This document shows, in pieces, positions 1-64,000 of a stretch of DNA of 64,000 nt. The stretch is from Armatimonadota bacterium (lineage in GTDB: Bacteria > Armatimonadota > HRBIN16). The position numbers and the translations under genes are program-made. Position 1 is the first letter of the stretch. Each line of letters begins with the position of its first letter. The notes under the pieces are model-generated. The model was given only the letters and a program-made list of their open reading frames with translations. It was not told the origin of the DNA and did not search any database. The stretch covers positions 248,001 through 312,000 of the forward strand of contig BPGU01000002.1 in assembly GCA_026003195.1 (NCBI GenBank), in the 5' to 3' direction.

Positions 1-570
1 GTGTGTGTAATCGCCACGCACGCCATAACTCTGCGACAGGTCGGCGGGTCCTATCAGCAGCAAGTCCAACCCCTCCACGCTGGCGATAGCCTCAATGTCC
101 TCTACCGCTTCCTTGCGCTCTATCATCACACCCAGCAGGATTTCGCGGTTAGCCCACTGGTAGTACTCGTCCGAAAACTCCGTTCCGTAGGCAATATCCA
201 CGCTGCCACCGATTCCGCGCCAGCCCATCGGAGCGAACCGCGCCATCTGCACGAACTCCCGGGCATCTTCCCCACCCGTGCAATGCGGCAACAGCAGCCC
301 CGTCGCTCCCGCCTCCAGAGGACGGATGACGTTGTTATAACTGCCGCGAGGAATACGCACGATCGCTTCTAAACCGGTAGCGCGTGCCGCGAGCACCATC
401 TGCGACATCTGCTCCCAGGTGGTGTCCGAATGTTCCATCTCGATCCACACGCAGTCATAGCCTGCAATGCCTATCATCTCGACAATTTTCCAGTGCGGAA
501 CCGTCCACACTATGCCTACCAGTACCGGTTTGCCCCCGCGCAGCTTCTGAAGTACCTTGTTGACACGCAT
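1..570 (-). CDS. HpcH/HpaI family aldolase (3' end cut by window)
   Basis: The minus strand reads 190 codons without a stop from ATG at 570, after an AGGAGGCGAAAGGAG ribosome site. The protein has the class II pyruvate aldolase pattern: WIEMEHSD near residue 43, AIVRIPR near 69, GLLLPHC near 89, and ERKEAVEDIEAI followed by LLLIGPADLSQSYG near the cut. Family members cleave or form 2-keto-3-deoxy sugar acids or 4-hydroxy-2-oxoacids with a divalent metal held by Glu and Asp. The exact substrate cannot be read from the sequence. It is divergent from the oxidoreductase gene at 693, so the two may share a sugar-acid pathway (inference). The C-terminus lies outside the window. Confidence 0.88.
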   Translation of the reverse strand, partial: MRVNKVLQKLRGGKPVLVGIVWTVPHWKIVEMIGIAGYDCVWIEMEHSDTTWEQMSQMVLAARATGLEAIVRIPRGSYNNVIRPLEAGATGLLLPHCTGGEDAREFVQMARFAPMGWRGIGGSVDIAYGTEFSDEYYQWANREILLGVMIERKEAVEDIEAIASVEGLDLLLIGPADLSQSYGVRGDYTH

Positions 571-692
571 TTCTCCTTTCGCCTCCTGTCTGGGAGTCCT
601 CTTTCGCGCTCTTGTCTACAGCTTCCTGTTCGGGTAGGAAAGCCGCTCTTTCTGCCGAAGATTGCTTCTATCCACTCGTCAGGAGGGACGCC

Positions 693-1799
693 ATGAGTAT
701 CAGCGTTGGCATTGTGGGTGTGGGACAATTCGGCAGGCACTTTATTCGACTGTTCAAAGACCATCCCGATGTACACCGCCTCGCGCTGTGCGACCTGAAC
801 GCCGACCGTCTGGCGCACGCTGCACGCGAGTTTGGCATCGCCGAGACCTACTCCTCGCTGGACGAAATCTGTCGGAGCAACCTGGACGCCCTCGCCATCA
901 TCACGCAGCACTGGCTGCACGCGGAACAGGCGATACAGGCAATGGCATCGGGCAAACACGTGTACAGTGCAGTGCCCCCTGCCTATGCCCGTGACCCCGA
1001 GCAGACCCTGCAACTGTGTGACCGCCTGGTGGAAACCGTTCGGCGTACCGGACAAATCTACATGCTGGGCGAAACCACCTTTTTCCGCCCCGAAACCATC
1101 TTCTGCCGTCAGAAGGCACAGGAAGGGGCGTTTGGAAACTTCGTATACGCCGAAGGCGAGTACTTTCATGACATCTCGCATGGACTGTATGAGGTGTTGC
1201 GCAACCGCTGGGGCGAGCAGTTCGGCAAGGATAAAACTGGCGACCCACCCATGTATTATCCCACCCACTCCACCAGCGGAGTGGTCAGCGTCATGGGCGC
1301 ATACATGACCGAGGTCTCCGCTCAGGGATACATCTATCCCAACGATGAGTGGCACCGTCTGGATACCATCTGGGGCAACCCCTTCTGTAACGAGGTAGCC
1401 CTGTTCCGCATGAGTAACGGCGCCACCGCACGCATCTGCGAATTCCGGCGCATCGGTCACGTCGGGCGTGAGGGGTTCCGCATCTACGGCACGGAGGCGA
1501 GTTTCGAAAACGACGTTTCGGGTGCGAAGTGGGTCACCAAGCACGGCTGGGAACCGATAGACCTGAGCACCGTCGGCGAACCTTTACCCGAGCCGCTGGC
1601 AGTAGACAAGGGTGGACATGGGGGTTCTCATGCCTATCTGGTGCATGAATTTGTAGACGCCTGCAACAGGGGCAGACTGCCACGCATCCACGTCTGGGAG
1701 GCAGTAAGGTATCTGGCGCCCGGGGTGGTCGCCCACCAGTCCGCCTTACGCGATGGGGAACTGCTCAAAATCCCGGATTGGGGCGATCCGCCACAGTAG
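693..1799 (+). CDS. Gfo/Idh/MocA-type oxidoreductase, variant without the EKP motif
   Basis: This 368-residue protein starts with an NAD(P)-binding Rossmann motif (VGIVGVGQFG, residues 5-14), followed by an oxidoreductase C-terminal domain. I placed the start at ATG 693 because AGGAGGG lies 6 bases upstream; an earlier in-frame ATG at 612 has no ribosome site and adds an unrelated leader. In most family members a lysine in an EKP motif takes part in catalysis. Here the matching place reads YSAVPPAYA, so the lysine is absent and the protein may be a divergent dehydrogenase or a non-redox relative. The 3' end overlaps the convergent gene at 1765 by 35 bases. The substrate is unknown. Confidence 0.88.
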   Translation: MSISVGIVGVGQFGRHFIRLFKDHPDVHRLALCDLNADRLAHAAREFGIAETYSSLDEICRSNLDALAIITQHWLHAEQAIQAMASGKHVYSAVPPAYARDPEQTLQLCDRLVETVRRTGQIYMLGETTFFRPETIFCRQKAQEGAFGNFVYAEGEYFHDISHGLYEVLRNRWGEQFGKDKTGDPPMYYPTHSTSGVVSVMGAYMTEVSAQGYIYPNDEWHRLDTIWGNPFCNEVALFRMSNGATARICEFRRIGHVGREGFRIYGTEASFENDVSGAKWVTKHGWEPIDLSTVGEPLPEPLAVDKGGHGGSHAYLVHEFVDACNRGRLPRIHVWEAVRYLAPGVVAHQSALRDGELLKIPDWGDPPQ

Positions 1800-2130
1800 A
1801 CGCATCCAGGTACTTGACCAGCACATCGTGTGCGAGGTAATAGTGCACCGAATACTCGGCAGGACGTGAGTAGATCAGCCCTTTCGGCACAGAATGGAAG
1901 AAAAGGTCGGCGATGCGCTGGGCGTCTTCGTGGGAGATTCGCCCACCGTCCACGCGAGTGATAGAGAGATGCAACAGGTCGTCTTCGCCTTCGAACTGCA
2001 CCCGGAAGTCGCCAAGAATCGCGCCATAGCGCTCACGCCGGCTGAGCAGGATGGGCACCCCTGCTCGTGCGTCCTCGATAAGCGCTTGCAAGACCCGACG
2101 AACTTCCGGGTGCTGTGTGTTCAGCTGCAT
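1765..2130 (-). CDS. Hypothetical protein, 121 residues
   Basis: I do not recognise the family. The start at 2130 follows GGAGTAAGGAG and lies five bases after the zinc-ribbon gene ends, so the two are probably translated from one message. The sequence is soluble and mixed alpha/beta, with no signal peptide or membrane segment. It holds an acidic patch near residues 46-53 (FEGEDDLL) and a helical stretch with EDAQRIADLFF. The 3' end overlaps the 3' end of the convergent oxidoreductase by 35 bases. The strong ribosome site, operon position and uninterrupted frame support a real gene. Confidence 0.65.
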   Translation of the reverse strand: MQLNTQHPEVRRVLQALIEDARAGVPILLSRRERYGAILGDFRVQFEGEDDLLHLSITRVDGGRISHEDAQRIADLFFHSVPKGLIYSRPAEYSVHYYLAHDVLVKYLDASTVADRPNPGF

Positions 2131-2134
2131 CTCC

Positions 2135-2347
2135 TTACTCCTTCGCGTGCCCGGGCGGGCAAGGTGTACAACGACAGTGCGCCACCTTGACCTCGTTGCC
2201 CTGCGTCCATGTCATCAGCGGCTCATCAAACGTGATGGGCTCTCCGCACACCAGACAGGTAAACAGCCAGTTCGGGCTCTCCCCCATCCGGGGCTGGGAT
2301 GGCTCTGTGTTTCTGAGCCACTCACGACGCGCCAAAGTCTCCGCCAT
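2135..2347 (-). CDS. Small zinc-ribbon-like protein
   Basis: ATG at 2347 is preceded by AAAGGAGG about 10 bases upstream, which is why I prefer it to the longer reading from 2431. The 70-residue product has a CLVC pair near residue 31 and an HCRCTPC cluster near residue 57, enough cysteines and a histidine to bind one zinc ion. It has no signal or membrane segment. It sits downstream of the HtrA protease gene and just upstream of the hypothetical gene at 2130, in the same orientation. Nothing in the sequence fixes a role; protein-protein or nucleic acid binding is a generic possibility. Confidence 0.6.
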   Translation of the reverse strand: MAETLARREWLRNTEPSQPRMGESPNWLFTCLVCGEPITFDEPLMTWTQGNEVKVAHCRCTPCPPGHAKE

Positions 2348-2455
2348 CGCATCCCAACCTCCTTTCGCCAGCAGCAGCCAGGCATCGGCAAAATGCTTAG
2401 ACGGTTGGCGCGTCTCGCAGGTTTCACCCAAATCGGTATGTGCACCCCCTTTTTT

Positions 2456-3640
2456 CTAAATTCCCGGCACCGGCCGCCCAAAGCGATCGGTAGGATGGTC
2501 AGCGACACGCAGCCGCACCCTGCCCCGCTCGCTACCCCGCTGCACCAGCAGGGTGACCTCTGTGCCCGCAGGCATCGCGGCAATCATGTTCTTCAGGTCG
2601 CCCGGAGAGGTTACCTTCTTCCCGTTACATTCCAGGATCACATCGTCGATATCCAGTCCGGCAAGGTCGGCGGGGCTGTTACGGAACAGGTTCGCAACAA
2701 CGACACCCTGCACCGTCCCCTCCTCCACACGGGCGGGGATAATCCCCAACCATCCGCGCGAGACTTTGCCATCGCGCAGAAGCAGCTCCATCACCCGGCG
2801 TGCTTCATGGCTGGGAATAGCGAAGCCGATACCCACGTTGCCCCCACTCTGCGACAGGATGGCGGTATTGATTCCGACCAGCTCGCCGCGAATGTTGACC
2901 AGCGCACCGCCGGAGTTACCCGGGTTAATCGCCGCGTCGGTCTGGATGAAGTCCTCATACACCGAGATGCCCACATCGCGCCTCCCCTTCGCGCTGACGA
3001 TACCGGCGGTGACCGTCTGGCTGAGCCCATACGGGTTGCCGATAGCGAGCACCCATTCGCCGACCTCCAGCGCTCTGGAATCGCCCCACTTGATGGCAGG
3101 CAGATTGTTCGCGCGGATGCGAAGCAGGGCAAGGTCCGTTGCCGGATCGGTTCCGACGACCTGCACCTCCGAGAACTTGCGCCCGTCTGCCAGCGTCACC
3201 GAAATGCGACTGGCTCCAGCCACCACATGGTTATTGGTCAGTATCAAGCCGTCGCGACTGACGATGACGCCAGAACCCAAACTGCGTACCACTCGTTCGG
3301 GTTCACGGAACGGGATATCTTCGTCACCGAAAAAGTAGCGGAACAGCGGGTCATCAAACAGAGGTGAGCGTCTGCCGGGGATGATGGTCGCCGCGCTGAT
3401 GTTCACCACCGCGGGGGTCGCCACCTTCGCCACCGCTGCGAACGCCTCCGAGCTCGTCTTCAGCTGAGTGGAAGCCTGTTCGAAGGTAGGCAGGGTGGGC
3501 TCGGGGGGCACCGAGGCGATGCGGGTACGCGCACCCAGCCACCAGCCAACCAGCAGCGCAAGCGCCACCAGCAATACCACTATGCCGGTGCGGTGTCTTT
3601 CAGTGCGATACATCGCCAGTGTTTTCCCCTGAAGTTGCAT
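2456..3640 (-). CDS. htrA: HtrA/DegP-like trypsin-family serine protease with one PDZ domain
   Basis: The 394-residue protein has an N-terminal membrane anchor (about residues 19-36), a trypsin-like domain with the full triad (His138 in NNHVV, Asp169 in ATDLALL, Ser243 in GNSGGAL), and a single PDZ domain after about residue 290. Family members work in the periplasm or cell envelope and degrade or refold misfolded proteins. GGAGGAGGG lies 10 bases before the ATG at 3640; a second ATG at 3613 is also possible. The start overlaps the 3' end of folC by 41 bases, indicating translational coupling. Confidence 0.95.
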   Translation of the reverse strand: MQLQGKTLAMYRTERHRTGIVVLLVALALLVGWWLGARTRIASVPPEPTLPTFEQASTQLKTSSEAFAAVAKVATPAVVNISAATIIPGRRSPLFDDPLFRYFFGDEDIPFREPERVVRSLGSGVIVSRDGLILTNNHVVAGASRISVTLADGRKFSEVQVVGTDPATDLALLRIRANNLPAIKWGDSRALEVGEWVLAIGNPYGLSQTVTAGIVSAKGRRDVGISVYEDFIQTDAAINPGNSGGALVNIRGELVGINTAILSQSGGNVGIGFAIPSHEARRVMELLLRDGKVSRGWLGIIPARVEEGTVQGVVVANLFRNSPADLAGLDIDDVILECNGKKVTSPGDLKNMIAAMPAGTEVTLLVQRGSERGRVRLRVADHPTDRFGRPVPGI

Positions 3641-5003
3641 AGATAGTTCCCTCCTCCCATTGGGCTATTCGGCGAGAAGCAGACTGCCACCTCTCTACCG
3701 GTACCTCTCCGACCACGTAAAAACTACCCGTCACGCATACCAGGTCGTCTGCCTGCGCCACGCTCATCGCGCGCTCTACCGCTTCCGGCACAGAAGGAAT
3801 CACGTCGTATGGGGGCAGGTTCACCGTAGACGCTTCGGGAAGGTCCGTCGCCGGGCGTCCGCGGGGGTCGCTGGGCTGGGTAAAGATGATATGCGAAGCC
3901 AGAGGCGCCAGCGTATCAATCACAGCCCGCGGGTCGTGTCCCCTGGTCATTCCCAGCACCAGTATCAGCCTGCGATAGCGGAAGGTATCCTGTATCGCCT
4001 GAGCCAGACACTGGGCGGCACTGACGTTATGCGCTCCGTCCAGCAACAGCGTTGGGGAACGCCTGACAATCTGCATCCTGCCTGGCAAGGTGGCATGTTC
4101 GAGCCCGATGCGAATAGCGCTTTCCGGCACCTCTACGCGATAGGCGTGTTGCAGCGCCTCGATAGCCGCGATGGCAACCGCGGCGTTGGAGCATTGATGC
4201 TTGCCCAGCAGACGCAAACTGAGATGGCGATACACCCCGTCTGTGGTACGAACCGACACCCTCTGCCGCATGCGGTATACTCCTTCATCCTGCCAGTGCA
4301 CCGTCCGCACAGGCGGCGGAACCACCATTCGCTCCGGCTTCACCTCCGTCAGGGGCACACCAGCTCGTTGCGCGTGTTCACGAATGACCTCTAGAGGCTC
4401 CTCCTCAGTCACTCCAGTCACCACCGGTGCGCAGGGCTTGATAATGCCCGCCTTCTCCGCGGCGATTTTGCCCAGAGTGTCTCCCAGCCTGTCCATGTGA
4501 TCCCAGCCGATGGAAGTAATCACGCTAACCAGCGGGCGTACCACGTTGGTAGCGTCCAGCCTGCCGCCTAACCCCACCTCCACCACTGCGAAGTCCACCC
4601 TCTGCTCGGCAAAACAGCTGAAGCCAACCGCCGTTTTGAGTTCGAACTCCGTCACCTGCCCCAGTGGCGTCTGCGCCAGCTCCTCGATGTGTGGCTTGAT
4701 CCACGTCACCAGCCGCGCGAAGTCCGCTTCGGGAATCATATAGCCGTTCACCTGAATACGCTCGCGCAGATTGAAGACGTACGGCGACAGGTACAGTCCC
4801 ACCTTGTAGCCTGCCGCCTGTAAAATGGTAGCGATGAACGTGCTGGTAGAGCCCTTGCCGTTTGTTCCCGCCACGTGGATAACGCGCAGCTGATGGTGAG
4901 GATTCCCCAATCGCTCCAGCAAAGCTTCGAACCGTTCGTTGCCCAGCTTGATGCCGAAGCGTTTTAAGCCCTGCATATACATCACGGCACGCGAGTAGTC
5001 CAT
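3600..5003 (-). CDS. folC: Bifunctional folylpolyglutamate/dihydrofolate synthase
   Basis: The enzyme adds glutamate to dihydropteroate and to tetrahydrofolates, keeping folates inside the cell. Its 467 residues match the usual family length. The Mur-ligase P-loop HVAGTNGKGSTS lies near residue 43, the SPYV folate-loop region near 72, and the C-terminal Mur domain carries LLDGAHNVSAA. The gene is 33 bases downstream of the MFS transporter gene and overlaps htrA, so it probably belongs to one leftward transcript. Nothing looks damaged. Confidence 0.95.
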   Translation of the reverse strand: MDYSRAVMYMQGLKRFGIKLGNERFEALLERLGNPHHQLRVIHVAGTNGKGSTSTFIATILQAAGYKVGLYLSPYVFNLRERIQVNGYMIPEADFARLVTWIKPHIEELAQTPLGQVTEFELKTAVGFSCFAEQRVDFAVVEVGLGGRLDATNVVRPLVSVITSIGWDHMDRLGDTLGKIAAEKAGIIKPCAPVVTGVTEEEPLEVIREHAQRAGVPLTEVKPERMVVPPPVRTVHWQDEGVYRMRQRVSVRTTDGVYRHLSLRLLGKHQCSNAAVAIAAIEALQHAYRVEVPESAIRIGLEHATLPGRMQIVRRSPTLLLDGAHNVSAAQCLAQAIQDTFRYRRLILVLGMTRGHDPRAVIDTLAPLASHIIFTQPSDPRGRPATDLPEASTVNLPPYDVIPSVPEAVERAMSVAQADDLVCVTGSFYVVGEVPVERWQSASRRIAQWEEGTIYATSGENTGDVSH

Positions 5004-5036
5004 CCGATCCCCTTCCCTGCTGACCAGATTTCGATA

Positions 5037-6284
5037 TCACACCGCTGGCAGCTGGCGCACATCACGGCGCGCGGCAGTCACACCCACCGCCACCGCACAT
5101 ACCAGAGCGCCGGTTACCACTGCCGCGGTCGCTGTCCATTGCGAGGCTATCCAGCCCATGAGCAAATTGCCAAAGGGAGCCAGCCCCATGAGCGCAAAAA
5201 CGTGCAACGACATCGTGCGTCCCCGCAGATGCTCTGGGCTGAGAGACTGCAAAAGCGCGTTGATGGATCCCAGCGTGCTCACCGCAGAGCCGCCGACCAG
5301 CACCAGGCAAGCGAGCGATAGCAGGTAACTGCGCGACAGGGCAAACAACATCAAGCCCGTACACAACCCTGTCGCCGCTGTCATCACCACTCTTCCCCGC
5401 GGAACAGTGCCTGCCACCCTCGCCAGGGTGAGCGCGCCCATCAATGCGCCAAAACCCGTCGCTGAAAACAGATTGCCTAACCCCTGTTTGCCCACCTGGA
5501 GAACATCGCGCGCAAACACGGGCATCAGCGTCGTGTAGGACATGGCAAAAATGCTCAGCGCGCAATCCAGAAGCACCAGCGTTCTGAGTAAGCCGTCGCG
5601 ATAAACGTATTCTAACCCCTCTTTCAGCTCCGACCACATCGAGAGACGCTCCACAGAACCCCGACTGGGCGTTGCAGGTATCCGCAGAAGGGCGAGAATA
5701 ATTCCCAGATAGCTCACCGCATTGACCAGAAAACACCACCCCGCATTCATCATCTCGATCAGTTTACCCGCGATGGCGGGACCCAGAATACGCGCGGTGT
5801 TGAATGCGGCGGAGTTCATGGCTACGCCTACGGTGACGAACTGCGCACCCACCAGGTCCATGACCATCGCCTGTCTGGCAGGAGCATCTACCGCATTGAC
5901 CAAACCGTTCAGCGCAGCGACGAGCGCAATATGCCAGAACTGCACCCGTCCGGTCAGGATCAGCACCGCCAGCACGAAAGCATTGATCGCAAACAGTGCC
6001 TGTGTGGTGATGACCAGCCTTCGTTTTTCGAAGCGGTCGGCAACGACCCCACCGAACAGGCTGAACAGCGTCGTCGGCAGCGATCCCACAAAACCCAGCA
6101 ACCCCAGAAGGAGCTCACTGTTGGTGATTTCATACACCACCCATCCCTGAGCCACCGTTTGCATCCAGCTCCCGAGGAAAGAGACAAACGCCCCAATCCA
6201 GTAGGAGCGATAGACGCTATTGTGCCAGAGCGCAACAGCAGAAGGGGGTGAATAGTCAGAGTTGTCTTCCCTATGCCGTCTCAT
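5037..6284 (-). CDS. Major facilitator superfamily exporter (MFS_3/EntS-like)
   Basis: The 415-residue protein has about 12 hydrophobic segments. It begins with the pattern of the MFS_3 branch (YRSYWIGAFVSFLGSWMQTV), and GGVVADRFEKRR matches the loop 2-3 signature. Relatives export siderophores, macrolides or other small molecules by proton antiport; the cargo here is unknown. The ATG at 6284 has no clear Shine-Dalgarno sequence, and a TAAAAT hexamer sits only 8 bases upstream, so the message may have a very short leader. It heads the leftward series MFS-folC-htrA. Confidence 0.88.
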   Translation of the reverse strand: MRRHREDNSDYSPPSAVALWHNSVYRSYWIGAFVSFLGSWMQTVAQGWVVYEITNSELLLGLLGFVGSLPTTLFSLFGGVVADRFEKRRLVITTQALFAINAFVLAVLILTGRVQFWHIALVAALNGLVNAVDAPARQAMVMDLVGAQFVTVGVAMNSAAFNTARILGPAIAGKLIEMMNAGWCFLVNAVSYLGIILALLRIPATPSRGSVERLSMWSELKEGLEYVYRDGLLRTLVLLDCALSIFAMSYTTLMPVFARDVLQVGKQGLGNLFSATGFGALMGALTLARVAGTVPRGRVVMTAATGLCTGLMLFALSRSYLLSLACLVLVGGSAVSTLGSINALLQSLSPEHLRGRTMSLHVFALMGLAPFGNLLMGWIASQWTATAAVVTGALVCAVAVGVTAARRDVRQLPAV

Positions 6285-6346
6285 ACGCTATCATTTTATC
6301 ACGCGAGTTTCGTACGGGGCAACCCGAACAAAGAATCTTGCACAGC

Positions 6347-6375
6347 TTGCTCGTGAGCGAAGGATATGGTATTGT
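6347..6375 (+). promoter_or_regulatory. Candidate sigma70-type promoter of the hydrogenase operon
   Basis: TTGCTC (6347-6352) and TATTGT (6370-6375) are 17 bases apart, in the right orientation and about 90 bases before hydB. Both hexamers are imperfect, so this is a candidate only. Confidence 0.4.
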
Positions 6376-6381
6376 ACTTGT

Positions 6382-6394
6382 TGAAGTAACTTCA
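6382..6394. promoter_or_regulatory. Perfect 13-bp palindrome in the hydrogenase leader
   Basis: TGAAGTAACTTCA is a perfect inverted repeat with a single central base. It lies 6 bases after the candidate -10 element, near the expected transcription start, where a repressor would bind. It does not match the FNR or CRP consensus. The binding protein is unknown. Confidence 0.35.
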
Positions 6395-6464
6395 GTAAAG
6401 ATATCTTCTCACTTTGAACCTGTTCGTAGGATACGGCAGACTCTTTTGCTGGAGGAAATCGCCG

Positions 6465-7649
6465 ATGCCACAGTCGGGTGCTGGCACAGAACACCGATGG
6501 ACACTGCCTGCTGCAGAGTTCCAGCAACTGCTGGACAACCTGCTGCGACACGGTTATGAGGTTATCGCCCCCATCCTGCAGGATGATGCCCTCGTGCTCG
6601 AACCGATAGAGTCGGTCAACGACCTGCCCGTTGGCTTGACGGATGAGCAGAGAGCCGCCGTTTACCGGGTGAAGCGGCGCGCGGATAAGACCTTCTTCGG
6701 TTATGCGGTCGGACCACGTTCGTGGAAACACTACCTGTATCCTCCCTATCTGCGACTGTGGCAGGCAAAGCGAAACGGCGACGGAGGTTTCGAGGTCATT
6801 CCCGAACAGGATGAGGCGCCTCGCTACGCCTTTCTTGGTGTACGCGCCTGTGAGCTGGCAGCCATAGCCATACAGGACAGGTTGTTCCTCGGCGAAGAGC
6901 ATCGCGACCACTTCTATGCGCGACGACGTGAGAACGCCTTGCTGATAGCCGTGCACTGCACGCACCCTGCAACGAACTGTTTCTGCACCTCTCTGGGAAC
7001 CGGACCGCGTGCTCAGGGTGGCTTCGACCTGGCACTGACCGAAGTGATAGACAGTAATGAGCACTTTTTCGTGATAGAGGTCGGCAGTGAGCGGGGCTTG
7101 GCGGTGCTGGAGGGCGTCCCCGTTCAACCGGCTACCGACGAACAGTGGCAGCAAGCACAAGAGGCGGTGGAGAACGCTGCCAGACGCATTCTCAAGCGAC
7201 TGGACACCACCGACCTCAAAGACCTGCTTTACCGTCATCTGGACAGCCCGCACTGGGAGGAGGTAGCCAAACGTTGCCTGACCTGCTCGAACTGCACGAT
7301 GGTGTGCCCCACCTGTTTCTGCCATACGGTGGAAGACGTGACCAATCTGCAGGGAACTGTTGCGGAACGATGGCGCAAATGGGACTCTTGCTTCCATGTG
7401 GATTTCTCCTACATCCACGGTAGCCCCGTGCGGGTCTCCGAATCCTCACGCTATCGCCAGTGGATCACGCACAAGCTGGCATCCTGGCAGGACCAGTTTG
7501 GCGTGATCGGTTGCGTTGGATGCGGGCGGTGTATCACCTGGTGCCCTGTGGGAATAGATATCACTGAAGAGGTACGGGTCTTGCGACGGAGCGAGGAGGG
7601 CAAAGTTGCCCAGACATCACCAAAGGAGGAGAGCCATGCGAACACTTGA
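6465..7649 (+). CDS. hydB: [NiFe]-hydrogenase beta subunit, 4Fe-4S protein (HydB/AsrA-like)
   Basis: This subunit passes electrons between the FAD subunit and the hydrogenase module. The 394-residue product has [10 protein letters not shown] in its middle, then two ferredoxin-like cluster motifs, [14 protein letters not shown] and [16 protein letters not shown], in the C-terminal third. This is the arrangement of sulfhydrogenase beta subunits and of anaerobic sulfite reductase subunit A. I chose ATG 6465 because GGAGGAAA lies just upstream; the open frame extends back to 6414. Its 3' end overlaps the next gene by 14 bases. The operon order with gamma, small and large subunits fits a group 3b hydrogenase. 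Confidence 0.92.
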
Positions 7650-8097
7650 GACCATCCTTGCCGAACATCCCTTTTTCGCCGGGCTGGAGAAACGACATCT
7701 GGAAGTGCTCACTGGTTGCGCCTCGAACGCGCTCTTCCAGGAAGGGCAAATCATCTTCCATGAAGGGGAGCAAGCCAATGAGTTCTATCTCATCCGCGAA
7801 GGCAGGGTCGCTCTGGAGATACATGCTGCGGGCGTGGGCACCGTGACCATCCAAACGCTGAACGCAGGGGACATCCTGGGATGGTCCTGGCTGGTACCGC
7901 CCTATCGCTGGCATTTTGACGCCCGTGCAGTAGAGCCCACCCGGGCTATCGTTCTGGACGGAGAGTGTCTGCGCCGAAAGTGTGAGCAAGACCACGACCT
8001 GGGCTACGAGCTGCTGAAGCGGTTCGCTGAGATTATTACCCAGAGGCTTCAGGCAACCCGCCTGCAGCTGCTGGACGTTTACAGCGCCAGAAGATAG
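7636..8097 (+). CDS. Stand-alone cyclic-nucleotide-binding-domain protein in the hydrogenase operon
   Basis: The 153-residue protein is a single Crp/Fnr-type cNMP-binding beta roll followed by a helical tail. It has a [17 protein letters not shown] pattern near residues 42-58, but no helix-turn-helix follows, so it cannot act like CRP on DNA by itself. ATG 7636 follows AAAGGAGGAGAGCC, and it overlaps hydB. Such proteins recur in bacterial group 3b hydrogenase operons (family knowledge). It may gate the complex in response to a nucleotide or redox cue, which is inference. The classical phosphate-binding Arg of CRP is not clearly present, so the ligand is uncertain. Confidence 0.85.
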
Positions 8098-8123
8098 GTA
8101 CATCACGCAGAGGGGGCATTCGG

Positions 8124-8945
8124 ATGACGATGGTTCCACGTCCTTTCCGGGTACAGCAAGTGAGGCATGAGACGCACGATACCTTTACTCTCGAACTAGA
8201 GCCGGTAAAGGGAGCAGATAGTTTCGCCTTTCAACCGGGGCAGTTTAACATGCTCTACGTGTTCGGCGTGGGGGAGATACCCATCTCCATCAGTAGCGAC
8301 CCCACCAACCCGCGCACCCTCATGCACACCACGCGCGAGGTGGGCACTGTGACCAAGGCAATGGGAAAACTCAAACGCGGGGATGTTATCGGGGTACGAG
8401 GTCCCTTCGGCACCCCGTGGCCCGTCGAGCAGGCAGAAGGTGCGGATGTGGTAATTGTGGCAGGTGGTATCGGTCTTGCACCGCTGCGCTCTGCACTGTA
8501 TCAGATGCTTGCCCACCGCGACCGCTATGAGAAAATCGTCTTGCTCTATGGAACACGCACACCCAACGACATCCTCTACAAGCGCGAACTGCAAAGATGG
8601 CGCTCCCAGTTCGACCTGGAAGTTCACATTACGGTGGACCGAGCGATGGGGGGGTGGCGAAGCAACGTGGGGGTGGTCACTTCGCTGATACCCCGTGCGC
8701 CCTTCGACGCCCGCAACTCGGTGGCACTGGTGTGCGGTCCTGAAATCATGATGCGGTTCACCGTACTGGAACTGCAGCGACGAGGCGTTCCACCCTCGCA
8801 AATCTACATCTCGATGGAACGCAACATGAAGTGTGGTACAGGTATCTGCGGGCACTGCCAGTTTGGTCCTTACTTCGTCTGCAAAGACGGTCCGGTGTTC
8901 CGCTATGACCAGGTGCAACATCTTTTTGAGAGACGGGAGATATAG
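8124..8945 (+). CDS. hydG: [NiFe]-hydrogenase gamma subunit, FAD/NAD(P)-binding reductase
   Basis: This ferredoxin-NADP reductase-like subunit links H2 oxidation or evolution to NAD(P)H. The 273 residues show an FAD-binding barrel ([20 protein letters not shown], around 35-55), an NAD(P)-binding site ([14 protein letters not shown] near 112), and a C-terminal 2Fe-2S-type cysteine set: CGTGICGHC and a later FVC. AGGGGG precedes the ATG. The gene lies between the cNMP-binding protein and the small subunit in one orientation, as expected for sulfhydrogenase-type operons. No key residue looks missing. Confidence 0.93.
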
Positions 8946-8947
8946 TG

Positions 8948-9727
8948 ATGGCGCGCACAACCAAACTCAAACTGGCTGTTTGGAAGTTCGCCTCCTGCGA
9001 CGGATGTCAGTTGAGCCTGCTGGACTGCGAGGAGGAGCTGCTGGAAGTCGCCGGAGCAGTGGAGATAGCGTATTTTCTGGAGGCAAGTCGGGCCACGGTA
9101 AAGGGACCCTACGACATCTCGCTCGTGGAGGGTTCCATCACTACCCCGCACGATGCAGAGCGCATTCACCAGGTGCGTCGAGCCTCGCGCTTTTTAATCA
9201 CCATTGGTGCCTGTGCAACTGCTGGCGGTATTCAGGCGCTGCGGAACTTCAAGGACGTGCGTGAGTTCATCTCCGTCGTGTACGCCACACCGCAGTACAT
9301 CCAGACGCTGAGCAAATCTACGCCCGTGCACGACCACGTGTTCGTGGATTTCGAACTGCGTGGTTGTCCCATCAACAAGTACCAGCTGCTGGAAGTCATC
9401 AACGCCTATCTCCACGGGCGCAAACCGAACATCGCTCCCCACAGCGTCTGCTCCGAGTGCAAGCGCCGCGGTGTCGTCTGCGTGATGGTAGCCAGAGGCG
9501 TCCCCTGCCTCGGACCCGTCACCCATGCGGGGTGTGGTGCCATCTGTCCCTCCTATGGGCGCGGATGCTATGGATGCTTTGGTCCCAAAGAAACACCGAA
9601 CACGCAATCGCTCAGCAAGCGGTGGAAACAGCTCGGCGTCAAAGAAGAGGACCTGATACGTGCCTACCGAGGGTTCAACGCTTATTCCGAAGCCTTCCGA
9701 AGAGAGAGTGAAAGCCATGAAAGGTAA
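8948..9727 (+). CDS. hydD: [NiFe]-hydrogenase small (delta) subunit
   Basis: This subunit carries the iron-sulfur relay from the active site. The 259-residue protein begins with the family signature [18 protein letters not shown]. Further cluster ligands appear in [21 protein letters not shown] and a cysteine-rich C-terminal part including [23 protein letters not shown] and [11 protein letters not shown] 8948 is preferred to the GTG at 8945, which overlaps the stop of hydG. The 3' end overlaps the large-subunit start by 11 bases. It lacks a Tat signal, so the enzyme is cytoplasmic, as for group 3. Confidence 0.94.
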
Positions 9728-11006
9728 CATGATCAAGGTAGACTATCTGGCGCGGGTAGAAGGCGAAGGCTCCCTGTATGTCCGCTTCAAGGGTGGACAG
9801 CCCGTGGAAGTGCGCTTTAAAATCTTTGAGCCTCCCCGCTTTTTTGAAGCCTTCCTGCGAGGGCGCAGCTACCGCGAAGCTCCCGACATCACTGCTCGCA
9901 TCTGCGGGATATGCCCTGTTGCCTACCAGATGAGTGCAGCCCACGCGATGGAGGACGCTTTCGGCATCCAGATCGAGGGACCCATCCGCGATCTGCGCCG
10001 ATTGATATACTGCGGCGAGTGGATAGAAAGTCACGTCCTGCACGTCGCGATGCTGCATGCCCCCGACTTTCTGGGTTATGCAGATGCCATCCAGATGGCA
10101 CGTGACCATCCCCAAATAGTGGAAACTGCCCTGAAGCTGAAAAAAGTGGGTAACGACCTGGTTACCCTCCTCGGCGGTAGAGAGATTCATCCCATCAACG
10201 TGAGAGTAGGAGGCTTCTACAAGGTACCTCGCCGACGCGACCTGAATGAGATCGAGGAGCGTCTGAAATGGGCGCGCGAAGCATCCGTGCAACTGGTGAA
10301 ATGGACGGCGAGCCTGACTGTTCCAGAATTTGAGCAGGACTATGAGTTCGTGGCTTTACGCCATCCGGCGGAATACCCGTTGAACGAGGGAAGGTTGGTT
10401 TCGAATAAGGGTCTGGACATCTCCATCGACGAATTCGAGGCGCACATCGTGGAAGAGCATGTGCCCTACTCCAACGCCTTACATGCACGCATCGCCCGGC
10501 GCGGCGCGTACATGGTGGGACCGCTGGCGCGTTTCAACCTGAACTTCGACAAGCTCTCCCCGCTGGCGCAGGAAGTAGCCAAAGAGGTAGGGATCACTCC
10601 CCCTTGCCGAAACCCGTTCCAGAGCGTGGTCGTGCGTTCCCTGGAAACTCTTTACGCTTGCGATGAAGCGTTGCGCATCATCGCCAACTACACCATGCCC
10701 GACAAACCCGCTGTGGAGGTGCGCCCTTACGCAGCGACGGGGCACGGCTGCACCGAGGCTCCGCGAGGTATCCTGTATCACCGCTATCGCGTGGACGAGT
10801 ACGGCACCATTCTGGATGCGAGAATCGTACCACCTACCGCCCAAAACCAGAAGAGCATCGAAGCCGACCTGTGGAGCCTGGTGAAGTCGAACGCGGACAT
10901 GCCGCTGGAGCAGCTACAATGGCGATGTGAGCAGGCGATACGCAACTACGACCCATGCATCTCCTGCGCCACGCACTTCTTAAGGTTGCAGGTGCAGAGG
11001 GAGTAG
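9717..11006 (+). CDS. hydA: [NiFe]-hydrogenase large (alpha) subunit, group 3b type
   Basis: This is the catalytic subunit holding the Ni-Fe(CN)2CO centre. Both metal-binding motifs are intact: RICGIC at residues 61-66 and DPCISCATH about 18 residues from the C-terminus. The short tail after that His is what a maturation endopeptidase removes, and a matching protease gene is at 20524. ATG 9717 starts the 429-residue protein; the frame is open further back but that part lies within hydD. The stop TAG is also the first three bases of a dispersed repeat. Group 3b is inferred from operon composition and sequence style. Confidence 0.94.
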
Positions 11007-11267
11007 TGGTCTGTCCAGCATGATCCTTGTTCTCACCTTGTGGAGGGCGAAGCTCCTGCCGAGCCGTTGGTGTCTGAACCTCATCCCTGATCCCCCTTCC
11101 CTGCGAGGGAATGGGGAACCGCAATCACCCCTCTCCTCATGGGAGAAGGGACAGGGGTAAGGTTGCTCTGGCGCAGGAGATGGCTTCGCCGCTGCGCTCC
11201 CTCGTAAGCACACATGGGTCATGTCGGGGGGCGACCGTTGACAAGATGGACGACCGGCAGACCACTA
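11004..11267. repeat. Dispersed intergenic repeat with inverted ends, MITE-like
   Basis: The interval starts with TAGTGGTCTG and ends with its inverse complement CAGACCACTA (11258-11267). Inside are a GCTCCTGCCGAGCCGTT segment and a C-rich/G-rich imperfect palindrome around 11128-11158. The first segment and the leading TAGTGGTCTGTC recur at 37797. There is no reading frame with coding character. TA at both outer ends followed by short inverted repeats resembles a small non-autonomous element with TA target duplication (inference). The outer TAG is the stop codon of hydA on one side and of the ABC permease on the other. Confidence 0.55.
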
Positions 11268-12398
11268 CCCCAACCTCTTCGTGAAGCGCACACTCGCCAG
11301 GGTGAACAGTATCAACCCCAGCACCAGCAGCGCCAGCACGTCACCCCACAGCACCTCGAGCCCAACCCCTTTGAGGAAGATACCGCGCACGATGTTCAGA
11401 AAATAGCGCAGGGGGATCAGATAGGTCACCCACTGGATCACTCGGGGCATGTTCTCGATAGGGAACATAAAGCCCGACAGCAGGAGGGACGGCAGCATGA
11501 TAAAGAAAGCGGTCATCATCGCCTGTTGCTGTGTGTGCGACACGGTGGAGATAAACAGCCCCAAGCCCAGTGTGGTGAGCAGGAAGACGAACGCCAGCGC
11601 AAAAAGAAGCAGCAGACTTCCCCTCAGTGGAACGCGGAACCAGAACGTGGCTACCAGTAGAATCAACGCCATATCCACAAACCCTATCAGGATAAAGGGA
11701 ATAGTCTTGCCTGCCATCAGCTCTGTAGCACGAATGGGAGTCACGATAATCTGCTCCAGTGTGCCGATTTCTCGTTCTCGCACAATCGCCATAGAGGTCA
11801 ACACCATGGTCACTATCAGCAGGATGGTGCACAGCACACCCGGCACCATGTAGTTCACGCTTTTGAGTTCGGGATTGAACCACACGCGCGTGCGCTCCTC
11901 TATCACGGGCAGACGCACCAGCTTTGCCCTGAGCCGCTGCAACCTCTCACCCATGACTTCTTCCGAATATCGTTTCAGCACACCGGAAGCATAGCCCAGC
12001 ACCATCCCCGCCGTGGTGGAGTCTGTGCCGTCCACGATAACCTGCAGCGGTGCGCTCTCGCCGCGCACCAGGCTCTTCGCAAAGCCGAGAGGGATATGCA
12101 CACCCACCTGCACCCTGCCGCTATCCATCAGGGGCGCGAGGTCTTGAGGACGCTCCAGCACGGCAACCACCTCGAAGTAGCCTGTGTTGCTGAAGCGGGC
12201 GACCATCTCCCTGCTTTCGCGGCTGCGGTCGGCGTCGATCACAGCCGTTGGGATATGCTTGATGTCCGTCGTGACCGCATAGCCGAAGATGAGGAGCTGG
12301 ATAATGGGTGCAACGATGACCAGCCGCAGCATCCTCGGATCGCGTCGCAGCTGGATGAACTCTTTACGTATCAGATGCCGAATCCGCTGCCAGGACAT
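11265..12398 (-). CDS. ABC-2 type exporter permease (YbhR/YhhJ-like), distal copy
   Basis: This 377-residue membrane subunit has one N-terminal transmembrane segment (about residues 22-42), a large extracytoplasmic domain, and five C-terminal segments, the usual fold of drug-export permeases such as YbhS/YbhR. It carries the IVREREIGTLEQI motif between segments, typical of ABC-2 family proteins. It is a clear paralogue of the permease at 12407, and the two likely form the membrane heterodimer. It is the last gene of the tetR-hlyD-ATPase-ATPase-permease-permease operon, 8 bases after its neighbour. The stop TAG lies in a repeat end. Confidence 0.92.
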   Translation of the reverse strand: MSWQRIRHLIRKEFIQLRRDPRMLRLVIVAPIIQLLIFGYAVTTDIKHIPTAVIDADRSRESREMVARFSNTGYFEVVAVLERPQDLAPLMDSGRVQVGVHIPLGFAKSLVRGESAPLQVIVDGTDSTTAGMVLGYASGVLKRYSEEVMGERLQRLRAKLVRLPVIEERTRVWFNPELKSVNYMVPGVLCTILLIVTMVLTSMAIVREREIGTLEQIIVTPIRATELMAGKTIPFILIGFVDMALILLVATFWFRVPLRGSLLLLFALAFVFLLTTLGLGLFISTVSHTQQQAMMTAFFIMLPSLLLSGFMFPIENMPRVIQWVTYLIPLRYFLNIVRGIFLKGVGLEVLWGDVLALLVLGLILFTLASVRFTKRLG

Positions 12399-12406
12399 GT
12401 TTCACC

Positions 12407-13540
12407 TCACAGCCTCTTGTGGAAGCGACGGGTGCTTAAAGCGATAGCAACCAGACCAAAGACAATCAACGACAGCGCAGGCTTCCACAACACCTCGGGT
12501 CCCACTCCCTTGAGGAAAATGCCGCGCAGAATCACGATGAAATAACGAGCCGGTATCAGATAGGTCAGATACTGCAGAGCCTGCGGCATCGCGCTGATAG
12601 GGAACATGAAACCGGAAAGCAACACCGATGGCAACATCGTGCCCAGCATCGCGGCGATGAACGCCACCAGTTGCGTGCGGGCTATCACCGAAATCAGCAA
12701 ACCGATACCCATCGAGGCGAACAGAAAGACCGCCGAATGCACCAGAAGCAGCACCACACTGCCCCTGAGCGGCACGCCGAACAGCAACCGCCCCGACGCC
12801 AGCACCAGCAACACGTCCGCGAAAGCGATGAGCACATACGGTACGATTTTGCCTATCATCAGCTCATGGGGCATGATGGGCGAGACCACCAGCTGCTCTA
12901 TCGTGCCGCGTTCGCGCTCGCGCACGATGGTGAGTGCGGTCAGTAGTGCGGAAACCTGCATCAGGATAACGGCAATCAAGCCCGGCACAATGAAGTAGGT
13001 GCTCTTCATCTCGGGGTTGTACCACACGCGAGGCTGAAAATCGATGGGCATGGAGAACCGCTCCGCAGGTAACCCCGCGCGAGACGCATACCGTCGCGCG
13101 TATTCGACGGATAACGTCTGGATGAACCCGGATACATAGCTCTGGGCAATCGTGGCGGTAGTGGAATCGGAGCCATCAATCAGTGCCTGCACCTGCGGCG
13201 ACCGTCCGCTCGCCACATCCCGCCCGAACCCTCGCGGAATCACAAACACCAGTTTCGCCTCGCCGCGCGCGAACAACGTGTCCGCCTGCGAAGGCTTATC
13301 CAGATACTGCGCGATGTCGAAGTACTCGTTATGCTGCAGGGAGCGGATGAACTCACGCGAGGCGGAGGTTTTGTCCTCATCCAGAACCGCAGTGCGCAGG
13401 TGACGCACATCCAGATGGATAGCATAACCGTAAAGTATTAGCATCAGCACAGGCAGCACCATCACCACCGCCAGCGTGCGTATGTCGCGGAGGATATGAA
13501 TGAACTCTTTGCGCATCACCGCGCGCACTCGCGTCCACAT
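12407..13540 (-). CDS. ABC-2 type exporter permease (YbhS-like), proximal copy
   Basis: The 377-residue protein has the same plan as the next gene: one N-terminal segment, a soluble domain of about 150 residues, then five segments, with the family motif IVRERERGTIEQLVVSPI near residue 228. It starts 2 bases after the upstream ATPase gene ends. The pair of similar permeases plus two separate ATPases matches the E. coli ybhFSR system, except that YbhF is a single fused protein. Substrates of relatives include antibiotics, dyes and cations; the cargo here is unknown. Confidence 0.92.
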   Translation of the reverse strand: MWTRVRAVMRKEFIHILRDIRTLAVVMVLPVLMLILYGYAIHLDVRHLRTAVLDEDKTSASREFIRSLQHNEYFDIAQYLDKPSQADTLFARGEAKLVFVIPRGFGRDVASGRSPQVQALIDGSDSTTATIAQSYVSGFIQTLSVEYARRYASRAGLPAERFSMPIDFQPRVWYNPEMKSTYFIVPGLIAVILMQVSALLTALTIVRERERGTIEQLVVSPIMPHELMIGKIVPYVLIAFADVLLVLASGRLLFGVPLRGSVVLLLVHSAVFLFASMGIGLLISVIARTQLVAFIAAMLGTMLPSVLLSGFMFPISAMPQALQYLTYLIPARYFIVILRGIFLKGVGPEVLWKPALSLIVFGLVAIALSTRRFHKRL

Positions 13541-13542
13541 GG

Positions 13543-14496
13543 CTACGCACCACCTTCCCCCAGCTCCCTGTCGGTCTGCTCTACCAGCGAAACAAACACA
13601 TCTTCCAGAGAGGGCACCACCGGCTCCAGGTAGATCACACGAAAGCCTCCCTCTTCCAGTCGCCGTCTCACATATCCTGCGGCATCCATGCCTGTCGGCA
13701 GCACCACGTGCAACCGCTTGCCGAACACCGCCGCATCGTACACCTCCGAGTCGCTCAGCAGGCTCTCCAGCGCTGGCATCTGCGGTTGCGCCTCCACCTC
13801 AATCAGCGTCCCCGATGAGTAGTGCGTTTTCAACTCGGTGGGAGTGCCCATCGCCACGATTCTGCCCCGGTAGATAAGGCAGATTCGGTCGCAATGCTCC
13901 GCCTCGTCCATGTAGTGCGTGGTGACAAACACGGTCACGCCTTCTCCCGCCAGCGCGTCAATCAGGTCCCAGAACTGTCGTCGCGAGATGGGGTCTACCC
14001 CCGAGGTGGGTTCATCCAGAAAGAGTATCTCCGGCTCATGCACAATGGCACACCCCAAAGCCAGCCTTTGCTTCCAGCCCATCGCCAGCTCGCCGGTCAG
14101 GCTGTGCTCACGCCCGTCTAAGCCAGCCATCTGCAACACCCACCGCTTCCGCTCCGCCAGCCTTTCAGCGGGCACACCGTAAACGCCCGCGTAGAACTCG
14201 ATGTTTTCCGAAACGGTCAGGTCTTCATACAGCGAGAACTTCTGGGACATGTAGCCGATGCGCGCCTTAATCTGCTCGGACTGCGTGCGGATATCCAGTC
14301 CCGCAACGGTTCCTGTGCCGGAGGTCGGCGAGAGAATGCCGCACAACATCCGGATGGTGGTGGACTTCCCCGCGCCGTTGGGTCCCAGAAAACCGAAAAT
14401 CTCGCCACGCTTTACCGCGAAGCTGATGCCATCCACCGCTGTAAAGCTGCCGAAGCGTTTGGTCAGCCCCTGAACCTCCACCGCCCACCCGTTCAT
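13543..14496 (-). CDS. ABC exporter ATP-binding protein 2
   Basis: This 317-residue nucleotide-binding subunit has a Walker A (GPNGAGKST, near residue 39), an LTGELAMGWKQRLALG region in place of the LSGG-type signature, a Walker B (ILFLDEPTSGVDP) and an H-loop (VTTHYMDEA). The C-terminal 80 residues form the DUF4162-type domain of drug exporters. The signature motif is altered: LSGG is replaced by LTGELAMG, so this half may be catalytically weaker than its partner (inference). The start overlaps the stop of the upstream ATPase gene (ATGA), so the two proteins are probably made in equal amounts. Confidence 0.93.
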   Translation of the reverse strand: MNGWAVEVQGLTKRFGSFTAVDGISFAVKRGEIFGFLGPNGAGKSTTIRMLCGILSPTSGTGTVAGLDIRTQSEQIKARIGYMSQKFSLYEDLTVSENIEFYAGVYGVPAERLAERKRWVLQMAGLDGREHSLTGELAMGWKQRLALGCAIVHEPEILFLDEPTSGVDPISRRQFWDLIDALAGEGVTVFVTTHYMDEAEHCDRICLIYRGRIVAMGTPTELKTHYSSGTLIEVEAQPQMPALESLLSDSEVYDAAVFGKRLHVVLPTGMDAAGYVRRRLEEGGFRVIYLEPVVPSLEDVFVSLVEQTDRELGEGGA

Positions 14497-15425
14497 CGCG
14501 CTTCCTGCCGTTGCCTCTCGATAATGGATACAAACACGTCCTCCAGCCCGGGCACAATCTGCCGGACGTGCTCCACATGGATGCCAGATTGCGTCAGAAT
14601 CTGCTGCAGGGATGGGCTGCTTGCCCCCTCCAGCCAGACGTGCAGACGCTCTCCAAATACCTGCACGCCCTTCACCTCAGGCAGTGGCGCCAGAATCTGC
14701 CGCGCTTGCCGTTGCGGGTGGCAGATGATTTCCCACAGGTTGCCGCTCATCCGGCTGCGCAGGTTATCGGGGCTGTCACACTCGATAATGCGCCCTTGAT
14801 GCATCAAGGCGATGCGGTTGCATCGCTCCGCTTCGTCCATGTAGGGGGTGCTCACCACCAGCGTCATACCTCTGCCGACCAGTGTATAGAGTATCCTCCA
14901 GAAATCGCGGCGCGATACGGGGTCCACTCCTGTCGTTGGCTCATCGAGAAAGAGGATTTCGGGCGTATGAATCAGCGTGCAAGCCAGCGCAAGCTTCTGC
15001 TTCATCCCGCCCGATAGATTCTGAGCCAGTCGCCTCGTGAAGGGAGCCAGCCTGCTGAACTCCAGCAGTTCCTTCTGGCGGACGGCGCGTTCCTCTTTGG
15101 GCACCTGATAGATGTCGGCGAAGAAGTCCAGATTCTCCTGCACCGTCAGGTCACCATACAGGCTGAACCGTTGCGACATGTAGCCGATGCGTCGTTTGAC
15201 CTCTTCGGGATGCGTGCGCACGTTCAACCCGGCGACGAAGGCTTCTCCTGCATCGGGTTCGATAGCTCCCACCAGCATCCGAAAAGTGGTGGTCTTTCCC
15301 GCACCGTCGGGCCCGACGATGCCGAAAACCTCCCCCGGACGCACCTGCAAATGCACTGCGTCTACTGCGACGATATGCCCGAAGGTTTTGCGAAGCCCCC
15401 TTGCCTCCACCGCCCACTCGCTCAT
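14493..15425 (-). CDS. ABC exporter ATP-binding protein 1
   Basis: This 310-residue ATPase has a Walker A-type loop reading GPDGAGKTTT, an intact LSGGMKQKLALA signature, a Walker B (ILFLDEPTTGVDP) and a switch region VVSTPYMDEA in which the usual His is replaced by Pro. Each of the two ATPases therefore departs from consensus at a different place, suggesting an asymmetric heterodimer with one good and one weak ATP site (inference). In E. coli the same two halves are fused as YbhF. It overlaps both neighbours by ATGA. Confidence 0.93.
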   Translation of the reverse strand: MSEWAVEARGLRKTFGHIVAVDAVHLQVRPGEVFGIVGPDGAGKTTTFRMLVGAIEPDAGEAFVAGLNVRTHPEEVKRRIGYMSQRFSLYGDLTVQENLDFFADIYQVPKEERAVRQKELLEFSRLAPFTRRLAQNLSGGMKQKLALACTLIHTPEILFLDEPTTGVDPVSRRDFWRILYTLVGRGMTLVVSTPYMDEAERCNRIALMHQGRIIECDSPDNLRSRMSGNLWEIICHPQRQARQILAPLPEVKGVQVFGERLHVWLEGASSPSLQQILTQSGIHVEHVRQIVPGLEDVFVSIIERQRQEAR

Positions 15426-16855
15426 GGCGACGCCCCGGACAGGAAGATGGTCGCATCCGCCGGCATACCGGGCTTGAGCTCTCCGCGCGGGTTCGACAGC
15501 GTGATTTTCACTCCGAACACCAGCTTCACCCGTTCCTCTTTCGTTTGCACGTTTTTGGGAGTGAACTCGGGCTTGTCCGCGATTTCGGTGACCCTGCCTT
15601 CAAAGCGTTTGTCAGGGTAAGCATCCACGACAACCTCTGCCCTGTCGCCCAGCCGGACACGCATGTTCGGCTCGGGTACATACACCTTCAGCCAGACAGT
15701 ATCCAGGTTGGCGATGCGCACAATGGGCATGCCCGGCGTGACCAGTTCACCCTGCTCAGCGATTTTCAGGATGACCCTGCCCGACACGGGCGCCTTAATG
15801 GTGAGATATTCGGTCATCGCCTTCGCTGCTTCCAGCGCACCACGCGCCTGTTCCATCTGTGCTCGCGCTGCCTGTATGGTCTCTGCTCGTGCACCCGCCA
15901 GCAGCAGGTCCAGACGCGCCCTTGCCGCGGCAACCTGTTCCATTGCGGTACGGTATTGAGTGCGCGCGAGCTCCAGTTGCTGTTTCGTGGGCAGGCGGTC
16001 GGTATACAGCTCCTGGACCACCTGCAGGTTGCGCCTTGCACCTTCCAGCTGCGCCATTGCCTGCGCCTCCGCCGCGCGAGCCTGTTCACGCTCTTCTCTC
16101 CGAGCCCCCGCGAGCAGCTCCGCCAGCTTTGCCTCTGCAGCGGCAACCGCTGCCTGCGCACTGTCGCGTCGGGCGACGGCTGCGTCCAGTTGCTGTTTAG
16201 AAATGGCTCCAGTGGCATACAGGCTCTGCGCGCGCTCGGCGTCTTGCTGAGCGTTCAGTGCCTGCGCTTTCGCCTGCTCCACCGCCGCACGCGCCTGGTC
16301 TATTTGCTCGGAGCGCGCTCCCGCCTCCACCAGTTCCAGCTTCGCCTTCGCTTGTCGGTAGGCGTTTTCGGCGGACTCGTAAGCGGTTTGCGCGTTGACC
16401 AGCTGCGCCTTCAGCTCCGTTGCCTTAGCATACATCTGCTGAACCGTTTCCAGCGTACGGCGTGCCCCTTCTGCCGCCGCTTGCGCCTGTGCGAGGTTTG
16501 CCTGTGCTTGACGTATCTCTTCCTCACGCGCTCCACGCAACAGCTCCTCCAGCCGTGCCCGCGCCGCCTCGTATGCCCCACGTGCCTGCACCACCTGCGC
16601 CTGAATCTCCTCGCCGTCCAGCACGGCGATCACCTGCCCCGCCTGTACCGTATCCCCTTCCTCTACCAGCAGTTTCAGGATTCTGCCCGAAACTTTCGCG
16701 CTTACATCTACCTCAGTGGCTTCAATCGTGCCGCTGGCGAGCACGACGTTTGGCGGCTCCGTCGTATGCGTTCCCCACCAGCGCCATAAGAGCACGCCAG
16801 CCGCCAGAACCATGACCGCCAGCACGACAGCGCGTATCCGCCGATGTGCCCTCAT
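15422..16855 (-). CDS. HlyD-family membrane-fusion adaptor with triplicated coiled-coil unit
   Basis: This 477-residue adaptor links the ABC permease to the outer part of the envelope. An N-terminal anchor (about residues 8-26) precedes a first lipoyl half (VSGRILKLLVEEGDTVQAGQ), a very long Ala/Gln-rich helical region, the second lipoyl half (IKAPVSGRVILKIAEQGELV) and a beta-barrel. ATG 16855 overlaps the tetR stop (ATGA) and has GGAGG upstream. The helical region holds three consecutive 71-residue units (108-178, 179-249, 250-320), each beginning GAR, and a partial fourth. Relatives such as YbhG normally have about one. It probably works with the two ATPases and two permeases downstream. 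Confidence 0.93.
   Translation of the reverse strand: MRAHRRIRAVVLAVMVLAAGVLLWRWWGTHTTEPPNVVLASGTIEATEVDVSAKVSGRILKLLVEEGDTVQAGQVIAVLDGEEIQAQVVQARGAYEAARARLEELLRGAREEEIRQAQANLAQAQAAAEGARRTLETVQQMYAKATELKAQLVNAQTAYESAENAYRQAKAKLELVEAGARSEQIDQARAAVEQAKAQALNAQQDAERAQSLYATGAISKQQLDAAVARRDSAQAAVAAAEAKLAELLAGARREEREQARAAEAQAMAQLEGARRNLQVVQELYTDRLPTKQQLELARTQYRTAMEQVAAARARLDLLLAGARAETIQAARAQMEQARGALEAAKAMTEYLTIKAPVSGRVILKIAEQGELVTPGMPIVRIANLDTVWLKVYVPEPNMRVRLGDRAEVVVDAYPDKRFEGRVTEIADKPEFTPKNVQTKEERVKLVFGVKITLSNPRGELKPGMPADATIFLSGASP
15896..16534 (-). repeat. Three in-frame 71-codon repeats inside the hlyD-like gene
   Basis: Counting residues, the starts GAREEEIRQA, GARSEQIDQA and GARREEREQA are exactly 71 apart, and GARAETIQAA follows as the fourth start. 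Each full unit is a helix, a short turn (for example YATGAISKQQL) and a second helix ending in L-(L/V)-x-A. Protein similarity is clear although the codons have diverged, so the duplications are old. Confidence 0.8.
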
Positions 16856-17490
16856 CGCGTAATGCCTCCAAGCAGCAGATTCACAAACCACCGTGCGTAC
16901 TCCTCAGGAGTATAGGAACCCAGTACCTCCGCTTTCGTCGTCGGGTCACACGCCAGCAGATGGTCGTACACGATGGTAAACCAGAACGCGCCCACCAGTG
17001 CACGCACCGCGATGTCGACGGGCACTTCTCGAAAGTCACCCCTCTCTATCCTTCTCGCGATATACTCCTTGAGCAGGGCAGACAACGGCTGGATGACCTC
17101 TTGGATCAGCTGTTGAGCCAGTTCCGCATCGTGCATCGCCTCCGAAAGGAGCGTCTTGAGCAAAGGAGCGTACTGCCTGCCGAACTCTATCCGCTCCGTG
17201 AAAAGAGCGCGCAACATCTCTTCATCACTCTGCCCTTCGGCAGATGCCAGTCGGCTGGTCACGACGGGAACGCTTGCCTGCTGAATCAGCGAGAGCAGGA
17301 TATGGCGCTTGGAAGGGAAGTATAAGTAGATGGTTCCCTCCGCAACGCCCGCCTCCTTCGCAATCATGCGGGTGGTGGTGGCGTCGTAACCATGCTGGGC
17401 AAACAGCTGTGTCGCCGCTTGCAGAATGGCTGCCCTGGCGTCGGCAGCTTTCCCGCGCCTCCCCTGTCTGGGTGAAGGTGGTTGCACCAT
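16852..17490 (-). CDS. TetR-family repressor of the adjacent ABC exporter
   Basis: The N-terminal helix-turn-helix (ILQAATQLFAQHGYDATTTRMIAKEAGVAEGTIYLYFPSK region, about residues 21-60) is typical TetR; the remaining 150 residues form an all-helical ligand-binding domain. I prefer ATG 17490 (GGAGG just upstream) to a GTG at 17517 that falls inside the operator. The gene is first in the exporter operon and overlaps hlyD by ATGA. A palindrome and promoter directly upstream indicate self-repression released by the exported compound, as for E. coli CecR (inference). Confidence 0.92.
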   Translation of the reverse strand: MVQPPSPRQGRRGKAADARAAILQAATQLFAQHGYDATTTRMIAKEAGVAEGTIYLYFPSKRHILLSLIQQASVPVVTSRLASAEGQSDEEMLRALFTERIEFGRQYAPLLKTLLSEAMHDAELAQQLIQEVIQPLSALLKEYIARRIERGDFREVPVDIAVRALVGAFWFTIVYDHLLACDPTTKAEVLGSYTPEEYARWFVNLLLGGITR

Positions 17491-17502
17491 AGACCTCCAT
17501 TT

Positions 17503-17520
17503 TGAGTGAGTGCTCACTCA
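17503..17520. promoter_or_regulatory. Probable TetR operator
   Basis: TGAGTGAGTGCTCACTCA is an inverted repeat with perfect 8-bp arms and a 2-bp centre. It begins 2 bases after the -10 hexamer of the minus-strand promoter, so a bound repressor would block initiation. Its symmetry and length match known TetR-family operators. Confidence 0.7.
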
Positions 17521-17522
17521 TT

Positions 17523-17551
17523 ATCATATCATCGAAATCAGCCGAGGTCAA
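17523..17551 (-). promoter_or_regulatory. Sigma70-type promoter of the tetR-exporter operon
   Basis: On the minus strand TTGACC (17551-17546) and TATGAT (17528-17523) are separated by 17 bases, both close to consensus. It points into the tetR gene and abuts the operator palindrome. Confidence 0.65.
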
Positions 17552-17719
17552 GAAGGCGCAGCAAGAGGCTTTCTACGAACGGAGCGCGCTCCACATACGG
17601 CGCAGTGAACCCAGGTGAAAGGGCGTGTTAGCCGCATCATTCCTGTTTACCGGTTTGACTTCGCTACCTGTTGCAAAGGGTGGCTGCTCCACGATTTTTC
17701 GATGAACATGGACCTGTGC

Positions 17720-17857
17720 CTCTTCCAGCATCCCAAAGCAAGTGTAGCAATGATGTTCTCTGGCTAATTCTGAAACAACGGCGGTAGTCTTTCCGGGGAT
17801 TGGCTCGGCGAACTTTTCCAAATCTTCAGGCTCGTACAAATAGCCTGTAAACGCACC
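17720..17857 (-). pseudogene. Remnant of a carbon-nitrogen hydrolase (nitrilase superfamily)
   Basis: An open frame on the minus strand contains about 46 residues that read like the early part of a carbon-nitrogen hydrolase: TGYLYEPEDLEKFAEPIPG, then KTTAVVSELARE and YTCFGMLEE. The usual family pattern is an acidic-Pro loop, EPIPGPTT, a helix of the LAxLAREHG kind, then a GMxE strand. The sequence before and after shows no family resemblance, and neither the start nor the catalytic Lys and Cys parts are present. It is best read as a fragment left by deletion. Recognition is by eye, so certainty is moderate. Confidence 0.5.
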
Positions 17858-17936
17858 TGAGTAAATGCGCCGGGAGATTGTTACCGAGGGCGAGGCACGA
17901 GAATGGGCATGGAGTTCGGAACTCCGCGACATTTTT

Positions 17937-19010
17937 TCATTTTCCTTTTCCCGATATGGTTTTCCAGGCTGTGTACCCGCGCTTTTCAGTTCCATTAAAC
18001 TTGATTAAACCAACCGCATCATTCTCATTGAGATCGTGAAGCCATGACCACCCAAACAAATGCAAATCGATCCCTCTCTCTCGAGTGAGGCGGCCAGTTG
18101 CTTGTAGAATGAAACTCGCCTGTGCTTGTTCTCCCCCAAGGGCATCAAGTGATGCCCAGGCAATTTCACTGAAGCCAAAAGGTTTCCCCGGCATATAATC
18201 CGCTGCCTTCGAATAATAATCATCCGGAATCATTGAAGGATTAGTTTTCCCAAGCGCATACGGATAACTGGTAAAGACTAGCAAATCCATTTTTTGGGGG
18301 TTGAATAAGCGAAGAACCTCCAGGTTGGCTTCACGGTTTTCAGAAACGATTTCTCTGGCGAATATGCAGAAGACCTTCGTTTCTGGGGAAAGCTTTTTAA
18401 CGGCGTCATAAGTTTCTTCATAGAGAGTTACGTAGTTTTTAAAACCATTTGGTCCATCTTTGCCGTATTTTTCATACCACCTATTGACTTCGTTTCCGAG
18501 TGACAAGTATCGTGGACGTATAGCCTTTACAACATCAAGTGCTGCTTGCTTATATGTGTTTCTCCATGCCGGGTCGCTTAAAGTTGCATTTTTCATACCT
18601 TGCGGCGTGACAAGAGTTACCCCTCTACCTATAAAAGACATGTGTACGATTGGGAACATTCCCTTGTCGCGAATGAGGTGTTTGACAAATGTTTGACCCC
18701 AACTACCTCTTAAGTCTGCTGCGAGATTGTAGAATGGAGTAGGTCTGCCCCACACTGGGACGAACTCTGAGTGTTGGACAGCCTGGGCATACGCATCGTC
18801 AAATGACTGACCTTGAGCCGTAGTAGGCAGAACGCCCATAAAGAATCCTCTTGACGGTAGTTGTGGAGAATCTACCGGAACAAGTATTTCGGACTCGGTA
18901 GGGGGTGCTTCCTTTTTTGTACGTCCGCTTGCCAGAACTATTCCGAGCAGAAGAACGGTACAAATCAGTAACACTCCGAAGTTTTTTGTGTCCATCTCCG
19001 TCATTTCCAT
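17937..19010 (-). CDS. Secreted or membrane-anchored TIM-barrel glycosidase-like protein
   Basis: The 357-residue protein starts with a hydrophobic segment (residues 11-28) and continues as an alpha/beta domain with features of clan-A glycoside hydrolases: YLSLGNEVNRWYE with a candidate acid/base Glu174, and FGFSEIAWASLDA with a candidate nucleophile Glu282 about 108 residues later. I cannot assign a GH family. Base composition is clearly richer in A and T than the flanking operons. It follows the beta-propeller gene by 20 bases on the same strand, so the two are probably co-transcribed. A ligand or substrate cannot be named. Confidence 0.7.
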   Translation of the reverse strand: MEMTEMDTKNFGVLLICTVLLLGIVLASGRTKKEAPPTESEILVPVDSPQLPSRGFFMGVLPTTAQGQSFDDAYAQAVQHSEFVPVWGRPTPFYNLAADLRGSWGQTFVKHLIRDKGMFPIVHMSFIGRGVTLVTPQGMKNATLSDPAWRNTYKQAALDVVKAIRPRYLSLGNEVNRWYEKYGKDGPNGFKNYVTLYEETYDAVKKLSPETKVFCIFAREIVSENREANLEVLRLFNPQKMDLLVFTSYPYALGKTNPSMIPDDYYSKAADYMPGKPFGFSEIAWASLDALGGEQAQASFILQATGRLTRERGIDLHLFGWSWLHDLNENDAVGLIKFNGTEKRGYTAWKTISGKGK

Positions 19011-19030
19011 CTCCGTACTTTAGGACCTCT

Positions 19031-20320
19031 CTACTTTTCAATTCCTACTCCTTTCTGCCCATCATTTCTCCTGTCGTACTTCATTTTCATCAGATACACA
19101 TCTGAATTTCCGGGAACTTTTGTCAGTGGCCATGAAACAGCGTTCTTGAAACCAACAATAACTACAGTATCAGCATCCAGTCTGATAATCCCATACAGAT
19201 CGTCATTATCTTGAAAACCCCATTCCCTGTTGTCCAGAATATTTCCGTTCTTATCAAGCACAATAATCAAAAAATTATCAAAATTCATCTGTTGATTCTG
19301 ATGCACCTGGGAATAACCGACAACAATAAAATCCTCGCCCATCTGAACAACATCAAATGCTCCATCATATCTTTTGGGGCTTGGGATGATTTTAGACCAT
19401 AAAAGTTCACAATTTTCATTTAATTTCAAGATCCAAACATCTGCACTGGGAAATTTATCAAGCATACTGGTGGTCCCGACGATAATCGCTCCGCCATCAG
19501 AAGTGGCTTTTACTTTGCTGAATTTATTTTTCTTGCCTTCCGTGAATTTTATCTGTTTAACAATAGTCCCGTCTTGATGAATTACAATGTAACTTGCAAA
19601 GCCTTCCTGGAGAAGTGTCCCAGGGTTTTTAGTACATGAAACTGCTGTAATTACATATCTTCCATCTTTCAGTAGAGCAATGGATGTGCCGATATCATTA
19701 CTGCCAAGGTCATATGTTCGCTGCCATTTGAGCATACCCTCACCATCAATTTGCACTAAATACACATCAGCCCCACCATCTCTTTTCCCGTAGGATTTCG
19801 TCTCCCCAATCAGGAAAAATTTTCTATCTCCCGCACTCATAATTTGTGAAAAACTATCATCTTGTTTACCACCATATGTTTTTTCCCATAAAAGATTAAG
19901 GTCAACATCAAATTTTATTACCCAGCCCTGTCTTCCATAATGGGAATCTATCTTTGAACCTGCTGCAATGAAATGGGTCCCATCAAAAACAACAGAAGTT
20001 AGAAGGTCGTCTCCATCGCCTCCAAAGGTCTTCATCTTTAAAACATTTCCTTCGAAATCTGTTTTAATTACAATCCCTTGATAGTTTTTCTTTCCCCGCC
20101 CCAGAATCCTATCGGGTCCAGATGCACCAACAATGACAAAACCTTTATCTGGAGATGGTACAACAGCCCATCCAATGTCAGCATTACCATGGTTATCATA
20201 CTGCCTCTCCCAGATGGATTCCACCTGACATAAAAGCAAACCGTCAGAAAGAAACCATAACACCAACAAAGATAATATCCTCGTTGGTAACAGCTTCAAA
20301 ATGTGTGTACAATTTCGCAT
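19031..20320 (-). CDS. Secreted beta-propeller-like protein, AT-rich gene
   Basis: This 429-residue protein has an N-terminal signal-like segment (about residues 8-30) and then repeated blade-like units of 50-60 residues with patterns such as GFVIVGAS, VIKTDFEGNVL, FGGDGDD, VIKFDVDLNLLWEKTYGG and LIVQIDGEGMLKWQRTY. These resemble PQQ/WD-type blades seen in secreted proteins of many bacteria. No catalytic motif is visible. The gene is the most AT-rich in the window, with A/T-ending codons unlike its neighbours, which suggests transfer from another lineage. ATG 20320 follows AAAGGGATG. Confidence 0.75.
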   Translation of the reverse strand: MRNCTHILKLLPTRILSLLVLWFLSDGLLLCQVESIWERQYDNHGNADIGWAVVPSPDKGFVIVGASGPDRILGRGKKNYQGIVIKTDFEGNVLKMKTFGGDGDDLLTSVVFDGTHFIAAGSKIDSHYGRQGWVIKFDVDLNLLWEKTYGGKQDDSFSQIMSAGDRKFFLIGETKSYGKRDGGADVYLVQIDGEGMLKWQRTYDLGSNDIGTSIALLKDGRYVITAVSCTKNPGTLLQEGFASYIVIHQDGTIVKQIKFTEGKKNKFSKVKATSDGGAIIVGTTSMLDKFPSADVWILKLNENCELLWSKIIPSPKRYDGAFDVVQMGEDFIVVGYSQVHQNQQMNFDNFLIIVLDKNGNILDNREWGFQDNDDLYGIIRLDADTVVIVGFKNAVSWPLTKVPGNSDVYLMKMKYDRRNDGQKGVGIEK

Positions 20321-20523
20321 TTTAGGACATCCCTTTCAATTTCTATTTCAGTCAAACGACCTCAGCAGGAACACCAGCGATAGAACTTTCTGACAAGTAA
20401 GTGTAACACATAAATTGAGCATGTGCAAGAAAACAAGTGAAGGGGAACGGCTTCAGGCGCAAAAGATCTGTGACCTCTACCCTCAGAGGGAGCTTCCCCC
20501 TCTCCTCCGAAATAGACGATGCG

Positions 20524-20997
20524 ATGAAAAGGCGCGGCACGTTACTCATCGGCATCGGCAACCCGTATCGTCAGGACGACGGTGCGGGCATCACGGTAGT
20601 GCGCCGCCTTCGCCGCCTGCTCCCTGAAACGGTAGAATGTCTCGAGTGCACCGGTGACCTCACTGCCCTGCTCGATGCGTGGCGGGGCTACGAGTGCGTC
20701 ATCATCGTGGATGCGATGTACTCGGGAAGATCGGCGGGCGAGGTGGTGCGTTTAGACGCTTCCCAGCAACCTCTTCCCGCAAACGTACGTTTCTCCTCCA
20801 CACATGCGATGGGCTTGAACGAAATGCTTGCCCTGGCGCACGCGCTGAATCGGGTTCCTCCTCAACTGGTCCTCTACGGCATCGAGGGTCAGCACTTTGG
20901 TGAGGGCGAAGGTCTCTCGCCACAGGTCGCAAAAGCGGTGGAGGATGTGGTACGCTATATCCTGCAAGAACTGAGGGAAGGCGAAAGAGATGCATGA
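20524..20997 (+). CDS. Hydrogenase maturation endopeptidase (HycI/HyaD-like)
   Basis: The enzyme trims the C-terminal tail of the hydrogenase large subunit after nickel insertion. The 157-residue product has the family's nickel-sensing residues in GIGNPYRQDDGAG (Asp), VIIVDAMYSG (Asp) and SSTHAMGLNEML (His). I chose ATG 20524 because family members begin a few residues before GIGNP; the ribosome site is weak. Its probable substrate is HydA at 9717, 9.5 kb away on the same strand. The 3' end overlaps hypA by 8 bases. Confidence 0.9.
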   Translation: MKRRGTLLIGIGNPYRQDDGAGITVVRRLRRLLPETVECLECTGDLTALLDAWRGYECVIIVDAMYSGRSAGEVVRLDASQQPLPANVRFSSTHAMGLNEMLALAHALNRVPPQLVLYGIEGQHFGEGEGLSPQVAKAVEDVVRYILQELREGERDA

Positions 20998-21349
20998 GTT
21001 TTCCATAGCCGACGCCATCGTGCGCGCCACGCAAGAGGTCGTTCAGGCGAATGGAGGGGGAAAGGTCGAGCAGATACACCTGCGCATTGGGGAACTGCGG
21101 CAGGTCGTGCCCGACGCCCTCCTCTTCGCCTTCGACATCCTGAAGCAGGATACCCCCCTGTCGGAGGCTTCTCTGGAGTGGGAAACGGTTCCCGCACAGG
21201 TGCGGTGCAAAACCTGCGGCACCGAGTACCACCCGAAGGATGTCTTTTGGGAATGCCCCTCTTGCCAGGCGATAGGTGCAGAGGTGGTGGCAGGCGAGGA
21301 GCTGGAGATAGTCGCCATTACGCTGACGGAGGGTTCCGATGGAGATTAA
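20990..21349 (+). CDS. hypA: Hydrogenase nickel incorporation protein HypA
   Basis: HypA delivers nickel to the hydrogenase precursor together with HypB. The 119-residue protein starts MHEFSIADAI, where His2 and Glu3 are the usual nickel ligands, and has a zinc site made of CKTC and CPSC around residues 65-88. It overlaps the protease gene upstream and hypB downstream, so the three are one translation unit. Confidence 0.95.
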   Translation: MHEFSIADAIVRATQEVVQANGGGKVEQIHLRIGELRQVVPDALLFAFDILKQDTPLSEASLEWETVPAQVRCKTCGTEYHPKDVFWECPSCQAIGAEVVAGEELEIVAITLTEGSDGD

Positions 21350-21980
21350 AGTGGTCAAACGTATCATGGAAGCCAACGAACAGCACGCCGAAACCGTGCG
21401 CCAGCGTCTGCGCGAGGCGGGAGTGGTTGCGCTGAATCTCATCAGCGCGCCCGGCTCAGGCAAAACCTCCCTGATTGAAGCCGCCATTCGCGAACTGAAG
21501 GGCAGAGTGCGCCTCGGCGTTATCGAAGGCGACCCGGATACTACCCGCGACGCCGAACGTATCGCCCGGCTGGATGTACCTGTGGTACAGATTAACACCG
21601 AAGGTGGATGTCATCTGGAAGCGACGATGGTACTGCGCGCGCTGGAGGAGATCCACATCGACGGTCTACAGCTGCTTTTCATCGAGAACGTAGGCAATCT
21701 GGTATGCCCCGTCGTGTTCGACCTGGGCGAGACCTATCGTGTGGCGGTAGTGAGTGCGGCAGAAGGGCATGATAAACCCGCCAAGTACCCTGCCCTCTTC
21801 CGCACGGCGCAGGTCACCGTGTTGAACAAGGTAGACCTGATACCCTATCTGGATTTCGATGAGGAGCAGTTTACCTCAGACGTGCGGCGGCTCAACCCGG
21901 AGATGCCCATTCTGCGCGTCTCCTGCCGCACCGGTGAGGGAGTGCGCGAGTGGGTGGAGTGGTTATTGGGCAGGCTTTGA
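21339..21980 (+). CDS. hypB: Hydrogenase nickel incorporation GTPase HypB
   Basis: HypB is a GTPase that drives nickel transfer with HypA. The 213 residues contain a P-loop (SAPGSGKTS, near 33), IEGDPDTTRDAERI, the metal-site segment ENVGNLVCP, and the NKVDLIPY guanine-binding motif. It lacks both the N-terminal CxxCGC nickel site and the His-rich storage region found in some HypBs, so it is the short form. hypC, hypD and hypE, usually nearby, are not in the window. Confidence 0.95.
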   Translation: MEIKVVKRIMEANEQHAETVRQRLREAGVVALNLISAPGSGKTSLIEAAIRELKGRVRLGVIEGDPDTTRDAERIARLDVPVVQINTEGGCHLEATMVLRALEEIHIDGLQLLFIENVGNLVCPVVFDLGETYRVAVVSAAEGHDKPAKYPALFRTAQVTVLNKVDLIPYLDFDEEQFTSDVRRLNPEMPILRVSCRTGEGVREWVEWLLGRL

Positions 21981-22036
21981 GGTCTGCTGGTGGGTTTTCC
22001 CATCTTCGGATACCCGGGTGAAATGGACCATCTGTC

Positions 22037-23635
22037 TCACACACAGGAGGTCACATTTAGCTCGAGAGGGACCAGCTCACGTTGCGGGTACGCAGATGCC
22101 TGCGGCATCAGTAGCAGAAAAACGGTACCCCCTGCCATCTCTTGCAGTCTGAACCCGCGCTGGCGAGAGAAGTCTTGTGCAGCGGCACGCACCGTATCCC
22201 AGTCGTAATCGTGCCCCAGGATAACCCCGTCTGGCTTCACTTTGGGGTACCAATGGCTCAGGTCAGCTAGACATCCTTCATACGAATGGTCGCCGTCTAT
22301 GAACAGCAGGTCGATACTCCCGTCGGCAAAGTTTTTCCAGGCGCGGGTACTGTCTTCGCAGATGGGGATCACCTGTGTTGCACCTGCCGTGCTGATGTAG
22401 TGGTCAAAAAGCTGGCGCAGTTGCCCGCTCTTGTAGGCAAAGAAGCCTGTCTCCTGTGCGCTGGGGTTCCTCTCGGCGTACGTATCCCAGAGGTCTACAC
22501 AGTACACCTTTCCCCCGAGACCGTGCCGCCGAAGGCTGTGTGAAAAGATACAGGCAGACAACCCGGTAAAGCTGCCTATTTCCACAACGGTTGGTTCGTC
22601 CGATGGAATATGCACGACCGCGTTGTGGAGGGCGAATACATCTTCTGGCGTCGCATATCCTAACACGTCGTTCACCGCAATCGGCAAGGTATTACGCGGC
22701 AGACGCATCTGCCAGGTAGAGGAGAGCCAGCGCTGTGCCTGCTCGTAAGGGTGGGAAAGGGAAAGGTTCTTCGGAAATGCATCTCGTTTGGGAAGACGGC
22801 AGACTAACAGGTCTGCAAACGCACGCACACTTTCAAACAGCGACTCTGCCATAGTGACAAGGGAGAACTCTCTGGGCATGACGAGCTGCATCTCCTCCGT
22901 CATCGCCAAAGCGATGTACGGCATTCTCTCAGGCTCCAGTGCCTGAAACCAGCAGACCACATCGGGACGCTGTTCCCGCAGCAAGGTGGGCAGGTCAGGA
23001 AGAGAGGGCAACCAGTAATGCACAATGTTCGGCGCGGAAAAGGTTTCAAAGGCTATCTGTAAACTGATAGGGTCCCAGTCCACACACAGGCACTCCTGTG
23101 CCCAAGAGGAGAGCATTTTACTGCTGATACCCCCGCCACCGGCAAGGTCCAGCACCCTTTTGCCTTCCACAAACCGCTGCGCCTGTTGGGACCAGCGGAG
23201 AATCTGCTCTACAGCAGAAAGGCTTGTCTCATTGAAAACGACACGCTGTTCCTCCGAAGGAACGGTCGGGAAACGTGTACGCACCGAGAGATGTCCTGTG
23301 CATTCGCCGCTATGAAGCAGATCCTCCTCCGTCGCCTGCAGCACCGCCAGAAGGGCTGTTGCCAGTGATTGACCACCCGCTGCCCATACCGGATTGAACA
23401 GAGGGTCGGTAGTAACCATCCAGTTGCTGCCTTCCCGGCAAACCTGCACCGAGGGGATGACCAGCCTTTTGTGCGAAGCCAGCTTTTTCACTGCCAGGCT
23501 GCCTGTCACAGAACCTTTGCCTGAGGTGCGGAAGCGGAAAGATTCGAGCAATATCTCTCCTGATGCCTGTAGAAATCGCTCCACGTCATCAGAAGTATAC
23601 AGTCCGGAGATTTCTGCTACGTTCGTTCCCAGCAT
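22037..23635 (-). CDS. Two-domain SAM-dependent methyltransferase-like protein
   Basis: This 532-residue protein contains two Rossmann-type segments. The first (about residues 158-262) has RVLDLAGGGGISSKML and CLCVDWDP. The second (about 330-500) resembles the Methyltransf_24 family, with VVEIGSFTGLSACIF, KVYCVDLWDTY and LLFIDGDHSYEGCLADL. The first 130 residues are unassigned. Fusion of two methyltransferase-like domains suggests modification of a glycan, lipid or peptide at two sites, or one inactive domain (inference). It lies alone on the minus strand between hypB and hypF and has no visible hydrogenase link. Confidence 0.75.
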   Translation of the reverse strand: MLGTNVAEISGLYTSDDVERFLQASGEILLESFRFRTSGKGSVTGSLAVKKLASHKRLVIPSVQVCREGSNWMVTTDPLFNPVWAAGGQSLATALLAVLQATEEDLLHSGECTGHLSVRTRFPTVPSEEQRVVFNETSLSAVEQILRWSQQAQRFVEGKRVLDLAGGGGISSKMLSSWAQECLCVDWDPISLQIAFETFSAPNIVHYWLPSLPDLPTLLREQRPDVVCWFQALEPERMPYIALAMTEEMQLVMPREFSLVTMAESLFESVRAFADLLVCRLPKRDAFPKNLSLSHPYEQAQRWLSSTWQMRLPRNTLPIAVNDVLGYATPEDVFALHNAVVHIPSDEPTVVEIGSFTGLSACIFSHSLRRHGLGGKVYCVDLWDTYAERNPSAQETGFFAYKSGQLRQLFDHYISTAGATQVIPICEDSTRAWKNFADGSIDLLFIDGDHSYEGCLADLSHWYPKVKPDGVILGHDYDWDTVRAAAQDFSRQRGFRLQEMAGGTVFLLLMPQASAYPQRELVPLELNVTSCV

Positions 23636-23695
23636 ACTTCTTTCCTCCAGAAGATGGTACTATTATCGGTAGAAGCGCACCAACTCTGAAATCAC

Positions 23696-25969
23696 ATGCT
23701 ACCTTTGAAGAAAGATTGCACACGCATACGTCTGGTCATTCGCGGCGCGGTACAGGGTGTGGGTTTTCGTCCCTTTATCTACCGCCTGGCAACCGAGCTC
23801 GGCTTGAAGGGCTGGGTGGTCAACTCCGCGCAGGGCGTGTTCATCGAGGTAGAGGGTGAACCGCAAACCCTCCAGCAGTTCGTACGGCGCGTGGAGACGG
23901 ATAAACCTCCCAGAGCCTTCATCCAGAGCCTCGAACAGTCGGTGCTGGACCCCGTAGGCTACACCACCTTCGAAATCCGCCACAGCGAAGAGAGAGGCGA
24001 AAAGAGCGCGCTGATTCTGCCCGACATCGCCACCTGCCCCGATTGCCTGCGTGAACTGTTCGACCCCGCCGACCGCCGATACCTTTATCCCTTCACCAAC
24101 TGCACCAACTGCGGTCCGCGCTATAGCATCATCGAGGCACTGCCGTACGACCGCCCGAACACGACTATGAAGGCGTTTACCATGTGCCCGAAATGCCGCG
24201 AGGAGTACGAAAACCCGTTAGACCGTCGGTTCCACGCTCAGCCCAACGCCTGCCCGGAGTGCGGACCGCATCTGGAGCTGTGGGATAAGAAAGGTGCCCT
24301 TCTTGCCATGCATCACGAAGCGTTACTTCGGGCGGTAGAGGCGATTGGCGAGGGATGCATCGTGGCGGTCAAGGGGCTGGGAGGCTTTCACCTGATAGTG
24401 GACGCACGCAACGACGCCGCCGTACGCCGCCTGCGCGAGCGCAAACGTCGTGAGGAGAAGCCTTTCGCGCTGATGTACCCTTCGCTGGAGACGGTGAAAG
24501 CGCACTGCGAGGTCAACGAGGTGGAAGAGCGCGTGCTGCGTTCGCCGGAATCGCCGATTGTGCTCTTGCGCAGAAAGGAGGAGGAGGCGGTCGCCCCCTC
24601 GGTCGCGCCGAACAACCCGTATCTGGGCGTGATGTTACCCTACACTCCCCTGCACCATCTGCTGATGCGTGAGCTGGGCTTCCCCATCGTCGCGACCAGC
24701 GGCAACCTGTCGGATGAACCTATCTGCACGGACGAGCGCGAAGCACTACACCGACTGGCGGGCATCGCCGACCTGTTCCTGGTGCACAATCGTCCCATCG
24801 CGCGCCATGTGGATGATTCGGTGGTGCGTGTGCTGCTCGGACGTGAACTAGTGCTGCGGCGAGCGCGAGGTTACGCTCCCCTGCCCGTGCTGGTGAAGGA
24901 GCCTCTGCCACCTCTGCTGGCGGTAGGAGCACACCTCAAGAACACCGTCGCGCTGAGCACAGGCAGGCAGGTGTTTATCAGCCAGCACATCGGCGACCTG
25001 GAGACGCCGCAGGCACTGGAGGCGTTCCATCGCGTGATCGCGGATGTGAAGGAGCTCTGGGAACACCAGCCGCGGGCGGTGGCGTGCGATATGCACCCCG
25101 ATTACCTCTCCACGCAGGCGGCGCACCGCATGGGGCTGCCCGTCGTGGAAGTGCAGCATCATGTGGCGCATATCCTGTCGTGCATGGCGGAGAACGAGCT
25201 GGAACCGCCAGTGTTGGGCGTCTCCTGGGACGGCACGGGCTACGGCACGGACGGCACGATATGGGGCGGTGAGTTTCTGACGGTTCGCGAGGAGAGCTGG
25301 GAGCGGTTTGCCCATCTACGCCCCTTCCGCCTGCCGGGGGGAGACCGCGCCATCAAGGAACCTCGCCGTTCTGCGCTGGGCGTGCTGTACGAGCTGTTGG
25401 GCGACGATGCCTTTGACCTGCTGGAGGAGATGTTCACCGAAAGCGAGCGCCGTCTACTGCAACAGATGCTGCGACAGGGAGTGAACGCACCTGTGACTAC
25501 CAGTGCAGGCAGGCTCTTCGACGCGGTGGCTTCGCTAGTGGGGCTGCGGCGGTTGGTGAACTTTGAGGGACAGGCAGCGATGGAGCTGGAGTTCCTCACC
25601 CACGGCGTGCACACGGATGAAATCTACCCCTTCTCCCTCTTCGAAAAGGCTTTGCCGCACGTGCTGGACTGGTCAGCGATGATAGAAGCGATACTGCAGG
25701 ACGTACGCCAGGACGTTCCCCCTCCCCTCATCGCCGCACGGTTCCACAACACGCTGGTCGAGATGATGGTGGAGGTGGCGCGAGCAGCGGGCATCGAGCG
25801 GGTAGCTCTGAGTGGCGGCTGCTTCCAGAACGCCTACCTGACCGAGCGGGCGGTGCGCCGCCTCAGTGAGGAAGGTTTCCGTCCCTACTGGCACCAGCGC
25901 GTGCCCCCCAACGACGGAGGGATAGCCCTGGGACAAATCGCCGGCGCGACAATGCGCGAGGCGGGTTGA
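23696..25969 (+). CDS. hypF: Carbamoyltransferase HypF
   Basis: HypF converts carbamoyl phosphate to the thiocarbamate on HypE from which the cyanide ligands of the Ni-Fe site are made. All domains are present in 757 residues: acylphosphatase (RGAVQGVGFRPF, residues 10-95), two zinc fingers (CPDC...CTNC and CPKC...CPEC, about 107-180), a YrdC-like domain (about 205-385), and a Kae1-like domain with HHVAHI and SWDGTGYGTDGT. The C-terminal LSGGCFQN is intact. Stop TGA overlaps a promoter-like TTGACT for the next gene. HypE is needed but not seen here. Confidence 0.96.
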   Translation: MLPLKKDCTRIRLVIRGAVQGVGFRPFIYRLATELGLKGWVVNSAQGVFIEVEGEPQTLQQFVRRVETDKPPRAFIQSLEQSVLDPVGYTTFEIRHSEERGEKSALILPDIATCPDCLRELFDPADRRYLYPFTNCTNCGPRYSIIEALPYDRPNTTMKAFTMCPKCREEYENPLDRRFHAQPNACPECGPHLELWDKKGALLAMHHEALLRAVEAIGEGCIVAVKGLGGFHLIVDARNDAAVRRLRERKRREEKPFALMYPSLETVKAHCEVNEVEERVLRSPESPIVLLRRKEEEAVAPSVAPNNPYLGVMLPYTPLHHLLMRELGFPIVATSGNLSDEPICTDEREALHRLAGIADLFLVHNRPIARHVDDSVVRVLLGRELVLRRARGYAPLPVLVKEPLPPLLAVGAHLKNTVALSTGRQVFISQHIGDLETPQALEAFHRVIADVKELWEHQPRAVACDMHPDYLSTQAAHRMGLPVVEVQHHVAHILSCMAENELEPPVLGVSWDGTGYGTDGTIWGGEFLTVREESWERFAHLRPFRLPGGDRAIKEPRRSALGVLYELLGDDAFDLLEEMFTESERRLLQQMLRQGVNAPVTTSAGRLFDAVASLVGLRRLVNFEGQAAMELEFLTHGVHTDEIYPFSLFEKALPHVLDWSAMIEAILQDVRQDVPPPLIAARFHNTLVEMMVEVARAAGIERVALSGGCFQNAYLTERAVRRLSEEGFRPYWHQRVPPNDGGIALGQIAGATMREAG

Positions 25970-25995
25970 CTCCCTGTGTCATTTCGTGGTAAAAT
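25966..25995 (+). promoter_or_regulatory. Promoter of the YabE-like gene
   Basis: TTGACT (25966-25971) and TAAAAT (25990-25995) are 18 bases apart and sit 92 bases before the GTG start at 26087. The -35 overlaps the stop of hypF. Confidence 0.5.
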
Positions 25996-26003
25996 GCACG
26001 AGC

Positions 26004-26034
26004 GTTACAACGCCCGCAAAAGGGCGGGAGTAAC
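26004..26034 (+). promoter_or_regulatory. Two-step hairpin at the 5' end of the YabE-like leader
   Basis: GTTAC (26004-26008) pairs with GTAAC (26030-26034), and inside it CGCCC (26011-26015) pairs with GGGCG (26022-26026) around a GCAAAA loop. The hairpin begins near the predicted transcription start and ends about 50 bases before the gene. It could stabilise the message or be part of a riboswitch. It is too short to match the c-di-AMP ydaO riboswitch that often controls related genes. Confidence 0.4.
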
Positions 26035-26086
26035 TTGACAATCTGCGTCCCGACGGCACCGAAAAAGCCCGAAAGGAGGTACCGAC

Positions 26087-26899
26087 GTGCACTTGCGTGA
26101 AGCGTATGGCAGGGCGCTGATTGCGTCTCTGCTGATAGCTGCAACCCTGTGTGCGTTCGTGACCGCGGACGCAGGACGCCGATACTCGGTGCGCCTGCGC
26201 GAAGGTGGCACGGTGCGTACATTGGACACACAAGCCGCAACCGTCGCAGAACTCTTGCGCGAAGCGGAGATACGCCTGGAGAAGTTGGACCGCGTCCAAC
26301 CGCCTCCGGCAACGCCTCTTGCCGATGACATGGAAGTGGTGGTCACCCGGGTGCGCCGGCAAGTGGTCACCGAAGAGCAGACGATCCCCGCACCCGTCAA
26401 GCGTTTCGCCGACCCCGCTCTGCGGACAGGCGTCAAGCGCGTGGTGCAGGAAGGACAGGACGGGAAAAAGCGCATCCAGTGGCTGATCACTTTCAAAGAC
26501 GGACAAGAGGTGTCCCGAAAGGTGTTAGCGTCCACAGTAATCTCGCAACCCAAACCGCGCATTGAGCGGTATGGGGCGGGCGGCTCGCTGCCCGCGCGAG
26601 GTTTCTTCAGCGGACGGCGTGTGCTTACCATGATCGCTACGGGCTACGCACCTTATGCCTGTGGCGGCAGCCGTACGGGACGCACCGCAACCGGGATGAA
26701 GGCAGGCTACGGAACCGTTGCCGTAGACCCTCGCTACATCCCGCTTGGCACGCGCCTGTATATCGAAGGATATGGCTATGCGATTGCAGCTGATACCGGT
26801 GGAGACATTAAAGGCAATCGCATCGACCTGGGGCACGACACTTATCACCAAGCGAAGCGGGTTGGTGTCCGCAAGGTCAAAGTGTATATACTGGACTAA
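26087..26899 (+). CDS. YabE-like cell-wall protein (DUF348, G5, 3D domains)
   Basis: The 270-residue protein has a signal-like N-terminus (about residues 9-27), a DUF348 repeat (TVRTLDTQAATVAELLREAEI), a G5-like section (VVTEEQTIPAPVKRFADPAL...), and a C-terminal 3D domain. The three acidic residues that name the 3D domain are visible in AVDPRYIPLG, AADTGGDI and RIDLGHD. Related proteins are lytic transglycosylases or resuscitation-promoting factors that cut peptidoglycan outside the cell. Start is GTG 26087 behind AAGGAGGT. As in Bacillus, the gene precedes rsmA. Confidence 0.88.
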   Translation: MHLREAYGRALIASLLIAATLCAFVTADAGRRYSVRLREGGTVRTLDTQAATVAELLREAEIRLEKLDRVQPPPATPLADDMEVVVTRVRRQVVTEEQTIPAPVKRFADPALRTGVKRVVQEGQDGKKRIQWLITFKDGQEVSRKVLASTVISQPKPRIERYGAGGSLPARGFFSGRRVLTMIATGYAPYACGGSRTGRTATGMKAGYGTVAVDPRYIPLGTRLYIEGYGYAIAADTGGDIKGNRIDLGHDTYHQAKRVGVRKVKVYILD

Positions 26900-26911
26900 C
26901 ACCTGAACGTG

Positions 26912-26937
26912 GGCGGAGCTTTTGTGCTCCGCCTTTT
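26912..26937 (+). terminator. Rho-independent terminator after the YabE-like gene
   Basis: GGCGGAGC (26912-26919), a six-base loop and GCTCCGCC (26926-26933) form a perfect 8-bp stem followed by TTTT. It lies 13 bases after the stop codon and before the rsmA ribosome site. Confidence 0.85.
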
Positions 26938-26965
26938 CCATTCTCTGGCTACGGAGGGGCGTCGC

Positions 26966-27853
26966 GTGAGGCTGACCTCGCCATCGCAGATACGTCTGGT
27001 GCTGTTGCAGTTTGGGCTGACCCCTGACAAACGCAAGGGGCAGCACTTTCTGGGCGACCACAACATTCTGGAGAAAATCCTGCAAGCCGCCGACCTCGCA
27101 CCTGATGAGGGCGCAATGGAAATCGGCAGCGGCATCGGCACGCTCACCCGTGCGCTGGCGGAACGCGCCAAACAGGTGCTCACCTTTGAGGTGGACGCCA
27201 AACTCATTCCCGTCATCCAGCACAACCTGCAGGGTTTCGGCAACGTGCGCCTGATACACGGCGACTTCCTGCGCCAGAACCTGCCAGAACTCATCCGCGA
27301 GACCTTTGGTGACAGCCCGTTCAAAGTAGTGGCAAACATTCCCTACGGCATCACCAGCACTATCTTAGACCGCCTGTTCGGCGTTGCCAGCGGCTGGACG
27401 CGAGCGGTGCTGATGATTCAACGCGAAGTCGCCGAACGCCTGATTGCCCAGCCGGGCACATCGGAATACAGCGCGATCAGCGTCTTCGCCCAGTACCATT
27501 CGTCCGTCGAAATCGTGCAACGGGTATCGCATACTGTATTTTATCCCCCTCCAGAGGTGGACAGCGCGATAGTGCGTTTCACCCCCTTGCCCAGGCGACT
27601 CCCGCCGGACGAGGAAAAAAAGCTCTTCCGCGTGGTGCGTGCCGCTTTTGGTCAGCGGCGCAAAACGCTGCTCAACGCCCTCAGCGGTGGATTGGGGTTG
27701 CCGCGCGAACAGGTGCAAAGCGTGCTGCAAGAGACCGGCATAGCCCCCCAGCGACGCGGTGAAACCCTTTCGCTGGAAGAGTTTATCGTGCTGTCGCAAA
27801 GGCTGTTGGGCGATGCCAGAACAACACGGGAGCAGGTGTTCCCGGAAGGATAG
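26966..27853 (+). CDS. rsmA: 16S rRNA (adenine1518/1519-N6) dimethyltransferase
   Basis: RsmA (KsgA) dimethylates two adjacent adenines in helix 45 of 16S rRNA during 30S assembly. The 295-residue protein has KGQHFLGD near the N-terminus, the SAM motif EIGSGIGTLTRALA, and the catalytic NIPYGI (variant of NLPY). I chose GTG 26966, 5 bases after GGAGGGG, because the longer frame from 26909 begins inside the terminator. The C-terminal helical domain is complete. It stands alone on its transcript or is read at low level from upstream. Confidence 0.95.
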   Translation: MRLTSPSQIRLVLLQFGLTPDKRKGQHFLGDHNILEKILQAADLAPDEGAMEIGSGIGTLTRALAERAKQVLTFEVDAKLIPVIQHNLQGFGNVRLIHGDFLRQNLPELIRETFGDSPFKVVANIPYGITSTILDRLFGVASGWTRAVLMIQREVAERLIAQPGTSEYSAISVFAQYHSSVEIVQRVSHTVFYPPPEVDSAIVRFTPLPRRLPPDEEKKLFRVVRAAFGQRRKTLLNALSGGLGLPREQVQSVLQETGIAPQRRGETLSLEEFIVLSQRLLGDARTTREQVFPEG

Positions 27854-27917
27854 CCTGCCTTGCGTTACGAAACAGACTTTGTACGACCCGGAGACAAACC
27901 CTACACGGAGGAGTCGG

Positions 27918-28974
27918 ATGAACGATTTACACCTGCTGAACCTGGGATTGGGTAGCCTTCCGCTGTTGTCTCAGGCAGAGACACGCTCCATCTCCGCCGA
28001 GAACCCAAACGGTGAGCGAGGAGGAGGCGCCAAAGCGGAACCCGATGAACACAGTGCCGCTTCGATGCTGGGCAAGGGCTGGAAGGTGCGTCCCTGCATC
28101 ACGCTGGAACCCGGAACCACCACCACTCTGGCAGATATCCAGGGACCGGGTATCATCCAGCACATCTGGATCACCGTCGACGTGAAGGCGTATCGCGATA
28201 CGATACTGCGCATGTACTGGGATGACGAAAGCACACCATCAGTAGAAGTGCCCCTGGGAGACTTTTTCTGCAACGGGCATGGACTGCGTTACAACGTGGT
28301 GTCGCTGCCGATAGCAGTCAATCCCTCCGGTGGTTTCAACTGCTACCTGCCCATGCCTTTCCGTAAGCGAGCGAGGATCACCATCGAGAACCAGCACTGG
28401 GAACCCATTCACGGCTTCTTTTACCAGATTACGTATGCCCTCACCGACATTCCCGAAAACGCCGCTTACCTGCATGCGCAGTGGCGACGTTCCATGACCT
28501 CGCGCGAATGCCCGGAACATGTGCTCCTGGATGGTGTGAAGGGACAGGGGCATTATGTGGGCACTTTCTTGGCATGGACACAGCTCTCCAACGGCTGGTG
28601 GGGCGAAGGTGAAATCAAGTTCTACATGGACGGCGATACCGAGTATCCCACTATCTGCGGAACAGGCACAGAAGACTACTTCTGTGGGGCATGGTGTTTT
28701 GGTGAAACCTTCAACGCGCCTTTCACGGGCTATCCCCTGTGGCGCAAGGAACCCGGCGAGGTACCCCCGACACGGTTTGTACCGCTGGCATATCTACGAC
28801 CCTATCCGCTTCAAGCAGAGCCTGAAGGTCACCATTCAAGCGCTGGGGTGGTGGCCCAACGGCAAGTTCCAGCCACTCACCGATGACATCGCTTCGGTGG
28901 CATACTGGTATCAGGCGGAACCGCACGCGCCCTTCCCCACCCTGCCCCCGATTCACGAGCGGTGGTCCAGGTAA
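27918..28974 (+). pseudogene. DUF2961 family protein with a single-base frameshift
   Basis: ATG 27918 follows GGAGG. The first 280 or so codons encode a typical DUF2961 protein (GPGIIQHIWITV, CYLPMPFRKRARI, GTGTEDYFCGAW). After the C5 run at 28764-28768 the frame leaves the family; with one C fewer it continues as LYRWHIYDPIRF, LKVTIQALGWWPNG, and HAPFPTLPP to TAA 28972-28974, giving about 351 residues, the usual size. DUF2961 includes glycoside hydrolase-like (GH172) proteins. Either the gene is recently inactivated or the C run is a sequencing or assembly error. Without correction the frame ends at 28886. Confidence 0.85.
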
Positions 28975-28981
28975 ATGCCAA

Positions 28982-29013
28982 GGGGGTGCAGACAAGGCTG
29001 TTCCTGCGCCCCC
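28982..29013 (+). other. Strong hairpin between the DUF2961 gene and glmU
   Basis: GGGGGTGCAG (28982-28991) can pair with CTGCGCCCCC (29004-29013) over 10 bp including one G-T wobble, with a 12-base loop. No T-run follows, so if it ends transcription it would need another factor. Confidence 0.35.
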
Positions 29014-29019
29014 GTCCCC

Positions 29020-29049
29020 TTGACCAAATGAGGGTGTTGGTGATACCAT
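29020..29049 (+). promoter_or_regulatory. Candidate promoter of glmU-prs-pth
   Basis: TTGACC (29020-29025) and TACCAT (29044-29049) are 18 bases apart, about 64 bases before the glmU start. The -10 is weak. Confidence 0.3.
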
Positions 29050-29112
29050 GTTATCGCTAAAAAGCGTTGAAGTGCACCCGAAAGGGCGTTGCTTCTTGGA
29101 TGGAGGATGAGC

Positions 29113-30507
29113 GTGAGTGAACCTTCCCTGACTGCCGTCATCATGGCGGCTGGCAAAAGCACCCGAATGAAATCCCGTCTACCCAAACCGCTTCACTCCT
29201 TATGCGGAAAACCTTTGCTTTCATATCTTCTCGATGCCTGCCGCTCAGCAGGGGTCTCCCGCACCATCGTGGTGGTCGGTCACGAGGCAGAGCGTGTGCA
29301 GGAGGCTTTTCGCGGACAGTGCGAGTTCGCCTTGCAGGAGCAACAGCTGGGCACCGGTCACGCCGTGATGAGCGCAAAACCGCTGCTGGATGGCTACGAG
29401 GGTGACCTGCTGGTGCTTCCGGGCGATACCCCCCTCATCGACGGGGAAACCCTGCGCAAATTGGCAGAGCATCACCGCAGCAGCGGCGCGGTCGCCACTC
29501 TGCTCAGCGCGGTGCTGCCTCACGATGCAGGAATGTACGGGCGCGTGCTGCGCGACTCCGATGGCAAGGTGCTGGGTGTGGTAGAAGCGAAGGATGCCTC
29601 CCCCGAACAGCTGGCGCTACGCGAAATCAATACATCCATCTACTGTTTTCAGGCGCCTGCACTGTTTGACGCGCTTCAGGAGGTTCGTCCCGACAACGCA
29701 CAGGGTGAGTACTACCTGACAGACGTTATCGCATTGTTCACCCGCAAGGGAGACAAGGTGGAAGCGGTCATCGCCGACGACTGGCAGGTAACGCTGGGAG
29801 TGAACACCCGCGTGGAACTGGCAGACGTCGCATCGCGTCTGCGCAAGCGTATTCTGGAGAACCTGATGCTGTCGGGAGTGACCATCGTAGACCCGACAAA
29901 CACCTACATCGACGTGGACGTACAAATCGGGCAAGACACCATCGTCCACCCGAATACCTACATCCTGGGCAAAACCATCATTGGTGAAGAGTGCGAAATC
30001 GGCCCGATGGCGCGCATTGAGAACAGCCAGATTGGCAACCGCACGACCGTGCTGGCATCACAGGTCGTGGAAAGCCGTCTGGGCGATGGTGTGCGCGTGG
30101 GACCGTTTGCTAACCTGCGCCCGGGCACGGTGGTAGGCAACGGCACGAAGATTGGCGACTTTGTGGAAGTGAAAAACGCCATCATTGAGGAAAATGTCAG
30201 CATGGCGCACCTGACCTACGTCGGCGATGCACAGGTCGGAGCGAACACGAACATCGGTGCGGGCACCATCACCTGCAACTATGACGGCAAGCGCAAGCAT
30301 CGCACCATCATCGGCAGGGGATGTTTCATCGGCTCCCATGCCACACTCATTGCCCCTGTGCAGATAGGCGATGGTGCGTATGTCGCGGCTGCCTCACCCA
30401 TTACTGATGATGTACCACCGGATTCGCTGGCAATCGCCCGTTGTCGACAGGTGGTGAAAGAAGAGTGGGCTAAACGACGTCGGGAACAATCTTCTTCTGA
30501 GGGATAG
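29113..30507 (+). CDS. glmU: Bifunctional GlmU: GlcNAc-1-P uridyltransferase and GlcN-1-P acetyltransferase
   Basis: GlmU makes UDP-GlcNAc for peptidoglycan and glycan synthesis. The N-terminal pyrophosphorylase domain has AAGKSTRMKSRLPKPLH; the C-terminal half shows the left-handed beta-helix hexapeptides (VGPFANLRPGTVVG, IGDFVEVKNA, GAGTITCNYDGKRKHRT). The GTG at 29113 has GGAGG six bases upstream; an ATG at 29107 sits directly against that site and is less likely. Length of 464 residues is typical. The order glmU-prs-pth is conserved in many Gram-positive bacteria, and the three genes are almost contiguous here. Confidence 0.95.
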   Translation: MSEPSLTAVIMAAGKSTRMKSRLPKPLHSLCGKPLLSYLLDACRSAGVSRTIVVVGHEAERVQEAFRGQCEFALQEQQLGTGHAVMSAKPLLDGYEGDLLVLPGDTPLIDGETLRKLAEHHRSSGAVATLLSAVLPHDAGMYGRVLRDSDGKVLGVVEAKDASPEQLALREINTSIYCFQAPALFDALQEVRPDNAQGEYYLTDVIALFTRKGDKVEAVIADDWQVTLGVNTRVELADVASRLRKRILENLMLSGVTIVDPTNTYIDVDVQIGQDTIVHPNTYILGKTIIGEECEIGPMARIENSQIGNRTTVLASQVVESRLGDGVRVGPFANLRPGTVVGNGTKIGDFVEVKNAIIEENVSMAHLTYVGDAQVGANTNIGAGTITCNYDGKRKHRTIIGRGCFIGSHATLIAPVQIGDGAYVAAASPITDDVPPDSLAIARCRQVVKEEWAKRRREQSSSEG

Positions 30508-30510
30508 CCT

Positions 30511-31512
30511 ATGGATCGCGACAAGGACAGAGAAAGCACAGACCGTATGCGAATCTTCACCGGCAATGCCAACCCGCTGCTGGCTCAGAAAATCGCAGAC
30601 TGCCTGGGAACGCAGTTGGGACAGATACTGGTATCCCGCTTTTCGGATGGGGAGATACGGGTACAGGTAGGAGAGAACGCACGAGGGCTGGACGTATTCA
30701 TCGTGCAACCGACCTGCGCCCCAGTCAATGAGAACCTGATGGAACTGCTGATTATGCTGGATGCTTTCCGGCGTGCCTCAGCGAGACGCATTACTTGCGT
30801 GATCCCCTATTATGGCTACGCCCGGCAGGACAAGAAAGTCAAACCGCGTGAGCCGATCACCGCCCGTCTGGTTGCCAACCTGCTGGAGGTAGCGGGTGCC
30901 AATCGAATTCTGACTGTGGACCTGCATGCGCAGCAGATTCAGGGCTTTTTCAACCTGCCTGTAGACCATCTCTATGCCGGCCCCATTATCGGCAAACACC
31001 TTATCGAAAACGGGCTGGTGCACAAGAACTGCGTGGTCGTTTCGCCCGACGTCGCTGGAACCCCACGCGCCAAGGCGCTGGCAGAGATGCTGGACGTGCC
31101 TTTCGCTATCATCGCCAAGCGACGCCCGGAGCCTAACAAAGTGGAAGTCATGGAAGTGGTGGGTAACGTGGAGGGCAAAACCGCCATCATGATCGATGAC
31201 ATGGTGGACACAGGCGGCTCGCTGGTGCAAGGAGCCGAAGCGCTTATCGAGCGTGGTGCGACGGATGTGATTGCCTGCTGCACGCACGCCGTGCTTTCCG
31301 GCGATGCGCCCGAACGGATTCTGCACTCGCCTATTCGGCAGCTCATCGTGACCGACACCATTCCTCTGCCACCCGATAAGCAGAACGAAAAGATTACCGT
31401 GCTGACGGTAGCCAGGCTGCTGGCAGACGCCATCATGCGTATTCACCAGGACCGCTCCGTCAGCGTGATCTTCGAACAACAAAGCGAAGAGGTACGAACC
31501 CGCAACTCTTAA
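30511..31512 (+). CDS. prs: Ribose-phosphate pyrophosphokinase
   Basis: Prs makes PRPP from ribose-5-phosphate and ATP for nucleotide, His and Trp synthesis. The 333 residues include the flexible ATP loop with YYGYARQDKK, the ribose-phosphate and pyrophosphate-binding segment TVDLHAQQIQGFF, and the PRPP-binding signature MIDDMVDTGGSL. The start is 3 bases after glmU. An extra 12 residues at the N-terminus precede the conserved MRIFTGNANP, so ATG 30547 is a possible alternative start. Confidence 0.95.
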   Translation: MDRDKDRESTDRMRIFTGNANPLLAQKIADCLGTQLGQILVSRFSDGEIRVQVGENARGLDVFIVQPTCAPVNENLMELLIMLDAFRRASARRITCVIPYYGYARQDKKVKPREPITARLVANLLEVAGANRILTVDLHAQQIQGFFNLPVDHLYAGPIIGKHLIENGLVHKNCVVVSPDVAGTPRAKALAEMLDVPFAIIAKRRPEPNKVEVMEVVGNVEGKTAIMIDDMVDTGGSLVQGAEALIERGATDVIACCTHAVLSGDAPERILHSPIRQLIVTDTIPLPPDKQNEKITVLTVARLLADAIMRIHQDRSVSVIFEQQSEEVRTRNS

Positions 31513-31516
31513 GCCC

Positions 31517-32128
31517 ATGCCGATATGGTTCAGGAAAACGCATGACGTCTCGCCAGAGTGGGTGGTGCTGGGTTTGGGTAATCCGGGCGCGGAGTATGCC
31601 CATACCCGGCACAACATCGGCTTTGATGTGGTAGACATTCTTGCCAGCCGGCATCGAATCCGTCTGAACCTGCATCGCGACCATGCCCATTACGGCTTGG
31701 GCATCATCGCCGACCACCCTGTACTGCTGGCGAAGCCGATGACCTACATGAACCGCAGTGGCGAAGCGGCGCGCGCTCTGCTGCAGAGATACCCGCTGGA
31801 ACCGGCTCGCCTGCTGGTAATAGTGGACGACGTTGCGCTGCCCCTGGGCAGAATCCGTATCCGACCTTCTGGTTCCGACGGCGGGCACAACGGGCTGCTG
31901 TCTATTATCCAGTACGTGGGCACGCAGGCGTTTCCTCGCGTGCGCGTCGGTATCGGTAGTCCACCACCAGGGCAGATGGTGGAATACGTGCTATCGCGCT
32001 TCCTGCCCCAGGAGCAACCGATTATCGAAGAGGCTGTACAACGCGCCGCCGATGCGGTGGAAACGGTGATCGCTGAAGGCGTGCAGGCGGCGATGAACCG
32101 GTTTAATGCACAGAATCCCACGACCTAG
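31517..32128 (+). CDS. pth: Peptidyl-tRNA hydrolase
   Basis: Pth frees tRNA from peptidyl-tRNAs that drop off ribosomes. The protein (203 residues) has the family start VVLGLGNPGAEYAHTRHNIGF with catalytic His, the KPMTYMNRSG segment, and SDGGHNGLLSI. It lies 4 bases after prs. Its last 4 bases overlap the 3' end of the convergent nanE gene. Confidence 0.95.
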   Translation: MPIWFRKTHDVSPEWVVLGLGNPGAEYAHTRHNIGFDVVDILASRHRIRLNLHRDHAHYGLGIIADHPVLLAKPMTYMNRSGEAARALLQRYPLEPARLLVIVDDVALPLGRIRIRPSGSDGGHNGLLSIIQYVGTQAFPRVRVGIGSPPPGQMVEYVLSRFLPQEQPIIEEAVQRAADAVETVIAEGVQAAMNRFNAQNPTT

Positions 32129-32823
32129 GGCTTATCGTTGTGCACAGTATGCTGACGCATCCCCTGAACAAAGCGCGCGGTCACCTGGTCAATGGCTGTA
32201 ATCGCCGTGCCGACCACCACCGCCCACGCTCCTGCCTCCAGCGCGAGACGTGCGTCCTCAGGTGACGCAATGCGCCCTTCGCAGATGACCGGAACGCTCA
32301 CCTTCTGTGCCAGCTGCGCCACCAGCGCAATGTCTGCCCCCAGGACACGACGGTCTTGCGTGTATGGCGTGTAGCCCGACATGGTGGTGGCGACCAGGTC
32401 CGCTCCCATTTCCACCGCGGCGATGCCCTCTTCCAGCGTCGAGATGTCTGCCATCACCGGCACGCCGAGTTGTTCATGAATGCCCTGTATCAGCTCCGGT
32501 AATGGCTCGGGACGATCGCGATGGGTCGCGTCTATCGCCACAATGTCCGCGCCTGCTTCCACAACCGCGCGAGCATGTTCCAGAGTGGGAGTAATGTACA
32601 CCGGGTATTCCGGTAGATTGTGCTTGTAGATGCCGATAATCGGCACTCGTACCAGTTCCCGAATCGCGCGGATGTTCTGCGGCAGGTTGGCGCGAATGCC
32701 CACTGCACCGCCGCGTACCGCTGCCTCCGCCAGTGCCGCCAGCACAACCGGCTGTCCCAGGGGAGTGCTCTCCGGTGCCTGGCAGGAGACGATCAGACCG
32801 CCTTTTATCTGTGATAACAGCAT
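32125..32823 (-). CDS. nanE: N-acetylmannosamine-6-phosphate 2-epimerase
   Basis: NanE converts ManNAc-6-P to GlcNAc-6-P in sialic-acid or ManNAc use. The TIM-barrel protein (232 residues) carries the family patterns GLIVSCQAPESTPLG, VPIIGIYKHN, VAIDATHRDRPEP and VICEGRIASPEDAR, with the catalytic Lys in GIYKHN and Glu in CEGRI. ATG 32823 follows GGGGGTG; a GTG at 32829 is in frame but lies within that site. It stands alone; a sialate O-acetylesterase is 20 kb away. Confidence 0.9.
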   Translation of the reverse strand: MLLSQIKGGLIVSCQAPESTPLGQPVVLAALAEAAVRGGAVGIRANLPQNIRAIRELVRVPIIGIYKHNLPEYPVYITPTLEHARAVVEAGADIVAIDATHRDRPEPLPELIQGIHEQLGVPVMADISTLEEGIAAVEMGADLVATTMSGYTPYTQDRRVLGADIALVAQLAQKVSVPVICEGRIASPEDARLALEAGAWAVVVGTAITAIDQVTARFVQGMRQHTVHNDKP

Positions 32824-32853
32824 GTTCACCCCCGAATCTGCATGTACCCCTCT

Positions 32854-32882
32854 ATTCTACCGCGAATCCCTTCCGGCGTAAA
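32854..32882 (-). promoter_or_regulatory. Promoter of nanE
   Basis: On the minus strand TTTACG (32882-32877) and TAGAAT (32859-32854) are 17 bases apart and end about 30 bases before the nanE start. Confidence 0.5.
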
Positions 32883-32943
32883 GCGTATCTAATACTGTGG
32901 CAAAACACGAAATCACCCGCAAGAGGAGGTTGAAAATAGGAAT

Positions 32944-33354
32944 ATGTTCGGACTGTTCGGACGGCGACAGGCGTCTGACCACGCAGAAAGCGGTTTGATT
33001 CGGCACGTCAATGCCAGCAACTTCAAGCAAGAGGTGCTGGAGTCAGACATTCCGGTGCTGGTGGATTTCTGGGCACCATGGTGTGGACCCTGCCGCATGC
33101 TCGCTCCTATTCTGGAAGAGATAGCCCGCGAGTATCAGGGCAGGCTGAAGGTGGTGAAGCTGAACACCGATGAGAACCCGATTACCGCCAACGCTTACGG
33201 CATTCAGGGTATCCCGACGCTCATCCTGTTCACGCGAGGCTTTGCCCGCGAGCGTTTGGTGGGGCTGATGCCCAAGCAGCACATCCTGGCGAAGATACTG
33301 CCGTATCTGCCAGCAGAGGCACCTGCAACGGTATCCCACTCAGAAAGCGTATAG
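32944..33354 (+). CDS. trxA: Thioredoxin
   Basis: This 136-residue thioredoxin has the classical active site [10 protein letters not shown] near residue 46 and the cis-proline segment [11 protein letters not shown]. It carries about 22 extra residues at the N-terminus and a short Ala/Ser-rich tail. No signal peptide is visible, so it is cytoplasmic. The stop codon TAG forms part of the ribosome site (AGGAGGG) of the following small gene, so the two are translated from one message and their products may be partners. Confidence 0.93.
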
Positions 33355-33366
33355 GAGGGACTAATC

Positions 33367-33546
33367 ATGCCGTTCAAAGCCGTTCTGGCGGTCGTCGGCG
33401 GGGCAGTGGTGGGACTGGTTCTGTCCGCACTGTCCCGCAAGATGGGCAGCACTTGAGGTATTCTGTGCAACCCTGTCATTGCAGCCATTTACGGTGCAGT
33501 GATCGGGTTGCTGCTGGTTTTCGGGCAAAACCAGCCTTCCAGGTAG
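33367..33546 (+). CDS. Probable selenoprotein of DUF6132 type, TGA at residue 30 read as selenocysteine
   Basis: ATG 33367 follows AGGAGGGACTAATC. The first 29 codons encode a hydrophobic stretch ending KMGST; TGA is at 33454-33456; the same frame then runs 29 more codons (GILCNPVIAAIYGAVIGLLL, then VFGQNQPSR) to TAG 33544-33546. The two halves together match small DUF6132-type proteins, with two membrane-like helices around a SGxC-I-T-S-NP-like loop and a YGA-x-x-G helix. In relatives the TGA position is cysteine (recalled from the family, not searched). This gives a UxxxC pair. The gene is coupled to thioredoxin, a plausible redox partner. Alternatives are a nonsense mutation or sequence error; selA, selB, selC and selD are not in the window. 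Confidence 0.65.
33463..33484 (+). promoter_or_regulatory. SECIS-like hairpin after the in-frame TGA
   Basis: Starting 6 bases after the TGA, CTG-TG-CAA pairs with TTG-CAG around the loop CCCTGTCA, giving six base pairs with a two-base TG bulge on the 5' side; a shorter TGCAA/TTGCA pairing is an alternative. The loop G-T lies 18-20 bases after TGA, close to the spacing in E. coli fdhF. Bacterial SECIS elements are variable, so this is only supporting evidence. Confidence 0.35.
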
Positions 33547-33849
33547 TTACAGGGGAAAGTGGGGTGAACGTCTGCGGCGGTTCATCCAGTTCCGCAGGCA
33601 AAGCCAGAGCTCTTCCACTCTCGTGTGGAGGGAGACCAGGAAGCTCTGCCCCAGCGCCGCTTCGTGCAGTTGCAGTTTGCGGGCGACTTCAATCACCGAG
33701 CGCACCTTCGACGGTTCGGTACTGAAGTGCCCTCGCCAGCCGCAAACATGGCACTCGGTGTTCTCCATCAGGTTGGGAGCACCACACAGGTCACAGATTT
33801 TGAGGCGTACCTCACGCATGGCGGCACCCACATATCCGTTGTTGCTCAC
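33547..33849 (-). CDS. Small zinc-finger-like protein
   Basis: The product is up to 100 residues long. It has one zinc-ribbon-like set, ICDLCGAPN and ECHVCGWRG, near residues 18-40, then a helical, basic C-terminus. GTG 33849 and ATG 33819 are both possible starts; neither has a strong ribosome site. It follows the M28 peptidase gene by 8 bases on the same strand and ends directly against the 3' end of the convergent selenoprotein candidate. I do not know its role. Confidence 0.6.
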   Translation of the reverse strand: MSNNGYVGAAMREVRLKICDLCGAPNLMENTECHVCGWRGHFSTEPSKVRSVIEVARKLQLHEAALGQSFLVSLHTRVEELWLCLRNWMNRRRRSPHFPL

Positions 33850-33857
33850 TATCAGTA

Positions 33858-34784
33858 TTATGGCTTGGATTCTCGCTCGGAATAGACTACGGCGGCAACC
33901 ACTTCACCCACTACCTGCAGCGAGTTGGGACTGCACTTATCCACCGTGTCCTGCAGCGTATGCCAGTAGGGATAATCGAAATCTATCAGGTCTATACAGG
34001 GAACACCCGCCTCAATCAAGGGCACATGGTCATCGATGATGGTATACTTGCGCGCATCAGGAAAATACTTGCGATAACCCAGCTCGCCCGCAATGCGCCA
34101 GACCTTCTCCACCAGTTCGGGGGCAGCATAGATGGAGTTCGTCTCCTTGTATATCTGCAGGTCTTTATCGCCCACCATGTCCAGCAAGATACCGTAGGTG
34201 GGACGCAGCTTGCCCATGTTCTTGGCGAAATAGCGTGAGCCCAGCAACATCGCATCGACGTCGGGACCATAGTCCTCGCCGTCCCAGAAGGCGATGATGA
34301 CGCCCACTTCGGGGCGCTTCAGTTTGAATTGTCTCGCCAGCTCCAGCAGCACTGCTACTCCCGATGCTCCATCGTTTGCCCCCAGAATCGGCTTCCTGCG
34401 GTTGGCAGGGTCCATCTCTTCATCGGCAGTCGGACGGGTATCCCAATGTGCGCAGAGCATGATACGCTTACTGGCGTTCTCGTTGAAGATACCGAAGATG
34501 TTGTACAGGCGCAGGCTCTTGCCGTTCACTACCTGTGTGAAGGTCTGCACCTCGACGCGGTCGGCGACCTTCTCCAGCTCACTCATCAGCCAGTCACGAC
34601 ACTGCAGGTGCGCCTGCGTGCCCGGTACGCGCGGACCGAAGGAGACCTGTTTTTCCAGGTCTGCAAAGGCACGTTTGCCGTCGAAGGCAGGACGCTCCGC
34701 TTGCACTACTCCCGGCGCACATCCCCAGAGAAGCAACAGGCTGAAGAGGGATAAAAAAGTCAGTAGTCTCCCTGTCAACCGCAA
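33858..34784 (-). CDS. M28 family metallopeptidase, glutaminyl-cyclase-like lipoprotein
   Basis: The 308-residue protein has a signal peptide with a lipobox-like LLLLWGC ending near residue 22. The zinc sites are those of the M28/glutaminyl cyclase branch: AHWDTRP (His, Asp), ANDGASGVAVLLELA (Asp), FWDGEDYG (Glu), DDHVPLIEAGVPCIDLIDFDYPYWHT (His, His). Glutaminyl cyclases form pyroglutamate at the N-terminus of peptides; aminopeptidase activity is the alternative. The start is TTG 34784, 8 bases after GAGGAG; no ATG fits the frame. It belongs to the leftward series prfB, 5'-nucleotidase-like, M28, zinc protein. Confidence 0.88.
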   Translation of the reverse strand: MRLTGRLLTFLSLFSLLLLWGCAPGVVQAERPAFDGKRAFADLEKQVSFGPRVPGTQAHLQCRDWLMSELEKVADRVEVQTFTQVVNGKSLRLYNIFGIFNENASKRIMLCAHWDTRPTADEEMDPANRRKPILGANDGASGVAVLLELARQFKLKRPEVGVIIAFWDGEDYGPDVDAMLLGSRYFAKNMGKLRPTYGILLDMVGDKDLQIYKETNSIYAAPELVEKVWRIAGELGYRKYFPDARKYTIIDDHVPLIEAGVPCIDLIDFDYPYWHTLQDTVDKCSPNSLQVVGEVVAAVVYSERESKP

Positions 34785-34803
34785 AGGGTCATCTCCTCTC
34801 TCT

Positions 34804-35457
34804 TCACGGTTTCACCGTCACGATGCGCTCGGAGGTTCCCGCGATGGGTTTACCGGCTTCCAGATAGGCTCGTAAGGCGCCCCCAACTGTTTGATCGGTC
34901 TCGCGCTCCACCGCCGAGCGTTCCCACACCTTGAAGTAACCCAACGCACCATAAGCGAGCGTCGCGGAAGTCGCTACGCGGTACTCTTTCTGGGGCTCCA
35001 GGTCCTTTTTGTTCTCCGTACCGATTTGCACGCGCACCACTCGTTCGCCCGCCGGCTTCGCAGGGTCAAAGGTCACCTGCAGCCCGCTCACCTGCAGGAA
35101 GCCCGCGTTCGGCTGAGGGTACAGCGTGAGCGCACGCTCCAACGCCTGCAGAATCTGCGCACCGGTGAGTTTCAGCACCACCACGCGGTCGTCGCGGTAC
35201 GGCAGTAGCCTGGTGACCATCTCAGCAGGTGGAGTATCGCGGCTAAGGGTTACCTCGTTGAACGCCGCCGCAGGCAACCAGGCGATATCCGCTCCGCTCG
35301 CGTCGCGCAGGGCGTCCACCACCACATTTGCCAGGGCGCTCTCTTCGGTGCGAACGTTTTTGGTGCTCAGCTCCTGCGCCCAGACGGCGAGACTTGTTAT
35401 CAGCAGCAGAACCGCTGTCCACAGGATACTGCTAGCTGCTCGGCTCCCTGTTTTCAT
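34804..35457 (-). CDS. Secreted solo 5'-nucleotidase C-terminal domain protein
   Basis: The 217-residue protein has a signal peptide (about residues 9-27, ending VWAQ) and then only the C-terminal substrate-binding domain of 5'-nucleotidases: NVVVDALRDASGADIAWLPAAAFN, LPYRDDRVVVLKLTGAQIL, YRVATSATLAYGALGY. The metallophosphatase domain that normally comes first is absent, so it cannot hydrolyse nucleotides in the usual way and may only bind them. ATG 35457 follows GGAGGGGGG and overlaps prfB by 26 bases. Confidence 0.82.
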   Translation of the reverse strand: MKTGSRAASSILWTAVLLLITSLAVWAQELSTKNVRTEESALANVVVDALRDASGADIAWLPAAAFNEVTLSRDTPPAEMVTRLLPYRDDRVVVLKLTGAQILQALERALTLYPQPNAGFLQVSGLQVTFDPAKPAGERVVRVQIGTENKKDLEPQKEYRVATSATLAYGALGYFKVWERSAVERETDQTVGGALRAYLEAGKPIAGTSERIVTVKP

Positions 35458-36560
35458 TTTTTCGTGCCCCCCTCCATCGCAGATAGGCGTGGATGAACAG
35501 GTCGATATCGCCATCCATCACCCGAGGCACATCCCCCGTTTCCGCTTCTGTCCGATGGTCCTTCACCATATAATACGGTTGAAACACATAGGAACGTATC
35601 TGATGCCCCCACTCGATGGGTGGAGGCTCTCCGCGCAGAGCAGCAATACGCTCGGCGTTGGCACGTCGTTCTCGCTCCGCTAACCTAGCCATTAAGACTC
35701 GCAACGCCAGCTCGCGGTTACGCTGTTGTGAACGCTCGTTCTGGCAGGTCACCACGATGCCGGTCGGGAGGTGCGTGATGCGCACTGCCGTCTCGTTTTT
35801 CTGCATGTGTTGACCACCCGCACTGCCCGCACGGAAGGTCTCGATGCGCAGTTCGTCCGGATGAATTTGAATCTCTTCACTCTCCGAAAGTTCCGGTATC
35901 ACGTCTACCGAGGCAAAGGAGGTATGCCTGCGCTTGTTGGCATCAAAGGGTGAGATACGCACGAGACGGTGCACCCCACGCTCCGACTCCAGCAAGCCGT
36001 AGGCGTTGCGCCCTTCGACGCGTACCGTCACACTTTTGAGACCGGCAACCTCGCCCGGGGTTTCGTCCAGTATCTCGGTGCGGAAACCGTGCTCCTGCGC
36101 CCAACGCAAGTACATTCGGAGCAACATCTGCACCCAGTCGCAGGATTCGGTGCCTCCCGCCCCCGCGTTGATTTCCAGAATGGCGTTGCTGGCATCGTGC
36201 TCTCCGCTGAGCAGGGTCTCCATCTCCACCTGGTCCAGCCTTTTCGCCATCATCTGCGTTCCCTGCTCCAGCTCGTGCAGCAGTTCAGGGTCTTCCTCTT
36301 CGGAAAGCAGTTCCACCAGTGCCTGCAGTTCCTGCCATTGATGCTCCAGCTCTTCCCATCCGGCGATACGCTGGCGCAGTGCGTTCAGCTGCTGGATAGT
36401 TTCCTGCGCCTGGCGCGGGTCATCCCAGAAATCTGGCTGAGTGGTCTGTTCTTCGAGACGCGCAATCTCTTCCCGAACGCGAGGGACGTCAAAGATGCTC
36501 GCCCAGCGCGTCGATACGCTCACGGTAAGCCAGCAGGTCGCGGCTCAAAACCTCTAACAC
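35432..36560 (-). CDS. prfB: Peptide chain release factor 2, with programmed +1 frameshift
   Basis: RF2 releases peptides at UGA and UAA. The gene starts at GTG 36560 behind AAGGAGGG; the first 23 codons end GEH-CTT-TGA, and a +1 shift at CTT-TGA-C joins them to DVPRVREEIA and the main frame. The full product is about 375 residues, with the stop-codon recognition motif SPF (RISPFDANKRR) and the GGQ motif (AGSAGGQHMQKNET). Autoregulation by the in-frame TGA is the standard RF2 mechanism. It is upstream of the 5'-nucleotidase-like gene. Confidence 0.94.
36489..36494 (-). other. prfB frameshift site CTT-TGA
   Basis: CTT occupies 36494-36492 and TGA 36491-36489 on the minus strand, followed by C. 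Low RF2 stalls the ribosome here and it slips one base forward. The Shine-Dalgarno-like help is only GGGCGAG, weaker than AGGGGG in E. coli. Confidence 0.9.
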
Positions 36561-36752
36561 GGGCTCCCTCCTTCCCTGTGCTCACACAGAGTCATTGTAC
36601 CACAGGAAAAAGCGACAATGCGTCCTTTGGGCGCGACGCCTCTCAGAACCTCACCCTGCTCACCATGACAAACACGCCACGACAGCAGGAGTCTCTTCAC
36701 CTGCTTGCCAATAGTACTTTACAATACCATTCTACACGTTGAGGAGTTTGCG

Positions 36753-37799
36753 ATGCCAGCATCCAGAAAGAAGGTGCGTGTCGGCGTGGTAGGCGTCGGC
36801 ATCGGCAGTTTGCATATTCAGGGCTACCAGCGTCACCCTCAGGCGGAGGTGGTGGCGGTTTGCGACGTGAACGAGGAACGTGCTCGGCAGGTAGCACAGG
36901 AGTACGGCGTGCCGCACGTGTTCACCGATTACAACGAGATGCTGGAGAAGGTCGAGCTAAACGCGGTGTCGGTATGCACGCCCAATGCGCTCCATGCGCC
37001 GGTGGCGATAGCGGCGATGGAAGCGGGTTGTCACATCCTCTGCGAAAAACCGCTGGCGCACAACCTGCAGGACGCCGAGCGAATGCTTCAGGTAGCCCAG
37101 AAAACGGGTGTGCTGTTCATGATGGGCATGAACAACCGCTTCCGAGGCGACAGCCAGACGCTCAAGCGGCACATCGATTCGGGCGACCTGGGCGAGATTT
37201 ACTACGCCAAATGCGGGTGGCTGAGGCGCAACGGCATCCCTGGCTTCGGAGGATGGTTCACCACTAAGGCGCTGTCGGGCGGCGGACCGTTGATAGATAT
37301 CGGCGTGCATGTGCTGGACCTGACGTGGTGGTTGATGGGTTGCCCGGCACCTGAGGCGGTATTCGGAGCGACCTTCGCCAAGTTCGGTCCCTATGGGCGA
37401 GGCAGAGGAGGCTGGGGCACTCCCCAAAAGGGCGGTACGTTTGACGTGGAGGACCTGGCAACCGGTCTGGTTCGCTTCCAAAACGGCGCGGTGTGCCATC
37501 TGGACGCTTCGTGGGCTTCATACGTGGAGCGTGATGTATTTTACTCCCAGCTGATGGGCACGAAGGGCGGCGCGACGCTGGAACCCCTGCGCATCTTCAC
37601 CGACCGCCACGGCGTGCCGGAAGACTTTGTGCCTCACGCTCCCAACATCCCGGGTCACCTGGCGGAAATTGAGCACTTCGTGGATTGCATCGTGAAACAC
37701 AAGCCGACCATCGCCCCCATCGAGCACGGCGTGGCGATCATGCGCATCTTAGACGGCATCTACCGCTCCGCCGAGACGGGGGAGCTGGTAAACGTTTAG
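36753..37799 (+). CDS. Gfo/Idh/MocA family oxidoreductase, canonical type
   Basis: The 348-residue protein has the Rossmann motif VGVVGVGIGSLHI near the start and the intact EKP motif (ILCEKPLAHN, near residue 96), so it should be a working NAD(P)-dependent sugar or inositol-type dehydrogenase. GPLIDIGVHVLDL carries the conserved active-site His region. ATG 36753 follows TTGAGGAG. A weak promoter candidate, TTCACC and TACAAT, lies at 36696-36725. The stop TAG is the first part of the dispersed repeat. The substrate cannot be named. Confidence 0.92.
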   Translation: MPASRKKVRVGVVGVGIGSLHIQGYQRHPQAEVVAVCDVNEERARQVAQEYGVPHVFTDYNEMLEKVELNAVSVCTPNALHAPVAIAAMEAGCHILCEKPLAHNLQDAERMLQVAQKTGVLFMMGMNNRFRGDSQTLKRHIDSGDLGEIYYAKCGWLRRNGIPGFGGWFTTKALSGGGPLIDIGVHVLDLTWWLMGCPAPEAVFGATFAKFGPYGRGRGGWGTPQKGGTFDVEDLATGLVRFQNGAVCHLDASWASYVERDVFYSQLMGTKGGATLEPLRIFTDRHGVPEDFVPHAPNIPGHLAEIEHFVDCIVKHKPTIAPIEHGVAIMRILDGIYRSAETGELVNV

Positions 37800-37930
37800 T
37801 GGTCTGTCAATTGCGTTTTTCTGGAGGGCGAGGCTCCTGCCGAGCCGTTAGCCCCCCTGTCGTCCCCCCGCAGGCAGGGGGACACTTTCTCTTCCCGCGT
37901 ACGGGGAGGTCGGGTGGGGCTGTTTCGGCT
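37797..37930 (+). repeat. Second copy of the dispersed intergenic repeat
   Basis: TAGTGGTCTGTC at 37797 and GCTCCTGCCGAGCCGTT at 37833 repeat the element found at 11004, 14 instead of 25 or so bases apart. GGCTC and GAGCC form a small hairpin. A C-rich then G-rich stretch follows (about 37850-37920), similar in style to the first copy. A right end resembling the inverse (GACAAACCATGA, 38026-38037) is only a weak match. The TAG is again the stop codon of the upstream gene. Confidence 0.6.
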
Positions 37931-38033
37931 CACCAGAGGATTTGCCCTTCAAAGCGGGGCAGCAAAGGTTCGCGCTTGAAGGTCCGATAGTGTGTAGCAA
38001 GCCAGCTGATAACGATAGCCTGTGTGACAAACC

Positions 38034-38747
38034 ATGAGTGCAAGTGAAGAGCGCGTTCTCAACACTGTCAAATATACCATCAAGGAACTGCCTGAAGACG
38101 AACGCCCGCGAGAGCGGCTGGTGCAGTTCGGGGCGGGCGCGCTTTCCAGTGCGGAGCTGCTGGCCATCCTGCTGCGCACGGGCACGCCCGAAATGACCGC
38201 CGTACAACTGGCGCAACACCTGTTGACCACAATGGGCAGTCTTCGCGCCATCGCCAACGCCAAACCCGCCGAGCTGGCGCAGGTGAAAGGCATCGGCATT
38301 GCCAAGGCAACGCAATTGCTGGCGGCGGTGGAACTGGGCAGGCGCATCGCGCTGGAGCAGATGGGTGAACAACCTGCCATCACCCGCCCCGACGATGTGT
38401 ACGCGCTCCTGCACCCTCAGTTGCGCGACGAGAAACAAGAACACGTCGTAGTGCTATTGCTCAACACCAAGAACCGCGTGATGCGCCAGACCACCGTCAC
38501 CAAAGGCACGCTGGACTCCAGCCTGCTACACCCGCGCGAGGTGTTCCGCGAAGCGGTGCGCCACAGTGCATCCTCCATCATCCTCGCGCACAACCACCCC
38601 AGCGGCGACCCCACCCCCAGCAGCGAGGACATCCAGATTACCCGACGCCTGCATCAGGCAGGACAAATCATGGGCATTGAATTGCTGGACCATGTGATAC
38701 TTGGCGACGGCAGGTGGGTAAGCCTGAAAGCGCAGGGCATGTTTTGA
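38034..38747 (+). CDS. radC: RadC family JAB-domain protein
   Basis: The 237-residue protein has an N-terminal helix-hairpin-helix part (AELAQVKGIGIAKATQL) and a C-terminal JAB1/MPN-like domain with the metal motif AHNHPSGDPTPSSEDI. Despite the name, a DNA-repair role is doubtful; the family's true activity is not settled. The ATG has no clear ribosome site, as the dispersed repeat lies just upstream. The stop overlaps the -35 of the next promoter. Confidence 0.93.
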   Translation: MSASEERVLNTVKYTIKELPEDERPRERLVQFGAGALSSAELLAILLRTGTPEMTAVQLAQHLLTTMGSLRAIANAKPAELAQVKGIGIAKATQLLAAVELGRRIALEQMGEQPAITRPDDVYALLHPQLRDEKQEHVVVLLLNTKNRVMRQTTVTKGTLDSSLLHPREVFREAVRHSASSIILAHNHPSGDPTPSSEDIQITRRLHQAGQIMGIELLDHVILGDGRWVSLKAQGMF

Positions 38748-38772
38748 TACTGCGTGACACCTTCGGTATAAC
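38744..38772 (+). promoter_or_regulatory. Promoter of the H-X9-DG protein gene
   Basis: TTGATA (38744-38749) and TATAAC (38767-38772) are 17 bases apart, close to consensus, about 60 bases before ATG 38832. Confidence 0.6.
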
Positions 38773-38831
38773 ATGCTACAATATGGGAGGTAAAGACAAC
38801 ACCCTCTGCTGAGACGAAGGAGGGATGTACC

Positions 38832-39386
38832 ATGTCGTACACATTCAAAGAACGCTGGCTGGACCGCGCCCTGCACCGTCGCCACTTCGAAGCCTTTGTG
38901 GTGTTCCTGATCATGCTGACCGTGATGGGCATGGTGTTAAACCTCTACGGCAGAAGCAGTGAAGCCGCCAACCGCACCGTCTGCCGCGCCAACCTCCGCC
39001 ATCTGGTGCAGGCGCTCCGTCTGTACGCCCAGGATTACGATGACCACTACCCCACCCGAACGCGCTGGGTGCGTCTCGTCTCCGCCTATACCGACAACCT
39101 GAATGTTTTCTTCTGCCCCTCAGATAACCGCCCACGCCCCCGGCGCGAACGCGCGGAGATGGCTGTCTCCTACTGGTATAGCCGTCCCTCGTCCGACGAT
39201 GAAACTTCCACTCCCGTCTTCGGTGACGTGATGTATTCCAACTGGGTGGGCAACCACGAAGACGGCGGCAACGTGGCATACCTGGATGGGCACGTGTCGT
39301 GGCGTAATGTGGAGCAGTGGCAGCAGGAGAACCTGCCGATAGAGCCGTTGCTCCAGAAGGAGAAGCGTCGCCAGCGGAGTAAGTAA
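38832..39386 (+). CDS. Prepilin-like (DUF1559-related) H-X9-DG protein without a cleavage site
   Basis: This 184-residue protein has one transmembrane segment (about residues 20-40) followed by NLRHLVQALRLYAQDYDDHYP, then CPSDNRP, and ends in VAYLDGHVSW. These are the conserved parts of DUF1559-related proteins that are very numerous in Planctomycetes and Armatimonadota. The usual N-terminal GFTLIE prepilin peptidase site is missing, and the start has KERWLDRALHRRHFE instead, so it is probably an anchored, not assembled, protein. GAAGGAGGG lies before ATG. Confidence 0.8.
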   Translation: MSYTFKERWLDRALHRRHFEAFVVFLIMLTVMGMVLNLYGRSSEAANRTVCRANLRHLVQALRLYAQDYDDHYPTRTRWVRLVSAYTDNLNVFFCPSDNRPRPRRERAEMAVSYWYSRPSSDDETSTPVFGDVMYSNWVGNHEDGGNVAYLDGHVSWRNVEQWQQENLPIEPLLQKEKRRQRSK

Positions 39387-39418
39387 ACTTCATTCTGTCA
39401 GAGGGAAATTTACAGGAG

Positions 39419-40921
39419 ATGCTTGCAGCGATAGACATTGGATCGAACGGGATACGGATGCAAATCGTGCGCCTGGTGGATGCCACTCGCTTTGACCTGG
39501 TAGACTACCAGCGCGTCCCGGTACGTCTGGGACAGGATGCGTTCTCCGTTGGCTATATCACCGAAGCCAGCATGGAGGCGACCATACAGGCGATCAGCCG
39601 CTTTCGCGACCTTTTGGAGCATCTGGGAGTACCTCGTCTGCGCGCAGTAGCCACCAGCGCCGTCCGTGAGGCGGAGAACAGCGACATCTTCATAGACCGC
39701 ATTGCCTCACAGACAGGTATTACCCCAGAGGTGATCAGCGGGGAGGAAGAAGCACGCCTTGTTCACCTGGCGGTCAGTAAGGCGATAGACCTTCACGGAA
39801 AATACGCAGTGCTTATTGAGATCGGCGGCGGTAGCGTGGAGGTGACTCTCAGCTTCGGTGAGACTATCCTCTCCAGTGAGAGCTACCGTCTGGGTACGGT
39901 GCGTCTGCTACAAAAGTTCGGCAGTGTCACAGATAACCTGCTCTCCTTTAGCAGGATGGTGCTGGAATACGCCGAGCTGGCTCGCCAGCGTATCGACCGC
40001 GAAATCGGGGACCAGAAGATAGACCTGTGTCTCGGCACAGGCGGCAATGCGGATGCACTGGGTGAACTGAGGCGCAGACTGCTAAAGCGACGGAGCTCCG
40101 ACTTTATCCAGCTGGACGAGCTGGCTGCTCTGGTGGAGACTATTGGCAAAATGCCCGTTGCAGAGCGCATTGAGAAGCTGGGGCTGCGCCCTGACCGCGC
40201 CGATGTGATTGTCCCCGCTGGCATTGTGCTGCACATGATAGCGCGTGAGACGCGCGTGCGACAGATTACTTTGCCACACGTTGGTTTGAAAGAGGGCATT
40301 CTGTGGGATATGCTACCCGCTGCAGTTGGTCAGCGTCCGCCTGTGGAGCAACAGGTACGGACATCCGCCTGGAGGCTGGCGCAGAAATATCGCGTGGATG
40401 TGCAGCACGGACAACAGGTCGCACGACTGGCGGACAGACTGTTCGAGCAGGGAGAATGCCTTCATCATCTGGGCGGTGAAGAGAGATTGCTCCTGTGGGT
40501 GGCTAGCCTACTGCATGACATTGGGCAGTTCATCCAGCCAGCAAACCACGAAAAGCACGGTTACTACATCGTCAAACACAGCCCGATCATCGGTCTGAAA
40601 CCGGAGCAGCAGGAGATTGTCGCCCAGATTATTCGTTACCATCGCAAGGAGCCTCCTTCGCTTCAGGAAGAGGCTTTCCGAAGCCTGCCACAAAGAGACC
40701 GCTTGACTGTAATGAAGCTAACTGCTATACTACGCCTTGCAGATAGCTTGGACACCAGCCGTGCTCACGCTTTGCGGGATATCCATCTGCAGCCCACAGG
40801 CAAAAACGGATGGCGTCTGATATTGCAAGGGGAGAGCGATCTCCTGCTCGAAAAGTGGCAACTGCGCAGGCGCAAGAAGATGTTTGAGGATGTGTTCGGA
40901 GTATCTCTGGAAATCGCATAG
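39419..40921 (+). CDS. ppx: Ppx/GppA phosphatase with C-terminal HD domain
   Basis: The 500-residue protein has the ASKHA-fold Ppx/GppA domain (AAIDIGSNGIRMQIV, ATSAVREAENSD, GEEEARLVHLA, EIGGGSVEVTL) and then an HD-type helical domain with LLHDIGQFI and RYHRK. Such enzymes degrade polyphosphate or pppGpp. It opens a same-strand run with CHAD, SixA and Ppk1, which points to polyphosphate. The ATG at 39419 has a modest ribosome site. Confidence 0.9.
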   Translation: MLAAIDIGSNGIRMQIVRLVDATRFDLVDYQRVPVRLGQDAFSVGYITEASMEATIQAISRFRDLLEHLGVPRLRAVATSAVREAENSDIFIDRIASQTGITPEVISGEEEARLVHLAVSKAIDLHGKYAVLIEIGGGSVEVTLSFGETILSSESYRLGTVRLLQKFGSVTDNLLSFSRMVLEYAELARQRIDREIGDQKIDLCLGTGGNADALGELRRRLLKRRSSDFIQLDELAALVETIGKMPVAERIEKLGLRPDRADVIVPAGIVLHMIARETRVRQITLPHVGLKEGILWDMLPAAVGQRPPVEQQVRTSAWRLAQKYRVDVQHGQQVARLADRLFEQGECLHHLGGEERLLLWVASLLHDIGQFIQPANHEKHGYYIVKHSPIIGLKPEQQEIVAQIIRYHRKEPPSLQEEAFRSLPQRDRLTVMKLTAILRLADSLDTSRAHALRDIHLQPTGKNGWRLILQGESDLLLEKWQLRRRKKMFEDVFGVSLEIA

Positions 40922-40932
40922 GAGGGCTAGAC

Positions 40933-41913
40933 ATGGATAACACTGCCGTCGAAATACTGGACAGGGCAATCCGTGAACGAACACGCGCCCTGCGTACACA
41001 AGCCAAACGCTGTCGCAAACAGTTCGGCGAGGAAGCGGTGCACGACCTGCGCGTGGCAATGCGACGGTTGCTGGCGCTGAGAGACTTTCTGGCGTTTTTG
41101 GTGCCTTCGCCGCCTCTTCGCAAAATGCGGCGGGAACTGAAGGCGCATCTGGACGCTTTCGACGCCCTGAGGGATACCCAGGTCATGCTGCTGGAAACTA
41201 CGCAACGACTGCCGGAACTGCCAGCGCTAGAACCGTTTCACCGTTTCTTGCAAAAGCAGGAAAAACGTCTACTACGCCGCGCCCGGAAGGACATCGATGC
41301 CCTGCAGGATAGCTACTCCAAGCCTCTGCGGGCTGCGCTGAAAGCACTGGACGCTCGAGACGAGGATGTGCTGGCTCCGGTGGACGACGCCTATCAGACC
41401 GTTCTGCACCGCCTGGCTCTCATCGACGAGAGGAACACTGCTACAATCCATCGCGTGCGCATCGCCTTCAAGCGCTTTCGCTATAGTATAGAGGTGGTAA
41501 AGCCACTTTTGACGGCGATGCCTGAAGAAACCCTGCAGCGTCTGCACAACTACCAGACGCTGATGGGAGAGATCCAGGATATGGAGGTGATGTTGCGCCA
41601 TATCGACGACTTCGCCGCTGCACATGCCGCGTGTGACATGGAGGAGGTCAGGCAGTTTTATCAGCAACAGCATCAACAGAAAGTTTCGGCTTATATCCAG
41701 CGCATGAACGAGGTATACTCTTTCTGGCGCAATGCGACCGACCGACCTTTGCCTTGGGAAGCAACTGCGGTGACAACAGAAGAGCAGCAAGCGCTTGCGA
41801 GACCACAAGCAGAGGCGGAAACTTCTGCTGAACCTGCAGCCGAGAGAACCAGCACTCCGCCCGAGCCAGATAACCTGACATCCTCACCGCAGCCGCAAGA
41901 GGTGGTGAACTGA
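40933..41913 (+). CDS. CHAD domain protein
   Basis: This 326-residue protein is helical with conserved basic His/Arg positions typical of CHAD domains, such as EAVHDLRVAMRRLLALRDF near residue 34 and IHRVRIAFKRFRYSIE near 170. CHAD proteins bind inorganic polyphosphate in granules (family knowledge). The last 60 residues are a low-complexity Gln/Pro/Glu-rich tail. It begins 11 bases after ppx and overlaps sixA by one base. Confidence 0.9.
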   Translation: MDNTAVEILDRAIRERTRALRTQAKRCRKQFGEEAVHDLRVAMRRLLALRDFLAFLVPSPPLRKMRRELKAHLDAFDALRDTQVMLLETTQRLPELPALEPFHRFLQKQEKRLLRRARKDIDALQDSYSKPLRAALKALDARDEDVLAPVDDAYQTVLHRLALIDERNTATIHRVRIAFKRFRYSIEVVKPLLTAMPEETLQRLHNYQTLMGEIQDMEVMLRHIDDFAAAHAACDMEEVRQFYQQQHQQKVSAYIQRMNEVYSFWRNATDRPLPWEATAVTTEEQQALARPQAEAETSAEPAAERTSTPPEPDNLTSSPQPQEVVN

Positions 41914-42419
41914 TGGATGTGTATCTCGTGCGACATGGTATTGCCGTACCTCACCACGCCACAGGGTACGAAGAGGACAGCAAACGTCCGCTCACCGACA
42001 AGGGCAGGGCGAAAATGCGCGATATTGCGCGCGGTTTAAAAGTGCTGGGAGTATGCCCTCGTATGATTCTCACCAGTCCTTATGTGCGTGCTCGTCAAAC
42101 CGCCGAAATCCTGCAGGATGTACTCGGCTCAGTGGAACGGCTGGTGCTCACGGAGAACCTGCTTCCCCTGGCTCATCCAGACCACCTCTGGAAAGAGCTG
42201 CAAGCCTATTCGGAACTGGAGGTGGTTGCGCTGGTAGGTCATGAACCGAACATCAGTGCGCTGGCAAACCTGCTTTTGGGAGTGAGTGGTTTGCCTATCG
42301 TGTTCAAGAAGGGCGGGGTCTGTCATCTCACACTGGACATGTCGGGCACAGAACCTCGCGCCCAGCTCCGGTGGCTGCTGACGCCCAAACAGATGATAGC
42401 CATCGGTCAAAAAGGATAA
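41913..42419 (+). CDS. sixA: SixA-type phosphohistidine phosphatase
   Basis: The 168-residue histidine phosphatase family protein starts MDVYLVRHGIAVPH with the catalytic RHG, continues with TSPYVRARQTAEIL and has the second catalytic His in LVGHEPNIS. E. coli SixA dephosphorylates phosphohistidine in signalling and phosphotransfer proteins; here it sits between CHAD and ppk, so a role with polyphosphate or Ppk phosphohistidine is possible (inference). Confidence 0.9.
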   Translation: MDVYLVRHGIAVPHHATGYEEDSKRPLTDKGRAKMRDIARGLKVLGVCPRMILTSPYVRARQTAEILQDVLGSVERLVLTENLLPLAHPDHLWKELQAYSELEVVALVGHEPNISALANLLLGVSGLPIVFKKGGVCHLTLDMSGTEPRAQLRWLLTPKQMIAIGQKG

Positions 42420-42447
42420 CACCCTCCACGTAGTAGACAGAAACGTC

Positions 42448-44523
42448 ATGGGAAAGCAGTGCCATAATCACAATCGGTCTGGTCGTTATTTGAACAGGGA
42501 ACTCAGCTTGCTGGAGTTCCAGCGTCGCGTGATTGAGGAGGCAGAGGACAAACGCCATCCTCTGCTGGAGCGTGTGAAGTTCCTGGCTATCTTTGGGTCC
42601 AACATGGACGAGTTTTTCATGGTGCGCGTTTCAGGGTTGCGCGAGCAGATACAAGCCCAGCTACACTATGTCTCGCCTGATGGCATGAGCCCGCACGAAC
42701 AGCTGGCAGCCGTTCGCAGTTTGTCACTGGATGTCTACAAGCAAGCCCTGACCTGCTTGCAGCGTCAGCTGTTGCCCCAACTGCGTCAGGAAGGCATCTA
42801 TATCGTGCATTATCATCAACTGACCCCAGCGCAGCGTAGAAGGGCTGAGGCCTATTTTAAAGAGATCGTATACCCCGTACTCACGCCTTTAGCACTCGAT
42901 CCGGGACACCCCTTTCCACACATCTCCAATTTGAGTCTGAATCTGGCAGTCATTATCCGCGATGAGGAGGGCAACGAGCGTTTCGCGCGGGTGAAAGTAC
43001 CCAACACCCTACCCCGCCTGGTACCGGTAAAACGCCCTGACAGGGCTCGCCATCGCCGGTACTACTTCACCTGGCTGGAACAGCTGGTGATGGCGAACCT
43101 GCAGCACCTGTTTCCCGGTATGCGGGTGGTGGCTGCTTATCCGTTTCGTGTCATTCGGGATGCTGATATCGAAATCCGCGAGCTGGAAGCGGACGACCTT
43201 CTAGAAACCATCCAGCAAACCATCCGTGAGCGCAAGTTTGGTTCGGTGGTGCAGCTGGCTGTTGGCAAAGAGATGCCTCCCAAAGTGCGCCATCTGTTGA
43301 TGCAGAATCTCGAACTCTATCCCACTGATGTCTATACGCTGGAACATCCGCTGGGATTGAGCCACCTGATGCAACTGTATGAAACGGTGTCTCGAAGCGA
43401 CCTCAAGTTCCCCCCGTTTCGTCCTGCCGTACCCGCCGTGTTGCAGGAAGCCTCTGAGAACGGCAATCTCTTCGAGGTGATCCGACGAGGCGATGTGCTC
43501 CTTCATCATCCCTACGACTCCTTCCAGTCGGTGGTGGATTTTTTACGAGCCGCCGCGTCTGACCCGCAGGTCCTGGCGATCAAACAGACACTCTATCGCG
43601 TGGGCAAGAACGCGCCGGTCGTGCAGGCACTGCTGGATGCGGCAGAGCAAGGCAAGCAGGTAGCGGTTCTGGTGGAGCTCAAAGCGCGTTTCGATGAGGA
43701 GAGCAACATCGGCTGGGCACGCACCCTCGAACAAGCAGGGGTGCATGTGGTTTACGGACTGGTGGGACTGAAGACGCACTGTAAGGTGGCTATGGTCGTG
43801 AGGCACGAAGGAGATCGCATCCGCCGCTATGTGCATCTGTCTACGGGAAATTACAACGCTGCCACCGCTCAGATTTATGAAGATATCGGCATGTTCACCA
43901 GTGACGAAGCGATTGGCGATGATGTGACCGACCTGTTCAACTTCTTGACGGGATACTCCCGTAAACAGGACTATCGCAAGTTGTTGGTGGCACCTGTCCA
44001 TTTACGATCCAGGCTGAAACAGTTGATTCAACGAGAAATACAACACGCGCTCGCAGGGGAAGAGGCACTCCTCATCTTCAAGATGAACTCTCTGGTGGAT
44101 ACTGAGATGATAGACCTGCTCTACGAAGCATCCCAAGCAGGAGTGAAGGTGAACCTGGTGGTGCGTGGGATTTGCTGCCTGCGCCCCGGGGTGAAGGGGC
44201 TGAGCGAAAACATCACTGTCACCAGCATCGTGGGACGTTTCCTGGAACACAGCCGTATCTACTATTTCTGGAATCGAGGACGGGAAGAGGTATACCTCGG
44301 CAGCGCCGACCTGATGCCCCGCAACCTCGACCACCGTGTGGAAGTAGTTTTCCCCGTGGAAACCCCCGAACACATCCGCTACCTGCGCGACCGTGTGCTG
44401 GAAATCTATTTGCAGGATAACCGACTTGCCCGCCGGATGCTTCCAGACGGACACTATCAAAGACTGTACCCTCAGCCCGGTGAACCGGTTATCGATGTGC
44501 AGACCGAGCTGATGCGAAGATGA
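42448..44523 (+). CDS. ppk: Polyphosphate kinase 1
   Basis: Ppk1 makes polyphosphate from ATP through a phosphohistidine. The 691-residue protein has the N domain (RYLNRELSLLEFQRRV, FGSNMDEFFMVRV), the head domain, and two phospholipase D-like C domains. The autophosphorylated His is in RRYVHLSTGNYNA and a second conserved His in NLDHRVEVVFPV. Full length and apparently intact. It overlaps the next gene by ATGA and follows sixA by 28 bases. Confidence 0.96.
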   Translation: MGKQCHNHNRSGRYLNRELSLLEFQRRVIEEAEDKRHPLLERVKFLAIFGSNMDEFFMVRVSGLREQIQAQLHYVSPDGMSPHEQLAAVRSLSLDVYKQALTCLQRQLLPQLRQEGIYIVHYHQLTPAQRRRAEAYFKEIVYPVLTPLALDPGHPFPHISNLSLNLAVIIRDEEGNERFARVKVPNTLPRLVPVKRPDRARHRRYYFTWLEQLVMANLQHLFPGMRVVAAYPFRVIRDADIEIRELEADDLLETIQQTIRERKFGSVVQLAVGKEMPPKVRHLLMQNLELYPTDVYTLEHPLGLSHLMQLYETVSRSDLKFPPFRPAVPAVLQEASENGNLFEVIRRGDVLLHHPYDSFQSVVDFLRAAASDPQVLAIKQTLYRVGKNAPVVQALLDAAEQGKQVAVLVELKARFDEESNIGWARTLEQAGVHVVYGLVGLKTHCKVAMVVRHEGDRIRRYVHLSTGNYNAATAQIYEDIGMFTSDEAIGDDVTDLFNFLTGYSRKQDYRKLLVAPVHLRSRLKQLIQREIQHALAGEEALLIFKMNSLVDTEMIDLLYEASQAGVKVNLVVRGICCLRPGVKGLSENITVTSIVGRFLEHSRIYYFWNRGREEVYLGSADLMPRNLDHRVEVVFPVETPEHIRYLRDRVLEIYLQDNRLARRMLPDGHYQRLYPQPGEPVIDVQTELMRR

Positions 44524-45032
44524 CCCCCTACGACTGGCGAGAAAGGATACTGAACCTGCCCTTGTGGATGTTGGTGCTGATTGTTCTGTGTGCCGGTCTG
44601 ATGGCGGGCATCGTGCTGGCGACAGCGGTACGACATCTGCAGCAAGCAGCCTTCGGGCAGGTAGAGGCGGTATCGCGTCTGGGCACTGTCGCCATACCCC
44701 TGATGACCCTGTTTACCGTGTTCAAATGGCTTTTTGACACGCTGGTCATCTGGATAGCCGTACGGGTGACCGGCAGCATCGCGGGCGAGCCGTTTCAGGT
44801 AGGCTTTCTGGAAGGCTACCGCAACATGCTGGCGATTACGATGCTGATGGTGTTGAACTCCAGCATCACCCTGCTGCTAGCTCTGGTCACCGGCTTGTGG
44901 CTTCTGCTCATCGCCGCATGGTTTGTAGACCTGCTGATATTGCGCTACTTCCTCGAAATGGACTGGTACGAGGTGTTCCTGCTGAACACCGTACTCGGTT
45001 TCTTCAGCTGCGTGACGGGCGGGCTGCTGTGA
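44520..45032 (+). CDS. Hypothetical four-helix membrane protein
   Basis: The 170-residue product has four or five hydrophobic segments (about residues 15-37, 57-80, 98-121, 121-140 and 152-170), with no soluble domain. The arrangement is loosely like Yip1-type proteins but I cannot assign it. It overlaps the ppk stop by ATGA, so it is the last gene of the polyphosphate operon and may place the synthesis complex at the membrane (inference). Its stop abuts the stop of the convergent DUF6785 gene. Confidence 0.75.
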   Translation: MTPYDWRERILNLPLWMLVLIVLCAGLMAGIVLATAVRHLQQAAFGQVEAVSRLGTVAIPLMTLFTVFKWLFDTLVIWIAVRVTGSIAGEPFQVGFLEGYRNMLAITMLMVLNSSITLLLALVTGLWLLLIAAWFVDLLILRYFLEMDWYEVFLLNTVLGFFSCVTGGLL

Positions 45033-47042
45033 CTACGGCCACGGAAACGTTGGCGTGGGCAGCTGCCAGAACCACGCGATGAGCGACCACATGCATGCTG
45101 CCAGAAACTCGCCGAATATCAAACCCAGGAAGAACGGACGCAGCAGACGGAAGGTACGCATTCCCCCATAGCGCACCAGCGGCACCTTAATCAGCCACGC
45201 CACCAGCATCGAGAACCAGAACACCACAATACCCCACGAAGGAGCCATCGCATACCCCAGCGGATGCAGAGGAAAGCCTGCGATGCGCCAGCGCAGATAG
45301 CTCAGCAAGGCACAGACCAGCGCACCGATCGTGGTGAAAAGGGGACCATTGGGATACTCCCGATGGGTGGGCACGCTTCCCATAAACGGCGCATTCTCGC
45401 GGAAGAACTGGATGCTGGCAGAGCTGTAGACGTAGCTGTACAGGTTCACGGCGCCGTACTTGTAGGGCAGCCACATCTGCACCACCAGGGCGACAGCAAT
45501 GGCGAACAGCGTCCCCCCCACCAGCATCCAGAAGACCTTCCGTGCCCGCAGGCGCGCTTGCTCCGTCACCTTCTGGGCATCCAGCAAGCCTGTCAACAGC
45601 ATCCCGCGCAGGTCGCGCGTGTGCATTCCATCCAGAAATGACAGGAGGGTGAGCTGGCGTGCGCCCAGCATCTGCCGATCGCCCCAGGTATAGATATCCA
45701 TCGGCGTGAAGCATCCTTCGGTAATCAACAATCCACCCTCCGCCGTACAACGCGACATAATAATCGCCTGCACGAACAGGTATATGCCGAAGTGGAACAG
45801 CGCCACCTGCCAGGTCATGCCGAAAGAGTGCGCCCAGAGCAGAATCACCAAAAGGCTCGCCACCAGCCCCCACACCGCCACTCGGTAGGAGAACATCTCG
45901 CGGTTCTCCGCCTCGTCGGGAGGAACAGCACCCGTAGCGCGGAGCCATACGTGGCGCAAATGGTGTCGGGCACTGTATAGAGTGAGGATTGCCAGCATCA
46001 CGAAAGCGCCCGTCCCTTGATACGCGACGTGCGCGGAGAAGGCAGCATGCTCAAAGGGGATGTTGTCGGTATACATGCCCGCAATGAGCTCCTGGAGCTT
46101 GCCCAGCAGGTAGAAAAACCAGAAGGAAAAGAGCAGGTCGGTGGGCATGAGATAAAAGAAGCCGATGGCTGCCGGCGAAATCCAGATAGCCCAGTAAGTT
46201 AGCTGATTCCAGGGTCTTTGGGTGAACAGGGGGTTGAGCTGGATGCTCAGCGTTACCTCGGGCACTGTGGGTATCCACTGATGCAGACCGTTCACTAAAA
46301 ACAGTCCAAAGGATACCGCAAACCCAGCCCACATCAGCCTGTTACGCAGGAAGGACTGCGGTTGGAGCATCATCTCCAGAGGCAACTGCACCAGAGGGAA
46401 GGAAAGCTTCTCACCCTCCACCCAGTGCTTGCGCAGGATAACGGTCATACAGAAAAAGGCGAAGTAGACAGCCAGTATCAGAATGAGCCATACCAGCAGT
46501 GGAGCAATCCACTGTGCCCAGGGTAAAGGCACTCCTGCTGGTAACCTCTCATAGAACCACACCGCCACATCTTGACGTGCGCCCTTGTCGGGGTCCCAGG
46601 GCACCAAGGCACGCGGGACGTGGGGAAAGAAAAGTACATCCCAGTTATTGCCGGGCGCGTAATAGTTGACGCCCACCAGCAGGGGGAGCCACCGTTCCAT
46701 CAGCCCTCGTGAAGCAATCAAGGGAGCGGGGATCATCAGGATAAACGCTATCGCCAGTTCTGCAGGGGTCAACTTCGCACGAGGAAACACCCTGCCCAGC
46801 AGCTGATTGCCCGCCACTAACAGGAACAACACACCGACCAGTGCAGGAGCCAGCTGCATCATGCCAATCTGGATGTTTTTCGCAATCAGCTCACCCGCAG
46901 AGACGATCACGCACAGGATGACAATCCCCACAAACCCTACCACCAGCGCACGCGGGCGCACCGGCGAGATCGCCGCAACGGTCTCGCCCGTCCTTTGCAC
47001 TGTCTCCGAGGGAGCAGTAGCCGCAGTTTTCTGCATGGACAA
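45033..47042 (-). CDS. DUF6785/DUF6784 membrane protein (OPT-like)
   Basis: This 669-residue protein has about 14 hydrophobic segments and sequence features of the DUF6785 family (ELAIAFILMIPAPLIASRGLM; FYERLPAGVPLPW; VEGEKLSFPLVQLPLEMM), distantly like oligopeptide transporters. The family is common in Planctomycetes and Armatimonadota and has no known function. The likely start is TTG 47042, 7 bases after GGAGG; ATG 47036 is the alternative. The upstream region to 47203 is shared with the divergent debranching enzyme. A possible promoter on the minus strand has TTCCAA and TATAAG 17 bases apart. Confidence 0.85.
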   Translation of the reverse strand: MSMQKTAATAPSETVQRTGETVAAISPVRPRALVVGFVGIVILCVIVSAGELIAKNIQIGMMQLAPALVGVLFLLVAGNQLLGRVFPRAKLTPAELAIAFILMIPAPLIASRGLMERWLPLLVGVNYYAPGNNWDVLFFPHVPRALVPWDPDKGARQDVAVWFYERLPAGVPLPWAQWIAPLLVWLILILAVYFAFFCMTVILRKHWVEGEKLSFPLVQLPLEMMLQPQSFLRNRLMWAGFAVSFGLFLVNGLHQWIPTVPEVTLSIQLNPLFTQRPWNQLTYWAIWISPAAIGFFYLMPTDLLFSFWFFYLLGKLQELIAGMYTDNIPFEHAAFSAHVAYQGTGAFVMLAILTLYSARHHLRHVWLRATGAVPPDEAENREMFSYRVAVWGLVASLLVILLWAHSFGMTWQVALFHFGIYLFVQAIIMSRCTAEGGLLITEGCFTPMDIYTWGDRQMLGARQLTLLSFLDGMHTRDLRGMLLTGLLDAQKVTEQARLRARKVFWMLVGGTLFAIAVALVVQMWLPYKYGAVNLYSYVYSSASIQFFRENAPFMGSVPTHREYPNGPLFTTIGALVCALLSYLRWRIAGFPLHPLGYAMAPSWGIVVFWFSMLVAWLIKVPLVRYGGMRTFRLLRPFFLGLIFGEFLAACMWSLIAWFWQLPTPTFPWP

Positions 47043-47203
47043 AGTTCTTCCTCCGATATATAACGCTTATACAAATCGCCTGTAACGTTTGGAAAAGAGA
47101 GGGCGAATTCCTGTTGTTTGGATTCTGCTGAAGGCTCAAAGTTCCTGCTCACGGAGAGAAGGAATCGCCTGTCAGTCTGTGTAATGCCCCCTCGGAGGCA
47201 AAG

Positions 47204-49168
47204 ATGCGCGCGGAGTGCCCGTTCAACCTGTCGTATACTCGCGACACGCTTCACCAGGTAGAAGCTTCATGCCGCAGGGAATGGCTGTTGACCAACGGCA
47301 TCGGGGGCTTTGCGTGCGGCACCATCGCCGGATTGCGCACGCGACGCTACCATGGATTGCTCACCGCCGCTACGCCTGCGCCCACCGGTAGAGCGCTGGT
47401 GCTGGCGGAAGTAGAGGCATGGGTGGAGAGAGATTCCCAGAGCTATCCTCTCACGAGCCACTGGTATCACGGAGCCATCCACCCCAATGGCATGCATCAT
47501 CTGCAACGGTTCAGTCTGCATCCCTGTCCCACGCATCTCTATACGGTGGGCAAAGCCGTTGTGCAACGGCAGGTCTGGCTGGTTCCCTCTCACAACGCGG
47601 TCGTCGTCCGTTACACCCTTCTCGCGGGACGTCCATCGGCGAAACTGCGCTTGATACCCCTGTTCGCCTGCCGGGACTATCACTCACTGACCCACGCCAA
47701 TAGCGTCATGGACCCTTACGCCGAGCAGGTTGCCCCCGGTTGCTACCGGCTGACGCCATATCCGGGCTTTCCACCTCTCTTCCTGTATACAGGCAGCGCA
47801 TCCTTTATCCCCTATCCCGACTGGTACTACGCCTTCCACTACCCGGCGGAGGCTGAGCGCGGGCTGGATCACACCGAAGACCTGTGGACGCCCGGCACAC
47901 TGGTCTGCGAGCTGCAGAGGGGGCAAAGTGTCGTCCTCATGGTATCGCTGGAACCCTGCATGCAGGTACCCACCGAGCCGCCTGAAGAGCAGGAGGTACC
48001 GCCCCCGTTCAGGGAGCACCCGCTGGCGAGCGCGTTGTGGTGTGCGGCAGAACAGTTTGTGATCCGGCGTCCGCAGGGTACGAGTATCCTTGCGGGATAC
48101 CCCTGGTTCACCGACTGGGGGCGCGATACGATGATTTCCCTGCGGGGCATCCTGCTGTTACGCCGTCGCTATGAGCAGGCACGAGAGGTGCTGAGCCTCT
48201 TTGCGAAATCTATGCGCGACGGGCTGATACCCAACCGTTTTCCCGACGTGGGCGAGGAGCCGGAATATAACACCGCCGATGCCACGCTGTGGTTTGCCTG
48301 GATGGCGGACTGCTACCGGCAGGAGACGGGAGACGAGCCTTTTTTCAGAGAGGAGATATATCCTCGGCTGCGGGAATGTCTGCAGGCGTACCAGCAGGGT
48401 ACGCGCTTTGGCATCCGAGTAGACCCTGCGGATGGCATCTTGCGCGTGGGCGAGCCCGGCTGGCAGGTGACCTGGATGGATGCCAAAGTGGGCGATTGGG
48501 TGGTGACGCCACGCGAGGGCAAACCGGTGGAAATCGCTGCCTTGTGGTTGCAGTTCCTGCAAGTGCTCATGGAGGCGGCACGCCGATACGGCGATGCGCC
48601 CACTGCCGGAGAGGCTGATGACCTGTTGAGACGGGCACGTGAGGCGTTCATGAGCGCGTTCTGGATCACGGAACTGCATTATCTTGCCGATGTGGTAGAT
48701 GACCGGGGCAGGCAGGACTCGCGTCTGCGTCCCAACCAGCTGATTGCCCTGGCGATACCTCAGCCGCCTGTGCCCCGTGAGATGGCAAAGCAGATCCTGC
48801 GCGCGGTGCAACATCACCTGCTGACCCCGTATGGACTACGTACGCTGGCACCTTTTGACCCTGAATATCGGGGGCGTTACGAGGGCGACGTCACTGCTCG
48901 CGACAGTGCGTATCACCAGGGCACCGTGTGGACATGGCTACTGGGTCCCTATGCGGATGCGTTGCTGTTCACAGCGGGCAGGACACCTGCGACGCTCTCA
49001 CGCCTGCGCAGCCTGCTCAAGCCTTTCGAGAAGCACCTGCGCGACGCGGGGCTGGGCACGGTTTCCGAGATTTTCGATGGAGACCCACCGCACCACCCGC
49101 GCGGCTGTTTCGCACAAGCGTGGAGCGTGGCAGAGCTGCTGCGCCTCTGGTGGATGGTGCACTCTTAG
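47204..49168 (+). CDS. Glycogen debranching enzyme, GH133-like amylo-alpha-1,6-glucosidase
   Basis: The 654-residue enzyme has an N-terminal domain (EWLLTNGIGGFACGTIAGLRTRRYHGLL) and a C-terminal (alpha/alpha)6 domain with FTDWGRDTMISLRGI, NRFPDVGEEPEYNTADATLWF and YHQGTVWTWLLGPY. These match archaeal and bacterial Gde enzymes that remove alpha-1,6 branches of glycogen. Catalytic acids likely include the Asp in TDWGRD and the Asp/Glu near the C-terminus. The start is ATG 47204 with GGAGG upstream. The stop overlaps the convergent neighbour. Confidence 0.92.
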   Translation: MRAECPFNLSYTRDTLHQVEASCRREWLLTNGIGGFACGTIAGLRTRRYHGLLTAATPAPTGRALVLAEVEAWVERDSQSYPLTSHWYHGAIHPNGMHHLQRFSLHPCPTHLYTVGKAVVQRQVWLVPSHNAVVVRYTLLAGRPSAKLRLIPLFACRDYHSLTHANSVMDPYAEQVAPGCYRLTPYPGFPPLFLYTGSASFIPYPDWYYAFHYPAEAERGLDHTEDLWTPGTLVCELQRGQSVVLMVSLEPCMQVPTEPPEEQEVPPPFREHPLASALWCAAEQFVIRRPQGTSILAGYPWFTDWGRDTMISLRGILLLRRRYEQAREVLSLFAKSMRDGLIPNRFPDVGEEPEYNTADATLWFAWMADCYRQETGDEPFFREEIYPRLRECLQAYQQGTRFGIRVDPADGILRVGEPGWQVTWMDAKVGDWVVTPREGKPVEIAALWLQFLQVLMEAARRYGDAPTAGEADDLLRRAREAFMSAFWITELHYLADVVDDRGRQDSRLRPNQLIALAIPQPPVPREMAKQILRAVQHHLLTPYGLRTLAPFDPEYRGRYEGDVTARDSAYHQGTVWTWLLGPYADALLFTAGRTPATLSRLRSLLKPFEKHLRDAGLGTVSEIFDGDPPHHPRGCFAQAWSVAELLRLWWMVHS

Positions 49169-49857
49169 CCCAGGCGGCGCAGGATGCACAACGGTGTTTG
49201 CTGGCTGCCCTGCCCTAGTGGGTTGTCGCGGAACAGCTCCACCACCAGCGCGCGGTGGAGCCCCCGGCTGGCGCCCAGCACCTCCACCCCGAGATCGTTA
49301 GCATCCACAATGGCTACCGGCACGCCCAGATCCTCAGCCAGCTTTTGCGCCACCCTGTCGGGATTCTTGGGAGCCAGCGAGGCATAGCGGTTATAGGGTG
49401 GTAAGGTGTAGGGTGTGGGACCATCTATCGCCGCCACACTGCGCCCTGCGACCCGATAAAACAGGCCGCGAATCCCGAACGGCTTGGTGAACGCCGCCAC
49501 CGCTGCCGCCAGCAAGATGCGCCACACTCCCGCTTCGCGTAGCGCCAGCTCCATCGTCACCGGACTGCCGATACCGATGCCGTGCGGCGTTTTGGTGACG
49601 TAGCGGCTGAGCCACCGGGCAAGCGGGCGTGGCTGCAGCTCCTCTACAGGAAACGCACGCTTCTGGCAGATGGCTACCACCTTCTCGCTGATTGCCAGAA
49701 TATCTCCCGGCTGGAGGTACGGCGCAGCGTACTGTCGCACGATCTCAGTAATGTTTTCCCCCGGTTGCACCACGTGTGTGCGTATCGGATAGCGTGCCCA
49801 CACCTGTCCTTCAAAACTGCGCGTGAGTTCTTTGCCCGGATTCGGTGACCATTGCAT
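49165..49857 (-). CDS. F420-0:L-glutamate ligase family protein (CofE-like)
   Basis: The 230-residue protein matches the CofE/F420_ligase fold: HVVQPGENITEIV, LQPGDILAISEKVVAICQ with the typical GDIL.isEK segment, and IGIGSPVTMELALREAG. In F420 makers, CofE adds glutamate to the lactyl-phospho-Fo. No other F420 gene (fbiC, cofD) is in the window, and homologues without F420 exist, so the substrate is open. ATG 49857 follows AAGAGGT. It converges on the debranching gene. Confidence 0.8.
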   Translation of the reverse strand: MQWSPNPGKELTRSFEGQVWARYPIRTHVVQPGENITEIVRQYAAPYLQPGDILAISEKVVAICQKRAFPVEELQPRPLARWLSRYVTKTPHGIGIGSPVTMELALREAGVWRILLAAAVAAFTKPFGIRGLFYRVAGRSVAAIDGPTPYTLPPYNRYASLAPKNPDRVAQKLAEDLGVPVAIVDANDLGVEVLGASRGLHRALVVELFRDNPLGQGSQQTPLCILRRLG

Positions 49858-50110
49858 CTGGATATACCTCTTGATTCCCGCGTTTCCCAGTGTTTCCGAA
49901 CACAAATGGAACCCCAAGCGAGGGTTTGGAATCTATGTATAATGAATTGTCACTGGCGTTCGGCTTCTGCGCCCGGCTGGCCCCCCGTGACATTACCGGT
50001 TTATCTCGGTTCGTGCTTCGCACCTGAAAAGTTGCTGTGGAACGCGCACCGATTATGGAATATTCCCTCTGGAGGCGGCGCGAAAAACGGAAAGGAGCTA
50101 AAAGGAGCAG

Positions 50111-50386
50111 ATGAGTACTATGGCTACACCGAAGCATAAAGGTTCTGACGAGCGCTCGGTTAAGCTGACAAAGCGCGAGATCGAGGTGCTGTCGCTGATT
50201 ATCGAGGGTCGCTCCAGCAAGGAGGTCGCCGATCTTCTGTTTGTCAGCAAGCGCACCGTAGACTTCCATCTCGCCAACATTTACGACAAGCTGCAGGTAT
50301 CGAACCGTGTTCAGGCTTTCCGGCGTGCCGCTAGCCTCGGTTTGATACCTTTCGATACCCAGAAGCCCCCTTATGCCGAGTCCTAA
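50111..50386 (+). CDS. LuxR/GerE-type HTH regulator, DNA-binding domain only
   Basis: The 91-residue protein is almost only a LuxR-type helix-turn-helix: KLTKREIEVLSLIIEGRSSK, then EVADLLFVSKRTVDFHLANIYDKL. It has no receiver or ligand domain, like GerE. AGGAG precedes ATG 50111. The leader (49858-50110) has a TATAAT at 49938-49943 but no good -35. A bidirectional hairpin ends the gene. Confidence 0.9.
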   Translation: MSTMATPKHKGSDERSVKLTKREIEVLSLIIEGRSSKEVADLLFVSKRTVDFHLANIYDKLQVSNRVQAFRRAASLGLIPFDTQKPPYAES

Positions 50387-50412
50387 CAGCTCCCTTCAGT
50401 AGCCTTTCGAGA

Positions 50413-50452
50413 TAAAGCAGTGACCGGCGCCGCGATGCCGGTCACTGTTGCT
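50413..50452. terminator. Bidirectional terminator between luxR-like gene and pdxT
   Basis: AGTGACCGGC (50419-50428) and GCCGGTCACT (50437-50446) form a perfect 10-bp stem with an 8-base loop; AAAGC and GCTTT flank it. The pdxT stop codon lies in the stem. The T-runs are short on both sides. Confidence 0.6.
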
Positions 50453-51050
50453 TTCGATACGCGCGCACCATCTCCACAAAGTAGTTGTGCAGCCGCAAAT
50501 CATCCGTGAGCTCCGGGTGGAACGCGCCGCCCAGCAGGTTCCCCTGCTGCACCAGCACGATCTTGCCGTCCAAACTTGCCAGCACTTCCACGTTCTCGCC
50601 GGCGCGGGTGACATAAGGTGCCCGAATAAACACCGCTCGCAACGGAGGTTCGCCCAGCTTCGGCACGGGCAGGTCTATCTCGAAACTGTCTACCTGCCTG
50701 CCAAAGGCGTTTCGTGCCACTGCCACATCCAGTAATGCCAGCCGGGGTTGCAGGGGATAGCCTTCAATCTCTCTCGCCATCACAATCAGCCCCGCGCAAG
50801 TTCCGTAAACCGGCATCCCTTCCGCTGCCTGCTGGCGAATGAGCGTATCCAGCCCGTATCGCTGCATCAGCTTGATGATGGTGGTGCTCTCGCCTCCCGG
50901 GATGATTAAGCCGTCCACTTCCTGCAGTTGTTGCACCGTGCGCACCTCTTGCGCCTGCACACCACACCGCCGCAGTGTGCGCAGGTGCGCCTCAAAATCA
51001 CCCTGCAAAGCCAGTACGCCGATAGTGATACCCAAGTTGTGTGCCTCCAT
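50442..51050 (-). CDS. pdxT: Pyridoxal 5'-phosphate synthase glutaminase subunit
   Basis: PdxT supplies ammonia from glutamine to PdxS, which builds PLP. The 202 residues contain IGVLALQGDFEAHLRTL, GLIIPGGESTTI, the nucleophile in YGTCAGLIVMA, and the catalytic His/Glu in GGAFHPELTDD. The start at ATG 51050 is 11 bases after the DNA methyltransferase gene. pdxS, its obligate partner, is not adjacent and not seen in the window. Confidence 0.95.
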   Translation of the reverse strand: MEAHNLGITIGVLALQGDFEAHLRTLRRCGVQAQEVRTVQQLQEVDGLIIPGGESTTIIKLMQRYGLDTLIRQQAAEGMPVYGTCAGLIVMAREIEGYPLQPRLALLDVAVARNAFGRQVDSFEIDLPVPKLGEPPLRAVFIRAPYVTRAGENVEVLASLDGKIVLVQQGNLLGGAFHPELTDDLRLHNYFVEMVRAYRKQQ

Positions 51051-51061
51051 CCCGTTGCTTC

Positions 51062-52207
51062 CTACTCCGCTCGCCAGAGTAGAGCCTGAACCGTTCGGTC
51101 TGCAGGGAGCGGTTCCACCTCTTCCTCTCCCGCATCGCGCAGGAACCGTTTGCGCAGCGCATCGAGAGGGATCAACTGCTGCTCCTGCTCGTCGAAAACG
51201 TACCAGTGCTCCCATCCATTGCATGGCGAGCCGGTCAGGCGTCGCCCCATTTGATGGATAGACCCCTCCTCTCCTCCCATGCGAATATGCCCGTTCGCCA
51301 GGACAGTTGCCCGCAGCTCTTCCTTTGCCCGGAAGAACAGGGTTTCGCCCGGCTGTATATAGCCCTGCTCTACAAGCGTCCCGAACGGTACCCTTCGCCT
51401 TTTGTGTGGCGGCGTGGAGGTTGCCTGTACGGCGTCCATCAGGGCTGGCACTACCCGGGCGATACGCTCGCTGGCAATCGCCACGTAACGCGGGTCGCGC
51501 TCAATGCCTATCCAGTTCCTGTGCAACCTTTTGGCAACTGCTCCCGTTGTGCCCGTGCCGAAGAAGGGGTCTAACACCACGTCGCCCACGTTGGTACTGG
51601 AGAGGATCACCCGATACAGCAGCGCCGCCGGCTTCTGGGTAGAATGCGCTTTCTCTCCGTGGATGCGAACGCGCTCGCGCCCGGTACATATCGGCAGGTA
51701 CCAGTCGCTGCGCATCTGCAGGTCGTCGTTCAATGCCTTCATGTCATGGTAATTGAAGGTGTATTTGGCTCCCTTCACCTTCTGCGCCCAGAGGAGCGTT
51801 TCATGAGCGTTCGCAAAACGCACCCCTCTGAATTGAGGCATCGGGTTGGTTTTCACCCACACAATGTCGTTGAGTATCCAGAAGCCCAGGTCCATCAGTA
51901 TCTTGCCGATGCGATAGATATTGTGATAGGTTCCGATCACCCAGAGAGTGCCCGTGTCTTTCAGCACTCGACGCGCCGCCGATAGCCACGCTTCGGTGAA
52001 GCGGTCATAATCGGCAAGGCTCTGGAACCTGTCCCATTCGTCGTCGACGCCGTCCACCCGGGTCATATTCGGGCGATACAGCTCCTGGTGAATCTGCAGG
52101 TTGTAAGGAGGATCGGCGAATATCATATCCACCGACCGCTCCGGCAGCTGATACATCACCTGCACGCAGTCACCCAGCAGTACCTGGTTGAGCGGTAGAT
52201 CCGTCAT
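51062..52207 (-). CDS. CcrM-like DNA adenine-N6 methyltransferase with RAMA domain
   Basis: The 381-residue protein has DPPY at residues 32-35, then the CcrM-type block RVDGVDDEWDRFQSLADYDRF and NPMPQFRGVRFANAHETLLWA, and FGTGTTGAVAKRL at 216-228. This motif order is beta-class N6-adenine. The last 100 residues match the RAMA-like C-terminal domain (PFGTLVEQGYI, GSIHQMGRRLTGS). Relatives methylate GANTC. No restriction endonuclease is near, so it looks like an orphan, possibly regulatory, enzyme. ATG 52207 has a poor ribosome site. It precedes pdxT. Confidence 0.93.
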   Translation of the reverse strand: MTDLPLNQVLLGDCVQVMYQLPERSVDMIFADPPYNLQIHQELYRPNMTRVDGVDDEWDRFQSLADYDRFTEAWLSAARRVLKDTGTLWVIGTYHNIYRIGKILMDLGFWILNDIVWVKTNPMPQFRGVRFANAHETLLWAQKVKGAKYTFNYHDMKALNDDLQMRSDWYLPICTGRERVRIHGEKAHSTQKPAALLYRVILSSTNVGDVVLDPFFGTGTTGAVAKRLHRNWIGIERDPRYVAIASERIARVVPALMDAVQATSTPPHKRRRVPFGTLVEQGYIQPGETLFFRAKEELRATVLANGHIRMGGEEGSIHQMGRRLTGSPCNGWEHWYVFDEQEQQLIPLDALRKRFLRDAGEEEVEPLPADRTVQALLWRAE

Positions 52208-52262
52208 CACCTTTTTGCCGAAACACCCTCTATTTACTGATGATACCCCAGAAACGCACCGG

Positions 52263-53660
52263 TTAGCGATGGATGGGCACCGGACCGAACACCGGTACTG
52301 CCATATCTGCCTCGTCCACCAGGTTGCAGTAGGGATCGATACCAAAGCCGTACCACAGAAAAGCGTTCTGAGGGCAGGGCTCGGTAAGGTGCAGCAGCAC
52401 ATCGGTCGGCGAGGCTTTATCTACCTCCATTTTGTAAATGATGCGGTAGGGGTGGTGTTGCACTGTGCGAATGGAAAAGCCAGAGAGCCTGCCTGCAGAG
52501 GTTAGCCGACCATTCACCTCGGTAAAACGCACGCGGACGCGAGTGCCTTCCGGGTTGTCCACAAACGCTTCCACCAGACGGGGTCCCTTCTGAATATCGC
52601 TCCGCCCGAACAGTTCTCTCAACGCGATGTTTGCCAGTCGCTTGCCCAGCCGCTTCAGCCCCTGCGTACCCACGTGGATGAGGTCGTCCAGCTCCAGGTC
52701 CACCGCCGCCACGACCGCCGTGTTCGGTATCTCCTCAGCAAGGCGACGCTGGGTGTCCTGCACTTGATTCCACGCCAGTTCGCCTTCTAAAGGCATGGCC
52801 ACCACAAATCGACCGATCTGCACATAGTAGAAAGGCAAACGGGGATTGTGCCAATCAGCGCGTACTCTTTCCACCAAGCGAGTGAACCGCTCGGCAAACA
52901 GGGGGGCATCGTTAGGGTTGGCATCGCTCTCCCCCTGATACCAGAGCACACCTTTTACTTGCCCCCCTACCGCCTGCACACGCCGGAGCATGGAACCGTA
53001 CAGAGAACCACCGTCGAGATGTGCCAGGTCGGGGCTCCATTGCGACATAGAGGTACCTCCGTGTGCGCAGGGAACCAATCCGACCGGCACGCCAGTTGCC
53101 TCCACCATCGCCTTCGCGAAGGGCAAACCTAACCCGGCTCCCTTGTTGCGTGTGCGGTGCCATTCAGCGTGTTGCTCGTCGCCGGGAGTGACCGGGTTGG
53201 GGTTATGGACGGGATCGAGAGAGCAGCACAGCCAGTGTAGCGGTTCCCGCGCTACTTCCCAGCTTTCCGCCATCGTATAATTGTGCACCAGTGGGTGCGG
53301 CGGCTCCACGTCTATCAGGTCGCCAACACCTTCCATGTTGGACTGCCCCGCAAGCACCCACAGGTCGCCCACCAGCACCTCTTTCACCACGACAACCTCT
53401 TCTGGCTGGCGACGCAGGCGGAAGTAGAGGGTATAGGGACCACCCGTTTGCAGGCGGATAGAAGCCTGCCAGCGCCCTCCTTCCGCAATGCCAGCCTCGG
53501 TCCAGTCTTGAAGCAGGCTGTTGGACTTCTCTACGCGCGCTTCTATCGCCCCCGCTGCGTCCGCGCTGCACCATCCGCTCACTTCTACGATTGCCTCATC
53601 TCGCTCATCGCGTTGAAACACCTGGTAATCGGCTGCACCGCGCTCTATCCTCAACTTCAT
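52263..53660 (-). CDS. Sialate O-acetylesterase family protein (SASA domain)
   Basis: The 465-residue SGNH-type esterase has the GQSNM catalytic block (VLAGQSNMEGVGD), LVPCAHGGTSMSQW, and VLWYQGESDANPND. An N-terminal beta domain (about 100 residues) comes first. Such enzymes remove O-acetyl groups from sialic acids or other acetylated glycans. GAGGAGG lies before ATG 53660; no signal peptide is seen, so it may act inside the cell. nanE at 32125 is the only other sialic-acid-type gene here. Confidence 0.88.
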   Translation of the reverse strand: MKLRIERGAADYQVFQRDERDEAIVEVSGWCSADAAGAIEARVEKSNSLLQDWTEAGIAEGGRWQASIRLQTGGPYTLYFRLRRQPEEVVVVKEVLVGDLWVLAGQSNMEGVGDLIDVEPPHPLVHNYTMAESWEVAREPLHWLCCSLDPVHNPNPVTPGDEQHAEWHRTRNKGAGLGLPFAKAMVEATGVPVGLVPCAHGGTSMSQWSPDLAHLDGGSLYGSMLRRVQAVGGQVKGVLWYQGESDANPNDAPLFAERFTRLVERVRADWHNPRLPFYYVQIGRFVVAMPLEGELAWNQVQDTQRRLAEEIPNTAVVAAVDLELDDLIHVGTQGLKRLGKRLANIALRELFGRSDIQKGPRLVEAFVDNPEGTRVRVRFTEVNGRLTSAGRLSGFSIRTVQHHPYRIIYKMEVDKASPTDVLLHLTEPCPQNAFLWYGFGIDPYCNLVDEADMAVPVFGPVPIHR

Positions 53661-53795
53661 CTCCTCCTCTGCAGGTTTTGCACTTCTCCCGTTGACAAGC
53701 GACACTGCATCTTGTTTCCGCAATCGCTGACTGTATCCCTGCTAGCTAGACGCACCGTCCTCCACCGGGTAGTATCGTTAGAGGGGGGATCGAAC

Positions 53796-54603
53796 ATGGT
53801 GGAAGATAGTCTGGAGAGGAAGCTGCAGGCGTTGGCAGAGATCACCCGTCGGCTGCGTCCTGATGGCATCTGTCCGATACTGGTTGGTGGCACTGCGGTG
53901 CAGCTGTATACAGCAGGGGCGTATGCAACGGCGGATATGGACATTGTGATCTCTGACCGCTAGCGTGCAGCACAGGTAGTGCACGAGATGGGCTTTCAGT
54001 CGCACGGGCGACACTGGTTTTACCCAGCGTGGGAGGTCGCTATAGCCATACCCGATACTGACCTCGCCGGCGATTACTCGCGATGGCTGGAGCTGGAACT
54101 GCCAGACGGCGGCATTATCTTCTGCATCGGCATTGAGGATTTGGTAGTTGAACGTAGCCGTTCACCGGCAATCTGTGGAGGACCGGCGGTGGGCGAAGGA
54201 GCTGTTGCGCGAGCACGCCATGCCAATAGACCGGAGCTACCTGCGCGCGCGAGCGGAGCAGGAAGGGACCGCACAGGCTTTGCAAGAGCTCTGGCAGGAG
54301 GTACGAGCGAGGATGCCCCGGATGCGGTGGAGTGACTTGCAGGAGCGCAGGCGCGAGCAGCTGACAGAGATGATGGAACGCGGTAAGCTGAAAAGACAGC
54401 TACGCATCCGTCCACGCGACCTCGAAGACGAGCGCGTGCTGAGCCTGCTGGTACGCCTGCGCTGGCAGAAGTGGCTGGCAAGCGGCAAGGTGCAGATTCT
54501 CAGCCCGCGTTGCATCTGTAAGTGGGCAGGTCATCCTTGTAACGTGCGCTTCAGGAAGTTCAGGGTAATTTGCCACGCCTTTTCTGCCGCTTGCTGGTTG
54601 TAG
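53796..54603 (+). pseudogene. Disrupted nucleotidyltransferase-like (DUF6036-type) gene
   Basis: ATG 53796 opens a frame with ILVGGTAVQLYTAGAYATADMDIVISD that stops at TAG 53961-53963. The same frame then continues sensibly: AAQVVHEMGFQSHGRHWFYPAWEVAIAIP, LPDGGIIFCIGIEDLVV, after which a shift of frame near 54148 gives LNVAVHRQSVEDRRWAKELL and SYLRARAEQEGTAQALQEL. This is one gene broken by a nonsense codon and a small deletion. The C-terminal 60 residues (to TAG 54601-54603) have no clear family match. Related proteins are nucleotidyltransferases, some of them toxin parts. Confidence 0.8.
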
Positions 54604-55229
54604 CCCCGCTGGTTGTTCGGGTTGGCGAAGGCATGTCCCGCGCCGGAGAAGATGTGTATCTCCACCCTTTTGTGCAGGCGTTTCATCTCGCTTTCGAACG
54701 CCCGTACGAGCTCCACAGGGATGCCTCTGTCGCTGTCGCCGAAAATGCCTAGCACAGGGCACTTGATGCGTTGGAGTGCGGACTGCTCGGTGAGCAGCCG
54801 CCCATAGTAGATGACGCAAGCGGAAAGGCGTGGTTCCTGAATAGCCAGCGTCAGCGACCAGCCGCCTCCCATGCACCATCCAATGACGCCCAGCTTTTTG
54901 CCTCGCGTCTGAGGTAGGAAACGCAGGTGCTCAAATCCCGCTTTGAGGTCGCGCAGAGCACGGTCTTCCGGCAGGGCACGGCTCAGCTCATGCGCCTCCA
55001 TCGGGTCGGTAGTAGACTTGCCTCGATACAGGTCCACTGCCAGTGCAACATACCCCTGGCTTGCCAGAGCGTCCGCCTGTTGCCTCACCCAGTCATTCAG
55101 TCCCCACCACTCATGGATCACCACGATGCCCGGGAAGGTTCCCTTCTGAGTGGGGGCTGCCAGGTACGCCTGCACCGTGTCGGCGCCGCTTTTGAAACGG
55201 ACCGTGCGCCCTTCTGTGACGTATAGCAT
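54531..55229 (-). CDS. Dienelactone hydrolase family alpha/beta hydrolase
   Basis: The 232-residue protein has HEWWGLNDWVRQQADALASQGYVALAVDLYRG near the N-terminus and the catalytic triad Cys (GVIGWCMGGGWS), Asp (GDSDRGIP) and His (SGAGHAFANP). Family members open lactone rings; here the physiological substrate is unknown. AAAGGAG is 8 bases before ATG 55229; a GTG at 55238 is in frame. Its 3' end overlaps the tail of the pseudogene. Confidence 0.9.
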   Translation of the reverse strand: MLYVTEGRTVRFKSGADTVQAYLAAPTQKGTFPGIVVIHEWWGLNDWVRQQADALASQGYVALAVDLYRGKSTTDPMEAHELSRALPEDRALRDLKAGFEHLRFLPQTRGKKLGVIGWCMGGGWSLTLAIQEPRLSACVIYYGRLLTEQSALQRIKCPVLGIFGDSDRGIPVELVRAFESEMKRLHKRVEIHIFSGAGHAFANPNNQRGYNQQAAEKAWQITLNFLKRTLQG

Positions 55230-55282
55230 GTGGCTCACTCCTTTCGGGAGCTACATTTTGCCACACACCCGGAATCTCCTGC

Positions 55283-55312
55283 TTGACGCTTTCACCCCTC
55301 GAGTGTTAGAAT
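55283..55312 (+). promoter_or_regulatory. Promoter of the exopolysaccharide operon
   Basis: TTGACG (55283-55288) and TAGAAT (55307-55312) are 18 bases apart and about 45 bases before the wzz start. Confidence 0.55.
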
Positions 55313-55355
55313 AACTCACTGGTCACTACTCTCAGAGGGAGACACGATAAGCCTC

Positions 55356-56675
55356 ATGGCAGTCGAGGAAGAGGAGATTACCTTAGCCGACCTGTTCGGG
55401 ACAATCTGGCAGCGCAAACGTACAGTGGCAGCGGTCATCGTGCTGTGTGTGTTGATCGGTGTGCTGGCAACGTGGTTACCTGCTCCTGTGTACGAAGCCT
55501 CTTCCACCTTGCTTTTCCCCGCTGGAGGAGCCTCCTCTCTGGTGGGACTGGCGCAGTCGCTGGGTATCTCCGTACCATCGGGTGGAGCTGCACCACTCAA
55601 AATGTATCGGGCAGTGCTGGAAAGCAACCGTATCCGCAAAATGATTTCGCAAAAGACAAACGTCCCTCCCAAAACGCTCATGCAGATAACGTCTATCAAG
55701 GATGATACCCAGGCAAGCCTGATTACTGTATCCGTGAGGCACGAGGATCCTCGCATGGCGCAACAGATTGCGCAGCTGTATGTCAGCACGCTGGCGACGT
55801 TGAACCGCGAGCTGAACCTGCCTCTGGTGCGTAATCAGGTAGATTTTCTGGAAAAAGAGCTTGCTCTGCGCACCAAACAGCTGCGCGAAGCGGAGAACCG
55901 GTTGCTGCAGTTTCACCGAAGGATGGTGCAGGAGGGTGGCGCGCCGTCGCCCGGCGGGAGTTCAGCCGCAAGTGTCCTTCCTGCTTCTCCCTTACGTGCG
56001 TTGGGCAGTACGGTCTCGGGGCTGGATAGTACCTATCTCCAGCAGTTGAACTCTGCGCGGCTACAGCTTCAGCAGGTGAACGAGCAAATCGCGACGGCAC
56101 GCGCCTCCGCCCAAAAGCTGGCTCAATCGGCTGCAAACTTGCCTGCAGACCTGCCTCCTGCCGCGCAATGGAGGCAAAAGCTCACCGACCTGGAATATGA
56201 TCTGCGCGTTGCCGAGCTCACCTATGGTCCCGATGCGCCCAACGTGGTGAAGCTGAAGAAGCAGATTGAACTCACCCGTCAGCAACTGCGCAGGGAGATA
56301 GAGAACTACTTGCAGGCGGTGAACATGAATCTCGATCCCAATCTGGCTCCTCTGGAGCTGCAGAGGGTGGGGCTGGAGGCGCAGATTGCTGCTTTGCAGC
56401 AGCTGGCGGTGCGGGCACCGGAGGACACCCTGAAACTGCAACGGCTGGCGCGTGAAGTGGCGACACTCAACGACATCGTGCAACAGCTGCGCCTCAACCT
56501 GGAACAAGCGCGGATGGAGATGTCGCGTGACCCAAACCGATGGGAGGTGCTGGAAGAAGGAACACTGAAAGAGGAGCCGGTGAACAAGCGATGGAAACTG
56601 AATATCGCGCTGGGTCTGGCAGGAGGACTGATGCTGGGTGTGCTGGTTGTTCTGGTTACGAAACCGAAACGATAG
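55356..56675 (+). CDS. Wzz/GumC-type polysaccharide chain-length protein without kinase
   Basis: The 439-residue protein has N-terminal and C-terminal transmembrane segments (about residues 24-44 and 410-432), a Wzz domain, and a long coiled coil (about 170-395; ELALRTKQLREAENRL). It sets the length of polysaccharide chains together with Wzx and Wzy. No tyrosine kinase domain is attached and no Walker motif is visible, so any BY-kinase must be elsewhere. It is the first gene of the operon; the ribosome site (GAGGGAG) is farther from the ATG than usual. Confidence 0.88.
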   Translation: MAVEEEEITLADLFGTIWQRKRTVAAVIVLCVLIGVLATWLPAPVYEASSTLLFPAGGASSLVGLAQSLGISVPSGGAAPLKMYRAVLESNRIRKMISQKTNVPPKTLMQITSIKDDTQASLITVSVRHEDPRMAQQIAQLYVSTLATLNRELNLPLVRNQVDFLEKELALRTKQLREAENRLLQFHRRMVQEGGAPSPGGSSAASVLPASPLRALGSTVSGLDSTYLQQLNSARLQLQQVNEQIATARASAQKLAQSAANLPADLPPAAQWRQKLTDLEYDLRVAELTYGPDAPNVVKLKKQIELTRQQLRREIENYLQAVNMNLDPNLAPLELQRVGLEAQIAALQQLAVRAPEDTLKLQRLAREVATLNDIVQQLRLNLEQARMEMSRDPNRWEVLEEGTLKEEPVNKRWKLNIALGLAGGLMLGVLVVLVTKPKR

Positions 56676-56687
56676 AGTGATGTTCAC

Positions 56688-58124
56688 ATGATGACGTTGT
56701 TACGTCATAGCGCTGTTTACCTGCTGGCACGCGGCTTGCCGGGCTTGATCAACTTCTTGTCTATCGCGATATATACCCGATTGCTCTCGCCAGAAGAGTA
56801 TGGGCGTTACGCGCTGGTGGTCGCAGGGGTTGGACTGGTGAACATCGTTTGCTTTCAATGGCTTAGCCTCTCCGTCCTTCGCTTCTTGCCCGCCCATCGA
56901 ACGCCAGAGACGTTGTTAGCCTCTGTGAAGGCAATGTACTATCTGTTGGCTGGTGCGATCACGCTGATTGTGCTGACAGGCGTCCTTATTGGAGTGCCTG
57001 CATCGTGGAAGGGGTTGATTCTGTTAGCTCTGGCGTTGCTTTGGGCGCAAACGTGGTTTGATATCAATCTGGAGGTCACCCGCACTCGATTGCAGCCCGC
57101 ATGGTACGGGATAGGCGCGGGCATGCGCGCTCTAACAATGCTCGTAACAGCAACGCTACTCCTGCTAATCTATCCGGTAGCATACGCACCGTTAACGGGA
57201 CAGATGGTGGGTGCTCTGACAGGAGGCTTCTTTCTCGCACGCAGGCAGTGGTTCGGTTTCAACGCAAAGTTACAGGAGACGATTGTCAAGCAGCTCTTCT
57301 ACTACGGGCTGCCACTTACTGGAACGTTTGCTCTGAGCTTTGTAATCAATTCATCCGATCGATTTCTTCTGGCTTATTACCTGAACGAGCAGGCAGCAGG
57401 ATTGTACGCCGCAGCTTACGACCTGACAGCTCAGATTCTACTGGTGTTGATGATGGTTGTGAATATGGCTGCCTATCCGCTCGCGGTATCCAGCCTGGAG
57501 CAACAGGGAATGGAGGCAGCGCGACTACAGTTGTCATGGAATATGTGGCTTCTTGCAGCTGTTGCGGTACCCGTGACGGTGATACTTATTGTCTTCGCTC
57601 CTTATTTGTCGCGTATTCTGGGTGGTCCGTTCCATCAGTCAGCAAGCACCGTAATCCCGTGGATAGCTGCTGCCATATTCCTGGCAGGTATTCGTTCTTA
57701 CCATTTCGACCTCGCTTTCCAGCTGGGCAGGTACACGATAGGACAGCTGTGGGTTGCCGGCATCGCGGCGCTGACAAATGTTGTGCTCAATGTCGTATGG
57801 ATACCTCAGTGGGGGATCCAGGGAGCCGCTTGGGCAACTCTTGCTGCGTACGCCGTCGCGCTAATCACTAGCACTGTGCTGGGTAAAAGAGTGTTCCCGA
57901 TGCCTTTCCACTGGAAGGGGATAGCCCAGGTGCTCACCGCCGCTTTTGCCATGCTGTGTGTCTGGATTGTGTTACCCCGTGCGGATAGCCCTGTCAGCCA
58001 TATGCTTCATGCCGGCGGAGGGATAATTGCCTATTGTGGCACCTTAGCACTGCTGCAAGTCATGATGCCGTACGCACACAGCAGACCAAAGTGCTCTTCT
58101 GCGCGGAGGATGCAGATTGATTAA
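56688..58124 (+). CDS. Wzx-type polysaccharide flippase
   Basis: The 478-residue protein has about 12-14 membrane segments and the N-terminal pattern YLLARGLPGLINFLSIAIYTRLLSPEEYGRYAL of the oligosaccharide flippase family (MATE-like). It moves lipid-linked repeat units across the inner membrane. The next gene overlaps its 3' end by 8 bases. No unusual feature is visible. Confidence 0.9.
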   Translation: MMTLLRHSAVYLLARGLPGLINFLSIAIYTRLLSPEEYGRYALVVAGVGLVNIVCFQWLSLSVLRFLPAHRTPETLLASVKAMYYLLAGAITLIVLTGVLIGVPASWKGLILLALALLWAQTWFDINLEVTRTRLQPAWYGIGAGMRALTMLVTATLLLLIYPVAYAPLTGQMVGALTGGFFLARRQWFGFNAKLQETIVKQLFYYGLPLTGTFALSFVINSSDRFLLAYYLNEQAAGLYAAAYDLTAQILLVLMMVVNMAAYPLAVSSLEQQGMEAARLQLSWNMWLLAAVAVPVTVILIVFAPYLSRILGGPFHQSASTVIPWIAAAIFLAGIRSYHFDLAFQLGRYTIGQLWVAGIAALTNVVLNVVWIPQWGIQGAAWATLAAYAVALITSTVLGKRVFPMPFHWKGIAQVLTAAFAMLCVWIVLPRADSPVSHMLHAGGGIIAYCGTLALLQVMMPYAHSRPKCSSARRMQID

Positions 58125-58794
58125 CAGAGTGCACGCATATATACATCGTCCGGAACATGGTTGGGACCCTGTTCCAGCGCAATACGCCCAGCAGTATGCG
58201 CAAACAGTGTGGCAACAGATGGACGAAGCACTGGTGGAGACCCTCGCAGAGCGGATAGGCGGTATGGAGGGGAAAGAAATCCTGGACCTTGGGGGTGGTC
58301 CTGGTCAGTTTTCTGTTGCTTTTGCCAGGCGGGGCGCCCTGGTCACATGGCTCGACGTCAGCCGTAATTACTTGCGCATTGCCCAGCAAAAAGCGCAGGA
58401 AGCAGGGGTGGAAATTGCTTTTGTGCTGGGATACATGGATGAAGCGCCCCACATATTGTGCAAACAGTTTGACCTGGTGTTTAATCGGGTCTGTTTCTAC
58501 TATGGCTGGAGTGACGCCTCTTTCGTGGCGGTGGTCTACCAGCTCATGCGCCCTGGAGGATATGCTTATATCGAAACCAACAACTCTTGTTTCGGGTGGG
58601 ACAAGCTTTCCGTTGTTACGAAGCTGCGAACGTGGCTTAATGCGACAACGGGCATCAAAATCGGACATCCACATCCCCCAAGGGGGCGAATCCCCGCTTT
58701 GTTTCTGAGGTACCCTATCCAACAGATGCTAGTAGAGTACCCGGAGCCACACCTCGACCGTATCTTCGTGCAGAAGGCGGGGCAAGCGCGATGA
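58117..58794 (+). CDS. SAM-dependent methyltransferase of the EPS cluster
   Basis: The 225-residue class I methyltransferase has ILDLGGGPGQFSVAFARRGALV and LVTWLDVSR with the acidic residue after strand 2. TTG 58117 is 7 bases after GGAGG and overlaps wzx, so it is the likely start; no ATG lies near. It probably methylates a sugar or lipid carrier of the polysaccharide (inference). It ends overlapping the next gene by ATGA. Confidence 0.85.
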   Translation: MINRVHAYIHRPEHGWDPVPAQYAQQYAQTVWQQMDEALVETLAERIGGMEGKEILDLGGGPGQFSVAFARRGALVTWLDVSRNYLRIAQQKAQEAGVEIAFVLGYMDEAPHILCKQFDLVFNRVCFYYGWSDASFVAVVYQLMRPGGYAYIETNNSCFGWDKLSVVTKLRTWLNATTGIKIGHPHPPRGRIPALFLRYPIQQMLVEYPEPHLDRIFVQKAGQAR

Positions 58795-59552
58795 GGGCAC
58801 GCTATCTAATACGATTTGATGACATCTGCCCTACCATGAACTGGACCATCTGGGAGCGGGTGGAGCAAATATTGTGTGCTTACCATGTACAGCCGATCCT
58901 GGCGGTCGTGCCTGACAATAAGGACCCTAAGCTGCAGGTAGAACCACCCCGCACGGACTTCTGGGAGTGGCTATACGAGAAGTACATGCAGGGATGGACG
59001 ATAGGCATTCATGGTTATCAACACCTGTACGCAACAGAGAATGCCGGACTACTGGGCATCAACGCCCGCAGCGAGTTTGCGGGGTTGCCGTTGGAGCAAC
59101 AGCGCGAAAAAATAGCGAGGGCGTTAGCGATTTTCCACCAACAGCGGATTCGCCCGCAGGTGTTCGTGGCGCCGGCACACAGTTTGGACAGACATACCCT
59201 TACTGCGCTACAGGACAATGGCATCGAAGTGGTCAGTGATGGCTTCTTCTGGAGACCGGTGCGCTGGCTGGGAATGACGTGGCTTCCTCAGCAGATGTGG
59301 CAGTTCCGAGCCATGCCGTTCGGAGTGTGGACGATATGCTATCATCACAACCGCTTTAGCGAACGCGACCTACAGCGATTGGGCCGCGACATAGCGCGTT
59401 TTGCGTCCGCAATCATCTCGGTGGACGATGCTCTTCAGATGGGTGTCAGAGAGAGAAGTATCGAAGACATAACTTTCTACCGATTGTGGCAGCAGGCTCT
59501 GCGGTTGAAACTGCAGATCAGAAGCACTGTCCGTCTCTGGATGGCAAGATGA
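58791..59552 (+). CDS. Polysaccharide deacetylase-like (DUF2334) protein
   Basis: The 253-residue protein resembles DUF2334/NodB-type deacetylases: LIRFDDICPTMN near the N-terminus supplies the acid and metal Asp, IGIHGYQHLY the metal His residues, and FVAPAHSLDRHT the later motif. It would remove acetyl groups from sugar amines of the polysaccharide. No signal peptide is visible. It overlaps its neighbours by 4 bases each. Confidence 0.82.
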   Translation: MRARYLIRFDDICPTMNWTIWERVEQILCAYHVQPILAVVPDNKDPKLQVEPPRTDFWEWLYEKYMQGWTIGIHGYQHLYATENAGLLGINARSEFAGLPLEQQREKIARALAIFHQQRIRPQVFVAPAHSLDRHTLTALQDNGIEVVSDGFFWRPVRWLGMTWLPQQMWQFRAMPFGVWTICYHHNRFSERDLQRLGRDIARFASAIISVDDALQMGVRERSIEDITFYRLWQQALRLKLQIRSTVRLWMAR

Positions 59553-60661
59553 GCACGCCATGCTGCAAACGCATCGCGTTCTATATGCCTTCCCTGGCAG
59601 GGGGAGGTGCGCAACGAGTATTTCTACACCTTGCCCGGGGTTTTGCAGAGCGAGGCTACGAGGTACATCTGGTGCTCGCCAGGGCGCAGGGTCCGTATCT
59701 GCCGCAGGTTCCCTCTTGCGTACGGATAATAGACCTGGGGGCTCCGCGCGTGCTCACCAGTTTGCCTGCACTGGTTCGTTACTTACGTCATGAACGTCCA
59801 CTCGCGCTGCTGTCTGCACTGGACCATGCGAACGCTGTGGCGATATGTGCACGGTTTATCGCCCGGGCACCTGCCCGTGTCATTGTGACGGTACACAGCA
59901 CTCCCAGCCAAGTAGTGGCAAACGCGCGCACTCTGCGAGCAAAGCTGCTACCCCTGTGGGCCCGGTTCTTTTACCGATGGGCAGATACGGTGGTCGCGGT
60001 GTCTCAGGGGGTCGCAGACGAACTGGTGCATTATGTGCGAGTTCCTGCGGAAAAGGTAAAAGTGATATATAACCCTATCGTCACACCAGAGCTGTTTCGG
60101 AAAGCGGAGGAGCCACTAGAGCATCCCTGGTTTCGGGAGGGGGAACCGCCAGTGATACTGGGCGTTGGCAGGCTCACGAAGCCGAAGGACTTTCCCACCC
60201 TGATCCGCGCGTTCGCTCTGGTACGTCAGCGCAGACCGGCGCGCCTGATGATATTGGGAGAGGGCGAAGATCGTCCCCAGCTGGAGGCGCTAGTGAAGGA
60301 ACTTGGAATCGCGGAAGATGTTTCTCTGCCGGGCTTTGTGCAGAACCCTTATCCGTATATGAAAAGGGCTGCCGTGTTTGTGCTGTCGTCACGCTGGGAA
60401 GGGTTGCCCACGGTGCTGGTGGAAGCGTTGGCGTTGGGCACTCCTGTTGTTTCCACGGATTGTCCCAGCGGGAGCGCAGAGATACTGGACAACGGTCGGT
60501 TGGGGATGCTGACAAGGATAGGAGACCATATGTCTCTGGCACGTGCCATCGGCGAGAGCCTGGATTCTCCACGCAATCTGAGAACGGGGCAGGACTATGA
60601 ACGGTTTACCTTGGAACATGCTTTACGGCAGTATGAGAAAGTTGCAGGTTTGGCACCATGA
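59549..60661 (+). CDS. Family 4 glycosyltransferase
   Basis: This 370-residue GT-B protein has SLAGGGAQRVFLHLARGFAERG near the start and, in the C-terminal half, ILGVGRLTKPKDFPTLIRA, FVLSSRWEGLPTVLVEALALGTPVVSTDCPSG, which hold the family E-x7-E motif. It adds a sugar to the growing lipid-linked repeat. ATG 59549 overlaps the deacetylase stop (ATGA); the frame is open upstream but lies inside that gene. It overlaps wzy by 4 bases. Confidence 0.9.
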   Translation: MSTPCCKRIAFYMPSLAGGGAQRVFLHLARGFAERGYEVHLVLARAQGPYLPQVPSCVRIIDLGAPRVLTSLPALVRYLRHERPLALLSALDHANAVAICARFIARAPARVIVTVHSTPSQVVANARTLRAKLLPLWARFFYRWADTVVAVSQGVADELVHYVRVPAEKVKVIYNPIVTPELFRKAEEPLEHPWFREGEPPVILGVGRLTKPKDFPTLIRAFALVRQRRPARLMILGEGEDRPQLEALVKELGIAEDVSLPGFVQNPYPYMKRAAVFVLSSRWEGLPTVLVEALALGTPVVSTDCPSGSAEILDNGRLGMLTRIGDHMSLARAIGESLDSPRNLRTGQDYERFTLEHALRQYEKVAGLAP

Positions 60662-62094
60662 GAGTGTTCAGATGGTTCATAGCGGCGAATCTGACGGTTC
60701 TGGCTTCAGTAGGCACGTCTGCTTACGAGCAGTACGAGGTTGCTTTCGCGTTCCTTTGCCTTGCCCTGATTTGTAGCCTTATCGCGCTTCGCTATCTCTG
60801 GAGAAGCTGGATGACTCTTTCGCATCTGTTTCTGACCGCTTTTGCCCTCTACGCCTTGTCGGGCCCCTTCGAGATACTTTTCGGGTCAGGAGCAATTCCT
60901 CCGTTTTCGCCTCCCTTTTACGTTCGAGAGTGGCTTGTTGATTCTGCCATCGCGGCGGCGAGTTTCATGTGGGCGATGTTGCTTTGGGGCATGACTTATC
61001 GGCTACGGCACAATCTAACGATACGTGCTATAGGCTATATGCAGATAGCCCTGCTGCTTATACTGCTTGCAACCGCTGGAGAATTCCTCAACCTGATAAG
61101 AGCGGGAGGCATCAGCATATTGTTGGCAGGCAAAGCTGTATATCAGGCAGCGACTGCCGACATCAAGCTGACCTTCCCAACCTCCAGTTTTGCTTTACTG
61201 GCTTTTGCGTTCCTCGGAATGCATCACAGCTGGCAATCCTTACAGTTACACAGCGGGATTGGTAAGGAGGCACAACGTTCCAATGACCTGTTGTTCCTGG
61301 TTCTCTGCACCCCTCTTCTGCTCGTCCACCTCATTCTGGGGCAACGGCTGGAAATCGCTTCATACGTTGCGGCTTTTCTACTGGGCTACACTTATCGTGC
61401 ACCTGTCGAACGCTTTCCGACCAGATGGGCAGTTGGACTGCTACTGGTGTATCTTCTTCTCTCTCCGCTATACGGCTTTCGCTGGGCTTTCCCGCTGTGG
61501 ATATCAGGCAAGGCGGTTGACCTTCCAGCCGAGACGGTTCAGAAATTGCTACTGAGTTCCCTGAACCCTGCGGTGAATGAGTTCGGAGCACCATTTGGAA
61601 ACTATAGTCTCATGATGCAAGCGGGTATCACCGACCTGTATTACGGATCCACCTTTCTGCGCGATTTGACAGTGGTTATTCCGGGGTTCCTTTACCCCGG
61701 TGAGAAGCCAACCAGTGTCACTTACGAGTTCCGCAACCGGTTCTTTGCAGACTGGTCGTTTAGATCGAGAATATCAGGGACGGCGTTCTCCAGTCTTCTC
61801 GAAGCGCGGATGAATTTTGGAGACCTAGGTGCACTTCTGGTTTTCTTCGTTTACGGCTCCTTGCTTGCAGCGCTAGAGGTTCTACGGAGTCGGTGCGAGT
61901 CCCCCTGGCTGGCGGCTTTTTATTGCAGCTTTGGGCTGTTTGCTCTGGTGGTACACCGTAGCAGCACCGGAGGCACGTTGAGTGGCTATCTGTGGATAGC
62001 GATTATACTTGCTCTGGTATGGGCTGGGAGACAGGCATGGAGCAAACGCGGGCAGAGGGTAGCAGGTCTCTCCTCTTCCTCATCAATAGCCTAG
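60658..62094 (+). CDS. Wzy-like oligosaccharide repeat-unit polymerase
   Basis: The 478-residue membrane protein has about 12 hydrophobic segments and one large extracytoplasmic loop (about residues 285-370) with FRNRFFADWSFRSRISGTAFSSL, the pattern of O-antigen polymerases. Sequence identity in this family is always low, so the call rests on topology and position between glycosyltransferase genes. It overlaps the next gene by 58 bases. Confidence 0.78.
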   Translation: MRVFRWFIAANLTVLASVGTSAYEQYEVAFAFLCLALICSLIALRYLWRSWMTLSHLFLTAFALYALSGPFEILFGSGAIPPFSPPFYVREWLVDSAIAAASFMWAMLLWGMTYRLRHNLTIRAIGYMQIALLLILLATAGEFLNLIRAGGISILLAGKAVYQAATADIKLTFPTSSFALLAFAFLGMHHSWQSLQLHSGIGKEAQRSNDLLFLVLCTPLLLVHLILGQRLEIASYVAAFLLGYTYRAPVERFPTRWAVGLLLVYLLLSPLYGFRWAFPLWISGKAVDLPAETVQKLLLSSLNPAVNEFGAPFGNYSLMMQAGITDLYYGSTFLRDLTVVIPGFLYPGEKPTSVTYEFRNRFFADWSFRSRISGTAFSSLLEARMNFGDLGALLVFFVYGSLLAALEVLRSRCESPWLAAFYCSFGLFALVVHRSSTGGTLSGYLWIAIILALVWAGRQAWSKRGQRVAGLSSSSSIA

Positions 62095-63197
62095 CCTTCG
62101 GGGGAGCGGAAACGCAGCTGGTGCGTGTCGCCATGCAGCTGAAGCAGCGCAGCTGGGATGTGAGGATCGTTACTTTGATTCCCCCTCAAGCGTACGTGGA
62201 AGAACTGGAAAGTGCTGGCATCCCCGTGACCACGCTGGGTATGCGACGAAAAATACCCGACCCTCGTGCCATCCTGCGCCTGGCTCGTTTGGTACGGTTG
62301 TGGAAACCCGACATCGTGCACAGCCACATGGTACATGCGAATATTCTGGTGCGTGTCACACGCCCTCTGGCTCCGGTGCCAGTGCTCGTCTGCAGTGTAC
62401 GCAGCATCTACGAAGGCAGTCGCCTGCGCGAGTTACTGTACCGCCTGACCGATCCTCTGTGCGATATGACCACACACGTCTGCCAGGCAGGTGCACAGCG
62501 GTATGTACGGATAGGCGCAGTGCCAGAGCACAAAATGCGATATATCCCCAACGGCGTAGACACCGGCGCATTCTGCCCGAATGAAGAGGCTCGTGCGAGG
62601 CTGCGCTCGGAACTGGGCGTGCAAGACGCTTTCGTATGGCTGGCGGTAGGGCGTTTCGAGACTCCCAAGGACTACCCAAACCTGCTGACAGCTTTTGCAC
62701 AGGTTGTGCCACACTGCCCGAACAGCCTGCTGCTTCTCGCGGGCGACGGTCCGTTGCGCGGCGAGATGGAAAATCTGGTGTGCTCGCTGGGAATACAACC
62801 TCATGTGAGGTTCCTGGGTATACGGCGGGATGTTCCTCAGTTAATGAACGCTGCCGACGCCTACGTAATGTCTTCCTCGCGCGAAGGTCTCCCCAACGTG
62901 TTGCTGGAAGCGCACGCTACCGGTTTGCCTGTTGTTGCGACCGATGTGGGGGGCAACCGCGAGATAGTAGTAGATGGTGTGACTGGCTTCATCGTACCTC
63001 CGCGCAACCCGGGTGCCCTGGCTCAGGCAATGCAGAGGATGGTAAACATGGACGAAAGCGAGCGTTTGCAGATGGGAGCGGCGGGCAGACAGCATATTAT
63101 CGAAAACTACAGCATGGAGCGTGTGTTGCAACAATGGGAAGATCTGTACCGCGAGCTGCTGAGCAGGAGAGGCATTCAGATAGCCCCGAAGCGATGA
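62037..63197 (+). CDS. Family 4 glycosyltransferase
   Basis: The 386-residue GT-B enzyme has LINSLAFGGAETQLVRVAMQL, then VWLAVGRFETPKDYPNLLTAF and SSSREGLPNVLLEAHATGLPVVATDVGGN. I chose ATG 62037 since the N-terminal Rossmann motif needs about ten residues before it and the longer frame runs into wzy. It is followed by an ATGA overlap. Sugar specificity cannot be read. Confidence 0.9.
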   Translation: MEQTRAEGSRSLLFLINSLAFGGAETQLVRVAMQLKQRSWDVRIVTLIPPQAYVEELESAGIPVTTLGMRRKIPDPRAILRLARLVRLWKPDIVHSHMVHANILVRVTRPLAPVPVLVCSVRSIYEGSRLRELLYRLTDPLCDMTTHVCQAGAQRYVRIGAVPEHKMRYIPNGVDTGAFCPNEEARARLRSELGVQDAFVWLAVGRFETPKDYPNLLTAFAQVVPHCPNSLLLLAGDGPLRGEMENLVCSLGIQPHVRFLGIRRDVPQLMNAADAYVMSSSREGLPNVLLEAHATGLPVVATDVGGNREIVVDGVTGFIVPPRNPGALAQAMQRMVNMDESERLQMGAAGRQHIIENYSMERVLQQWEDLYRELLSRRGIQIAPKR

Positions 63198-64000
63198 TCC
63201 AACTGGTGCACATCACCACCTCGCCACTGTTCCTAAACTTCTTTCGGGGACAGGTGGCGTACATGAAGGAGAGGGGCTTGCATACCAGCATCATCACCTC
63301 ACCGGGTGAGTTGCTGGAGCAGTTCGCGCAAAAAGAAGAGGTGGAAGCATACCCTGTGCTCATGCATCGGCGCATCACTCCTCTGCATGACCTGCTTGCA
63401 CTGGCACGCATCTACCGGATACTGCGCCGTGTTCGTCCGCATATCGTCCATGCTCACACACCGAAAGGCGGTTTGCTGGGAACGATAGCAGCCTGGCTCT
63501 GCCGCGTGCCTGTGCGGATATACCACATTCGCGGACTTCCCTACCTTGCGGCATCAGGTATGAAACGCAGCCTCCTGCGCTGGAGCGAGAAGGTTGCCTG
63601 CACGCTGGCACATCAAGTGCTGTGCGTCAGCCACTCCATTCGGCAGATAGCCATCGAGGAAGGTCTGTGTCCGGCAGACAAGATAAAGGTACTGGCTTCA
63701 GGAAGCGGTCAGGGTGTGGATGCGGAACAGCGGTTCAATCCCAGTCGGTTTAGCGAGCGGGAGAAACGGGAACTGCGCTCTCGACTGGGCATTCCCGAAG
63801 AGGCTCTGGTGGTCGGCTTTGTGGGCAGGATAGTGCGCGACAAGGGAATAGTGGAGTTGGCAGAAGCGTGGCAGTGTTTACGCGAAGATTACCCTCAGGC
63901 GCACCTGCTGCTTGTGGGCGACTACGAAGAACAAGACCCCGTGCCGAACGACGTACGAAAAATGCTGGACAACGACCCGCGTGTGCATATTACCGGCTGG
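63194..64000 (+). CDS. Family 4 glycosyltransferase, 3' end cut by window
   Basis: The frame from ATG 63194 is open for 269 codons to the window edge. It begins MIQLVHITTSPLFLNFFRGQ, contains HAHTPKGGLLGTIAAWLCRVP, VCLSHS-like VLCVSHSIRQIAIEEG, and VGFVGRIVRDKGIVELAEAW, the pattern of WcaL/PimB-like transferases of polysaccharide clusters. The ATG overlaps the preceding stop. The C-terminal catalytic part lies outside the window. Confidence 0.88.
   Translation, partial: MIQLVHITTSPLFLNFFRGQVAYMKERGLHTSIITSPGELLEQFAQKEEVEAYPVLMHRRITPLHDLLALARIYRILRRVRPHIVHAHTPKGGLLGTIAAWLCRVPVRIYHIRGLPYLAASGMKRSLLRWSEKVACTLAHQVLCVSHSIRQIAIEEGLCPADKIKVLASGSGQGVDAEQRFNPSRFSEREKRELRSRLGIPEEALVVGFVGRIVRDKGIVELAEAWQCLREDYPQAHLLLVGDYEEQDPVPNDVRKMLDNDPRVHITGW

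Follow-up and report, generated by a model that had tools for sequence, protein, structure and literature searches.

The known prokaryotic selenoproteins, with which the protein described here appears to share the decoding of UGA through selA, selB, selC and selD, the existence of Cys homologues, a hairpin after the UGA and a redox neighbourhood, were sorted in a 2026 inventory into 119 families and subfamilies (PMC13188914 Table 1). Among the selenoproteins listed there are the YeeE/YedE transporter (PF04143, GUxSG), the mercuric transport protein (PF02411) and KCU-star/DUF466 (PMC13188914), which are likewise membrane and/or very small selenoproteins but belong to other Pfam families, have other Sec motifs and show no Pfam cross-match. 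The inventory contains neither DUF6132 nor any two-helix membrane protein with a U-x-x-x-C-N-P loop (PMC13188914), and the selenoprotein family considered here, which is missing from it, is an addition to it. DUF6132 (PF19628), a family of Cys forms, resembles the protein of this locus in its length, in its two hydrophobic glycine-rich helices and in its loop GxC-x-x-x-[SCA]-NP, whereas here Sec stands for the loop Cys and, in many cases, a further Cys (UxxxC) takes the place of Ser or Ala as the second loop residue. No literature on DUF6132 itself was found, most subscription papers and RefSeq annotations lying outside the search, and a prior annotation is possible; among NCBIfam models none matches well.

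The gene, which is predicted to encode a DUF6132-related two-helix membrane selenoprotein, occupies positions 33367 to 33546 on the forward strand of the window, the whole 64-kb stretch of DNA that was analysed. It begins with ATG at 33367, contains a lone in-frame TGA at 33454-33456 (forward strand) and ends with TAG at 33544-33546, giving the 59 codons with a single TGA at codon 30 that the first-pass annotation had described. Read through, it yields the 59-residue product MPFKAVLAVVGGAVVGLVLSALSRKMGSTUGILCNPVIAAIYGAVIGLLLVFGQNQPSR, for which an AlphaFold2 model (pLDDT 72) shows one helix at 3-25 and another at 36-53, the Sec being placed in the short loop GST-U-GILC-NP between them, in agreement with the two hydrophobic helices that had been proposed to flank it. 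Positive charge is about equal at the N-terminus, in the loop and at the C-terminus, and charge counts leave the membrane orientation unsettled. Directly upstream on the same strand (32944 to 33354) lies a gene for a thioredoxin of 136 amino acids with a WCGPC active site, an identity already assigned to it and borne out by PF00085 (107.9 bits). From the thioredoxin stop to the start of the selenoprotein gene there are 12 nt, and the ribosome-binding site AGGAGG (33353 to 33358, forward strand) does overlap the thioredoxin stop TAG (33352-33354), as had been noticed; this arrangement points to translational coupling, and the two genes are likely co-transcribed. No RNA families or tRNAs were found within the window, and plasmids searched by tblastn with the 59-residue protein gave no match. 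Elsewhere in the window, a DUF2961-like gene (27759-28974) shows an apparent frameshift near 28800, its C-terminal part continuing in the overlapping frame 28555-28974.

The source genome (4.58 Mb, estimated 100% complete) contains all four genes on which decoding of UGA as Sec depends, and the proposal that selA, selB, selC and selD should be sought in it thus had a positive outcome. Its tRNA-Sec scores 72.9 bits, above the Rfam cut-off, and has the anticodon tca according to ARAGORN; SelB scores 416, SelA 599 and SelD 379.5 bits. The selD gene itself (L013, C1:183661-184587) has one in-frame TGA, which falls in the catalytic motif GUASK, and SelD is a second selenoprotein of this genome.

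In order to follow the TGA through the phylum, 291 Armatimonadota genomes were searched. The single protein as query matched 24 of them, and an alignment query found the family in 63, of which 50 have exactly one TGA and 13 have no stop. The TGA lies at the aligned site in all 43 of the 50 TGA genomes that were read out, and within the window's genus it is at codon 30 in each of the nine genomes carrying the gene, the window's own included. This recurrence is far beyond chance and rejects a random nonsense mutation, which had been judged unlikely from the one sequence. A sequencing error, which a resequenced Cys codon would have revealed, is likewise excluded, because the same codon is TGA in many separately assembled genomes. 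Cys homologues, which had been expected, were found in 11 loci with a Cys codon at the Sec site (L025, L027, L038, L062, L063, L067, L078, L104, L105, L107 and L109), for example with the loops EGQC-IVLCNP (L025), GSQC-MLMCNP (L027) and GGGC-PLTCNP (L038, L062). Downstream of the site, the NP and glycine positions are conserved among family members. Sec is the only chalcogen residue common to all Sec forms; the second Cys varies, being arranged as UxxxC in the window protein and as UxxC in family f16, and Cys34 is missing from several subtypes, some of which carry a Cys ahead of Sec instead.

The distribution of tRNA-Sec, found above the cut-off in 154 of the 291 genomes, follows that of the TGA. 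It was detected in 49 of the 50 TGA genomes versus one of the 13 Cys genomes (Fisher p = 6e-11, a value that is uncorrected for relatedness and, because the genomes are related, indicative only). The TGA genome without a match (G185) is 77% complete, and the Cys genome with tRNA-Sec is G192. Within a single genus, g127, one genome (G231) combines TGA with tRNA-Sec, and the two with Cys (G230, G232) gave no match for tRNA-Sec. One member of the window's genus (G179) has tRNA-Sec and no detected copy of the gene.

Comparison of the nine genus members gave a mean dN/dS of 0.169 upstream of the TGA and 0.085 downstream, and among the 27 downstream codons there are 19 variable third positions, 9 variable first positions and no variable second position. 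The half downstream of the TGA is therefore under strong purifying selection, acting at the level of the protein. After the TGA the first-pass annotation had also noted a hairpin; it is present, and it is larger than had been claimed, the putative SECIS extending from 33465 to 33514 on the forward strand as a long, imperfect stem that starts 8 nt downstream of the UGA (MFE -28.6 over the 60 nt that follow the TGA). Compared with 1000 synonymous recodings the window hairpin is more stable (z = -3.1, p = 0.005), and the same test gave p <= 0.032 for 8 of the 9 genus members; covariation within the genus is weak, with two pairs changed on both sides. The bSECIS model asks for an apical loop 16-37 nt after the UGA, a loop size of 3-9 nt and an MFE of at most -7.5, and further for a G among the first two nucleotides of the loop (PMC13188914). 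Spacing (30 nt), loop size (6 nt) and MFE of the window hairpin all fall within these limits, and its apical loop AUUUAC (33487-33492) is without the required G, the strict bSECIS filter finding no match in the window or in most of the genus. In family f16 the hairpin CCGGCGGUGCCGG has the textbook bSECIS form, with a GGU loop 20 nt past the UGA. The selenoprotein family as a whole offers two hairpin designs for one and the same insertion event, one with a long stem and the other with a short stem and a GGU loop. Cys forms fold at this place too, some of them into stable hairpins, and Sec forms are more stable over 57 nt only (p = 0.02); as the two do not differ in hairpin strength over 39 and 48 nt, the hairpin by itself is weak evidence.

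A separate observation concerns f16 and its near relatives (L071-L075, L080-L082, L086), in which Sec is followed by PAVPV (PVVPV in L081), a peptide whose coding sequence is CCGGCGGTGCCGGT or differs from it slightly. Given this shared coding sequence, what keeps PAVPV conserved may be the SECIS hairpin and not the protein.

The assignment to a DUF6132 type had been made by way of the motif SGxC-x-I/L-T-x-NP, and this motif does match a true member of the family, L107 (SGTCPITSNP). Taken alone, the window protein scores only 16.8 bits against DUF6132 (E = 0.0054), below the gathering cut-off of 23.2, so that in this direct form the assignment fails; it holds by way of intermediates and a profile-profile match, on which membership rests because the single sequence scores below the cut-off. 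Of 24 family members, ten give DUF6132 matches with E <= 0.01, the best of them 1.3e-7, and three planctomycete members lie above the cut-off (L105, 59.1 bits; L109, 43.1 bits; L107, 36.9 bits). When the Armatimonadota set was compared by hhalign with these three, the probability was 98.4 and the E value 5.7e-15, and in the profile-profile alignment U30 falls on the Cys of GxCPLTxNP. By these comparisons the window protein is placed, as a remote relative, in the wider DUF6132 group.

Beyond Armatimonadota, the search used a degenerate pattern spanning an in-frame TGA, and 8 of its 12 matches were due to chance. TGA-form members were found in Candidatus Coatesbacteria (L091) and in Planctomycetota (L098), and both genomes have tRNA-Sec with the anticodon tca. 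Among 392 planctomycete genomes searched, seven relatives were found; the site is TGA in two of them, Cys in four and TAA in one. The last (L106/L117, G331 C256:3475-3624) has TAA at the same codon in an otherwise intact frame, followed by a strong hairpin (z = -4.6 over 57 nt). Recoding of UAA as Sec is unsupported there, the tRNA-Sec of this genome being an ordinary one with anticodon tca, and the TAA copy therefore probably reflects either a recent loss or a mistake of assembly.

Could the TGA nevertheless be an ordinary stop, leaving a 29-residue peptide and, behind it, a relic or a separate frame? The planctomycete TAA copy, which its tRNA-Sec (tca) could not read, would agree with this, but a downstream dN/dS of 0.085 with no second-position change across nine species, the conservation of the NP and glycine positions past the TGA, the Cys found at the site in relatives and the strong co-occurrence with tRNA-Sec make it very improbable indeed. 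Reading of the TGA as some other amino acid, for example Trp, by a code change or by general read-through, would leave an identical open frame in any one genome. However, relatives have Cys and never Trp at the aligned position, TGA serves as the terminal stop in many relatives of the gene, and the genome has a dedicated tRNA-Sec together with Sec genes. Code reassignment is accordingly rejected, and we assign any such reading a negligible probability. From these comparisons of sequences we estimate at about 97% the probability that the gene encodes a real selenoprotein with Sec at codon 30, the UGA being, in relatives, either kept as TGA or swapped for a Cys codon.

Gene order and gene fusion show a link of this protein with thioredoxin. 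A thioredoxin gene lies 8-15 nt upstream in all nine genus genomes carrying the gene and is also directly upstream in G228 and G229 and downstream in G191, and in G192 thioredoxin adjoins the gene and is followed by a thioredoxin reductase-like frame. In six genomes from two phyla, four of Armatimonadota (G213-G216) and two of Planctomycetota (L104, L109), a Cys form and thioredoxin form one continuous frame; the L109 fusion scores for both domains (DUF6132, 43 bits; thioredoxin, 91 bits). Many members are without a thioredoxin neighbour, including nearly all of family f16, and therefore the thioredoxin partnership may not be general. Neighbours in other lineages include OsmC, an FmdB-type zinc ribbon, ClpB, Cpn10, MarR and an AcrB-type pump. 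The chaperone neighbours, namely ClpB (L059, L064), Cpn10 (L059) and GroEL/GroES-like frames (L117), may hint at a role in stress.

The same features bear on what a real selenoprotein of this form would do. Instead of taking part in redox exchange with thioredoxin, it might bind or move chalcogen or metal species such as selenide, sulfide or polysulfide across the membrane, with Sec as the binding or relay site. The Cys of YeeE/YedE-type carriers is believed to have such a role. A carrier would be in keeping with the two helices rich in glycine, with Sec being the sole invariant chalcogen residue while the second Cys is unconserved, and with the match of some members to glycine-zipper models. 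Moreover, selenoprotein forms exist for YeeE/YedE and mercuric transport proteins (PMC13188914). However, the thioredoxin fusions and gene pairs in several lineages fit a redox partner better, and the scanned neighbours contain no sulfurtransferase and, except for one AcrB-type efflux pump (L030), no transporter, so that we regard a carrier as unlikely.

On the comparative evidence, tRNA-Sec and SelB read the UGA of codon 30 as Sec, probably directed by the hairpin that starts 8 nt downstream. According to the mechanism that we favour, the product would most likely be a helical hairpin acting as a membrane-bound selenol/thiol redox protein, in which Sec might attack an oxidised membrane substrate (a disulfide, a peroxide or a polysulfide) and thioredoxin would reset the oxidised Sec. 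Cys34 is a possible resolving thiol in the window's subtype; since the resolving Cys varies between subtypes, this thiol may come from thioredoxin itself. In outline, we believe this thioredoxin-linked redox mechanism to be probably right.

Standard gene callers would truncate the selenoprotein at codon 30. The family is found as a selenoprotein in about one sixth of the Armatimonadota genomes searched and in at least two other phyla. A domain of unknown function thereby gains a testable role, that of a membrane loop which bears a conserved chalcogen and is linked through gene fusion with thioredoxin, and the Sec versions, Cys versions and one TAA version of a protein of 50-70 residues form a natural series useful for studies of Sec/Cys exchange.

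Electron exchange between cytoplasmic thioredoxin and thiols in the membrane is familiar from DsbD/CcdA-type conduits, which have six or more helices. The exchange proposed for the selenoprotein is of the same kind, although here there are two helices and one Sec, and no sequence link with DsbD/CcdA is shown. A more far-reaching and quite unlikely version of the redox mechanism would make the protein a minimal two-helix selenol relay, an oligomer through which cytoplasmic thioredoxin would supply electrons to acceptors across the membrane. If true, it would be a much smaller counterpart of DsbD/CcdA, with selenium doing the work of several cysteines.
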